From positions 186,001 to 250,000 of the forward strand of contig WIXG01000073.1 in the NCBI GenBank assembly GCA_009869945.1: DNA of 64,000 nucleotides, in the 5' to 3' direction. Below the pieces are notes generated by a model, which did no database searches, was not told the DNA's origin, and saw only the letters and a program-made list of their open reading frames with translations. A program made the translations under genes and the position numbers. Position 1 is the stretch's first letter. Each line of letters opens with the position of its first letter. Positions 1 through 64,000 of the stretch are shown piece after piece. The stretch is from Mesaphorura yosii (lineage: Eukaryota; Arthropoda; Collembola; Poduromorpha; Tullbergiidae).

Positions 1-1232
1 ACCCTGTCGACAAGATCGTGGGTGAGTTTTGATGTTTTGCACATCAGTAAATTTCAGAGTTGAAATATAAATGTTCTGAATTTGGTCATCAGTTTCGAAA
101 TATCATGAAATTGGTGGCAAGAGGGTAGACGTCAAGAAAGCTTTGAGCCGATCTGAAATGGCCAATATGAAAGGAGGGGGTGGTGGCGGCGGCCGAAGGG
201 ATGATGGACCACCAATGGGTACTTGGCTTGTTTGTTTCTAGTTCACTCAGTTTATATTCCATTTTATCTGACATCCTGGTATTTGAATTTTTAGGAGGCA
301 GAGGTGGTCCACCTATGCGTAGTGGAGGTTAGTGAACCAGCCTGTCTACAAGCAGTGGACCAGTAGAGCGCCTAACGTCACTTTGAAATGTAACTTGTAG
401 GTCATGGAGGTGGTCCAAGTCCATGGGGTGGACGTGGAGGACATGGTGGTGGTGGTGGAGATTGGAGTGGAGGAAATTGGGGAGGCGGATACAACGGTCC
501 GTGGGAGCAGAATGTGAACCAAGGATGGGGAGGTTCGCCTCTTTTTACAGATTATTCATTTGATGCTCGCTCCCCAACTCTGCTCACTCCCACCTTGTCG
601 CGTTCATATGTGTCTGTAGGTGGCAATCAGGGCTGGCAGGGTAACTCTGGAGGAGGTGGAGGATATTCCGACTTCGGTGGAGGTTATCAGCAAAGTTACA
701 GTGCGGGACCGATGCGGGGTGGAAACCAGTACGGAGGACGTCCAGCTCCTTATCAAGGTTCGATACCAATACCATCTTTATTTTTGGTTCTTCGAGCAAT
801 TCGAAGAAGTGCCTTCGCTTGTAATTGTATTCATTCATCGCTACAACTGCAACGAGTTCAGTTATTCAAATTTAACTTAACGAACACGTTTATAAATCCC
901 AGGACGAGATAACTTGAGCATGAACTACCAATATGGTCAACAATATTCTTCTTATAAAGCCTACCCCAGTAAGTTTTTTTTATTCTTTCATTTCGAGCAA
1001 TTACTAGATTTAGAAAAATTAAGGAAGATCCCAGGTTTTAACTTCGTTATTATTATAATTGTAAGATGATTCCTGGTAATATTAGACTAGGGACTGATTT
1101 CGTTGAGGCGAAAATCAAAATGTGGCATTCTTTAAAGCGAACTTGTTTTCCCTTTTGTGTCCAGGCGGAGGCTATTCTAGCGGCGGTGGCGGTGGCATGG
1201 GAGGTGGTGGCGGATACAGCCGCCGATACTAA
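1..1232 (+). CDS. hnRNP A/B-family RNA-binding protein, 3' part (5' end outside window)
   Basis: Nuclear RNA-binding protein of the hnRNP A1/Hrb87F/squid type, acting in pre-mRNA splicing, packaging and export. Exons: <1..21, 93..218, 295..327, 401..532, 620..757, 903..968, 1165..1232, giving the last 193 residues. The first two exons encode the end of the second RRM (motif VDKIV, then KYHEIGGKRVDVKKALS), as in hnRNP A1. The rest is a Gly-rich low-complexity tail with RGG-like, GGNW and YG repeats, ending in RRY and a TAA stop. Exon 620..757 contains GPMRGG, then Arg and a PY pair about 11 residues later, which resembles the M9 transportin-type nuclear localisation signal of hnRNP A1. All introns are 71-196 bp. 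RRM1 and the start codon lie upstream of base 1. The family call is firm; the exact orthologue is not decided. Confidence 0.93.
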
Positions 1233-1478
1233 AGTTAATCATAAGGTTTCTGCTGGTACGTCTTGCTCGTTTTAAATCTCTCACTTGGTATGACGTGTAG
1301 AACAACAAAAAGTATTATGGTTTCTAGGATAAATAGGATTTCGACCACTGCAATGATAAATGTAGATATTCGATATTTCCATGCTTAACTTTTACAAACG
1401 TATTCCAACATTGAAATCATTGAATATGTATAGCATAGGTATGTATGGTTTATTATCTTGTTAAACTGGTTAGCTTCT

Positions 1479-1484
1479 AATAAA
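1479..1484 (+). terminator. Polyadenylation signal of the hnRNP gene
   Basis: A canonical AATAAA lies 247 bases after the hnRNP stop codon in AT-rich 3'-UTR-like sequence. Assignment rests on position only. Confidence 0.5.
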
Positions 1485-2588
1485 TTAAATATCGACGTGG
1501 TTTATGCAGTTTATCCATTAAAGTGTAAGTAAATTTATTCAAGGGCGTAGTTTTTCGAATGTTGAGGAGATCTGCGGTAATTCAGGCTGCAGAATTGTCA
1601 AGTTTGTTCAGGAGGAAGTCAAATTCAAGAGGTACTCAGGAAAGATGGAGTCAATCAAGAGAAGGGAGAACAGGAAAGTTGGAAAGAGTCTTCGGCTGTA
1701 GATATCGTCGAATTCTAGAACAAGCAGAATGCAGAACGTAACAACTTAACAACATCAAGCAGTGAGCAGTTTGGTAGTCAGCAGTTCTCTCTTTGCTAAA
1801 TATCAAAGTCAACGTCAGTTCTACACAGACAGACACAGATTGGATATGTTGCGATAGTACAGAAATGAGAATGAGGAAGAAAGCAAGGGAGAAATTTAAT
1901 TGATTGAGTCGCAGGAGTGCAGGTATGAAATGATTAAATAGGTAGAAACTAAACCAAGGTAAAAATATGTCGTACCCGTGTGCCAACTGTTTCATTTTCT
2001 TCTTATATCTCGTTCTATTCAGTAACATTTTCATATTCATTTCAGCTACTTAAGTTATTTTTCTGTCTCATCCTCCTTGAATTTCCTTTAATCGGTTGAC
2101 CGACCCAAGTCGAGCTTTCTTTTCTGTGTGGCCTTTCCATTTACTTCTGTGTGCTCCTGTTTGTAATATGATTCTAATAATTAATGCAGGAATCTTGAGC
2201 TAGTGCATGCGTGGAAGTTCTACCGGTTCAGAAAGGATGCTGGGATGAGGCTGATTCAAAAGCATGATTCATCATGAGTTAAGTAAGTGACGGCTGAAGA
2301 AGGCGACTTTATTTTTCGTTTTCAAATTCGCATTAAAATTAAGCACACAAGGTGAAAGTAAATTGTTGTTAATACTGTCGAAATTACAAACACGTCAAAC
2401 TAGTAAAACGTAGCTAAGAAGGAAAGGATTAAAACTTCGTTAATTGCAAAATTATTTGATGGCACTTTTTTGATTTGGCAGTGATGCTCGAGGAGGAGGT
2501 GATTCTTTGGCTATGGATTGAGGCTGCAGCCCGCTGGACAAATGGTGCTTCATGACTTTGCCAACTTTACACAAGAATCCACGGATCT
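1485..2588. other. Intergenic region between convergent hnRNP and RSU1 genes
   Basis: No conserved coding sequence is seen. The stretch must hold the 3' UTR of the leftward RSU1 gene (roughly 2290-2588) and possibly a longer hnRNP 3' UTR. A 129-codon open frame on the minus strand (1651..2040) is of biased composition, lacks recognisable motifs and is not taken as a gene. Confidence 0.6.
2308..2313 (-). terminator. Candidate polyadenylation signal of RSU1
   Basis: TTTATT on the plus strand reads AATAAA on the minus strand, 276 bases beyond the RSU1 stop codon. Position is the only evidence. Confidence 0.4.
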
Positions 2589-4176
2589 CTAGCGCCGGAC
2601 GCGGTGAGCGTTTCCGTAAAGACTGAAATTATCACATGATACATGAATGATTGCCATCATATTCAAAGATTTTATGACTGACGTAACTAAAAGACTGAAT
2701 AAACTGTACTTACGTTTTGTACATGTCCGTCTTGACATAATCCAGCAAGTGATGCGTGCCCAATACGTAGTGATCCTGTAGTAGAGGGGCCAGCGGATTT
2801 TCCTCCAGACGAATGACGCTGCGATTGCCTCCAAGATCCAAGTGTGCTACATTCACAATTCGCATTCGTTAATTTAAGCTCCGCATACATAAGTTAAATT
2901 CGATCAGTTCACTATTTTTCTTACCAATTTCCGGTGGCACCAACTGAAGCCCATTCCCTTGCGCATGAAGTTCACGAAGGCGGGTCAAGTTGCCAATTTC
3001 CCGTGGAATATACTCAATTTTGTTGTTTCGAATCACAAGCTGAGAGAAAATCAGGTTAAATCACTGCTTAGCAAATATTTTGTTATGATTCCTCAAAACT
3101 TACAATCTGTAGATTCCTGAGTCGACCAATTTCAGGTGAGATGCTCCTAAGGAAATTGTCTCCAAGATACAAGGCACGCAGCGATTCTATGTTCACAAAG
3201 GAATACACAATTAGAATTCGATTAGAAGGCCAGGCCAAGAATCGCACCGGCGCACATTTCTTACCCATCATCCAGAAATTGGCCGAAAGGCCATCCTCAC
3301 TCAAATTGTTGTGGGTCACGTCCAGCACTTCAAGCATTGGACAGGCACCAAATCCACGCCCCAACGAAACAATGCGATTTAAGGCCACTGAAACACGAAA
3401 CAGGAATGTTCTTACAGAATGATTGAAACGCATTTATCCTCCATGGCACATGGCATAGGCATTATAAAAAAAACATACCATTTAAAATGCGAAGCTTTGG
3501 TAGTGACGAAATTGCCGTTGGAAGCTCTTCTAGTTGATTGTTGAACAACGTAAGAATCTCCAGATTCATGAGTGTGGCGATGGACGATGGAATACCTAAA
3601 TGATGACATAAACGAGTTCAGGAAAAACATCTTTGCTTTGCAGTTGCTGAACCGCACTTCATGACAGAAGTTTTAATGGCGCTGAGATGATGTCTTACTT
3701 TTGATCTTGTTGTGGCTCAGAGTAAGCCGAGTGACAAATTCCAATGAAACTGCAACGAGAAAGAAAGACGATGCATATTCATTGTGTACGTTTGGGTGTC
3801 GAGATTCACTCGAAAGTGAAAGGGTCATTAAACATTTTAAGCTCTGCTCCTAATGAAGCACATGTCTCTCATCAAGACACATCACAAGCCGAATAGAAAA
3901 ATTGGCTCGAGACACAAACAGAGTATCTTTGCCCCTCTCAAAAATGGAACCTTGCCCAAATTCCATTTATGGTCAAATCGATAATAAAAAAATGGGCAAA
4001 GACTAAATGTGGGCGAACGCCCAAAACAAGATTGAATTAAGGTGCGTACAATTGTTGTTCTATTGCTTACACAAGCCAGGCAGCTCCTCCATGGCCATCA
4101 ACCCCTTGTCCACCAGATCCAGCTCTGGATTCCGGATTTCGCGAGCCTCCTCAAGCACACGTTTAGCCTTCGTCAT
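2589..4176 (-). CDS. RSU1: Ras suppressor protein 1 (leucine-rich repeat adaptor), complete
   Basis: Cytoplasmic leucine-rich repeat protein that binds PINCH in the integrin-linked kinase/PINCH/parvin adhesion complex and influences Ras/JNK signalling (family knowledge). Minus-strand exons in coding order: 4176..4071, 3749..3699, 3595..3479, 3387..3265, 3186..3104, 3039..2925, 2846..2714, 2622..2589; together 762 bases, 253 aa, with all phases matching. Visible landmarks are LTLSHNKI, LFNNQLEELP, GRGFGACPMLEVLD, NNLSEDGL, SLRALYLGDNFL, REIGNLTRLREL and the C-cap region around ENPLAPLLQDHYVLG, each aligning in order with vertebrate RSU1. The protein ends at VRR soon after the YKTLYG motif, so it lacks most of the Lys-rich tail of the 277-aa human protein. 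The ATG at 4176 gives the expected N-terminus. It converges with the hnRNP gene and diverges from channel A. Confidence 0.95.
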
Positions 4177-6091
4177 TTTGGAGTTGCCAACAAAATTGCA
4201 AGAGACTGGAGATGAGTCCATCCTGCTGCACTTGGTTTTATATGAATTTATACGCCTTATCTTGTGTGTTGTACGTGCTATGTCGTATGTGCTATTGCGC
4301 TATGCAGGACAGTGGTGGAGTCGTGGTTTTTCTGAGGTACCAGCACGGCCGACAGTGTAACGTAAATAAAAGTATGAAAAAGGATACAAAATAGTTTCGC
4401 TTTGTACTTTGTGGTTGTGCCAATGGCTAATACTGGTAACTGGGACTTGATCTTGGTCTTGTGGCCCTCTGCGTTCAAGACCAGACGCACAATGCACAAT
4501 AATTCACTGTGTGTCAAATATTTTAATGCTGCTGACTGTTGACTCCCTGCCCTACCTGCTCGCAAGACTTGTCTCTTGTATAAGTTGAATGGGCGAGATT
4601 TGCTTCGAACATGCTTTCGTGGTGACACCCACGCACGAAATGAGGTACAAACAGTGCAAAGATTTGTGCTCAGATTCAGAACATTCAGAAGTATGAAGCA
4701 ACTCTTATTTGACTTGGTATCAACATGAGGCTGAAGATGCATTTTTGTGCGTACTCTTAAAATAATGTACGATGATATGTTTGGTGATTTTGGCATTTGC
4801 CGTTGACTCACACGAATTCGGGCTCTGTACTGTGATTCGCACCGAGATCAACCCTTAAATCTGGCCGACCTCTTCATTTCCGGTCCCAAACGAAAAATTC
4901 TCACGTTCCCCAAGTCCAAATCGCCCAATCACGGAGCCTAAGCATTGAATTGTACGACCTGTATTTGAATTATGCGATCATGCCTCTTGATATTATAATT
5001 CCGGTCCCAAATGTTACTATTTGACTATTCGCAAGGTCTTTGATAATGGCAAAATCTCGTGCCATGCGCGGCCGCTTTCTCCCCGATGCCTCGTCCCCAG
5101 GTTCTAGAGTTCTAGTTCTCGCTTCCACGTATGAGAACGCGAGATTAGTCCCGGAGCTAACCAGTACCAGTTCAAAGCTTGCATGCAAGCCACACTCAAG
5201 TTAGAATAGAGCATTTTCAACCTTTTGTTGTTTGCTTGCGACAACCAGTTTCGGTCGGTTCTGGAACGGTCTCAGGCACTAATCTGGTCGATCTTTCCTG
5301 AAGTACGTGCGAAGTTGACCATAAAGTAGAGCATTCTTCCGAGTGACATCTGGGCAGACTGCGTCTCAATTTGCGTTTAGTAAGTGACTCACTTACCACT
5401 GTGTTTAGATCGGATTTTTGGAGTCAATCTTCGTTCAACCGTTGTAGAGATATCAAATTCTGAGTACAAGGGCTAGAAACTAAAATCATTTAAACTTGAG
5501 CGTGAAGATTTAACAACTCGACGTGGCTTCGTGTTAAGGTTTGTACGCCCTTTTCACATTTTATTGACGATTAGCTGGGTTAATCAATACTTTTAGCCCA
5601 AGCAAAGGGTGAAAATAGCCAACAAGGCGTACAGATCAAATTTCCACACACTGGAAAACGTGTGACTGTGGTTTCTACTTTAGCGCTATTGCTATTTGCG
5701 TAATGACAACAATTTATATTCAACGCAAGTTCGTGTCTGTAGCTTAGAGCACGAAAGCACTTTGGCATAAAAGTTTTATATTTCATAGAATGGATTAAAA
5801 AGAAAGGCGCATAAGATGATGGTCTCATGAGTGGATAAGTCGTAAAATTTAGGCATAAACGGGAAACATTGCGTCATGAAATATTAATGAGGACCGCTTA
5901 GCCCTCCCGACCGAATATAATTACGAAATTAATGGCTAAGCCTTGCCATTCGTGGCAGTGCGGTGGCAGCCCTTGCATGAGGATTGCTTAATTTTTGGTG
6001 GAATGTTTTTCTTCATAGGAAATTTCTAATTCTAGTTCTACTGCACAGGGTTTTGATGAAGTAATTTGGATTTGGAATTAGTATCAGGCAA
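4177..6091. promoter_or_regulatory. Divergent upstream region of RSU1 (-) and channel A (+)
   Basis: This 1.9-kb stretch lies between two start codons pointing away from each other, so it must hold the 5' UTRs and promoters of both genes. I saw no clear TATA box or extra coding exon. A 177-codon minus-strand open frame (4278..4811) shows no motif and no family resemblance. Confidence 0.5.
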
Positions 6092-8316
6092 ATGCTATCA
6101 GCTTTCGAATTCGTGACGACCGTCGCATTTCTCGTCCTCTCCTGCGTCGGCTTTCAGCAGCAGTATGCCGGAGCTACTGGATATTATACCCCAGCGGATA
6201 TTCCGGTCTTAAAGTAAATGTCCTAATTTTATCACTAACCACGCCCTTTTAATCGTAATTACACCTCGATGGGTGGATTTGACCTTTCCGTGCCCTTTTT
6301 TCAGTATCAGCTCAAGCCTCAGTGAGCAGGACGCTCTGGATCGGCTTCTGAATCGCTCTCGGTATGATACGCGAAGTGGGCCACCTTCAGATGGTACGAG
6401 CGAAGACAGTGAGTGCAAAGAGTTCCGGTTTGCATCATGTGATTAAGTTCTGTTCGATTTTTTAGTTCCCGTCATCGTGCAGATGGGTATTCTGCTCCTT
6501 GTTGTTGCCTCACCTGACGAATCCTCACTCGTAAGTCGACTCGCAATTAATTACCGGGGCTGTTGGCAAACAACATTGATTGATGAGCGAGCGCTAATAT
6601 TTACTGCTATTTCATTAGAAATACGAGATTGACTTTCTGTTAAACATGGAGTGGATGGACAACAGACTGCGCTACAGAATAATCGACGAGGACGACGGCC
6701 TTCACAAAAGACAACGCCCATTCACAAGATCCCAGTACGAGCAAGAGAAACAATACTCAATCCACAACTACGCTGCGCTGCCACTGAAATACGAGCAATT
6801 GAAGAAGGGATTCCTGGACGGACTGCATCATTCTGATGTCGTCTGGATTCCCGACATTTACTTTGTAAAACATGGTGAATTCCGACAACACATCGAGCCC
6901 AAACACCTGGCACTCAGGATTTTTCCGGATGGACGGATTTTATTCACTACGAGAAAGTATTTGATTTTGTCGTGCTCTGGTGAACCACAGGTGAAGAGTT
7001 AGCTCGTTGTTACTACTTTAATTCCGAAACTGACCACAGTTCTTAAAACCTGTTAGGTTTTTCCATTTGACGTTGCAAACTGCTCGTTTTCGCTGGAAAG
7101 TGGTAATTTTTTCATTACATTTACAAAAGAACACGACTTTAAGCATTTAATAACCACTGAATCCTCTTGCAATTTACAATCTGCAGTTGTGCACGAGCAA
7201 GATCTGCTGGATTTTCAGTGGTTCAACAACTCCAGACATTTGAAGGCCTCAGACTCGTTGAGAAGAGTGAACACTTACTTTGTGTCGAATATGACAGGAT
7301 ACTGCCCACATAAGTCTGCACATGGCAGAGGTAATCGTACCCCACATATCAATCTTAATCGTGATTGTCACCTGTGCTAACTTGGCGAACACGCGAACTC
7401 ATTTAATAGGCGAATTCAGCTGTCTTCAGGTCGAGATGATTTTCAGCCGTGACCGGGCTTATTATTTCACAACAGTCTTCATCCCTGGCATAATTTTGGT
7501 GACATCATCGTTCATCACGTTCTGGCTGGAATGGAATGCTGTGGCCGCACGAATCATGCTTGGCGTGACGACAATGCTCAACTTTTTCATCACGAGGTAA
7601 ACCGGGCTCACGAACTTTCTCAATTATGCGGCAATCCTGCGACAAGCCTTTGCAACCCTCGTTGACTTTGGCTTTTTGCACATTAACAGCAATCGATTTC
7701 GGGTCACACTTCCCGTCGTGTCGGAACTTCATGCGATGAATATTTGGGAAGGGTTTTCCATGAGTTTCATTTACTCGGCACTGCTTGAATTCATCATCGT
7801 GAACTACGTGGGAAGGAAAAGGCCGAGAATATTCACAAAGGCAGAGACGGCAAAAGTAAGATTAGTACAAAATTACTTTCACGTAGCGCCCAACCCAACC
7901 GAAATGCTATCGCTAAAGTGCTTAGTACTCAGTCACTTCCTTACCCTTAATTTTGATGCCATGCTTTGATTAAACTCAGGGCATCGAGCAGTCACCCGAT
8001 GAGAATAATGAGAATTTGGACACGCAGCAAGAAGCGGCGGAACCGGGGAGAAAGTCGCCCAATCTGCTGAACATTAATATTCAGGTAGTACATTGACGTC
8101 AATTTCAAAGCGGTGGAGTGGCTTTCAACTTCAAACAGAATTTTCAACCATCAAACTAATGACATTTGTGTTTCGCAGGTGCTTCAGCAGCGCATGTTTC
8201 AGGACCCCATCAAGACAGCGAAAACGATTGATGTCATATCGAGAATTGTATTCCCAGTCGCGTACTCCATTGTTCTAGTTGTTTTCTTTGTTAAGTTTCT
8301 TGGCGTTTTTAATTAG
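6092..8316 (+). CDS. Cys-loop ligand-gated channel subunit A, Hodor/pHCl-2-like, complete
   Basis: Pentameric plasma-membrane channel subunit of the arthropod pH/zinc-responsive chloride-channel group (Drosophila CG11340/hodor, CG6927, CG7589 relatives). Exons: 6092..6213, 6305..6408, 6466..6530, 6619..6990, 7057..7102, 7187..7330, 7410..7596, 7690..7855, 7980..8084, 8179..8316; 482 aa, phases consistent. A hydrophobic signal peptide occupies about residues 1-21. The Cys-loop is C216-x13-C230 with the FPFD core, and a second pair C276/C289 lies in loop C, as in GluCl/GlyR/pHCl channels. M1 is about 303-325 (IPGIILV), M2 327-350, M3 363-386, M4 458-480; the M3-M4 loop is short. Family motifs include DGLHH, VWIPDIYFVKHG, SELHAMNIW and VNYVGRKRP. 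Oddity: M2 reads AAR, not PAR, and has Ile at 13' instead of Thr, so anion selectivity is uncertain. The ligand cannot be told from sequence. Confidence 0.93.
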
Positions 8317-8649
8317 ACACTCATTTCTTAATGCGAATACCAAAATACTCAAGAGTTCTTCACCTTCACCGCTTCAACGACTTAGACTTCGAATGCAACA
8401 GAACATAGAAAGACATATCCAACCGATTAAAATACTACAACACTACGGACTACGGACAATTGCGAAACTGTAATTAGAGTCCAGAATTATGCAAATACAA
8501 CGAATACACAGCGATACATCTGTGCCTAAAGAAGCAGAGCTCCATCACATAAGCTACGATTGACTAAGATAATGATGTTAGACCAATTAATCCAGCTGTC
8601 CTTGCATTTCTAGAACGTATTTCTTTAACGCTTCACTATTTGAGCTGAG

Positions 8650-8655
8650 AATAAA
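8650..8655 (+). terminator. Candidate polyadenylation signal of channel A
   Basis: AATAAA, 334 bases after the channel A stop codon; the first canonical hexamer seen downstream. Confidence 0.4.
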
Positions 8656-11600
8656 CACTGCAATGGCGTATTTGTCCAGTTCGTTATCCCAAATGCTCTA
8701 ATCATCAATCAACCGAACCCGTTTTTCGAGACAAATGGTTCTTAATCAAACTCTACGGCGATTGAAAATCGCCATCGCCTCTCACCCATTGCCAGCTATC
8801 TCCATTCATACCCTTCGAACCCGAATTTAATATTCTATTCACTTTTGTCCATCTTTTGCCGTCGTTCGCTCTTTCGGGTCATGCATTTTACATAAGCGTG
8901 AACAATCTTTGACCCGCGTCCGTGTGGAGCTGGAACTGAACCTGAATTGATGTTGGTCTCTGTCCCTAATAAAACTGCGATAATGTAAGTTATACGCTTT
9001 GAGGCATGGCACGGATAAATATTTGATCAAGTTTATACCACCTCTGATGTGATCGTGGTATAAGAGTATCGTGGACTCGCACCACCTTACTTGCGAAAAC
9101 TGCGAATTCGGTTTGTGTTTGCAAGAATTCCCCATTCTAAAATGCAAGCAATGTTCTAACACCTTTGCGGAACAAGACCAGCGAGAGCGAGACCAGGCCA
9201 TGTTCGACTAGGAATATGAACACAAGAACAGAACAAGAGCGAGTGCATGCGCTCCGGCTCTGTGTTCCAATGAATTCGGTTCGGTTCAGTGTGGTTTGGT
9301 TTGGCTTGACATACAAACCCATTCTCAAGTGGCTTCAGCGCTCAGTTGTTATTTGTGCTTCTAGAATCTAGAAGGGTTGATACGAGTCGCTGCTCGTGCA
9401 TTGCGGTGTGGTGCATTGCTGTGCCGTGTGAGACACTGAATTGGTGGATTTATGACTTCATTGGTCTAGTCCAGTCCATGGTCGTCGTCTTCATCTTCAT
9501 CTGCAACGTCTCATCTTTCGCCGTTTACGGTGTGCGCTCATTAAAAATCTCCAAACTTGTGTCTCTGCGGCAAGAAAAACCGAGAAGCATATTCGGCATT
9601 CTGCATCCACTCACAACGTGTCTTTGATAAAATCTCCGGTCCAACGTTCACAGCAAGATTCCAGGTACAGTGACGATGTGTGGACTATTAATTAGACCAG
9701 AGGACGCCGCAACACTCAGGACAGAGAACCAAAGCTCCTGGGCTTGCCCTCAAAAATTATGATTGATGAAGAAATTTCCTGTCTCTCTGCATCGCATCGT
9801 TGTAACTTCGGAAGAGAATTTCGTGGAGCTGCGTAGCGTGGAAATCTTGAACAAAGAGCAGCATCCTTCTTAAAGATAAACGAATTCAAACTCTGCGTAT
9901 TCTGAAATGATGAGGGCCAGACAAATGTAAGGGCACAAGTGCAAGATCGCAGGTCACCAGCCCAAAAGCGTGCCTGCTCGCCTGCATGCTACCGCCAACA
10001 GTAAAAAGTTATTTGCAGCAATAATAATAACAGAAACAATTCACCAAGCTTCAGTGCTCAGGACACGAGACACGTGAAACGAACCGAACCCAGCCGGCAG
10101 CACAAAGAGAATCCGCCAATTCTCAATTCGCAGAGTACGAGTGAAATGTGAAGGTGAATGTGAAAGTGAGAGCTACAAAAAGTAATATGATATTTGATGT
10201 GTTTAAGTTTACGATCTTTTATTTTGAACAAGTGCGAGTGTGCACAGTTCCGGCCACACGATCGAGGGTGATCCGCAGCCAGGAAAATAAGATTTCCACG
10301 TAACGCGTAACAGTAACGTGTTTGCACTTTGCTTTGCACGCGGCAGAGGCACGCGATAATAGCATTTCGCGTTTCTCGTTCGCAATTCGTAAACTTGCAC
10401 TTTGACTGCGACTGTAACAGGAACGGAGTTCGTCTCGTCGCCTGTCTTTCATGTTCGTAGTTCGCATGTTTATTGCATGAGATCATAAAGTTGGCGTGGT
10501 GTGGTGCTGGAACAGGAAAAAAGAATTTCTGAACAAAACAACGGGAGAAAAAGAGAATAGAACATGAGAAAACACTTTCTGTTGGACAACTTCATGTGCA
10601 TGTGACTGTACTACGATTGTAACTGTGAGACGATGCGGCGCATCACAACAAACGACAATGCGAAGATGACAAAATTGAATTTGGTGAAGACGGGATGAGA
10701 AAGTGCGGAGTGCATGCAGGGCTCCAGGCCAGAGTGGATTTGTCTCGTTTCTGTTTATGAGCAACAGACGCCGACGCTCTGCCCCGCTGTTAATGACCAG
10801 CAACTTTGCCTGACTTGAAATTTTGATCAAAGGTAAGTTCGGGCTTCGGGCTTAATGCACACAAGCCCGTGCTCACTCAGTCGATTGTCCCTTCGCAAGT
10901 CGCGTCCTTCAATAATTAACTCGACTGGATCAAATACCAAGCGAGAATACAAAACAAGTTGCGGTTTGCTTCCCGATTTCCGCAAACATGACTTAAATCA
11001 TTGGAAAGCGTGAGCTGTGCTTGTTTTGTTGGTTAGTAGCTCGTGTTCATGTCAAATAGGGGAAATAATTTGTCTCTATCTCGTTCCCGTTGTCCATGAG
11101 GCAGTCCGCAGTCTATCATTGCCATTACTATTGATTTAACCTCAAAGAGAGCATTGCAAACTAGAAACTACAGACACGAATGAACAAACCAACCGCAGTG
11201 AAATGAATTAGCAGACTTCCGGAGCTCGCAGCCCTTGATACCTGTCTTGCACGTCTTTCCGCCTTTCCTGTTGTCCTTGGTTGTACGGGAAGGCTGCAAT
11301 CGCAAAGCATGTGCTGAATTTTTTATTTCAATTTCTCGCTGGAATCAGTAAGAGAGGAGAGAAACCTAAATTCAGGAAGAGTGTCCAGAGAGGAAGAATT
11401 GATCCGCCGTCGATTTGGTCCCTGGATGCTGGCTTTGATGGCTTCTTGACGTCTGACGACGAAGATTGGAGGTCTAATCTTCACTTTTCACCGAGTGGGA
11501 GGCTGTACACTGCCCAGCAGTGTGCTTGATGTTTGGTGACAGGCGTCTCTTCTGCATTCTGCTTTGAGAAGTTTGAAAGTTATGAATTAAATTACGGCAA

Positions 11601-14600
11601 AGACATTATAAGACAAGACACGAGCGAGCCGCCCTTCTCCGTACGTTTTTGATGGATGATTTTGTATTTAAATTAGAATTTTGTCCCCACTAGCCCGAGC
11701 ACGGCGGAGACATATTTCATAAAACGTAAACTGATCATTAGCTTTTATGGGAGCCGACACATCAGTATGCTAATGCCTCCGTGTAATGCACGCCGCTGAA
11801 ATTACGACCGAGACTACGACATGACTCGGGAACTATATTAAGACGATGTGCAAATGGTTTATTAAAAAATTTAAGCCAAGCAGCATCCCAGCAGTCAACA
11901 GTACGCAGTAGTGCTTGTATAAAATTAAAGTGTCCTGAATAATTACGAGCCGGCGACTACGACGAGACTGCATTGCGCTGCATTGCACTGATGTTGGTTG
12001 GCCTTCTTTTCTTGCTTGATGAACGATACTTCACGATACGAGCTTGGCCTCTGGACTCATTTTCCGCGACCAAGAAGAATTTCTCCGCCTGGCTTGGCTT
12101 GGCCCAGCAGTCGATTATGCATTCAAGGACACCAGAGGAGCAATTTCTCCAAGTAGGAAAGTTTTTTCCGCTTTTATGATGTATGAAACGGAAGTTTCGC
12201 TTGGTGCTTCCTTTCTGCCGCTGCCACAGTCTTGCCTCACACTGGGCTCGTTGTCTCGTCGCATGCCACGGCAAGATTCGGCAAGGGCGCAAACGACGAC
12301 AAAACCAAAGTCAAAGAAGTAAAGACGTTCATTTATAAAAAGTCGCATTTTTGTAAATAGTGTCCCGAGATTCCTTGAGTGCGCATCCTGCAATTTATCT
12401 TGCTTTCTTCCGATCCATGCGGACCAGATCGAGTGCGTAAGAATAGCCTTGTGTCTTGGGAATGATTAATTCGACGCTCGAATCAAAAACTCATGACCGG
12501 GTATAAAGATCGCTCTATCGCGCATCGCTTCGGCCTGGCGGAGGAATTTTCTGATTCCATCATGATTTGAGTCAATTATCCGTCCGCATCCGTGTCAAAT
12601 CAATCAATTGCAAATCAATCTTGGGTGACAGACTCTTACTGCGACTGCCAAATCTGAACGGGCTACAGAAATGAGTTCAAGCTGCTCTGCGATTGTGATT
12701 GTCCCATGTTTCAGCAGGGTTTCGGCAGTTTCGAGTCGCCTGCCAAAATTCGTCAAGCCGTGCCATAATGATCAGACATATCTCTCATCACATCGTGAAA
12801 TCTTTCAGGTCCCAGCAGGAGCATCAGCGCCCGCATCACAGAAAAGAATGAATAATGTACGCTGAGTATGTACCAAGCAGATTTTTGCAAGATTCATTAG
12901 AAACTCTTGTCTTGCCTAGCAGACTTGTGCTGTGCTCGTGCTTAGTGGTCGGTCTCCAACTGTTTTAATCTCTTGATGTGTGAATAAGTGGGGAATGGCG
13001 AATGTCTTCTTGTCAGCCCGTCGACTACCGAATTACATTTGAGTACTTTCTCATTTAAAAAGCACCGTGCACCGTAAAAAGCTGCAGAGTGCACCACGAA
13101 GACGGAGACGGCAATGTGATGGGAACTTACCATTGAGACATTTTCGCGTGCTGTCGTGTTCTCTGACTTGTCTACTTTGAGTTATCGAATTGTGACGTGA
13201 CATGACATCATGACATGTCGCGTACATGGTACATGCACAAAAGTTGCAAAGCGCTGAGCACTCACACAAAAAGAGAGCAAAACGCAAAACTATTCGGTAC
13301 ATCGTCATAGTACGGCCACTGAATGAAATGAGTACTGGAACTTTCTCAACAATGTCTCGTGTTCCGCGAGCAGTCTTGCATGCTAAGCATCTTCTCTTTC
13401 GTCAACTTTTTTTTTTATCTGTCTCTGGTCCGAGCCCGACTCATTTCCTGTTTCGTTTTCGTGCATATTTCGCGTATTTCGTGGAATCGCAAGCCAAATT
13501 GCTCAAGTGCCCGAAACCCATAAAAGCGGTTCGTAGCTCACAAGATGATAAATGAGCGTCGTAAATTCTTCTGTATAAATTCAAAGAAGAAACTTCAAGA
13601 TGATGTTGTTCCAAAAGTCATATGCTCATGCTTTTATTATCAACTTCGACCCAAACGAATGTGTGCGTATGCCAAAAGCCAAAGGGGAACCTGAACTTCT
13701 GGCACTTGATTCGATTCTGATTTCGTAGCCGGTAGAAACCTGTTGGCGATATTTTTATTACACGGGCGCAGTGAATGGTGCCAAATGATTTGGCTGTCAT
13801 CATCACAATCGAGCGCCAGCTCATGGAATTGTAATTTGGCTTTGAAACGTATTTTTACGTTGAACTGAATAATAAAGTCATAAATACCAAACTTTGGAAG
13901 TTGATTTGAATTCTGTTAATAATTTATTGCAACGGAGCAAAGAGCTCCAAGCACAATGATGAAATGGCACTTCGGAGTGCTGTGCTTCCATTTTCCTTTG
14001 CCTCGCATGCACGCATCGCGTAGTGCTACATTTCTACAATATTTTCTATCGTGCTGCTTGATTGCACTCAATTATGATTATTAGCATGACAAATGGCTTG
14101 GCCTGTCACTAGCTCAGTCAATGACAGATTATAGGGCTGATGATTTCGTATTCTCTTCACGGAGATTTGAATTCAATTGTCCGATCGACGTCATTTTGTC
14201 ATCATCATCATTTTCATCCATGAGTTGTGTGGACAGGGTGACAGACACGGAGACTCGCCAGCTCATGCAGTGAATTTTCTTTGTGCTACATTAAACGCAG
14301 TAGTTCAATAAGAAAGTAGGTAGAGAGGATTTGCATACGTGCCACGGAGAAAGTCGTTGCCAGAAGTCAACACTGAAGCACGCTCCCGGAATTAAGATAG
14401 ACAGGCAGGCCCACTGCGTTGCGTGGCGGTGGATGACCAGACGTGTTTAGTAGGCATGATTATATAGGACAATTGGGAATTTAGATTTGTTGAATAGTTC
14501 CTGCTCTCTGTGACTTGACTCTCCGCATTTTTCTGCCGTTGGATCGATACGTCCATGAAAAGGCAAACGCAAAAGGCTCTCAACATGCAAGCATAACTTT

Positions 14601-17600
14601 ACCCAACTCCCATTCTGCAAATGCTACCTGACCAGCCGGCTGCTAAGCCAATTACCGCAAGCAGTACTTGTAGAAGGTTGTATTTCTGCTTCCTGTTCAA
14701 CTGGGAAAGGCTGATCGGTCGATGGGCCACAAGAAATCGCCAATTTTATAATTATTTTCAACTTTCTTTATGGCCATTCGTTTCAATTGCACAACTTCGA
14801 GACGTCCTTTGTAATGGGCGAAGAGAATAGTACAAGACAGACTTGCAGAATAGAATTCGAAAAAAGGCTATATGTAAAATCGACTACGAGTTCCGAATCG
14901 AACCGAAAATACAAACATGATTGAAGTGGAGTCGGATTTGAAGGATTTATGAGGCAACACATTGTTTAATTGTACCGCTTGTAACCCGACATGAAATATG
15001 CACCGATCCTGGCTCCGCGATCGCATGTTCCCTGTCAGAGTTCAGAGGCCAATTTTTATGGCGAGTCTATCTCCATGTACAATGAAATATAAATGCATGA
15101 AATATGAGTATGTATTATTCAGTTTCAATTCCAACCTTCCAATGTTTCCAGTTTCTTATTTTTCAAATTTTCCACTTTTGCTTTTGACTTTCATACTCGG
15201 GCCGATGGTTACTTGAGAGAATTTCGTGCGCTGGTATTCGTGCATTAAATTTTAACTTAGTCCAAGAATAAGAATAAGAAAGAGACCCGGCAAAGAGCAA
15301 AGCCATGCAAAGGCGAAGGCGACCCACATAAATATTACAAAACCGACAAACACAAAAATAAAGACATGATTCACGTCACTTTCCGTTTGCAGTTTTCTGT
15401 TTGCATATCCTTCATTCCGGAGTCACGATATTAGCATGCGGCATGTGGTTTCGATTGATACCATCATCACAAGGCAATGAAGCCAGCTCAAACGAACACA
15501 ATTCAATAACAATATTGATTGGACTTGTCTGGTAGCTGCTCGCTTACTGCTTGCGTGGTTGCTGTTTGCATTGAACGTGAAATAATATGAAAAAGACTTT
15601 TGCTTCCATGCAGCATTGTCAATTAACCATTACTGCACTCCACTGCACGCTACTTTTGGCATTTATGTGGGTGAATCCAGAAATAGATGTTGGAACTAAC
15701 AACATGGACATAACATAAATATTTGGGACTGCTGTCGTCAGATCTTGCATTTCTTGGAGCCAGGCCGGAGCCCATTGATTATTGCTGGATGAAGCGCGCC
15801 GGTTCGGGGGATTTTATGCTTGAAGTGAAAATTAGCTTGTGCTTTGACAAGACGAAAAGGGTTTCGGCTTCCATGTCGCTTTTCTTTTACTGTGAGGGCT
15901 CGCAGTGTCGCAGTTCACGTGCAATGCGTACATGATATTTATCCATTCGAGTCAATTTCTTGGACTCAAGCATTCGGCGTATTCTTGACCTAGTAAATTT
16001 CATTTAACGACCGGGCGAATACCGAACTGGACTGCGAAGGCGTCGTACAATAGAGGAAGGAAAGAAAAGAAACGCGAATAGCAGTCTCTAGTCGCAAAAG
16101 AACTGGCGTAACTCAACTCGTAACATTGCGTCACGGACACGAATTAAAGAAACGAGGGAAAAGACGAGCTGTTCCGTGTAATATTTTGTTAATTTAAGCA
16201 TGAGTCATGTCGCAATGTGTAGAATTCCTTTCTTTCATAATTACTAAAGCTTATGAAATGAATCGCATATGTGTACATGTGTCGTGTGCCGTGTTTTACT
16301 TTGTGTATTCAGACTCTTTTGTACTCGTGGACTGCGGGCACTCGGGCAGTATCAAAGTCGAATGCCGTCGCTGCCGAAAGCAATTTGAGAAATGCACTCA
16401 CACATCGCCCTCGCCTGACGCTAATTTATTGCCACAACTCGTCTAATTTATCGCTAAATTGCATGAAATCGAACGATGAAAGTTTTTCTTGTTTCGGATT
16501 TCGCGTGCGAAGCCTGAGCACTGAGTAGGAAAGTTTTGTGTCATCAAAAGTACACTTTTGCCTCGTCTCTTGACTCTGTTTCGTAAGTGAGGTAATTCGC
16601 GTCATGTCGGCGAAACAAAAGTATCGAGTTTCAAAGCACAAAAAAAGGAATGTTGTTTTTTGTGCCGGTTTAATTACACAAATGACTCTTTTGTGGTCGG
16701 TGGAGTCGTCGGCCATGCCACGGTGCTGCCAAGTCAAGTCTGGTCTTTCATGGTTCACGTCACGAGTCCAGAACGAAAAAGAAATCTAATTATCATGGAC
16801 GGGAATTGACACAACAGAGCAGCGACTCAGCATTCCTGTGCATTTGATTAATGAATCCTTGCAATGAGTGTGACTGATTTGGGATTTGGCACCTGTAGGC
16901 GTCATTTTGCTTGTCTTCGCGGTCGCGATCGTGTTTTAATAAAGGCGAAGTGTGAAGCGATTTTACGGCAGATTGTCATGCTCTTCAGTTATCCTGTCAT
17001 GTCGTTTGCTTTGTTTCGCTACCTGAACGCAGTTGGTTTTCTTCCAAGATCTCGTAAATGCGTATTAAGTCTTACATTCCCGTATTTTCAATCAACAAAA
17101 GTGAATAGAATGCCAGACCGTCCTGCCACTGCCACAGTCTGACTTCTCCATTTGAGCAAATACTTCAAAGTTATTGCATGGAAGGCAAAGACAAATAGTG
17201 TGCCTTCAAACAACAAGCATTTATTTAAAAAACATAACGCCAGTGCCAAAAACAACAGACTTAAGAGGCTGGGTGTAAAATTCGATATAAAAGTCACAAG
17301 TGCTCAAGTTGCCAATGCAATGTCACACTTCACACAGGAGAGCAGACTTTTCTTGTTCGCGTTCGCAGTTTCAATTCGCATTTCGGTTGTTATTTTTACC
17401 ACCCGTTTTATTTCTCTCGCCTTAAAAAGGTGCAACACGAACAGTCGAGTAATTTGCCTTGCAAAGAGCAGGCAGTGTAGGCAGGTTAACAATAATTATC
17501 AAGCCACTTCACCTCGCAGTCGCAGTGAAAGAAAGAAAGACGGTTTGTGTGGAACTATTTGAAATGTGTAACGCGTCGTTTATATAACTAATTATAGTAC

Positions 17601-17638
17601 TGGAAGTAGCCTGTCTTGGATAACCAATTGAACGACAG

Positions 17639-17704
17639 AAAAATTGGAAATTCACGTAGAAATTGAACGCATTAAATGCGCGCGGAAAAAAATTGGAAAT
17701 TCAC
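17639..17704. repeat. Short direct repeat (17 bp, two copies)
   Basis: The 17-base word AAAAATTGGAAATTCAC occurs at 17639..17655 and again at 17688..17704. The 32 bases between include the palindrome GCATTAAATGC. No target-site or coding context explains it. Confidence 0.6.
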
Positions 17705-20700
17705 CTTTCGTTTATTGTTCTAATCTTGACGCATATTATATAGAATTGAGATCACATTCATAATTCGCATCATCTCTCATTCTGGTACATTATATCTCCT
17801 GGCCCGCTTGAATAACAATGAGCCTGACCTAAAACTGTCAGAAAAAGAAACCAAATTCGATATTCGAGAGCGGATGAAAATCTGGATCATTGCACACAAT
17901 TCGCACAAAAGAATAAATAAAATTATTATTGCATCAATGAATTATTTCTTTCGTTCTTTATCCTGAGGTGAATTAAATAGGCAAATAAGGTCAAAGTGAG
18001 TGGAAAAAAATGGACAGGCGCAGTATTTCAAGGCAGCAATGACGTGTTATGTGAACGCGAAACAGTAACGATCACGCATTGCCCCGGTGCGAAGGACATA
18101 AAATATTGCCATGCTATGTCATGTGGGTGTGGTGCTTTCTTCGTTTGTCTTTGCTGAAATTATGGGCAATGGAGAATTACTCACCACTACTAAATATTGC
18201 GCAATAGCAATAGCAAGCATAATAAAATAATGCATTATGATTATTTGTTTCGGAGCGGTGCGGTACAGCAAAGTAATTTAATAGCAGTCTGAATTCTTTT
18301 CGGCACACTTCATTATGCACGCTGATTGTACGGCATGGCATGTCTCTGTCTCCACTCATTTCCAGTTTGTAATAACATGCTGAATGGGGCAATGGCGCAT
18401 TACTTGCTTTCGCGTTAATGATGAGGGAAAGGGAAAGGTGAAAGGCAACGGCTGAGAAAGAGAAAACGACGCGACGGGTGACGAACATCAAAGAAATTGC
18501 AAAACGAGAGTGGCGTCCATTGGACTTACTTCGCTTGGGCATTCATGGGACAGGTAACGCGTTACACTTTATGTGAAGCGTTTGAACTGAAAAGCGTGTA
18601 TTGAGCAGAAACTTTCAAACCTTCATCGAGTTTCGCGTATTATTTTAGTCGTTCGTTATCAAAATCGAAATATAACAGGTAACGCTTAAATTTCCCAAGA
18701 AAGTACGGTCTCAAGTCCCAATCAAGCGCGCGCAAGCTTCCAACTTCAAAGGAAAATGTCAGTCGTCAACTCGCCTTCGCCACTCGCTTCTTGATGCGCG
18801 CTTTACCTACACTGCACTCTTTTCCGTGTCCTCACTGCTTCGTCGGTATTGTTATTGCTCTTCAAAATTGACATTTGATATTCGGGTGGACTCTTGAGAC
18901 ACGGACGCGGCTGCCGGAGATGATGCTATCCAATACATTCAAACTACGAACTCACATCGCAATACGTATGAAAAAATCAACTTTCGATTTCGATCGAAAG
19001 CCCCCACCGTACCGGCACCGCACCGCAACACCAGAATGATATTGGCATGTATCGGGTTACCAGTTCATTCTTAGCCGTAGTCCTTAATTCTCTACAGAAT
19101 TCGATAATATCATTTCACCATTGTCTGCAGCATGCGGCAGTGCTATTCCATTCATAAGTCAAGCATGCGAATCTGAATGCGAACGAGAATTCTCAGGCAC
19201 TTCGTATTTTCTCTCTTGTTTCTTTCTTTCTTTCTCAGCTATACACGAGGTGTTTCCTGCGCTAGGGAGCAAAATTCGTGCTGGGCTCGCCGGCAGGACA
19301 GGCGCAAGATTTACAGGATAAACATGGTCGTAGTCGTACGTTGGTGGTCGGTTGAGTGCATTAATGCAATGAACAATGACAGTAGCACCAGCGCCAGGCC
19401 AGGCCATGCCGCTGCATGCATATGGCGAAATGCGAATTGAGAAAACCTAAATATGGCTCTTAAATTCTGATTATGCTTATGCTCCACTTTCTTGACGCAC
19501 TCCATGTATGCATGCGTCTAATCTCGACCGAGTGCGAAAGCGAATGTGGGTGCAATGCAAGCAAACGCTGGGATCAGAAATCATTGTCACAATTGTCTCT
19601 TTTTATTGCTCGCGATTTATGTTACGATCATTCTGAATTCTCAGTGCAGAAAAATTGTTGCGATCCTGCCAACATATTTTTCTGCTCGCATGATTCCAGA
19701 CGGATGTTTATTCCGCATTCTCGAGCTTTCTGTCTCCATGTCCCGTTCACTATTACCTTGTAATGTTTCCTTTTGTATTCTTTCGGAGTGTTTAAATAAG
19801 TTGGGAGAAACGGGCTCAATTTGTAAAAAGAATTGCAATTATTTGCGCACCTGCACCAGTGACAAACGCTTCACACGAACCAAAATTAAAATAGCGACAA
19901 GCAACCGTTTTAACTCAACCTTCGCTATGAACGACACTTTCTCGGCGGCTTGAGCAAATAAATCCCACATGACATGTTATTATCCTATCGCCCCACGACG
20001 CGACGACGACCGTGAGCACTGAGCACGGTCTTTTTCTTGTTAAGCAAACATCCAGCTGGAAATAACGCGCTGCTTCTGCGGGCTGTTCAGGTGGTAAATT
20101 TGTTAATAGTAAACTGAGCTTTTGCTCCAGCTTGCTTTGACGGTGACAATTTGTGGAGGACGCAATGCAGCGCAGCGGTTGCCTCGTAGCAAATTGGAAT
20201 TTCTAGCTGAGAATGTCATTTCTATGAACGAGCAGGAAATTAAACGTGCTCTCGAGAACTGCGCTGCATCGCACCGGGTCGAGCACAACCGCAAGCACAG
20301 GCACTGGAAACAAGAAAATGGAACTCGGAAACTGCTTAAGTGAATTCGACAATGTCATTCATAGAGGACTAATTCGATTAACCTGCGCTTGGGCCATAGA
20401 CTGAAATGAAAAGGAGGCGAGCACGAGCACGCGACGCGACGCACACCAGCCAAGTCAGCCGTGTTCGTACGGGTATATGATAAATATTAACAGTTTCTTA
20501 TTATCATTACCAGCTCGTCTCTAGCACATGAATTTCGTATTTATGGGTCAAAGCATCGCTGTGGCCGCGACTGCGGCTACCTCGACGAAACACATTATTA
20601 TTCGAATCGAGTATTTATTGTCTCGAAATTGTTTGTCATTCCGCAGTTCGAAGCTCGACACGACGTGACGTTGACGTGAACGCCTGCGTCTGGTCTGACA

Positions 20701-23700
20701 TTGACACAGTTTGGGCTTCGACTTCGTATTCAGGCCGCTGTGCTGGCGCTCGTGCGTATTTACGTATTTGTCTTTCACATTCGAACCCAAACCCACAATT
20801 CAGCCAGAGTCCCAATGCCATGCAAATACCTGCGCAAATATTTATATTTATTCGCGCCCAGCACACGGGCCCTTCCCGGAAAGCTTTTTCATTCAATTGT
20901 GCGCATTTCGTATCAAGTAGTCAAGTAAATGGCCAAAGCCATTTGCTATTTAGAAGCGTTCTTTCTCTAATGGACAGAGCGTGGTTGCTTGCATGGTTCA
21001 TGCGGCGATGCTTTCACTATCTGTATGCAACTATGCTCACTATCCGTACGTGCAACGCAGGCTCATGAAGTCATGAAACTCGTTATTCGTCACGAAGCAG
21101 AAAGATAACATCTGCAAGGATTCCTGTTCATGTTTAATGTTTATGGAAGGAAAGAGTTTTATAGCTGAAAACCCCAATTTTTGTGCTCTACTTTTCGAGT
21201 TATAAAAGTTGCTTATGTGCTCATCATAAAAGTATTAATTTCCTCTCGCGAAGGAGTTCAATTACAAATAGTACGACACACATTCCACAAAAGCCATGCC
21301 AGGCAAGCTCTTTCCGTCGCCGCAATGCATGAAGCTGTTGAAAAATGTCATTGGGGATAGTTGCGGGCTTGCACCATTTTATGTTCATTGCAAAACTTTC
21401 GCCAAATGAGCCATTCCAAAAAGGAACTGCACTGCGCTGACCAAGTTCATGAAAATCAGATTTGGCCAACAATTCGATGACCACGCAAGACGCCGCAAGC
21501 TACTCTCAATTTACATCTTTTTCCACTGCAAGAAGTGTGAATTGTGAGCTTTCCTGAGTGCTTTGCTTTCTCCATCATTATTAAAATTGCAGTTAGCTGG
21601 GGAACGGAACCTGCTCGTGCCTACGACCTGTGCATCGCTGTTCATAATTAAGTTCATTAGTGACTCTGAAAGCCGGAAAGTCGAAGCCCAGGAGAACCCA
21701 TAACAATTGTATGCATTCATTCATTACGAGAAACATGCGCAAGCATGGAAGTGGATCAAACCACTTGAATTATTTATGTCCAATCAGTTCAAGAGTAGAA
21801 AAGTAATCAAGTTACGGGCAACTTGCATTCTTCTTTGTGTGTGGCTCGCCGTACTCCGTCGGGAGTCGTATTAGCACACATCGAATAGTGGAAGCATTGC
21901 TGCTATTTCTTAATCAGTATCAACGCAATCGAACTTCGAATACCCTTTCAGATTCAAATCAGCAACTCTCAAAGACTTATGAGTTTGTGAGGTTGCCTTT
22001 TCACGTAAGGAGAGCATCATCAGACAGAATCAGACAATGCTATCTATATATTCGCTTTTTGCTTTCTTTTGCTGGTGAAAGCAAAGCAGCAGTTAATAAC
22101 AGTACCCTCTATCTTGCTTAGCTCCCGTGTTTTGCATACGAAAGTCAATATAATGACTCATAAACCACTCGTCGTCTCGTCTGCTACTGCGCTTTTCTTG
22201 GTTGATCGTTGGTGAGTTGCGTAAGCAATTTATAAATAGCTTTAGCTATTGAATGTCATTAAATATTCCACGTATGCAGTGTGGGCCACGATGCTAATTA
22301 ATATTTGCAAACGCTCCGGCGCTTTTTTAATGAGTGTAGGATTTTGTTTTGTGTTATTTGCAACGGGCGGTGAAGATAAATGGCCTTGCACTAATTTTAA
22401 GTTATTCATTAAGTACAGCACGGAGCACATTCCACATGCGCTTAACCTTGTACAGGGTCGAATTTCGTAGATTTATTTTCGGACTGCTTCATGCGGTATG
22501 CGACTTTATGATGCAGGATGCGGCAGCGCCAGGAAGGCTGGTTCAGGTGGACGTTTACAGCTTGCTTCTCGTTGCCAATTTACCATTTCATGCTGCAAAC
22601 ATGTATTTATGGAGCCATTTCACGTAATATGCCCAGGACGTGACGCGTGTACGAAATGAAAAGAATTTGATGTTCGTATTTGCTGATTGTATTCGCACTT
22701 CCACTTTTCCAAATCAGAGTGGTGCACCTGGCATGATTTCTGAGAGCCAATTCGGAAGTGGTACGCCGGAACCAGAAGTGGCTCTGATTCCAATTCCAGC
22801 TCCATGCGTTTCCTGCTGGGAGAAATGTTGCTTTTTGGGGAATTAAAAATCGTGATTCCGGAATTCCGAAATGCATGCCGTTTCTAATTTTCTGTATTTT
22901 TTGCTTTACGTCGTCAATTGTAAAGATTCGTCGAGTTTGTCCTTAACATCGGATTCTGAAGGCAGATATTTTTATCCACTCCCATCGAACCTCGAAACTC
23001 GTGACAAATTGTCTCAATAAGAGTCTGTCATTATTGACCAGATAAGAGCACTACAGAATGCCTATTTCACAATTCTGTCCAGCTCAGAGTTAGGGTAGCG
23101 TGGGCACTTGTGAGTTCTGTGATAATCTGACAGTTTCTGACATGTATTAGAACAGAAGTTTACAACCGTGACAATGATAAGTGTCTTGTACTTGTGCTCC
23201 ACAGCCAACCTTCTCTTGCCTGCTCACTGCACACGCGACCCTTGATGATTGGTGAGAGTGTGAAAGTAGACCACAAGAGAAGAGAGATGATAAATGTGAG
23301 ACGATGTGTCGAGTATATAAAATGCGTCCCAGGACCGGGATTCCAACTTTGGCATTGCCACTTGCTACAGAGCACGACAATAATACTACGGAGTTAATAT
23401 GCTAGGTGGTGACATATGTTTGTATTTGAGAATAAATCATTTTCAAGTAAGACGCTATTACGAGGCTTAATGCTTTATGTGGCGACGCGAAATGCGATGG
23501 GTAACCCAAGTTTTGCCTCAAAAACCTGAACCACACCAAAATCAAGGCAATGTTAACGCAACAAAGCACCAGTTTAATGAAACCAGAGACAAACCGTTTA
23601 CGAATTTCATATTTTTGGTCTACTGGACTTTAATTCCCGGCTGCTTTTACTGACGCTGATGCATTGACATGCTGCAATGCACGGTGCACCGACCGAGATG

Positions 23701-26699
23701 GGGGACCCAACTATAAAATTCAACATTTACCCAATAAATTATTCCGGTTGTGTGAGTTTACGATTGCAACACGGCTTTTAGTTTTATTGCTACTAAATCC
23801 GGGTTTTATGTGAATGCTCTGCTCCTCATTCGCGTATCGCGAAGCGAAGCCGTATTTTCGCTGATGATGATGAATGAGAAATACGATACACAAAACTCCG
23901 TCGTTGTTCATTTGTTTTGGTCTGCTCATTTATTACCACAACTTTTATTGCTCCCTCCTAAATCCTGGCACAGCGAGTAAACTGCGAATGTCCCGAAACC
24001 GAAACAGGATTTCCTCGAGAAACCTTTTAGTCGGGAGCATCGTTTTAATACTTGCGTAGGTCGCTGAGTACAGATCGCCTTTTCCTCTTCCCAACAGCTC
24101 TGCTAAATGATGGAAGGTGAATCTTCACTTAACCAAGCATCATTAGCCAAGATCACTTTTGTGGTCCATTTTCTCTCTGACCTTTCGACGATGCTGATAG
24201 GAACCTCGGAGCTGTATTTGTACACCCATTAAAACTTTGGAGAGGAAATGAGTAATGGAAGACGCGTGTCAACTTGTGTTACATTCTGCCTTTCACTATT
24301 GAACTAGTTTAGTTCTTCGTACGCACACGTTTGGGTCAGATTTCGCGAGGCTAGCCAATAATCAGTAATCAGCAACCAGCAGGAACTGCGCTCCTGCTCA
24401 CTCAGAGTCTAAATAAGTAATGGTGTTAATGGGCAGTAAAAGCAGTCAGTTGGGAAGCTTACGTATCGGATAAAGACCGAATCAAAACAAAAAATCGCTT
24501 ACCATCCTATCGTTAAATCCAAGCTGTCGCCATTTTCACTATCACACCTAAAAGGCGTGCAAAGTTTATAAGCTTGTGGTTGAAAGCCAAAAGTATTGAA
24601 CAGCGTTTATCGTACTACTAATAATTAAGATAGAGATTTCAATTCCATAACTGAAATGACCCATCATTGACTCATGTAAGACTATTTGTACATCCAAGAC
24701 AAATTGGTAAGGTTTTGCTGAAACCAACCGAGTAACACGCATCAGATCTTATGATCCGATTAGGAAGACGGAAACGTCTTGTCTTTGGCTAATTAATTAG
24801 CTAAACAATAATTGACTATGAATTCCTACATAACTATGCTGACGCTTCACTATTTGGTTAAGATTTCAAAAGTATAAACGGCGAACTGGAGAATTGTTTT
24901 CTTGCCAAATCTTGTAATGCAATCCAGACCAAGCTCGGCTGGCTGAACTGCATTTAAAAAATAAATCCTCACGAACGCGAATCATCGAAGACTGGAGTCA
25001 GCATTTTTCAATTTTACAGAACTAACGAACTCGCTAACTCTGTTATTTGTCTTATTGACACGAACTGAGATTGCCAGATATGAACATGATTGAGAGTTGG
25101 GACTTTGGCTTAGTGGCCCAATAGTAATAGTTTCAAAGCAACGCTTGTTTTCCAGTTCGTGCTTCATGCAGTATTGGTTCCACTTGGCAAATTTTTCTTG
25201 ACTTGATTCCAGAGTCTAGGCCCCTGGACGCTGTGGTGATGCGGATGCGATAAGTGGATAAGGCTTAAATGGTTAAGAAAAATGGTTCCAAGAGGCAAAA
25301 TCTAATTTAGACTTGGTTTCTGGGTACGACTCTGTGAATTATTGCTGACCAACCATGAAGTGCAAGTGAACTGCAAGAACCACTTGTAAAAGAGTGCGGG
25401 ACGCATTTGTGCCTCGGTCTCGGCTCAGCAGCCAATTTCTCCAGGCATCATACAAGATTAGATTATCAAGAAAGCATTCAGACGCTTGCCTCTTAAGCAT
25501 GGTTTGACTTGGCTTTCGGCTTGTTGAGGGATTGATTAAGTCAGTGCGGTTGCTTTGCTGAGGCTCTCTCGCTGTAAGAAGCTCAGACCCAGTGCTTTAG
25601 ACTTTAGGCAGCCATGCATCTGCGTTAGCGATGTCACTAATTACACCGAACCTTCATCAAGTTGTCATCCGACTTGTGTGTGGTGGTGAAATATGTTCGG
25701 CTGCGGCCCTGTCGTATATTTGGACACTGCCATGATAGAGGCTAAAACGTCTCAACAATTGCACTGCTAATGCCCACCCAAAGCAACGCCAAGCCGTTGT
25801 CAGCGCTAAGCCCGTACCAGAAACAAGAAACTAGTCCAATCCTTTAAGAAAGGATTCCTTTCAAGTGCAAATTATTACGGTCATGTCGGGTATGGGCCAT
25901 GGCCACAGGGAAAGTGGAGCAGAAGCAAAGTAGAAGAAAGCAAAGAAAGCAGGCAAGAATAAGAATTTACATGTTACATTGTACATATTTTTCCGGGACC
26001 ATTATTACTACTGCCAGCCAGGCTGCCACTGAGACATTTAAAATTCATACAGTTTATTTGTGGCGTAGGCCGTGACAGTTAGAAAGAGTGAGAGAGTCTT
26101 TCTTTAATTATATGGCAGTTGGATGAAATTGAGTCAGGAGTAGCGCAGAGCAGGGTAAAGTGTTGGCGTTATTTCATAAAGGTCACCCGCATCACAGCAC
26201 TACGCAACGCACTAATTAATGTCTCGGATTAGACCCACACTCGGGCTGCCTTGCCTTACATGGCGACATATTTCGTGTCTACAGAGTTATGGATATGCTC
26301 CACATCACATCATGGGAATAGAACGGCAAGCCGTCTAAGCCTAAGCTGGTTTTAGTCTTAATCATTATCCGAATCTGCTTAAATGAGGACACTGTACACG
26401 AATGTACAAAGGAGTAAGTGGAAATAGAAAGAATTCAAGGTTCATTTCTAATTCTTTGGTGGTCGGAGACTTTGAACGCGACAATGTACATAGCTTTCAT
26501 TTTTGGCGTATTAATTTTTCGTAATAGCTTTCCATGTTCATATTTTCGTATAAAATCGCATGCTTCGGTTCACTTGTCATAATTTATCTGCCCCACCTGG
26601 CCAGGTCGCTGGATGGGTTAATTGCATGATCGGCAAAGCTGCGCCGTGTCACAAGCACGCCACGCCTAGGCTAAAAGGCAAGGCATGTTGGAATGCGTG

Positions 26700-27095
26700 A
26701 ACTGTGAACGTGGACGGTAGATTATTCATGAGAATGAGAATAAGTAATTATAGCTTATGCATAATTCATTCCCCGTGCCTGTCTCCGGCTCGGCTAGTCA
26801 CTAACCAGTAATCAATATGGTGGGAAATTAGTTTTCGTGTCTTGGTGAATCGAAAGACCACGGGCCACGACTACGACCAAGATTTGCTGCACTGCTGAAG
26901 TCTGTCGCTGAGCGGAGCAAATTAGAAATTAGTGATAATGTGTAATTAATGCCTGGACGATGAGTGACGATCGATGGACTGAAACCAGTTTGGATTAGCG
27001 ATTAATGCTGTGGGAGAAAGTCCGCATAATCAGATTTGCTGCATCCGGCCTAGTTCGGTAATTAGCTTTCTTGCAGTTAATTTTATTAATAGAAT
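26700..27095. promoter_or_regulatory. Cluster of homeodomain/POU-like words (possible enhancer)
   Basis: Within about 400 bases there are TAATTATAG, TTATGCATAATTCAT, TAATTAAT, GATTAGCGATTAAT, GGTAATTAG and TTAATTTTATTAAT, a dense set of TAAT-core and octamer-like words. These resemble homeodomain and POU sites, but AT-rich DNA gives such words by chance, so this is only a candidate. Confidence 0.2.
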
Positions 27096-30000
27096 TCGCG
27101 TTCATGCATGATGAAAATGGCCGGGTCAGACAGCTCGGCCAAGACGAAATTGCCTCGTTTTGCTTCTTGCGCGTCCAATGCCATTAACTTATTTAGGAAA
27201 TCCAAGCTAAATGCCCCAAGTCTGACAGGTCGGAGTAGCTTTTGAGGTAGACCGAAAGACTTGTAGTAAGGAAACTTGAAATACGGCAATGAGTTTTGGC
27301 GATTTCGATCGACTTGAGTTCGCCTACACAGCACACAAGCTAATGGACTCTGCAATTTTATTCGCACACTAAATCGCAAATCGTAAATCACACTCGAACC
27401 AGGAAGCAGAAAGGGAACAGTTTTATGATATGCGTGTGCGAAAAATAATGAGCACGAAGCGTGCAAGGCAAGGCGAAACAACGACATTCCACAAAGAAAT
27501 CATTAACTTTGAGCTGTTGAATGCTTGGGCTGAACGAAATGCCAGCAAGCTCGTCGTCGTACTGACCAGAGTCTAGTACCTGGACTGTTTTCTTTTCAGA
27601 TTATTCAGTGATTGATTAGGTGACTTGGGCTTGATTGCGCCTTCGACTTTGGCTCGAAAGGAATTTGCACTTTGCATACGTGCATGCAAAAAGGGTGTAA
27701 CTTTTAACGCCATGACCGCGAATTAGAATGACTGCAATCGAGAAAGACCACATTATTTAAAGCAGAGCACACGTTAGAAATCCAAGTGGCTTTGAGTTTC
27801 TCAGCTTTGTGGAAACACAATCAATATTTTCAATACAGTACAAATGAACTGAACAAAATGGCATCAGAGCAAAGAATTCACATTGACAAATTCTTTCGTT
27901 TGTAAAATCTGTGCGTCACAACGCAAGCTTTCGTCGGAATCCCAGATCCCAGTTCCGTGCCTCTTCAAAGTCAAAGTCGGACTGATGCAAATATTCAAGT
28001 GGGAAATTCAAAGTGTGAATGGAATGTCAAGAATTTATTGAGAAGAAGAGGAATACATTTTCATTTCGGTTTCTTATAAGAAACTAGACTAGATTTTGCT
28101 GCCTTTGCTTGATTTGCCAATCTCGAAGCTAGAAACTAAATTCGGTACGCTCACTACGTTTATTTAGGAGTAATCATGCATATTTTTAGGTGCTTCATGT
28201 CGAGATTTAACGACAAAAGTTTGAAAATTGTTAAACTGCCACTCCTAAAATGTGCCAGTTTGAAATTAATGCTGACATCGTTTATGGTTTATACACACAC
28301 ATCAAGACACTAGAATTGATTCAAGAGGTCTTAAGGTCTTAATGCCCTGTGTGTGGTAGTGTTGCATTGCACATTATGTTAGGGCATAAAAAAGCATTTG
28401 CTATTTAAGGGTTGGCTAACAGCCAACGAATGTGGCGGCGGTGATGGTGGCATAAAGTAAAGAGAAAATGTCTTCAGTTAGAGTAATATATCATGCATCA
28501 GATAAAATTCCATCCCACCTCAGCTCTGTCTTACTTCGGATGAGAGAGACCTGAAAATTTCGCGATGGCTTAATGACTTTTGCAAATATTTTCTCTCGTT
28601 TGAGAAGGAAACAAATCCAAAATAGATTCAACGTGCATAAACACGACCGCCATTAAACATTTGCAATTTGCAGGAATTCGTTCCTCGCTGCCTTTGTACT
28701 CTTTGCCGTCTTTGCACGAGAGGCGAAGCAATCCAAAAATGATCAGTTGAGTGGTTTGGCGTGTTTTGCATTTAAGCTTCTTACTGCCAGACATTTCAGC
28801 TGTCAAACAGGCATTCTGTGCAAGCAAAAATATAAACTAATGAAATTTGATGTGACAGTGAAATCATAAGCACATTATTCCTCAGGCACACCAGCACGCA
28901 GCACGACTTCTTTCTCTTTCCCGGTAATGATGCCAGTCATGGCAGTCTGGCGGTGGAGGCTGAGTAGAAATATTGACTTTCACAGCAACTCGAGTACGAA
29001 TACGAAGCTGCAAGCAAGATTATTCGCAGATTGAGTAGATGTCTTGATATTGCAGATCTATTCCGCGCGCAGATTTTCATATCGCCGTGAGACATGTCGT
29101 GATTATGATTCCAGGCTTTTAGGCAGGCAGCACCACGCACGCACGCAACTCACAAGTGTTTGTTGCATAAAAGCAATTTTGCCTCCAGCTGGGAAATAGC
29201 TAAACAGGATCAGCCGAGATGATTAAAGTCCATCATATAAGACTGTATACGCTCACAGGATTCGAAGTTATCGAAGCTGCTGCTTCGAGCAAGCGATAGC
29301 GATTCCCAGTTTGGCCAGGACTGTTTGTAAATTGTAATCTCCTGGAAATCGAAGAGATAGACTCGCACGAGAGACTCGCCCAAGCCCAAGCTATTTTCTT
29401 AAAGTTAAACCGATTCAATTTCTTTAATTAAGTTAAGCCGTTGAGTCTTAAGACGCGCAGGACCAGGGCAGAGCGGCCGAGTGCCTTCTAAACTAATTTT
29501 CATCTTACGTAGGCCCAAATTCCATTCGAGTTAAGTAGATCACACAAGTTTTTAATAGAATCTGTGTAATGCTAAAGCCCAGCCTATTCATTGTCCTTCC
29601 TAGCCAGGCGGGTGTAAATTAAAGGCTCACAGGAAGTGTATGAAACCAGCATACGTCCTTCTTATCACTTTTGTCACGCCATACATATCACGAAGATACC
29701 TTAGTACTTGTTTTGGGTATATTCATAAAAAATATAACAATTCAGATGGCATTTTGATCAAGAATAAGAAAAATAGACGCCAATTTACGAAAATCGGGTT
29801 AAATCATTAATGTTCAACTGGAGAACCAGTGGCTATTACATCATAATCCAACACTTGGAAGAGTGAGGAACAGTTAACGTGTTTAAGATGAATCCCAATC
29901 TTCGTCGTAAATTCAGAAGATGTGTAGCCCCAGCTGAGAGATTCGTCCAATTCATTGGCGAATTATTCATATCATCGTAAAATTCTGGTTATGACCGGCT

Positions 30001-33000
30001 AGCTCTTGCTTTTCCTTTAGCTGTTGATTTTTTGTTTACAACAGCCAAGCACGCATTTATAGAAAACTTTACGAGTCGCAGCACCTTTGAGTTTTGTCAA
30101 AATGGTCTGGACTTTGAATTTATTTTCGCTTAGCATGCCGGGAAGGTAAACGACTGTAATCGAATTTCCAATTTCCTTCCTGGCAAGATGAAACTTCCCG
30201 GTCATGATTCCAATTCCAATTCACACGTTCGATTAAAACGCAGACGACAGCCTCAGGTTCAGTTTCATCTGTGGAATCCAGCATCTTTTGAAAGGATGAA
30301 TGCGAAATTCTCGTGAAGTAAAAAAGCAGATGCGGCTCCTCATTGCTCGCTCTCCAGAGGATCTCAGAGAAACTACGGAAACTTTCGACAAGATCCACAC
30401 CGGCCCGGAGTCCAGTTTCGCGTTCGCGCTTTTCATGCAAGGCACACCACCTCAAGTTCTTGTTCTTGTACTGAACCTTAAAAAAGCAAAATAAATTTTT
30501 CTTAGCTGAATGGAAATGAGAAAACTTTTCCTTAACTTTCCTTCATTCGCAATATATTACGTTCGGCCGTCCTGTGCCGGCTTTGTACTTCACGTTTTCA
30601 CGCTTCACTCAGGGAAGGGTAACATTTACCTTTGCTATTTACTCGCAAACGCAACGCAAAGGTTAGCCCGCCACCGGCTGGGACGTGAACAGGTAAAAGC
30701 GCAAGGACTCAGGCAGACACGGCAGACATGCGAGGCAGTTCATCATCATCGCATTAATGAAAATATAATGAAAGTGCCTGAAACTTGTACTTCGGCAGAC
30801 ATTCAACAATCACACTTTGCATACTAAGCGCAAGAACAATAGAAGATGATGGCTCCTTTGTGCAAGAGTGCAAGCAAGCCTTTCTCAGGCTGTTTCATGT
30901 TGTCTTACACTTGGCGTATGGCGTGGCGTAACGTGTATGAGATTACGAAACAAAATCCTTAAGCTTCCACTTTCAACCCAAGCACCTTGCTGCAATCTAT
31001 ACAATGCAATGTGAAGGTGGAAGTATCTGTCTTCTTTATCTTAAGCAATTTGTAACTTTATGTGAGACAACGAGGCGTGAAATACTAATCCGGGCACATT
31101 ATTCGCAGATATTGATCTCTACTCGCAGACGCCCACTGCATTTTGGATAAGAAATATCAGGAATCTATTAATACTTGCATGAAAGTCCACGTATTTTGCA
31201 ATTATACCAAGCACCAAGTAAGTCATGCTTTGCGGAAATTACTTTCTCATGCCCCGGCGAAGACTTACACAACAAAAATGTTGGAAACGCATTTTAATTT
31301 AAGCACTCAAATTCTGGTTAACCTTCAACGTGCGTATAACGAGTAAACTTTGGAAATATTAATTTGAATAGTTGATTCGTGGCCATTGTTTCGGTGAATT
31401 CTCCACAATACAATACTCATTCGACAAGATGATGAATAATGAGTTTTCGGAAGGCTACGTAAATCATGATGAATTATCATTTTCCTGGAACTGGCGACGG
31501 CGGGAGTTCGCATATTTGTGTTTTCTCATTTTGCCAATTTTCATCGAAATGCAAGAGTTTCGTGGGTTGTCAGAAATTTTTCAGTTGTTTGCAATCTGCC
31601 AATCTGCTGAAGTAAATTCCTTTCACTCGTCCTAACAAGTCTTGAGCAGATTGCATTTATTGGATTTCTTTCGGAACAATAAAAGAATTGCGCAAAGTTT
31701 CGTCTTGTTTCGTTCTGTCTCTCGTTCTATCAATGCCATTGTCTCACTGAAGAGCAAAGTGGCTGCGACACATAATTTTATTTATCACTAAAAGAATTCA
31801 GACTTGAAGAAGTTGAGTTTTTCTCCGAAAATTTCCCAATCGATTCTTTAAGCTAATGTAATTTATGCCTTCAAACTTGTCGGGTTCGTGCTAAACCAAT
31901 AAATAAATTCATTCGAGGCAATCAAACTCAGAATCCTTCGTGCGATACAAAATCGTTCAGTTCTTCAAGTCTTTTGCGTTGCATCTGTATTCTGAATCCT
32001 GTTCCATGTTGAGCTTTAACGGAAACCTGTTATTTTGTTGCAGATAACAATTGGGTGGAACCACAAGACAGGATTTCGGCTGCAAGCTGCATCATTATGG
32101 AATAAATCACCATCAGTCGGAGGATGATCCCTTGAGATTGAGAAAGCAGGAGGAATATTCATAAATCTCATTACTCCGTTACCATTTACGTCGGGACCGA
32201 AAACCAATAACACGGGCATTGCAGAATCGGACAAATAAGTCATATTTCTTCATCATACTTGAAACAAGCAGGTAATAAGCGCAATTGTACCAGACACCAG
32301 AACTTTCTCGCATGCATGCACTGGTCACAGTGTTGGCTTTTGTGGACGTTCCTTGTTTCTGGAATTCTTCATTGAAAGTGGAGAGTTAAGGCCACAGATT
32401 ACTTGGGACTGCAGTTGAGTTGTGTTGAAAGCACTTTTGTCAACTCCTGTGAAAGCATGTTAAATATTTATTGCCCGAGCTCTCAAGGACTCCGAACTTC
32501 TGCTAGTGTTCTCGTTTTCAATTTAAGAGGACAAAGTAAGCCGCATAAATTAAGCACAAAGCAAAGACTTTAGCAAAGGAATTAGAATTAGCGATTGTGA
32601 TTCCACATCCATGCACGGAAGCACAGACACGCGTGGCACGTGGACCACAGTTCCGTGAATTATAGGCCACGTAATAAGAGCAGTCGAGCAGCTGCTGCAC
32701 GGATTGCGATTTCGTAGAGAAGACTTCACGTTATTTTTAGACATCCAGTTCTTGACAACGACAATAATATACTTAAAGTGCTTTTTAGTTTTTGCTGTCT
32801 TGAGTATCTTTCGCATCAAATAAATAATTAATGAGTTCAATGTGACTGGAAACGGTAATCTCGCATCAGAAGATGGTGTGAAGTGCCGAGCGTTCATGAT
32901 ATCGTAAGATTCCACTCCGACGTGGGTTCACGTTCACGCTTTACGCAAGACTGGATCTAATTTCTTTCTCTACAAAGCAGAGGTAGTAAGCTGGGAATGT

Positions 33001-33449
33001 TTGCCTTGTTTGCGGGCTAAACCGAAAGAACTCTAATTTACGGGTCTCCCAGAATTGCTTTAAAATTGTTTAAAGTTTTATTTCGTTGGCCCATCACGCT
33101 TTTTCGGCTTACCTTTAAAGCCAGTTCTCCCGAAAACACTCAAAAACAAAGCACTCGGAAGAATCTTGTCTTTTCATTTCACTTTTGACAAGAAAAGTAC
33201 TTGAACATTGTGCAGCTTGAGATCAAAGGAGAAATGAACATCCCGTTAAAACGTTGATGGGTCGGACCCTTAAAACTTTGTGGCTGGCAATCTAAGACTC
33301 TAAATTCTGAAAGTTCTATTTTGCACATCATTTTATCAAGCTTCCCGTTCCGCGTTGAAACGTTGAGAGCGTTGCTACCTGTCTGTTGTCTTCCTTCCCA
33401 CTTGCAGAACTAAATTTGACATTTGTGTTTCACCTTTTCACAGAAAAGC

Positions 33450-36400
33450 ATGCTGAATCAATCTTCATCCATTTTCATGCTATTTTTGGCATCGTGTTGC
33501 TTTCTTCCAAGACTGGGTCAGATATCAGCCTATCATCATCGCTCGTCGTACGAAGTTCATCCGGACGATATCCCGAGCTTCCCGTGAGTGCTGTTCATGA
33601 CGCTCTCGGATTCCACGTGCAGTAATTAACGTGATAAAAGTATGCTCTTCTCTTTCCGCAGTATCAGCTCCGACTTGAGTGAAAAGGAAGGGTTGGATCG
33701 GTTACTTATTAAAAGCAGATATGATTACCGGTCGATGCCTCCTACGAACGGTAAGTTTCCTTCCATTAAAAACCACACACAGTCAGGGCGTGAGTTAACG
33801 TGGCAAATGAATTTCCTTCCTGTTCCAGGAACTCTCACCGTAAGCGTAAGCGTGCTCCTTCTCACTCTCGCGTCGCCTGACGAATCGTCGCTGGTGAGTC
33901 GTTTCTGCAGATCTGACATTAGATTAGCTTCCAATTTAATACGTGTCATCATTCTTTTTTGGTTTGGGTTCCGCTCTTTCAGTCTTTGTGATTATTTTCT
34001 CATCTCCGTACTCGTCACGCTCGCGCCACGTTTTGTTTGGCCAGTAATGTTCTAATTTATTAGATCTCGCGTCTCGCCGCATGCACGCTAGAAAAATATT
34101 TTCCTTGTATGCTTTGATGATTCGACAATAAAATGAATGCGCTACGAAGAAAGATCGGATCAGCAGACAAGGAAGCGAGTTACTGCAATGCAGTGGCCGT
34201 GGAAGTGAAAGGCGACGAGAGAAAGTAGATTTCGCACGCGTGCCCGTCCTTCCATACATTGAATCATTCTCCCTCATGTACGTGCGATATTTTTGCTTCC
34301 GTATGTAAATACAAGTAGGGTCTACACGGCGTAAAATTCGCCATTGTGGCTCCTTTGGCGGCTACCGAAAAGGGCTGGAGCTGCAAATTAAGTTGTCAGC
34401 GGTCGCCGATAATTGCTCGAGGATGCCGGGAATCGTGAATGGCGAATGACGAATGACGATTGCGAATTGCAAATTGTGACCCGCTGACGATGGTTATTCG
34501 TGAATTTATGCTTTCGCGTCATACACAGCCTCTTGCATATTACATAATTGAGAGGTATAAATTACAAGCTCCAGTTTGCTTTGTTGATGTTAAAATCCAG
34601 GAGCAGAGGAATGTTTAGGATCAAAATCTAACCACCACGGGCCCCTTTGGCGATTGTCGACAAGGGGGGTAATTAAGGGCGCGTGCCTAGCATGAGCAAA
34701 CATTAAAGACTTTTCCTTAAAGGGTTCGGAAGCAGGGTACAAGAAATCTCATCGTCGACGGGTTTCATGTCTAAGCATGAAACCGGCCTGCAATACATAA
34801 GCCTACTCTTATCATATGTGCAGTGTGTGTGCAATTGTCGGCGACCGCTGACAACTTAATTGCAGCTCCAGCCCTTTTCGGTAGCCGCCAAAGGAGCCAT
34901 AATGGCGAATTTTACGCCGTGTAGACCCTACTAATATAGACAGTACAACAAGCCTTAGGCTTTAACGCTTCGTTGGAATATCAACCAACTAAATCTGCTA
35001 TCTGCTCTTGTGGTTTGGACGTAGCGCCAAAAGTCATCGCATGTTGTCTGTTGTTGTTAAATATAGCAATAATAAAGCCTCAGTTTATTGCACGCAGTGC
35101 TGCGCTGACGTGATTCCTCACCAGGCAGGACAAGGCTGATTTGCTGTGAAAAGTAAAGACAAATCAGTGAAAAGCGAAAGACGGGCTCGTTTCTCTCGGC
35201 CTAGATTTGGTGCGCCAGCAGATCCCCAGAGGGTATCAAAGTAATAGACGTTGTAAAGGCGAGGGTACAGCCAAACTCTGGAATTGGGCGTAAGTAGTAA
35301 CACGATTTTTATCAGACGACGGCAACACGCTGATGAAAAGATTGCTGCTGCATGCGCGGCGCGGCGTGGAGAAAGTATGTAGCATTTTCTCCTTGAGTGA
35401 ACTGCATTCGAAAAGATGCTGATGCATTTACGACTACATGACAGAAGACGTCAGAAATAATTTGCTGCGCTCATTCTAAAAATGGTTCGACAGTAGTGCA
35501 CCGCACTGCCACAAATCCTTGACGCATTTGCTTCGTGGCGATGATGGCTAGACTCATAATACGACAGAGCCGACAGACTCGGTGGAGGCGCCGGGAAGTG
35601 TTCATTGGAGGAGTTCATGTACACGTTGATATTAATGAGCGAAATATCATTGACGCATTTTTCATTAACCGACCCAAAATACAAACTGATTTACATTTTC
35701 TACACTTACGAGGGTCTTTCAGATGACACGCCTGCAATGCACTTGCTCTCACTCGGATATTAAACTAACTTCCAACGTCTCGTGGGAAATTAAATTTATG
35801 ATTCCGCAGTCGCAGTCCAGCAAAGAAGAAAGAAAATTATTTATAAGTTTACCTTTGCATTTGTTGCCAATTCATTTCATTACGATTCCTTTCTCGGTCC
35901 CATTCTTCACTATAAAATAACATTCTCATTGCCCTGCCTTTGCTTTGTACAGAAATATGAAATAGAATTTCTGATGGACATGTCATGGGAGGACTTTCGG
36001 TTACGCTACACAATAGTAAACGAGACTGGACCACTTCCCACGGAGGCCCCGGGAGTCCCGTACAACTACGACGCGATGCCGATGAGACTCAATCATCGCA
36101 AACGACCTTTCCTCGACGGACTTCATCATCACGAGATGGTCTGGATTCCGGACGTGTACTACGTCAAGCACGGCGATTTCCGGTACAATTTGGACCCGAA
36201 GCATCTTTCACTGCGAATTTATCCCAACGGAACAATTCAATATACGACAAGGTACGGATCACAGCGGCTGGCGCTGCGCTGCGTGCGAACGACGCAGTTA
36301 ATAGTAATCATATTTTATTGTCGTATTTCAGTATTATGGTAATGCGCTTCTCTGTCGCACTTCCAAGGGAAAGAATCCATTGTTCTTTGTCGTTTGAAGA

Positions 36401-39294
36401 CTAGAATGAGCTGTACGTGAAGCGAATGCACGCTTTCAATTCGGCAAGCAATTGCAAAAGCAATATAATGCCATAATTCAGTTTTAATTAACCTTTTCAT
36501 TCTGCCATTGTCCAATCCACGATACACGAAGGGAAACATTATTGCATACAATGCAAAACTGGTTTTAGCCAATCTAGCTTTTAAAACCGCTGGACAGAAG
36601 GCAGCATAAACAAAAGCACAACCAGAAATACTTCCCAGAAAGCTAAAATAGAAAAGTCTTGAGCCTCACAGCATTTGGAGATTGGCAATGAGAAAGAAAT
36701 GAAAGTTTTCCCCGAAGTTTTGAAATCTTGATTCCCTGATTCATCTTCTGATTTCTGAAGTCCCTTGTAAACTTTATCATATGCTGAGCCAGAGAACCGA
36801 ATCACATTCACTGCACGGGTCTGAATCTTGAATGAGGATGAGTGGCTCCCGATGAGAATTGCTCATACAAGCACGTGTCCTTTCTGTTCGCTGCGCCGCC
36901 GATACTGGTTCATTTTGATGATTGAACCAATTTATTTTATTCGCGCAAGGTTTACTTTACCTTCGTTTCACTGCTCGCTTTGATTTCTTTGATTGTAGAT
37001 TTCAATAATGACAAAAAGTGCGCATGAGAAGGAAAAAGTGAAAGCAGACAGAGCATGAATGTGTGTGTGGTTTTAGAAGCGAAACAGAAATGATAAATCA
37101 AACTCTACGTTTCATCTTCGATTTCGATCTGGCCATCATATGGCGTATGGAAAATTAAATAAAGCATGCAAAATGAAATGTAAACTTTGCTTCGTTTTTG
37201 CACATTTTCGCAAACTCAAAAATAAACGCAAGAATCCAACACACGAAAATAAAATCAAATCCTGAAATTCCAAAAGCAGCCAAAAATTCGCATGTTAAAT
37301 GGGCGTTGAGGGCCGCCGGGCTTTCCATTGCGATTTCCTGCTTTGCGAGCATAAATCTTCGGATCGTTAACGTCAGAAAAATTGGAACTGCAGCTACGAT
37401 AAATAATCTTTTGTACGCAGCTAACGATCGAAACATTGCGCCATTACTCATGTTCCTATTTACCACAAGTGTGAAAAGTGTATGAATTCATTTATGGTAT
37501 GTTCATATCAGGTTTTAAGAGATCTGATCAGATCGGCGTGAATTTCGAGTTTATGTTCTGTTATGAATGAATTAAGATACGTTCTGCATACGTTTTCTTT
37601 GAAATGTATGAGTGTTTAGATGCAAGTTCGTCATAAGCGTTCACTTCTTGTTGAGTCGCTGTCGAGTTCAGTTGCAAGTGATGTAACTTCCTTGAACTGG
37701 TTTTAATAAATTGCGAAATTAATTGCAGAGAAAATTGGAGTCAGGTTTTGTTTCGCTTCTTTTAGCATTTCACATTTTACTGATATCGAGTCAGGAATCG
37801 GGTAGGTGCTGCAGTTCGATAGTATACAACAAGCTATAATTTTAACGTTTCGCCCTTCCATACGCGTTGTTTCAGGTTTCCGCCCTCCTGGCCTTTAGAC
37901 TAAGTTTTTCTCGGCGTTCGTGCTAAGTGCAGATTTGTCAAATTCCTATTATTCCGGGTTCCACTGTGAAATAGCGCGATGCAGGTGTCGGTGTTGCTCT
38001 TGAAATGAATTCTAAAACTCCATGCGCTAATAATTTTTTGTGATTTCAGGAAACATTTAATTTTATCCTGCGAAGGCTCCCTTCCCAATTTCCCGTTCGA
38101 CGTGATCGTCTGTACCTTTTCGGTGGAAAGCGGTGAGCGTGAATATGACTGTCTCGTAGTAAAATGGTAATCTAAACCACAACTACTGAAATGTTTGTTG
38201 TTTTCGCAGTGTCGTACGAGGAAGATCGTCTGAAATTCGTCTGGCACGGACAAAAGGGTTACTTAAGAAAGTCTGAAAGTTTAAAAGAACTCAATGCTTA
38301 CCTTCAACAGAATATTACATCAAACTGTACCTCCGCTCATGAAAGAGGTCAGTTAATTGACAAAACATTCGTCCCTGTTCGTGACTAATTTGATTTTTAG
38401 TTGTCTATTCGTTATTTACAGGAAACTACAGTTGTCTCAACGTCAGCCTTCTGTTCAGTCGCGATAGAGCCTTCTACTTTACAACTGTATTTATTCCAGA
38501 CATTATTCTCGTCACCTCATCCTTCATCACGTTCTGGTTAGAATGGAATGCGGTGCCAGCAAGAATCATGCTCGGAGTCACAACCATGCTCAACTTTTTC
38601 ACAACTAGGTAAGTAACAGCAGTCTTCCTTGCGAACATGTTGACGCCAAGTTACTGATGCAATTTTGTCCACGATTTACAGCAACAGTTTTCGTGCCACG
38701 CTTCCTGTTGTGTCCGAACTGCACGCCATGAATATTTGGGATGCATTCTCAATGATTTTCATCTATTCATCTCTGCTTGAATTTGTCGTAGTCAATTGCA
38801 TCGGAAGGAAAAGACCAAGGCGGAAAGATTACGATGTAAGTGACGTTCCTCGAGTCCACACATAATGTGACGAAGATCTTTGCTAAGTTTGCTAATTTCT
38901 TCGCCCTGACTATGAAGGAAAATAAAATGCAGAGCATACAACCTTCACCGATAGGCCCTTCACCAGTGCCACAGCAAGACAGCAATCATCCGATTGAAAT
39001 TGTGGCTTGTACTTCATGTGGGCCTTCACCGTGTACTCATACAGTCAACAATTCCTGCAAGAAGGAACGCGTAAGTAGAGCCTGACCAGTAAAGTAAATA
39101 CTTCAACACAGTCAAGTTCTCCAGCAGCAGTAATTAAATGCTCTCTTCCTTCCTTACAGCCCTTCAGAGCACGAGTTGAAGAGAACCCGGTCAAAGTTGC
39201 GAAGACAATTGACGTGGTTTCAAGGGTTGCATTTCCAGTGGCCTACGCGGCGTTTCTTGTTTTCTTCTTCTACAATTTTGGTGCATTCAACTAA
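33450..39294 (+). CDS. Cys-loop ligand-gated chloride channel subunit B, Hodor/pHCl-2-like, complete
   Basis: Paralogue of the channel at 6.1-8.3 kb. Exons: 33450..33583, 33662..33750, 33829..33893, 35953..36251, 38050..38132, 38210..38347, 38422..38608, 38682..38835, 38918..39070, 39160..39294; 478 aa, phases consistent. Signal peptide about residues 1-24 (MLFLASCCFLP core). Cys-loop C203-x13-C217 with FPFD; second pair C263/C274 in loop C, next to an N-glycosylation site (NIT). M2 has the anion-channel signature PAR at 315-317 and Thr at 13' (330), so a chloride-conducting pore is expected. M1 reads IPDIILV, with Asp296 where A has Gly. The M3-M4 loop has C414, C417, C422 and C430, absent from A. 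Introns 3 (2,059 bp) and 4 (1,798 bp) are much longer than any in A; intron 3 carries a transposon. The acceptor before 38918 is weak (GAAG), so the start of exon 9 is the least certain join. Confidence 0.93.
34318..34416 (+). repeat. Left terminal inverted repeat of the MITE-like element
   Basis: Pairs with 34831..34928 in reverse complement over its whole length. It includes the words GGCTCCTTTGGCGG and GTTGTCAGCGGTCGCC, which recur inverted at the right end. Confidence 0.9.
34831..34928 (-). repeat. Right terminal inverted repeat of the MITE-like element
   Basis: Reverse complement of 34318..34416 apart from two substitutions and one missing A; ends in GACCC followed by TA. Confidence 0.9.
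34931..35952. other. Remainder of channel B intron 3
   Basis: About 1 kb of intron between the transposon and exon 4. It ends in a pyrimidine-rich acceptor (TTTGTACAG). No coding sequence or RNA gene was recognised. Confidence 0.6.
36252..38049. other. Channel B intron 4 (1,798 bp)
   Basis: Bounded by the donor GTACGG at 36252 and the acceptor TTTCAG ending at 38049; it splits the codon just before the Cys-loop. No internal gene or repeat was recognised. Short open frames on both strands have no visible motif. Confidence 0.7.
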
Positions 39295-40863
39295 CCTTAA
39301 CAATCCATCGCATGGTTGACCTCACGCACATGGTCTGCTGGTTCTCAGAATTTATGTTGTCTAGGTGTCTACTGACTACGGGCTTATAAGCTGAAAAAGT
39401 CATGATTCTAGTTACGTCAAACAACGATTGTTATCAAGGGTTCAGTTTACTAAAAGTATAATTGTACTAAGGCAAGTAGAACACGTACATTTAAGCACTT
39501 ACTCTTTATATTAACTCTTAGTACATTTTAGCAAGACGAAGGGTTCAATAACTAAGGTGCATTTTGTGAATCGATTGAATTGGTTGATTGTGATTTTTGC
39601 GATTCAGCGTCTTGTGTATGAAGTTATGATTGCATCGTATCAAATGTATTAACATGTACCTTAACTTTTCTCAATAGTACCTTACCATTGCACTTTGCAC
39701 TTATCTGTGACTTCGACTCTAATGCACGCATTTACGAACGCAGTCTGCCTGCCTGCCCTGTCGCGTATCACGCTTAACCAGTTTTACAATTTGACTCTTA
39801 TGCCTTCTATAATGCAATCATTTAGCGGGTAATTGTAAATCAACAACGACGAAACTGCACTTATTCTGATTGTTGGACCATGCTGGATTAATTTACTATT
39901 GTTAAGCCGTAATAATGCATGCCGCAAAAGCCCTTAATTGTCATTGGAATTCGAGATTTTCGTAGAATGATTTGAGAAATTGTGACCTTATCTTGCATTT
40001 TAAATGCTCTACACAAAAATATATTCTTTAAACATTTTCTATTAGCCGACACAGTGCTACGCTCGCTAGAAGTACCAAATAATTGTAGAGATTGTCACTT
40101 AGGCTGATGACTTTGATTATATTTCTACGTAACCTCAATAATTAAAGACAACCTTAATAATTTTTAAGTAATGGTGCACTTTAGCGATAGATTATCATGT
40201 ATTTAGCTGTCGTGTCTGATTGTAGTGTCGATGGGATAGTCTCCACCGCACTGACTTGTCTCTTCATTCGTTCACTATTCGTTCAAATACTAAACTTGTC
40301 TGATTCATCTAATGATAACATGATATGCCACGGTAGCCTAAGGATAAAGAAATGAAATCTCAACTCTAGAACAAATGAACAGGAAATGAAGGGATAAAGG
40401 CGCCGGCAGTATTGTGCTGCAGCGCTACGTGCTACTAATGTTCAATTAGATAGGCCATAAGTCCTCACCGAAAATGGGTTCCAATAAACCACAAAATATT
40501 ATTTTAAAGACTCAGAACTTTACTGTGCTGTAATGTATTTAGTATTCAAATTCGCCAGACCACTCAGAGCGAAGCAAATGCTCTGTCGCCCCTTTTAGAC
40601 CTGAAAGGACAGCACCGTTATCTCAATCCACTTCTCAACAGCTCCTAGTCGTCCAAGTCCAAGGACGCTTCCGTTGGTTCAAAGCCCTCCATTCTGCATT
40701 CGTTGCTTCTCACCGCCTTCCTGCGCACAGTCTGCTGAGTTTGCATTCGTCAAACTCTCTTGTTCAAACGTTCCCCGAATCTGAATTTTGCTGTGACCAC
40801 ATTTTAGATTTCGTGACTCATTGTATTTCGAAATTTTAACTATTTTCCATTTCACCAGCAAAT
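39295..40863. other. 3' UTR of channel B and upstream region of the next gene
   Basis: AT-rich sequence after the channel B stop, followed by a more mixed stretch (about 40550-40800) just before the next start codon that probably contains its promoter and 5' UTR. Candidate polyadenylation hexamers are ATTAAA at 40141 and AATAAA at 40483. Confidence 0.5.
40483..40488 (+). terminator. Candidate polyadenylation signal of channel B
   Basis: Canonical AATAAA about 1.2 kb after the stop codon. A variant ATTAAA at 40141..40146 is nearer and could be used instead. Confidence 0.3.
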
Positions 40864-41845
40864 ATGCAATCAATTCAGCACACAATTGACCAGATCCTCA
40901 ACCCACGGCCACGAATTCTGTTCCCGTACCAGGGAGAAGTTGGCATTGACCTGATTGAAGTCGCAAATGTCAGAGCTGAGGAGCAACATTTGGGGCGGTT
41001 TATCAGCGACACCCATCAGCAGTACGATATCATTTTGTACGAGGTAAAAAAAACATTCTAACGGAATACTCAATCTCAGTTTTTTGTTTTCAAGCAAATC
41101 CCTACATGAACGAATTTTGATTGTTGCAGAAGTACAACTTCGCTCACCACCTGCACGAATTTTACCAGAGAGCCCAAAGCCGCAGATATGTGTTTGGGAT
41201 CCGCATTGCTTATCTCCAGGATACCCTTCGCTACCTGGACTTGGAAGAAAAAATTGTGTATGAATATCTTGATGTAAGGCTAACATCGCGGAGGGCTTTT
41301 ATAAAATGACTGACTGTGCAATGAACATTATTCAAATTGAACGCCAATTTGAACAGATTCTGGAAGAACACCGCCAAACTCTTGACAACTTGTGCTCAAA
41401 TCAAGCCAACGTCAATTTTGGGTACATTCGGATCAAGGAAATGCCGAATTTGAAAAAGTGAGTATTCATTACGGTTGGTTATCATTTTACAGCAGGCAAG
41501 TTACAGTATATAATACTTCCATTTGTCCTTTCCCCAGCGTTCAACAAATTGCTCACGACGTCTTGGACCGCATGTTCAACCTGCACTCGACTCTTGTCTC
41601 TCAGTTGGTGGGACCAATGAATTCGTTGGAAATGGAGTTCCAGCAATGCATTTATTCAGAATTGTCGGGGTAAGAAATCAGATTAATTCAGAAGCCTTCA
41701 CCTATATGTGGTGCTATATCGTATTATGAACATTTTCAGATTTACTTCATGGCAGCAAGATGCACAGAATTACGGAGCGGCAGCAGCCCCATGTGGTTCC
41801 CTCCTTGTCGAAGAAATTGAGGACAACGACGAATCATCTGAATGA
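40864..41845 (+). CDS. Unidentified 220-aa protein, probably helical
   Basis: I do not recognise this family. Exons: 40864..41043, 41130..41273, 41357..41457, 41538..41669, 41740..41845; intron phases 0,0,2,2 and introns of 70-86 bp, so the gene model is consistent. The protein has no signal peptide or membrane segment. Residues 35-115 look helical and charged (EYLDILEEHRQTLDNL and similar), with amphipathic spacing typical of coiled-coil or helical-bundle proteins. The C-terminus is acidic (EEIEDNDESSE). Cysteines are few and not patterned. The next gene downstream, also unidentified, has a similar size and exon layout. A cytoplasmic or nuclear scaffold role is possible but not shown. Confidence 0.75.
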
Positions 41846-43287
41846 ATTGCCACAATCAACCGGACTAACTGACCTTCGGACTAAATCTCTCCCAGTTTTA
41901 TGCCTGTGACCATATCTGTAGCATTTTGTAGAAAAACGTTCTTAAATCTTACAAAAAGAGACGACTAACTGGAGTTTTTGATTCTCATGATATTCCTTAC
42001 GTTGATGTACTCGTTTATTTCTATTTTCCCTTTTAAATCCATATTGTTGCGCATAAAAAGATGGAACTCACCGGAGTATTGTAAACTTAAAATTAAAACG
42101 CTTGACGATAGGATTCTTGTGTAATTTTGTTTCGCACTTTAAATATGGACCCTCATTGGACGAAGTTAAGCTATGCAACGTGCTGGTGCTTCAATCTCTG
42201 ATGACCACGCTAGCACACAAACTCGCGCAAAATAGAAATTAAAGCTAAGAAATGTAGATTACGAACTGTTAAAAGTGCATTTTCCTTGTTAAATAAATTG
42301 GTTTTGCGATTGCAATTGGGTGCGAATTGATCGGAATTATTCTAAATTTTGCTGGGTGAATTACAAAAAATTTTGAATTGTCTCCATTAAATTTTGATCG
42401 CCGATCCCTCACGTTCCAACTATCCAAATTCATGACGAGTTCGATATTCTTGTCGCAGTACGTAAGACTATTCAAAGCGGCAGCACATTCGACTTGCAAC
42501 AACGGCATGCCAGGTTAAAGTTCGGTCTGTCTGTCCGTTGCGATGTCGCTTGGAATGTTGGTCGGTTTAAATAGATATACTTACCAGCAAAATTTTTTGA
42601 TGAACTTGCCTTCCCGGTAGTCGTTCTTCCCTTTGAAAGAACCTATTCGGGTTTTGGTGTCAACCACTTAAACTTGGCCTGGTCAGTGAGGTACACATAA
42701 GATTCCGTCGTACCATATGATATCTGCAAATGCATGCAACTGGAATGCGATGACCCCACCCGTGGTATACATTATCCCGTTGAGGCTTCCCAAAACTCCT
42801 TAATCCCTTCCTCTCTTTCCTCGTATGCCATCACTGTGTTTAAAGTACCTCGTTTTAAGAGATTACAGAAAAACCAGCGCAAAAAAGGTGTACCTCATAT
42901 TTTTGGAGTTATGTGGAAGAGCTTTGCTAACAACAATGGGTTTCTTGACTTGTGAAACGGCTGCTTTGAGTTTCCTCTGCATTGAATATGGTTTTTCAAA
43001 GAATTTGCGAGGCACACTTGCTTCAGGGATTTAAAAAATAAGGCAGCACAGCCGGGCATGGCCACGGTCATGAAAACAGGCAGCAAATGGTCAATGGGTA
43101 AGCTCCTTTAACTTGAGTTCCGAAAATTTGAAGAGCGGCTGCTATTTATAAATGGCTTTTGTTAACATCCATTCTAATTCTCGCGATTCGGAGAATAGTC
43201 AGAAATTCAGTCAAGCACCGAACGAGTTTGCAATCGATTCTGGTTAATAAAGTCCGGCAAGGCACACGAAATTAAAGTTTTCCCAGA
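41846..43287. other. Intergenic region between the two unidentified genes
   Basis: 1.4 kb with no recognised coding sequence. It holds the 3' UTR of the upstream gene (AATAAA at 42292) and the promoter of the downstream one. Short open frames at 42734..43034 have no motif and no consistent splice sites. Confidence 0.55.
42292..42297 (+). terminator. Candidate polyadenylation signal of the 220-aa gene
   Basis: AATAAA about 450 bases after the stop codon; an ATTAAA near 42092 is an alternative. Confidence 0.3.
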
Positions 43288-44295
43288 ATGAGTTTTATTA
43301 CTGAGATTGAGAAGGCGGAAGAAATTCTGAAGAAGAAATACAATCAATTTGGGATGAGTGAGCAGAACAAGAAATTAATCGAGGCATTGTTCGTATTTCT
43401 GAAGGAGCGACAGTGCGTGTCTTCAGCAGCGCTACAGGTCGAAGACGCGTATTTGGCACTGGTTGAAGAGGTAATTACTCATCAACCAATTTATTGGCCA
43501 TTGATATTTGATAATTCCCAGTATCGTGTGTTATTGCAGAGAGAAGAGCTGAATCAGAGGGACAAAGCAATCTTCCAAGCTCTGACCACAAGAATGAATT
43601 CAGATCTCATGCAGCAACGAATTGTTCTGATGGAATACTACAATCAGCTCACCAGGGCCTGCAGAGAATTTCAGACACTGTTTGACAAAGTCGTCAAATA
43701 CAATGTACGTTCTCTTTCATGACCTGATCGGAAATCCTGCAGCATTAAATTTTACATCAACTTTTGCGCGTTTCAGAATAAAGTCGGCACCGAACTGGAA
43801 ACACTGAATAGAAAATTAGAAAACTTCAACGATAAGCTCGAGACGATCGGCGCAGATGCTAGAAACGAGATGCGTTTTAAAGTGCCCAAATTCCAAATGA
43901 AACGGTAATGCTGAAGACTTGTATTTTCTTACCTTCGTATTGCTGTTTTAATTCTATCAATGCGAAATGTATTCACAGAGTTACAAAATGCACTGAGGCA
44001 GGCTTTGACCGAATCGATGTCTTGAACAAATTCATCAGGAAGTTACGAAACAATTTGGACGTGGTTGAAGACATACTGCGGGTACGCAAATCGCAAATTA
44101 GTGACAGTCGCCATTTATTTAGTCCAGCACAGTCTAAGGTTCAATTCTAATTTTGTTTCACAGCATCCACAAAAGCTGAAGCATTTGGAAGATTCCACTT
44201 CGGCCAATCATGCTTCTTCCTCTTCGTCATCTCCCGAATTATCGTCAAATGATGATTCTGACTCAGGCGAAGAATTGCTGAGCGATATGGACTGA
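43288..44295 (+). CDS. Unidentified 236-aa coiled-coil protein with Ser/acidic tail
   Basis: I do not recognise this family. Exons: 43288..43470, 43540..43704, 43777..43904, 43979..44081, 44164..44295; intron phases 0,0,2,0. The first 190 residues are almost entirely charged helix with heptad-like spacing (ELETLNRKLENFNDKLETIG; VLNKFIRKLRNNLDVVEDIL), so a coiled coil is likely. The last 40 residues are a Ser run followed by acidic DDSDSGEELLSDMD, with casein-kinase-2-like sites. There is no signal peptide or membrane segment. The first intron (43471..43539, 69 bp) has no stop and keeps frame; if retained it would add 23 residues rich in Ile, Pro, Trp and Tyr, unlike the surrounding helix, so I treat it as an intron. 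Confidence 0.78.
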
Positions 44296-46452
44296 TCACG
44301 AGCAAATTGTCTGGTGTGGCCGCTGTGAGATATCGTTAACCTTAAGTTCCTTGTCCTGTACTTACAGTAATCGTACTTTGTTAGGACAATGCATTAATTT
44401 CACTCAAAATCAACTAAAATTAAACACGACTTTTAGGTGAAGTTTTATTTTTAACAAACGACGCTGGGTTGCAGTTGTTAGAATAGACAAGAATCAACAG
44501 CAGTGTCTTGACTTTTGACTGCACCGACGCATGTCAGTAAATAAAAATCATGTTCTCCAGCTTGAATCTCAAGTTTTTGACTTGCAAAAGCCTTGAGTTA
44601 CAATTGCAATACAGAATACAATCGAAACCATCGGGCTTGATCCTCTAACTCTGATTTGGCTAAGACGACACAAGTCACCGTTTAATATCTCTTTGTTCGG
44701 TCATCTAATCAGCAGTCAGCAATAAAAGTTGAATTGTTGAGTCGCGTACTTGAGCTGAAACGGTCTATTTACCTCATCATTGATGACACACATCAATGAC
44801 TTCTGTGCTAATCTGTCAATGACTCCCATCTTGCATTCCTATCTGTGGTAGTATCTGTAAGTTCGCGCACGCAAGTTCCCGTACATTAAATACGTAATGT
44901 GAAAAGTCGAGAAACGAATAATGGAAAAGTACTGGATCGTTTGCTATCGTTAATTTTAAAGGTTCATGAAAAGAGATCTCTTGTCGGGATAAGGGCTGAT
45001 CAGATTCATCCCACTTCTGTCACAGCCATCGCCGTGTCGTATATCGTAACGTACAGACTCATGTACCAGATACCAAAACAAGTGCTTGAGTTACGCTGTG
45101 GCTGGTGAATGGAGTCTCAATTTCTGGATGCAAATACATCAATACAGAATACAGAGCAGAGGCGTGTCGGTGTGCGTGCGTGGTAGTGCATGAGAGCCAA
45201 GTCAAGCAACTAAACCGGAATGTGTAGTAAGAACGGTTGACCTTCACCCAAACTTGACTGGTCGGGCACGAAAGCAGTTAAAAAATAAACTCTTCTTCAC
45301 CAATGCAGTCTACAAAGTAGGCACGGATCAGGCGATCGTATACAGCGTAGTTTATACTTCTGCTCACAGTGCAGTGTGTGATTGGACTGGATGATGACAT
45401 TACATAATCGCATTTAGGATTTGGGAAGATAAACTAGTTTTTTCACTCGTCCGCCTCTCGCCAGAGGAAGTTATCCTTGAATATAACTTCTTTTTTATTA
45501 AATTGAACTCACGAGTGAAAGAGAAATGACTCTTGTCACTTTCCTACACTTTTATTAAATTAAAAAGTTTTAATCTTGTATTACTTTCCTGATGGTGTTC
45601 CTCTTGGGATTAATGCAGACGCGCAAACATCTCGCACAACCAGACTCTCCAGTTCGTTCTTTGGTGTGTGCTGCGTGTTGAACGTGTACTCCGAATCGCA
45701 ATCGCTGAAGTGATACACCTACGACGGCGAGCTCCTGCTTCCTCTTCACTTTCGTGCCTGCTTCTGCCTGCCAAATGCAGTAATTTGTGAGACAATTTTA
45801 TTCCACGCTGAATTGCAGCCTGGAGACTCAAAACTCGAAGTCGAAAGTGATCCCATTAAAAATTCAGCAATAATATTCTCGCCATTGCTGACAACATCTG
45901 CATAATATTGCAGGAAGGCCAAAGGTTAATAATCGCCTTACGGGTGAAATATATAAATTGTGAATTGTGAGTTTGGAACTTTCGGTCGTGTTTGGGAATA
46001 TTGGCAAGCCCTTCATTGTTATTATTCCAGCAAAGTGTGGAAAGTGAGTGTGAGTGCAAATTGAACTGTGACGTAAAGTGAAGCAGCCAGTCTCTTGTGA
46101 TTCGTCAATTCAGGAGTGGGTAATTGAAAGTGACGGAAAAGTGAGACGTTGACTTTGACCAGAAAGGCGAAAGGCAAATAGACGTGGGTTGAATAGAAGA
46201 GGCAGTGGTCAAGAGAGTGAAGTGAAAGTATCCGAAAGAAATTAGCCTGTGCCTAGGAAAAGACGAGTGTCTAGTGGTTTCAGAAATCCAGAAAGCATTT
46301 GTGGACGCGTGGTCAGCCAGAGCCAGCAACTGGCAAACGCGAACGGTGTGCTCCCACGCTCAAACTCGAAAGTTCTGAACTGAACTTCTCATTGCCTTGA
46401 AGAAGCGAAGCATTTTTCCGTAAAAGAACGCAACACGACCCAAGCAGTAACA
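44296..46452. other. Intergenic region upstream of fumarylacetoacetase
   Basis: 2.2 kb with no recognised gene. The left part is the 3' UTR of the coiled-coil gene; the right part, with purine-rich GTGAAGTGAAAG-type repeats (46020-46250), probably contains the promoter and 5' UTR of FAH. The 73-codon minus-strand frame at 45610..45831 (Arg/Ser-Thr repeats) is judged fortuitous. Confidence 0.5.
44540..44545 (+). terminator. Candidate polyadenylation signal of the coiled-coil gene
   Basis: AATAAA about 245 bases after the stop codon. Confidence 0.4.
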
Positions 46453-49400
46453 ATGGAAAGTTTCATCCAATACGGCCCAGAATGCGAGTTTCCCATTCAA
46501 AACCTTCCCTACGGAATTTTCTCAACACGTAAAAATGTAAGAGAATGTTGGATGCTCTAATTACGGAATGATTTCTCGTATTGGAAAATGTTTCAAGCTT
46601 GAGGTCTTCATCAAAGCTAATGAAGAAAGCGGTAAATATGACTCGCCATTTTACTTTTCTAGCCCAAGCCCAGGCCGGGCATCGCGATTGGGGATCAAGT
46701 GCTGGATCTCGGGATTGTCAAAAACTTGTTTGTCGGGCCACTGATGTCCAAGAATTTGGATGTATTTGATGAAGTACGTAACACCGGTGCTGTAATACGA
46801 ATTCTAATCTTGATAGCTTATCCCGATTATCATGAATACATTGCAAAATGTCAAACGACAATGAACGGTTGGACAACAACTTTAAGCTTTGTTTGAACGC
46901 TGAACGTCGTCGTTGTAATTACAGGAGACGCTGAACTCTCTAATGAGCCTTGGCAGGCCTTATTGGACTGAAGTTCGCGAGACGCTCCAGAGAATTCTCT
47001 CCACATCAGAAGCAATTCTCAGAGATTCCCCATTGAGACAACAGTGAGTGCAAAAGTTGTGATAATTATGAAAAACTCATTAAAATTTCCTACAAGTCGA
47101 GCGAGCGCAGATTCGCTTTCGCAACTTTCTGAAACAAAAGCAACACATAGAGAGGATCAGTTTGATTTCTTAGCGATGTAATAAAGCTCCAATCAAATCC
47201 GTATCCCAGTGGCTCTGATTCTTTCATTTTCAGAGCCTTCATAAAGCAGTCGGACGTCACAATGCATTTGCCTGCACACATTGGCGACTACACCGACTTT
47301 TATTCGTCCATCGATCACGCCACAAATGTGGGCATCATGTTTCGTGGAAAAGACAATGCATTAATGCCAAATTGGTAAGACACATTCGCTTCTCACTTTC
47401 TCTAATTTCATTGTTCACAACTTGTTTTTCATTATTTTCTTGCGGCTGGAATGATTGATCAGTCCATCACAGTGCTGATGGTGGATTGTCTTAATTTTCT
47501 GGGCCTTGTACTTGTGACGCACTGGTTCTAATTTTTATTAAACCCTTGCGCTTCGACAAAAGTTCAATTTGTGTTTCGGAGAAAACAAGGGTATAAATAT
47601 AAAATAGAGGTTCACAATATTGCTAAAAAAAAGTAACAATCTTGTGTCTTAATATTAAGTACACATGTAATTGCTTTCGTTCTTGCACCTCTTGACGTCA
47701 GCAACCCTCTCTCGTTTAATGTCAAAGTACATCTGAATTTTGCTCAATTCTTAGGAAATATTTGCCTGTTGGTTATCATGGCCGCGCCTCTTCCATCGTC
47801 GTTTCTGGAACACCTATTCGGCGACCGAACGGGCAGACATGCCCCGCGGAAGACAAACCACCTGTTTTTGGCCCGTGCAAGCTCCTGGATTTTGAACTGG
47901 AAATGGGATTCTTTGTGGGCCCAGGAAGTAAACTCGGTAAGTGACTTGACATTTTGATCACCCACATCGAATATGAAGCTGCTAACTTTGTTTATGATAA
48001 AATGTTTCGAATTTATGACATTGCGGTATTTTACTTGAAAAGAATGAGAGCGAGGCGCAGTTTTCTTGGCGCAAACTTGCGAAAGCGCACGTCCCAAAAT
48101 CTCAGTTCAATTTTATGTTAATGCTCAGCGGAGTCGTAAAGTATAATAAATTCATATAAAATGACATGGCCGCAACTCCTCAACACGCTCTGGCATAAAC
48201 TTTTTGTCACACTTGTTTTATTTCCTCTTTTCGCTAAATCTTAGCATCTTCCCACAACCACAACTGACATTTACCTTTTTTACGAGAGATGAGAATCGGA
48301 CCTGACTTGATATATTTCTGCATTTCGCGTCTCGCGTGCAGGTGAGCCCATCAGTGTGGCGAACGCTCAGGATCATATATTCGGATTAGTGCTCGTTAAC
48401 GATTGGAGTGCTCGTGATATCCAAAAATGGGAGTACGTTCCTTTGGTAAGGGCCTAATAAATCCAGCATCATTTTCAAAGTTTAATTCAATGAAACTTTT
48501 ATGTATCCTAGGGGCCGTTCCTCGCCAAAAACTTTGCAACCACAATTTCGCCGTGGGTCGTGACTCTCGATGCTCTCAATCCTTTCAAGACCAACAACTA
48601 CGTGCAAGACCCTGAACCATTTCCGTACTTGCAACACAAGGATCCGTTCACCTTTGACATTCCACTCACTGTCTCAATCATTCGTAAGTAATGAACAGTT
48701 GTTGGAATCTTGCACGGACGTGGTTAAAGAGCTGAATTACTTAACAAACTTTGTCGTACTACAGCCGAAGCATCGAGAGTGGAGACAGTCGTATCGAAGT
48801 CGAACTTCAAGTTCATGTACTGGACAATGAAGCAACAGTTGGCTCACCACGCAATCACGGGCTGCAATTTTAATTCAGGAGACATGCTGGCTTCTGGAAC
48901 AATCTCAGGACCGGTACGAATCCCAATGCGCAGTTCATTCTTTGATCCGAAAGTGGCTTTCGAGGAAGAAAAGGCAAAGGCGAATATTCAAAAGGTTTCG
49001 GCAGTAGTCGAAAGCTTTGTTGAGCCAGTTCGCTTTTGCTCGCCATGCGCTTGCCGTAACCATAACTGGCTGACGCATCTCGTCGTCTTTTTATTGCCTC
49101 CCCAATTCTATTTTTAGCATCTCCACGCAGATGTCTCCTACTCGGGTTTTAAATGCTTCATTTTATGACAGACGCCCGACAGCTACGGATCATTGCTGGA
49201 GCTCTGCTGGCGTGGCACAAAACCCATTCCGATGAACGACGGAACGGAGAGAAAATTTCTGCAGGATGGGGATCAAGTTGTTTTGAGAGGTAAGTCTCGC
49301 CTATTTACACCTTGAGACGTGTGACTTGTGACGTGTGACTTCATGATGAAAGAAAAGTATGATTACATTCAATATTGCCATTTTTCCTCCGCTGCGCGTT

Positions 49401-49730
49401 TTGTGAAATCCGAGCACATCAAAAGCATGAAAATGGGCCGTACGTGGGTTTCCTGCGGGTCTTCGTGTTTGTTGTTTTATTTGCGTGTATTCAAGTGAAA
49501 AAAGACATCAAACGACGATTTCTCAGAATTTCCTTTGTGTTACTCTGTTCTCAAAACGCAATTCTGTTTATGCTCTTCATTTTGATTGAATTGCGAGTTG
49601 GTCGATAGGAGAGGCGGTAATTGAGCAACTCATCTGTTCTGTTGCAATTCCAGGTCACGCTCAAGGAAATGGGTATCGAGTTGGGTTCGGCGAGTGCTCA
49701 GGGGGGATTTTGCCTGCTCTCAACCTGTAA
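46453..49730 (+). CDS. FAH: Fumarylacetoacetase, complete
   Basis: Last enzyme of tyrosine degradation: hydrolyses 4-fumarylacetoacetate to fumarate and acetoacetate in the cytosol, as a metal-dependent dimer. Exons: 46453..46536, 46663..46773, 46925..47043, 47234..47374, 47755..47936, 48342..48445, 48512..48683, 48765..48913, 49172..49289, 49654..49730; 1,257 bases, 418 aa (419 in human). Family motifs are intact and in register with human numbering: GDYTDFY with D126 and Y128, H133, R142, Y159 in GYHGRASS, metal ligands E199 and E201 in DFELEM, D233, R237 and Q240 in [13 protein letters not shown], and K253. The N-terminal SH3-like domain ([13 protein letters not shown]) and the C-terminal [11 protein letters not shown] are present. 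No frameshift or missing catalytic residue was seen, so it should be active. Confidence 0.98.
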
Positions 49731-49931
49731 ATCTGGAAACACAAACAGATGACCAACTTTCCAGCCGTGCCTTCCGGTGCAGTATTTCATACTCCGGCAT
49801 GTCGAAGTTGGGAACTGGAAACTGTGCGAAAAACTTTACTCACATGTTTACAGTTTATAGTTTTAATTAACCAAGCAAAACTAGACTTACTTTTGAAACC
49901 CTGTGGGTGTATTCCCAGTTATTTCTTGTTG

Positions 49932-49937
49932 AATAAA
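49932..49937 (+). terminator. Candidate polyadenylation signal of FAH
   Basis: AATAAA about 200 bases after the FAH stop codon in AT-rich sequence. Confidence 0.45.
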
Positions 49938-52900
49938 ATCAGACGTATTACATTGATTTGCGTCAGACTAAAAATACTGCAAGGCAATTTTCAATCGTTT
50001 GCGACGACCGAAAGCGCGCATTTGAAAAGGACTCGTTCTGCTAAGTAAATATAAGATGATTGAATTTTATTTGTCCAGGGATATTTCGAAATGATCAAAA
50101 ACAACAAGATTGGGGATTCCTTCTGCAATAAAACTCGGCAGGTGGTTGCACACATTGGCAAAGGACAAGAACGATTTTGCTTTTCACAATTTTCAATAAA
50201 TGTAGGGAACTCTTCTGGGACAGTCTTATTTTATTGACTGAGTCGTTTCTTTTTCTGGTCAAGCAGACCCAATTCGTTATGATTATGATTGGCAGACGTC
50301 TCCATTTTGACGTCCTAGTCAATTTTAATTACCTTCTCCGTCCGTCAGATGGCTGGACACACTCGTGCAAATTCATCATTGAGAGTGCAAGTGCACTTTA
50401 CTTAATAATTTAACGATACATAGACGGGGTCGTCCAACCCGAGACCCTTACCGAGTTAGGGCCTGACACAAACATGACTCCAAACTTAAACCGATTTGTT
50501 GATTGGGCCAGGGTTTTGCTGACCCCTTGAACTTGAGGGACAGTCTGATTTAATGTGTGGAAGAAAGTATGGTATAGTTTAGGAAAAGTACGCAACTAAT
50601 TTTGAAGTTTAACAAGACTTCTATTGCGCGAGTGCACACGAGCGAGTAAATTTAACGAAACTTGTAACATGCACGACCTTCACATTTAATGAACAGCTGC
50701 AATGTAATGCAAAGCAACACAACCAACGCCACGCCCTTGGACATGAACCGGAGGAGACAAGCAACTTCTCAAGATTGACATGCAGAGTTCACTTTCTCTG
50801 TACACTTCTCAAAACTTTGTCACACCCTCCGGTCACTGCGCACTCTGTTCTGCTGTGTTTCATAGCACGACGATTGAACGTGTTGCATTAAATTTATGCA
50901 TTAAGAAAGTAAACAGAATTTTTAAGTCGTTTCTTTTTCTATTTTTAGTCGTTTTCGCTTTCCGGCGAATTACACTTTCAGTAAACAATCGTAATGAGTT
51001 AGAATCACGAGCTACGAGCGATATCCAACAAATGAATGACGTGTACGAGTGAAGTTTGAGTCAGTGCATTGGGAATAGGAAATGGGGCACCGGAGCACAT
51101 CACAGCGCATCACTTCATTGACATCATTAGAAATTTTCTGTGTTGTTTGGAGGAATTGAGCCAGAACACGGGAGAAAGGCGATAGAAAATTCCACCTTGC
51201 TTTCACCTTTCGCACGACTCGTTGTCTTTGCGAGTTGTTCCGACGAGACACAAGAAGACAACCAGGCATAAAATGATTTACGGCGAGGATTAACATTTTA
51301 CAGCCATTATAAAATGCCGACACGAATCTCTCGTTATTAAATTGCGTTTCGACACGTCGTCCTTTCGCCCAAACCCACACCTCTTCGTCTTTTTCTGCAA
51401 TTCGGCTGAGCTAAAAGGTTTAAGCTCCGAGCTACATAAATAATTTCGTTCCTTTGCGCTGGTCGGCGACTCGAAGAGCGCCTTTGAACCGCTCTAATGA
51501 AGGAAAAGACAGCGGAGAGAGATTAAGCCCTCCTCGGGCTATTTATTATTTATGTTTAAATGAGTAAACTCGGCGGACGCCGACCACGTACGGCAAAGGC
51601 ACATGTAATCTGCTTTGGTGTACGCGTGGGTAAAAGGGCGGAAGTGAAAGTCCCACAATCTTCTTCCCAGAAAGCTCAAAATCCTTTAAAAGTCAATTTA
51701 GCGCCTATCGCGCGTGGCGCACCGGACTCATGCTGAGCGTGAGCCAGGCCGTGTGTCCAGTGACTGAATCACTGCGTTCGCAGGCTGGAGACTGGAGACA
51801 CGTCATCCTTTTTCAAAATTTGAAACTTTCTCCGTTTCTAGTACAAAAATCGTGTACAACATCCCACATTAATGCTGCATGATGCGGTCCTGAATCTGCA
51901 ATCCACGTTCGTTAGAGTTCCGTTACCGCTGCTGTGCTGCCGCAGTGGGACGCAGCTGGCACAGCTCCAAGCCAATTCAAAAAGAATGATGGATCACCAT
52001 AAACTTTTTCTCTCACTTACAATAGTATCCTGCTTGCTGGACTGTGGAGCCATGTGCTTTTACCAGGCTTTCCTGCCCTGTCCTTCCAGCAGCGCAGCCG
52101 AATCGGCGGGATTAAAGCGTACCCCTTTCGGACACGTTAAAAATAAAATGTGAAGGTAGATGCTCTCTTTACCGTCACCGTCACGCTCTACCTGCTCTGC
52201 AGATGAAGCCATTTCGCAGGCGTTAGGCCGTGCTTTAAAAATGCGCTGTTACAGTTACAATAGCAATCCCACCAGGATTAGGTCGGGCATCGGTAAGTCA
52301 TGTCATGTCGTTCTCGTGTTGTAACTTGTTTAGGAATGACGTACTTCGTTGTGCCACGGCACGGAGGCAACGTTTATTTTGTCGACGTCGTGCATGTAGC
52401 CTGTTTATGTAGGAATGAAGTCAGCAGGTGTCCCAAAAGTTTAAGCAAAATAATAAACCACATTTTTGGCAAGCCTTTTTCAGTTTTAAAAGGGTGATGG
52501 TCCAACGCGTCAGTGAAAGCCTCGTGTGGCACGTCCTTAACGCGTAGTGCTTTGTTACCGAACAGAATTGATTAACTTGAAACAACAAGAAATAATAGAA
52601 AATGGCTTCGCAGAATTCTAGCAACTCCTTAGTAGTCGTCCTTAGTTACGTTTCTTTGTTGCGCTCTGTATTACAAACGAGATCCTAAAAAAACGAAAGG
52701 TTTTGTTCACAGTTCACGCTCGCTTGCCTTCATTAATGCGAAAGCCAGAATTTTGGAAACGTTCGCAAACAACAGCTCCAGGTTCTAGAAAAACACATTC
52801 ACATTACTTAGCTATTATGATTCAAGTCATAATATCGCATTATGGTGTAACATTTTGTAATGAGTGCTTCAGGACAAGAATAAATGATTTCTTTCTCGCC

Positions 52901-55900
52901 ACGAAATGGCAAACGCAAAGGCTCAAGGTATGAATGAGAGCAAGGCTTCTGCTCACAAGTCCGAAATCCCTTGGTTCCAGCAATCAGTATTCATTGGCTT
53001 GAAGTTGAGAAATTGTTGCTGGAAATTTCACAGAAAATTTCCCTCTTCGTGAACGTAGAAAGAATATTACCATGCGAGGAGAGATTTCTTACTGAAGTAC
53101 CTCTCCTCCTTCTCTCTTTGCCTTTGATAAAAGAGACAACAAAATTACGTATTCCGACTGTGGTACTACAAAATTAAGTGACTCAATTTCGATGACTTTC
53201 GCAAACATGCTTCCTGGGTTCTGATTTCCGACAGGAAACCTTTACACATTTCACTGAAAGTTACAGTAGCACTCATTTGACTCGTTTAGTTGGTGGGCGG
53301 ATGTGAACAGAGATCATATTGTCAGCTTTGAAAGAAGATCTTAAAGATTGCGCCCACTTGGCTTGCAGTACTTTCCTATTCTACATGTGTGTGCGGGTGG
53401 TACGACGCTTTTAATTCATCTTCATTATTGCGCAAACGGGATCATGGCTCGTGATTGGTTTGTTCTGACATCATCAACTGCATCATGAAGCGAACACTTA
53501 CCTGAAAATCGCTCTAATCCCACGATGACGATTTTGCAGGTTGGACATGAAGCTGAAAGAACGTGGATTTAATTTTAAACGAAATACTAATGCTTCAAAT
53601 ACCCCTGCAGCAATGCGGTGAAGAACTTCTCAGGTGCACCATTCGGCGCTCGAATTTTACGAGCAGAGAACCATCTTTTAAGCCGTCTAAGAAGTGGGTT
53701 GCAGTTATACAATTTGGCTCGTTGTCTTTGCTAAGAATCTTGTGCAGGGATTTCCGTGGTATTATTATCTCATCATGACCCTTCCGAGAACACGCAGAGT
53801 GAGCATCATTGTAGAATACTAATCGAGTCTGAAAAGTTTATGACAAATGGATCAGAATCTTTTATTCCTTTCTCCAGCCTACGCAATAACATAACATTAA
53901 AACTGTTGAACGAGAACTTTCTTTCTTGTCTTCGTCGTCATTGTGTACTGCGAATACCAAAGCAGAGCATAGCAAGTTATTAACAAGAGTGTATGATGAG
54001 TATGATTATTACCTTACCATACTTTTGGTTCATTCTCCATGAACACTGCGCTGATTTTGTATTTCTTTATGCTTTTGCTCTTGCTCTTGCTTTGTCCTTC
54101 AGAGCTTTAGACTTCAGACAACTACTGCTTTGAGCAAACTGTAGATAAACCTAAACTTGTAAAAGTTTTAATGATTTTATAACTTCCTTTGCTTTTCTTT
54201 TCCTTCTCCTTTGAACCATGTTCCACTTTCAATCGAATGTCAACATATTAACGCTTGGGGTTGGCCTTGTCCTGTGCCCTGTGTAAACAGCCCACACAAT
54301 GAAATGCGGGGAACAGAAGAAAAGTACAAAGAAAGTAGGGCTTTCGTGATTGCAACCTGGAGGACACGTTTTATTGTGTGCATTACGTGTTGCATTGATT
54401 GAAGCAATCACCTGCCTGACATTCCTAATTAACTGCCAGTGCTCTTAGCCCGACAAGCGTGACGTCTGAAGTGATTAAAATCTGACTAATGCTGGCTGAA
54501 GCGTGTTAATGCTGCGCTGCCCGCCAACTTAATTTCTTGATCCTAGTCAATGTTTTATCGTCGCCGCCGTTGAAATGGTTGTATTTGCTTTGACTTACCG
54601 TATCGACTCAACAGATTCAAACGTTTCGAGGAAGTCTAGATCTACTTATATCAGTTTGCAGCCCTGGACCAGTTTTAATGGAAAGATTGAAGGTTATTGA
54701 AGACAGAGGGCTAGGTTAAGTTTAACTTGATCTAGCAGTTCATAAGGTCGCTCCTTCATTTCACGGTAGCGTAGTCACACACCTTTAAAGTTATTTCATT
54801 CGGAAATCGGTTCATTTTACGGTGCATGATCACCAGAGTCTTACTTTACTGTTTGTACTTTTGTAGTCTGTGCCGTGCTGTGCGTGCAATGCATTACGTC
54901 ACCTTCGTCCTCTCCGGATGTTCATGTCTCCAAGAAAATGAATGATTTGTCACATAAACATTTAGTACCTCACTGCGTAGTTCAACAGCAGCACGAAACG
55001 GCTCAAGGCTGTAGGGTACCATGAATAGTTTTCAGAAAGTGAGTACAAAGTTTAGCATTAAAATCGGAAATGAATCAGAAAATGCTCAACACAGCTGAAT
55101 AATCACTGAAATGGGTGGAGTTGGCGTGTCATTACCTGGTGACACATCCCGGCTAACATGTGTCATAACTGCCCGGGAGGAAATTAGTGCGCCAATGAAT
55201 GAGAGAAAGTAGAAAAATGAATTAAAGTGTCGCTCATAAACGTGTAAAGTGTAAAGTAACTCATATCAACATTTGCTCAATGGTGACCTTTTCCATATTT
55301 ACGTTTGGAACATGAATACAATTTAAAATTTTCTAATTATAAACCAAAATTCTGAAGCCGACGAAGAGAAACTTTTTATACACTCATGTCAAGAATATAA
55401 GAGAAGATTTGATTGGCCTACTTCGCTTCTCTGTAAAGTTTTTGTGCAAAATTAAGGACAACGTTGTCGAGATTTCTGGTTCAAACGTTCAATTGTTAAA
55501 TTCGAGGTTTCAAACCCGAAAACGCGCTGACTCAGAAAAGTTCCATTCATTCATTCCGCTATTAAGATTTCGATGATAGGAAGATTCTGGTTGACAAAGT
55601 AAAGCCGCGGCATCCTGCTGTAAACTTCCTCTGAAGTGCTGCCGCAGGTTTGGCTGCGGTACTGCGCAATGTGGTCATGAGACGAAGTAGTACCACAGCC
55701 AGCATACAATGCCTGCCTGGAGTGCCTGGACTGGAAAGCTTCGTGGGCGAATCTGCAAACATCGATTTTCCTCCTTGTACGTAGCCCAGCCTGTAATGTT
55801 CTCCGTTCGCTTTCCAACAGCCACAGCCACGGCCAAATACTCTTGTACTTCTCTATTTTGCTCTACACTTTCTCCGCTGCATGGCTCTATGTTTTATGAG

Positions 55901-57586
55901 AGCTTTCTCTTCGCTCCTTCTTCAGCGTCGGTTATTACGCAGAAAGAGAGCATTACGAGCCCAAAAGCAAGCGATGCAATATAAACAAACTGAAACGAAG
56001 TACGCGTAGTACGTACGCTCCGAACGGGATAAGCTGCTATAATAACCTCCGTCAGTATAAGGAAAGAGTTCAGTTTGTCTTTACAGTTTATACGCAGTGC
56101 AGTGCGACATTTCGATCAGGATCTTTGCAACTTTCGTTTCCCACTTCACCTTGCCTGAAAACGAGAACCTTATCAAAGTGTATATCAAAAGTGCCAGAAA
56201 CCTTTTTTTTTCAGCCGAGTTTCGATTTGAAGTTTAGTGCTTTCATTCTTGTAATTAGTTACTGTACATAGAGCTGTATTTTCTGCATTGATTAGGTACA
56301 CCAAAACCTTTGCTAAATTTCAAAATCTAAATACCTGGCTTTTTGTGGAACAGCACAATTTTATCCAAGCATATCAAAAGCGACTTCCGAAACTTTCAAG
56401 ACTCATTGACATTTTGTTAATTCACCGTTTGAAGATTTGCTGGAAAAGAAAAGGTAAGGAATCTGATCTCAGATATAACTATCGGAGCTTGCCCTTTCGT
56501 TTGACAAGACAAAGTGAATCTGGGTCAGTTTAGTTCATTCAGCGCGTGGACATTGAAACTGGGTATAATTACATTTCTTATTGATAAAACCCACCCACGA
56601 AAGTAAGAGCCAAAGGCCTTTCGTGTGCAAATTACACAAGATTTCCACGCAAAACAAACATTGCGTTCCGTGGAGTGGCGTGCGTCTCACTTTTGTCCTT
56701 TCCACTCGGAGTACCCGTCATTACGCAACCAATTCATGAGGGAACAGTTTAAAAATTAAAAGGACTTACGTCCTTCCGCTTTACTTCACCCAAACAGCGT
56801 ATCTTAAACGTGTTTTTATGTATTACGGTTACTCCCGTACAGAAAAATTAGACCTGCAAAGAAGATGTGATCATCTCGCATCCCCCATCCCGTAAAGAGT
56901 ACGGGCGAAGATGAGAGCGAATATATTTTTACAACTTTTCCTCATTCATAGAACATGATGATGCCATGCAATGCAATATTCCCACTTACAAGGTGTGGAA
57001 GAGAACAAAAGAATGTACTCGTACATGAGAATAGGAATGAGAGAAAGTTCAAAAACTGGAATAAGATAGAGTAGGCTTGCTTGTACGCCCCGGATAGACG
57101 TTAATACAAAGATGGATGAATGAAATGAGTCTTAAGTTTAATTCCCTTGAGTACCTTTCAACGATAACGCCATGTCTGAGTGCAGCTCAGTTTTTATTCA
57201 TTACATTCTCCGTTCCACTTTTCTTTTTCCTACTGGCGCGATCTCGTTTCTTGTGGAGATGAATAAAAGAATTTACAAATTACGAAGTTTTCGTCACTCG
57301 TCTCATGATGAGCTGAAAGAGAAAGCAAATTCATTCGCAGAGTTTTATTTGCGGCAAACTTTGACGCTTTGACGGGATGAATAAAGATGACGGGAATGAA
57401 TTGATGACGACGGCGATTTAACAAAAGATTACTCGTAATATGGCGAGACTCGACACTTGAGCCTTGAACTCGGCAACGACCTTTTCCTGCCACCCCGCTG
57501 CCAATCAATCGCTTGTATTGTGTATTTATGCAGAATCTGGAAATTAATTCACTTTTTCTCGTTTGAACAGGTTAAACCGCTAAACC
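49938..57586. other. 7.6 kb between FAH and the ITG-like gene with no recognised coding gene
   Basis: No family motif was found on either strand; open frames are at most 122 codons and look random. The stretch should hold the promoter, 5' UTR and possible leader exon(s) of the neuropeptide gene. An AT-rich patch with TTTATTATTTATG words and an 8-bp inverted pair (GGTCGGCG near 51461, CGCCGACC near 51578) occurs at 51.4-51.6 kb. Confidence 0.5.
56056..56453 (+). promoter_or_regulatory. Candidate promoter and untranslated leader exon of the ITG-like gene
   Basis: TATAAG at 56056 is followed about 27 bases later by ACAGTTT, close to an arthropod initiator. The next strong donor downstream is AAAAGGTAAGG, with GT at 56454. 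A splice acceptor (TTTGAACAG) ends at 57570, only 16 bases before the ITG-like start codon, showing that a leader intron probably exists. Joining 56453 to 57571 would give a 1,117-bp intron. The acceptor is seen directly; pairing it with this donor and promoter is inference. Confidence 0.3.
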
Positions 57587-59778
57587 ATGAAGGCCGTACT
57601 TTGCACGCTGAGTCTCACTCTCATTCTCGCAGCCGTCGTGTCTGTGAACGGCTGGGGAGGCCTCTTCAATCGATTCAGTCCAGAACTCCTGTCCAATCTG
57701 GGTTACGGCGGATTCTCTTTCAACAGACACCATCAGCCATACCTTAGCGTAAGAGTAAGAACATTTTATGAACTCATTTGTTGTCCACTCATGTTCCATG
57801 TGATCGCGACCTTCACCGGACGACGCGACGGGACGCGAAAAGAAAATTGACACTCGAATTTTTGAGTTTCGTTATTGGTAAACAAGCTTCACGTGCCTCA
57901 CACACAAGATAACGGGCATCATAATGCCGCGAAAATTGAGACCGTCCGGCGCAAACATGCCTGGTTCAATTACGGGAAGGCAGTAATTGCGCTCAATAAT
58001 TGAGTGCCAGCATTAAATTTCCAGCATCCAATACCGCAAATCCTAGATTGCAGGCGTGTATGTGGAGGATGCACATTAATTATTTCACTTTATTACACCA
58101 AATACTCGAGTAAGCCTGTTTTATGGCCCATCAAATTTTGCACTCGCTGTGACTCACGTTCTGAGTTATTCCATTCATTTCTTGAAGCCGATTGCCGGCT
58201 CCTGGGACAGACGGAGGCCTGGCTTACTGACTATATTTATTTTAGGAGACAATAAAAGGTGCTACGTTTTATGCTCAATGAATCTTAGGAGGAAGGTAGA
58301 AAATAGAATACTACTGAGGAAAAGGATGAACAAATGAAAGCCATAAAGTTTTTCATTACTAAATTGAATGAAATTAGTTCATTCATTCTTTGGAAGATCC
58401 GGCGTACTATTTTTAGGTTATTCTTGTAACATATACGAATAGAGAAAGTTTGAAAATTCAGCTAATTCGCTGACGCGTCAGGTGAGATCTCACATTTGGC
58501 ACTTGCGCAATAACTTCTCGTATTTCTATGCAAACAAGACAAGACAAAGGACGCCCGACGCCCAGCAAGTGTTCTTTTACGCTCTGATCCAACGTAATGA
58601 AATCTAATCCATTTAACAAGCTTACCTGCTTTTGTTCTCTCTTTTTGCGTTTCTGTTGACTTTGTCACTTGAATCGTCTCGTCTGAAACATGAAACGCAT
58701 GAAACTGACGACAAAAGAGAAACAAAGGCTGCTGACAACGTGTTCTATTCCATGGCACTCAAGAGACAGCAAATCTTTATATCTGAAGAAGTTTCACATG
58801 GGCGGACGTCTTTCTAGAATATCAGATTGCTCGTTGTGAGAAACTCAATTTTCACTTTGCGGAATTAATAACTCTATCCACAAAGCAAATTGAAAGACAA
58901 GTTCTGGTATAAAACAGGCATGTCAGACGCCACAAAGGAGAAAAGGCAAATCCTTTGAAGTGGCATTGCGTGGAGCCGTTTCCCAATTTCCGTTTGGCTC
59001 AGTCAAGTCAACCGTCAGCCCCGAAGCGAAAATATCTTGAAAATGCCAAATCCGAAATGTAAAATTGCTGATAATCCCTATGTTATTGCTTTTTATTATA
59101 GAAATTAGATAAAGGAGAGGTGGAGGAAGTGATGAACGATGCGCCGATCGTAGACTCAGAGCAGGATTCGTGTTACGGGAAGAAGTGCACCGGTATGGAA
59201 GTTTTTACTCGATTAAATGTAATTCGAGTTGGCTGGTTGTAATTTCTTGTCTCCTATCTTTACAGCTAATGAACATTGTTGTCCTGCTCATGCCTGCGTA
59301 GACGTCGACGGAGGTAAGCTGCTTATCATAAACCGTAGTCTAGTCTTGCCTAAGGCTTAGAGTCAGGATAATCTGAATAATTGAACCGTGCAGAAACGTT
59401 CGCTTGCAGCAAGTAGAGCTTTTACTTGAACAAACAGAAACCACGTAGTCAAAGATTTACTTGAACCTAATGCCGTTGCTCATGCTTTCTTTGCCCGTAG
59501 AATTTTAAATTAGCGCGTGCAAATTAGCATTACCATCAGTAGCCAGTGGCAAAATCACTCCTTAGTTAGTAGAAAGCCTTGTCTCGCTTTTCACGCCAAA
59601 AGTCTAATGTAAACAGGGAATGAATTTGATTTTCCAGTTCTCGGGACTTGCCTACCGACATTTGGTGCAAAGCAGGGAGAAATGTGTGGAAAAGACGGGG
59701 ATTGCGAGTCGGGGTTAATCTGCTCGGGTTCAGAACTCAAAATCTGCATTCCAGTAGCTGATGCGAAGAAACAATACG
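57587..59778 (+). CDS. ITG-like (prohormone-3 type) neuropeptide precursor, 5' part
   Basis: Secreted neuropeptide/protein-hormone precursor made in neurosecretory cells. Coding exons: 57587..57748, 59102..59192, 59266..59313, 59638..59778 (147 residues), ending in phase 1 at a strong donor (GTAAGT). A signal peptide covers about residues 1-22, with likely cleavage before WGGLFNRF. The first mature segment WGGLFNRFSPELLSNLGYGG matches the N-terminal peptide typical of ITG-like precursors. Exons 2-4 encode a Cys-rich, colipase-like domain (CYGKKC, EHCCPAHACVDVDG, GTCLP, MCGKDGDCESGLIC) in family spacing. The exon(s) for the next Cys group (a CC motif) and the C-terminal ITG peptide that names the family were not found up to base 64000 and presumably lie beyond. 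A UTR intron acceptor precedes the start codon. Confidence 0.88.
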
Positions 59779-62700
59779 GTAAGTCAAGTCATGCATACGA
59801 TATTAAAGACATTTTTAGTCGTGGGTCGCTACTTGAAATGAAACTCGTACATGCCTGTCAAGTGCCCACTCCATTTCCCACATTCACACTACTTAAAAGA
59901 AATAGACTCCGTCCGATCGCCCACGCTGGTTATCTGCCATTGCAGTACTAAATTAACCTACGCTGGTCGAGTTGAGCTTGAAACTAATTGAGCTAGAACT
60001 CCAAAGGTCTGACAAGTCTGACATCAAAGGAAATGCGATAAGACATAAACTGAATGTGAATGTATGAATTCCAAAATTCACTCAGCAGTACATCTGAATG
60101 AGCTTCTGTTCTAAATCAGACGAACTATGTCTGCGTTGCGGTTGAGGGTGCACTTTCCCTTCATTTACTGTTTACTTAGCTTTTTTGTTGCGTTGGGATC
60201 GGGTATATTTTTCTAGGAAACGAGCAGATCTAGTCCAACCACGTATTCATCGCACACGACACATGCCATTTTAGGTCATGCCATTTCATATGTCATATGA
60301 TCTTTCATCTATGCGAACGTGGTTCGTGGTTCCTCTGGCTCTAATTCCACCGAATCGCATTTCGAAGCAGAACCACGTACGATTCAAGCTTGAAGCAAAT
60401 CATATTTTATTCCTGTTGGCATTGTTAAACTCAATCAAGCCTCCCCCAGCTCAGCTCAGCACTGCACTGCTGCGGTCGTGACCGCGACAAGACAAAGAGT
60501 GAAATGCGAAATGGCAATGGGAAATGCTTACAGGAATAAAACGTACGCAGGTTTCATTTTATGTACCTTGGTCTTTCATTTTACTTTTGACTGTCACCGT
60601 CACTCACCCACCACTCACTTTATTTGCCGACCGACCCTCATTTGGTATGCATTAGGCGTTTATTCCTTTGGTAGTACACTTCTACTTCATGAAAGGATAA
60701 AAATCCTGAGGCTGGAGCCTGAGCAATAAACATCAGCCTGTGCTATGCTCCGGACAATCAAATCAGGGAACGTGGGCCTTGCCCTTGCCTCTGCGATTGA
60801 TACTCTGCGCTGCGGTGGCGGACGCAAAAATACATACGAAAGCATTATCCTTCTGCCTTCATTCTTCGCAAACATTGCATGTATGAAAAACTTTTCTTTT
60901 GTTATCCGTCTGTATCGTGAGTATCGTCTCGGATTTGGGTGAATAGTGAATAGCAATTTTCTCCGTATGAAAAGAGTTTGTGCAATGGACACAATGTTTG
61001 GCTTGGTTCTCCTAATCTATTGTATTCTAATGAAACCCTGTTGCGTTGTTTTCATCATGCGGCACTTTAGATAATAGACGAATGCTAACGTACACACAGA
61101 GGTATGAATAGCAGCTAATCAGCAGCGTGGCACAGCTTGCCCGACCAATGAAAGAAAGAATGCTTCGACGGAATCCGCGATAACCAAAATTGAAGTGGAT
61201 GAGACACCCACGCAGCAAAATTATCGCGTGTGAACTTCAGGCCAGGCTATGCTGGTGATGGGGAAGGCGGAAAGTGTTGAGTTGTTGAGTAATTTGAGTG
61301 GGGAGCTGAATTTACTCAGAAGTGTCAAGTAGAACTTGATAATTGTGAATTTATGCCAAAGTGTCCACTTTCTACTACCGTACAGCACTCGTATTACGTG
61401 CATTTCATGTAGAATTCCCACTTGAGATGGCAATGACAAGTCAACACAATTATTGGCTGAGTTCATGAGTCACAGGCCCATTATTTTAATTATTTAGGTG
61501 ATTCATCCCAAGTAACTGGACGCGACCGGGACGTACTCAATTAATTAGAATTTGTCGCGCAAAGGACAAGCTGATGACGCGTGGAACAAAGCGTAAACTG
61601 AACGTCAGTCATTGCACGCATTGCGCATTGTGTTACGGAAAGTGCGAAATAGCTTGAGAGTGGGTCTCAGAAAGAAGTTCAAGTTACAATATAGAGAAAT
61701 GTCATTCTGATTAAATTTATTTCTGTAGCCTTTTAAAAAACTATATCGCCATTCTCCGTTTCATGGCGCTTTCACGTATGGAAATGTGCTCTATTTGCAA
61801 AAGTAATCAACCCAAAGTTCAATTTATATGCAAAGCGAAGGCAAAAGGCCCGCCGCCTTTCGCCTTTGTTAAATTGCGTAGAAGAACCGTTTTCTGTCTC
61901 TACCCCGAGCAATGATTGCTTAGGCCGGGCGGTCGGGCCTTTCTTTCTTTCCGTTCTCGTTCCTCACTCCCAGTTTAATTCACTTTTGTGTCGTATATTT
62001 ATGACATTTGCATGACTCTGCTTTTATTACGCCATCGTCGGTTCGCTAATCTGATTTGCAGTTGAGTAGAGCAGAGCATGGGACACGACTCTTTCATTCG
62101 GCATGCGTTGCCAAATATTCGCATTCCGGGTTATTACGCTATTTCTATTGCTATAAGTTTATGACGACTTCGGCCAGGTGTAATGGTCTGTGGTGGCCCG
62201 CCGTTATACGTAATAAGGCCAGGTCAGGCTATGGCTATGAGTTTAACCTTTTCCTAAACGAGTTGCGGCTATAAATATTTGTCGGGGCGGCATTATATTT
62301 CTGAAAGCGGCACCGGCATGCAATATAAATCATAAATATTGCTATAATGCAAGCCTGTGTGTGTGCGCCGTGGCCTCGGATCAGAGCGAGCAATTATTTC
62401 TTTCCTTTGTATTTTGAGGCAGATTGAGTAACACAATACGACGGTGGCCATTATTCATGCCCACCGCTTCGGGTCCGGTCTTGGTAGGTGGTACATTTTT
62501 CCAGGAAGGAAATCTATCAAGCGTCTGTTTAATGGTGAAAGTTCAGTTCAGAGATTCATTCTCGCAATTCGCAATTAACCTTTATGGTCTACAACCTTAA
62601 ACGAAACCGGGGACCACTGTAATGCATTAGGCATGAGCCATTGACGGGGTCATGTTTTGAGGTCGCAGTTCATTTGATCCGGTCGACCTCAGGACAGTTC

Positions 62701-64000
62701 CAGACTAACATGTAAACTAACCCGTACAATGAGAGAGGATCTCATCGCCACAGTTAAGATTACCTTAAGCTGGCGGTATCCAAAATTCTGCGAAACTAAC
62801 CAACCACAAATAACTCTCCAGTGCAGCTCCACTTTAACTTGCATGGCCTGTTATTTAGCACGCAATTTGCAGTAAGAAGCACCTTTCATCACAGTTCACT
62901 CGACTGCGTCATGATCGTCATGCAAAACTCGGATTTGTCAAAACATCAAAAACAGAGACTGGTTTGCAAATAATTAATGTCTACGCTTGCGAAACTCCCA
63001 ACTGTGCCTGTGTAGAAGGATCAACGTCCTTTCATAAACATTAGCATCCATGCACCCAATTCGGAATGCACGACGGCAGTCGCGGAAGCAGAAATTCAGA
63101 AATGAGGACACGTTGCAGGCCTTCATTCGAGTCACATCCTTAATTCATGTTTATGGACAAAGTTGACAGACTAAATACACTTATAAGAATTCTTTATCAA
63201 GGAGGAAGCAGAAATACGGGCCTTGTCAGCAGTAAATCCGTGCCTTGAAGTCATATTTACTTGGTTCAGCAGTAGGGCATTCATGTTGTGAATCTCGAAG
63301 TTCATAGATAATGATTTAAGCCACAAAGATAAAAAACCATGGAGCTGTTTTAGATTTATTGACACGCTAAACCCTTGAGAATGCGGTCTATTAGAAGTTT
63401 CCGGGGTTTTTGAGCCCTCAATGTGGGCTGCATCATGCCTTGTGTTTCTGACCGAATTGCGTGCAAATCTTTACAAATCCCAATTCCATCGAGCTTTCCT
63501 TCTGACAATGATGACAGCCTAGTTATTAGCGGGGCTTCAATTTTGTCTGCCTTTAATAAGAAATGACAGCTTGATCGCAGAACCGAAAAGATTATTATCG
63601 CTCGTATAGTTCTACAACGCTAAGCTTCTTCGCGGTCACATCACCTCAAATCCCAGTGTTTTGTTTTCCATTGTTTCGGCCTCATTTGTAACAACGAACA
63701 GTAATGATGCCGCATCGCGTGGTTTACTGTTTACGTGCCAGACTCGGTACCGTTTGCTGTCTGCGTCTATGCTCAATCTCATTAGAGACAGAAAGAGAAT
63801 TTCGAAGCCACAATTTGTGAATTGCGAATTTTTGGCAACTTCCGCCACGGTGAGAGCTCATGCAATTTAACTATTAAGGAGACGGGACTTTGCTCTCACT
63901 CTTTGCCTTCTTTCACGTGTGGGACAGGGAAAGTGCACGGCCCAAAAGCGTCCTAACAAATCCGCTGCTCTTTTCTGCCGCGTTGATGTTACAATCATCG
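59779..64000. other. Probable intron of the ITG-like gene, reaching the window edge
   Basis: Follows a consensus donor after the fourth coding exon. I searched the plus strand for a phase-compatible exon with the expected paired-Cys motif and found none, so the intron seems to be at least 4.2 kb. No other gene was recognised. A perfect POU octamer ATTTGCAT lies at 62006..62013 in an AT-rich patch. Confidence 0.55.

Follow-up and report, generated by a model that had tools for sequence, protein, structure and literature searches.

Two derived pore residues in a duplicated chloride-channel-type subunit of Mesaphorura yosii

Channel A, a predicted ion channel subunit encoded at 6092-8316 on the plus strand of the window (the whole stretch of 64,000 nucleotides from Mesaphorura yosii that was analysed), carries Ala at pore position -2' (7544-7546, codon GCC) and Ile at 13' (7589-7591, codon ATC). 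At both positions its paralogue, channel B, and the ligand-gated ion channel pHCl-A of PDB 21wy have Pro and Thr, respectively, and the -1' Ala (GCA) and 0' Arg (CGA) of A, at 7547-7552, are unchanged. The explanation that we favour, with confidence somewhat above even, is that A is a working anion-selective subunit of a pH/zinc-sensitive chloride channel of the arthropod type, probably a pHCl-2/Hodor/secCl channel, which was duplicated from an ancestor common with B and whose gating or conductance has been retuned. We regard A as a natural variant of a known channel type and the find as a modest one, with one lead, namely the repeated occurrence of the Ala -2'/Ile 13' pair.

The gene of channel A comprises ten exons (6092-6213, 6305-6408, 6466-6530, 6619-6990, 7057-7102, 7187-7330, 7410-7596, 7690-7855, 7980-8084 and 8179-8316, all on the plus strand), which specify 482 amino acids. 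All nine introns are of the GT-AG type, and neither a stop nor a frame break interrupts the 482 codons of the gene model, which, like that of B, was assembled by hand from the sequence. Exon 7 (7410-7596), the translation of which contains FWLEWNAVAARIMLGVTTMLNFFIT, encodes the end of loop C, M1, and M2 as far as 14', together with two bases of the 15' codon. The first base of exon 8 (7690-7855) completes the Ser 15' codon, and the exon continues with M2 16'-23' (including Arg 17', Arg 19' and Val 20'), the M2-M3 loop and M3. The protein matches the Pfam families Neur_chan_LBD (1.3e-24, 87.3 bits) and Neur_chan_memb (2.2e-15, 58 bits), both above cut-off, and its modelled Cys-loop has the C-x13-C form, with two cysteines 13 residues apart (CSGEPQVFPFDVANC). 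Both domains and the cysteine spacing mark the predicted product as a Cys-loop pentameric ligand-gated channel. The possibility that A is a pseudogene was considered, and was rejected in view of the intact gene model and the conserved membrane domain. Upstream of A, exons of an LRR protein (Pfam LRR matches) lie on the minus strand at about 2869-3433 of the window.

Channel B is encoded at 33450-39294 in the same orientation (plus strand), likewise by ten exons with GT-AG introns and an open frame, here of 478 amino acids. Its Pfam matches, to Neur_chan_LBD (92 bits) and Neur_chan_memb (69.9 bits), are above cut-off, and the Cys-loop of its gene model, CEGSLPNFPFDVIVC, also holds two cysteines 13 residues apart. 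Exon 7 of B (38422-38608, plus strand) bears NAVPARIMLGVTTMLNFFTT, with Pro -2' encoded by CCA and Thr 13' by ACA. The two proteins are identical at 256 of 459 aligned residues over their whole length, at 89 of the 109 positions of TM1-3, and at 24 of the 28 columns of M2. An intron near the Cys-loop is placed differently in the two genes, after GEPQ in A (6619-7102) and after TTR in B (35953-38132; 1798 bases), and while all nine introns of A are shorter than 125 bases, two of those in B are about 2 kb. When the M1-M3 region was used to query the 93.0 Mb assembly (1127 contigs), only A and B showed high identity, the next gene among the matches listed reaching 42%.

Among solved structures, the best match of both channels is PDB 21wy ('Ligand-gated ion channel pHCl-A'), with E values of 2.1e-110 for A, for which the next best match has 1.4e-45, and 2.4e-127 for B. 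In a tree of 19 chosen rows, restricted to M1-M3 and with six of its 16 inner branches starred, A, B and 21wy form a clade with support of 100/100, inside which A and B group at 94/89. The branch leading to A, B and 21wy is long, and the tree program warned that it joins another long branch, that of the divergent gene L015. By closest match and by clade, A and B are thus assigned to the pHCl-A (21wy) subfamily. They probably represent the Hodor group, that is, insect Group I (pHCl-2/Hodor/secCl), the probable link to CG11340, CG7589 and CG6927 being based in part on the long, divergent branch. Insect Group I includes pHCl-2/Hodor (CG11340), secCl (CG7589) and CG6927, is counted among the most divergent channel subunits, and varies in copy number; a beetle and an ant are described as having tandem copies, and flies as having retrocopies (PMC4938653). 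Its copies are described as differing in expression and function (PMC4938653; PMC6522505). The group is called arthropod-specific (PMC6522505), and one tick and two spider members are given (PMC9219234). In the open-licence literature searched, no description of Ala -2'/Ile 13' in this subfamily was found.

The original prediction, that A has Ala at -2' and Ile at 13', encoded at 7544-7546 and 7589-7591, and that B has Pro and Thr, agrees with what is read in exon 7 of either gene, and its assignment of both pore changes to A is borne out by the alignment. Across the M2 segments of A (NAVAARIMLGVTTMLNFFITSNRFRVTLP), B and 21wy, 22 of 28 columns are identical in all three. With 21wy as outgroup, the columns in which A alone differs are -2' and 13' only, and there are none in which B alone differs; 1' and 3' set 21wy apart from the other two, and all three residues are different at 17' (Arg in A, Ser in B, Gly in 21wy) and at 20'. 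Since Pro and Thr occur in both B and 21wy, and A and B are sisters within the clade, Ala -2' and Ile 13' arose on the branch of A; both residues line the pore. A trivial account would be that one codon or both were misread in sequencing or assembly, and the data come from a single assembly without a second allele. We consider this very improbable, as the coding stretch that contains them is open and was assembled uniquely, and each codon differs at two bases from its counterpart in B (CCA, ACA), one base change each being enough from a synonymous ancestor. No second allele or copy of exon 7 of A was found in the 93 Mb assembly, in which its only match is B at 70% DNA identity. When the translated window was searched for an alternative M2 exon, using the M1-M2 piece of A, the matches were A, B and two others with E values of 1.4 and 2.6, which look like chance.

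Lineage-specific residues number 46 in A against 21 in B overall (chi2 9.3), which would suit relaxed neutral drift, with A a fading copy in which both pore changes are meaningless. Yet the gene model of A shows neither stops nor frame breaks nor faulty splice sites, the membrane domain of A is identical to that of B at the great majority of positions, and in TM1-3 the specific residues number 9 in A and 5 in B, a difference that is not significant (chi2 1.1). In addition, dS for the two genes has reached saturation, whereas dN in TM1-3 is 0.112, so that the membrane domain of at least one copy has been under strong constraint, and a frame of 482 codons that is intact at such a distance argues that A itself has been constrained. 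Drift is accordingly an unlikely account. The M4 part has 6 specific residues in each protein, and the extracellular domain has 31 in A against 10 in B (chi2 10.8); A has thus changed faster mainly outside the pore, and altered sensing or assembly would fit this pattern better than a rebuilt pore.

The same extracellular excess suits a second account, in which A makes no channel alone but joins B in heteromers, its pore and its fast extracellular domain tuning the heteromer. There is precedent in the proposed group itself, because CG6927 is functional in oocytes only together with secCl (PMC6522505), and because of this dependence an accessory role for A has to be taken seriously as a competing account. 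In spiders, GABA-beta and grd subunits without Pro -2' are expected by the authors to act in heteromers (PMC4569296), and the glycine receptor beta subunit, which has the same AAR as A, forms no functional homomer (PMC10011588). Nevertheless, A and B both retain both Pfam domains, and GABA-A beta3 with AAR makes a homopentamer (PDB 4cof, five chains of one sequence). Overall, we hold an accessory role, which overlaps with our preferred explanation, to be possible but distinctly below even chances. The predicted new role after duplication would be better matched by the faster extracellular domain of A than by its pore.

For comparison, the pores of Cys-loop channels in the genome were surveyed in a table compiled by hand, which holds 59 pores, a lower bound, since only the best candidates were scored. 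Loci present in duplicate were combined, and a row was omitted wherever -2' or 13' is hidden by an intron or by the end of the locus, for example L024 'TAR', L043 'TGR', L026 and L027 'PGR', and also L056, L064, L067, L068, L069, L080, L081, L082 and L088. In five rows, L028, L034, L040, L054 and L074, two exons were joined by eye, the splice being checked for L034 only. The RDL-, GRD-, LCCH3- and GluCl-like names used for such genes are given by likeness. In 41 of these at least 59 pores, -1' is non-acidic, and 40 of the 41 have Arg 0'. Nine pores are GEK-type, a class defined by an acidic -1' together with Lys 0', eight combine an acidic -1' with Arg 0', and in the remaining one (L058) Glu -1' is followed by Cys 0'. 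Among the 41, position -2' is Glu in 20, Pro in 13, Asp in three, Ala in two, Val in two and Ser in one, so that 28 of the 41 do not have Pro; this count indicates wide variability at -2' and is no evidence that pores of this kind conduct chloride. Position 13' in the same 41 is Thr in 15, Ala in 15, Ser in six, Ile in two, and Gly, Val and Asn in one each. Ile 13', at two of 41, is therefore an infrequent but not a unique residue of anion-type pores. Against our preferred reading, a hydrophobic 13' is a cation-type trait, found here as Val in eight of the nine GEK-type pores and as Met in the ninth. A further gene with Ala -2', L054, falls outside the 41, its -1' being Asp; its 13' is Thr.

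Several other pores were noticed in the survey. Glu at -1' within an anion-type M2 (e.g., SARLERVAIGITTVLALTTFIS) occurs in seven genes, L032 (C17), L031 (C523), L025 (C654), L033 and L038 (C561), and L041 and L037 (C574), six of which have an open frame of more than 400 codons around the match; these are possibly cation-selective relatives of GABA/glycine-type channels. Glu at -2' with a non-acidic -1' and an M2 like 'MIEARMAIVMTTLLTLTAMFSSVRESTP' occurs in sixteen genes (L029, L030, L036, L042, L045-L048, L050, L051, L053, L055, L076, L077, L084 and L090), which, with four others, make up the 20 Glu -2' pores among the 41. L015 (C577) and L022 (C46) are highly divergent, with Gly -1' and Arg 0', two extra residues just before these, and Val or Asn at 13'.

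The residue at -1' is generally held to decide the charge selectivity of Cys-loop channels. The glycine receptor was reportedly converted from anion to cation conduction by changing -2', -1' and 13' together, with the removal of Pro said to be a deletion; in channel A, Pro is instead substituted by Ala. Channel A combines the neutral -1' and Arg 0' typical of anion-selective pores, has Ala where cation-selective pores have an acidic -1', and contains no acidic residue from -5' to 23' of the alignment. It does not carry the full PAR motif, which is not universal among anion subunits, and its Ile replaces the polar or small 13' of anion-selective channels, a rule with published exceptions. Ala -2'/Ala -1'/Arg 0' is also found in GABA-A beta2/beta3 (three PDB chains, DASAARVALGITTVLTMTT) and in glycine receptor beta (four PDB chains, DASAARVPLGIFSVLSLAS). 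For the latter subunit, -2' is given as Ala in zebrafish and Gly in human (PMC10011588), and the Ala -2' of the PDB chains disagrees with the Gly given for human. In GABA-A gamma2, the P302L change (Pro to Leu at -2') is described as keeping the chloride reversal shift in diluted NaCl (14.73 vs 13.99 mV), while reducing conductance to 24% of control and increasing desensitisation (PMC5301078). Arg 0' is further called 'absolutely conserved' in Cl- channels, and negative residues at -2'/-1' are expected of cation channels (PMC4569296), and LGC-55 became a cation channel through an M1-M2 loop swap, RRSLPA to PDSGE, which introduced Glu (PMC4562599).

Thus, the suggestion that selectivity, conductance or gating might be altered in A is plausible for conductance and gating, but does not hold up well for charge selectivity, given the unchanged -1', the AAR of anion receptors and the anion-selective P302L; on the same grounds, a pore flipped to cations was rejected as the leading reading. 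A milder shift would make A non-selective or weakly cation-permeable through loss of Pro -2' together with the hydrophobic Ile 13'. It could draw on the glycine-receptor precedent, conversion by pore mutations being cited in the literature, and on the C. elegans channel LGC-50, which is cation-selective with Ser for Pro -2' (PMC8536830). LGC-50 is one published case that leans towards a selectivity effect, and the absence of Pro -2' may carry more weight than we give it. Position 13', moreover, is typically Thr in anion channels and hydrophobic in cation channels (PMC4569296). Insect GRD and LCCH3, which do not have PAR, form cation heteromers (PMC2064938), but the GRD-like gene here, L054, has Asp -1', so that these heteromers are no close parallel to A; together with Ser -2'/Ala -1' in the LCCH3-like L018, this fits -1' as the deciding site. 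With -1' still Ala, the case for reading the pore changes of A as a change in selectivity is weak, and we consider such a shift quite unlikely.

The two pores with Ala -2' and the two with Ile 13' among the 41 are the same two genes, A and L034. The latter (C76 near 179290) is, by likeness, an LCCH3-like GABA-beta paralogue with an intron-split M2, which after splicing reads APAARVALGITTILTLLITHNNVRSTLP. It shares with A not only Ala -2' and Ile 13' but also Ala -1', Arg 0' and Thr 14', but belongs to another subfamily, since in the tree it lies a long way from A and groups with L018 and GABA-A beta (96/98). Each of the two has a Thr 13' relative in the same genome, B in the case of A and L018 in that of L034. 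The coincidence was noticed after the fact and concerns two genes, and we treat it as a lead. It is conceivable, though rather unlikely, that Ala -2' and Ile 13' are a coupled pair that evolved twice, as a repeated route from a duplicated anion subunit to a tightly shut, differently conducting partner subunit that keeps chloride selectivity. In a bolder version, pores with this pair may become poorly selective.

In our preferred explanation, A and B would have arisen by duplication of a common ancestral chloride-channel subunit, and A would have kept its anion selectivity owing to the retained -1' Ala, 0' Arg and outer-mouth arginines. Desensitisation is described as being gated at -2' and activation at 9' (PMC10011588; PMC5301078), and hydrophobic gating has been described in the glycine receptor (PMC6945115). 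The change from Pro to Ala would alter the intracellular constriction at the desensitisation gate, where the residue is now smaller and more flexible, and that from Thr to Ile would add a ring of hydrophobic side chains, one turn of the helix above the gate at Leu 9', which should favour a dry, shut pore. Together, they would most likely affect desensitisation, unitary conductance and ease of opening, rather than charge preference. In the literature searched, no measurement of a Thr-to-Ile change at 13' in an anion channel was found. If A is still a chloride channel, nature has separated -2' and 13' from -1', sites reportedly changed together in laboratory work. A comparison of A with B would then show the separate roles of -2' and 13' in one background, and would be a clean test of the control of gating and conductance in a little-studied, largely non-neuronal family of chloride channels. 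If, on the other hand, A did not select for chloride, one would have to revise the rule by which -1' determines charge selectivity.

Among known systems, pHCl-A of PDB 21wy shares its M1-M3 signature with A (84 of 109 positions identical) and differs in having Pro -2', Ser 1', Ile 3', Thr 13', Gly 17' and Ser 20', where A has Ala, Ile, Leu, Ile, Arg and Val. SecCl is said to contain a motif that is highly predictive of chloride selectivity (PMC6522505), whereas A does not have the Pro of PAR. GABA-A beta2/beta3 resemble A in the AAR triplet and Leu 9', but have Thr 13', are GABA-gated and belong to another subfamily of the tree, and glycine receptor beta resembles it in AAR but has Ser 13', Pro 2' and Phe 6'. 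The gamma2 P302L receptor carries Leu in one subunit of five, not Ala in five. As regards 13', two spider GluCl subunits have Ile and Leu at this position, and the one with Ile, CsGluCl1, is like A a putative anion channel, although it belongs to the glutamate-channel family and its -2' and -1' are altered as well (PMC4569296).
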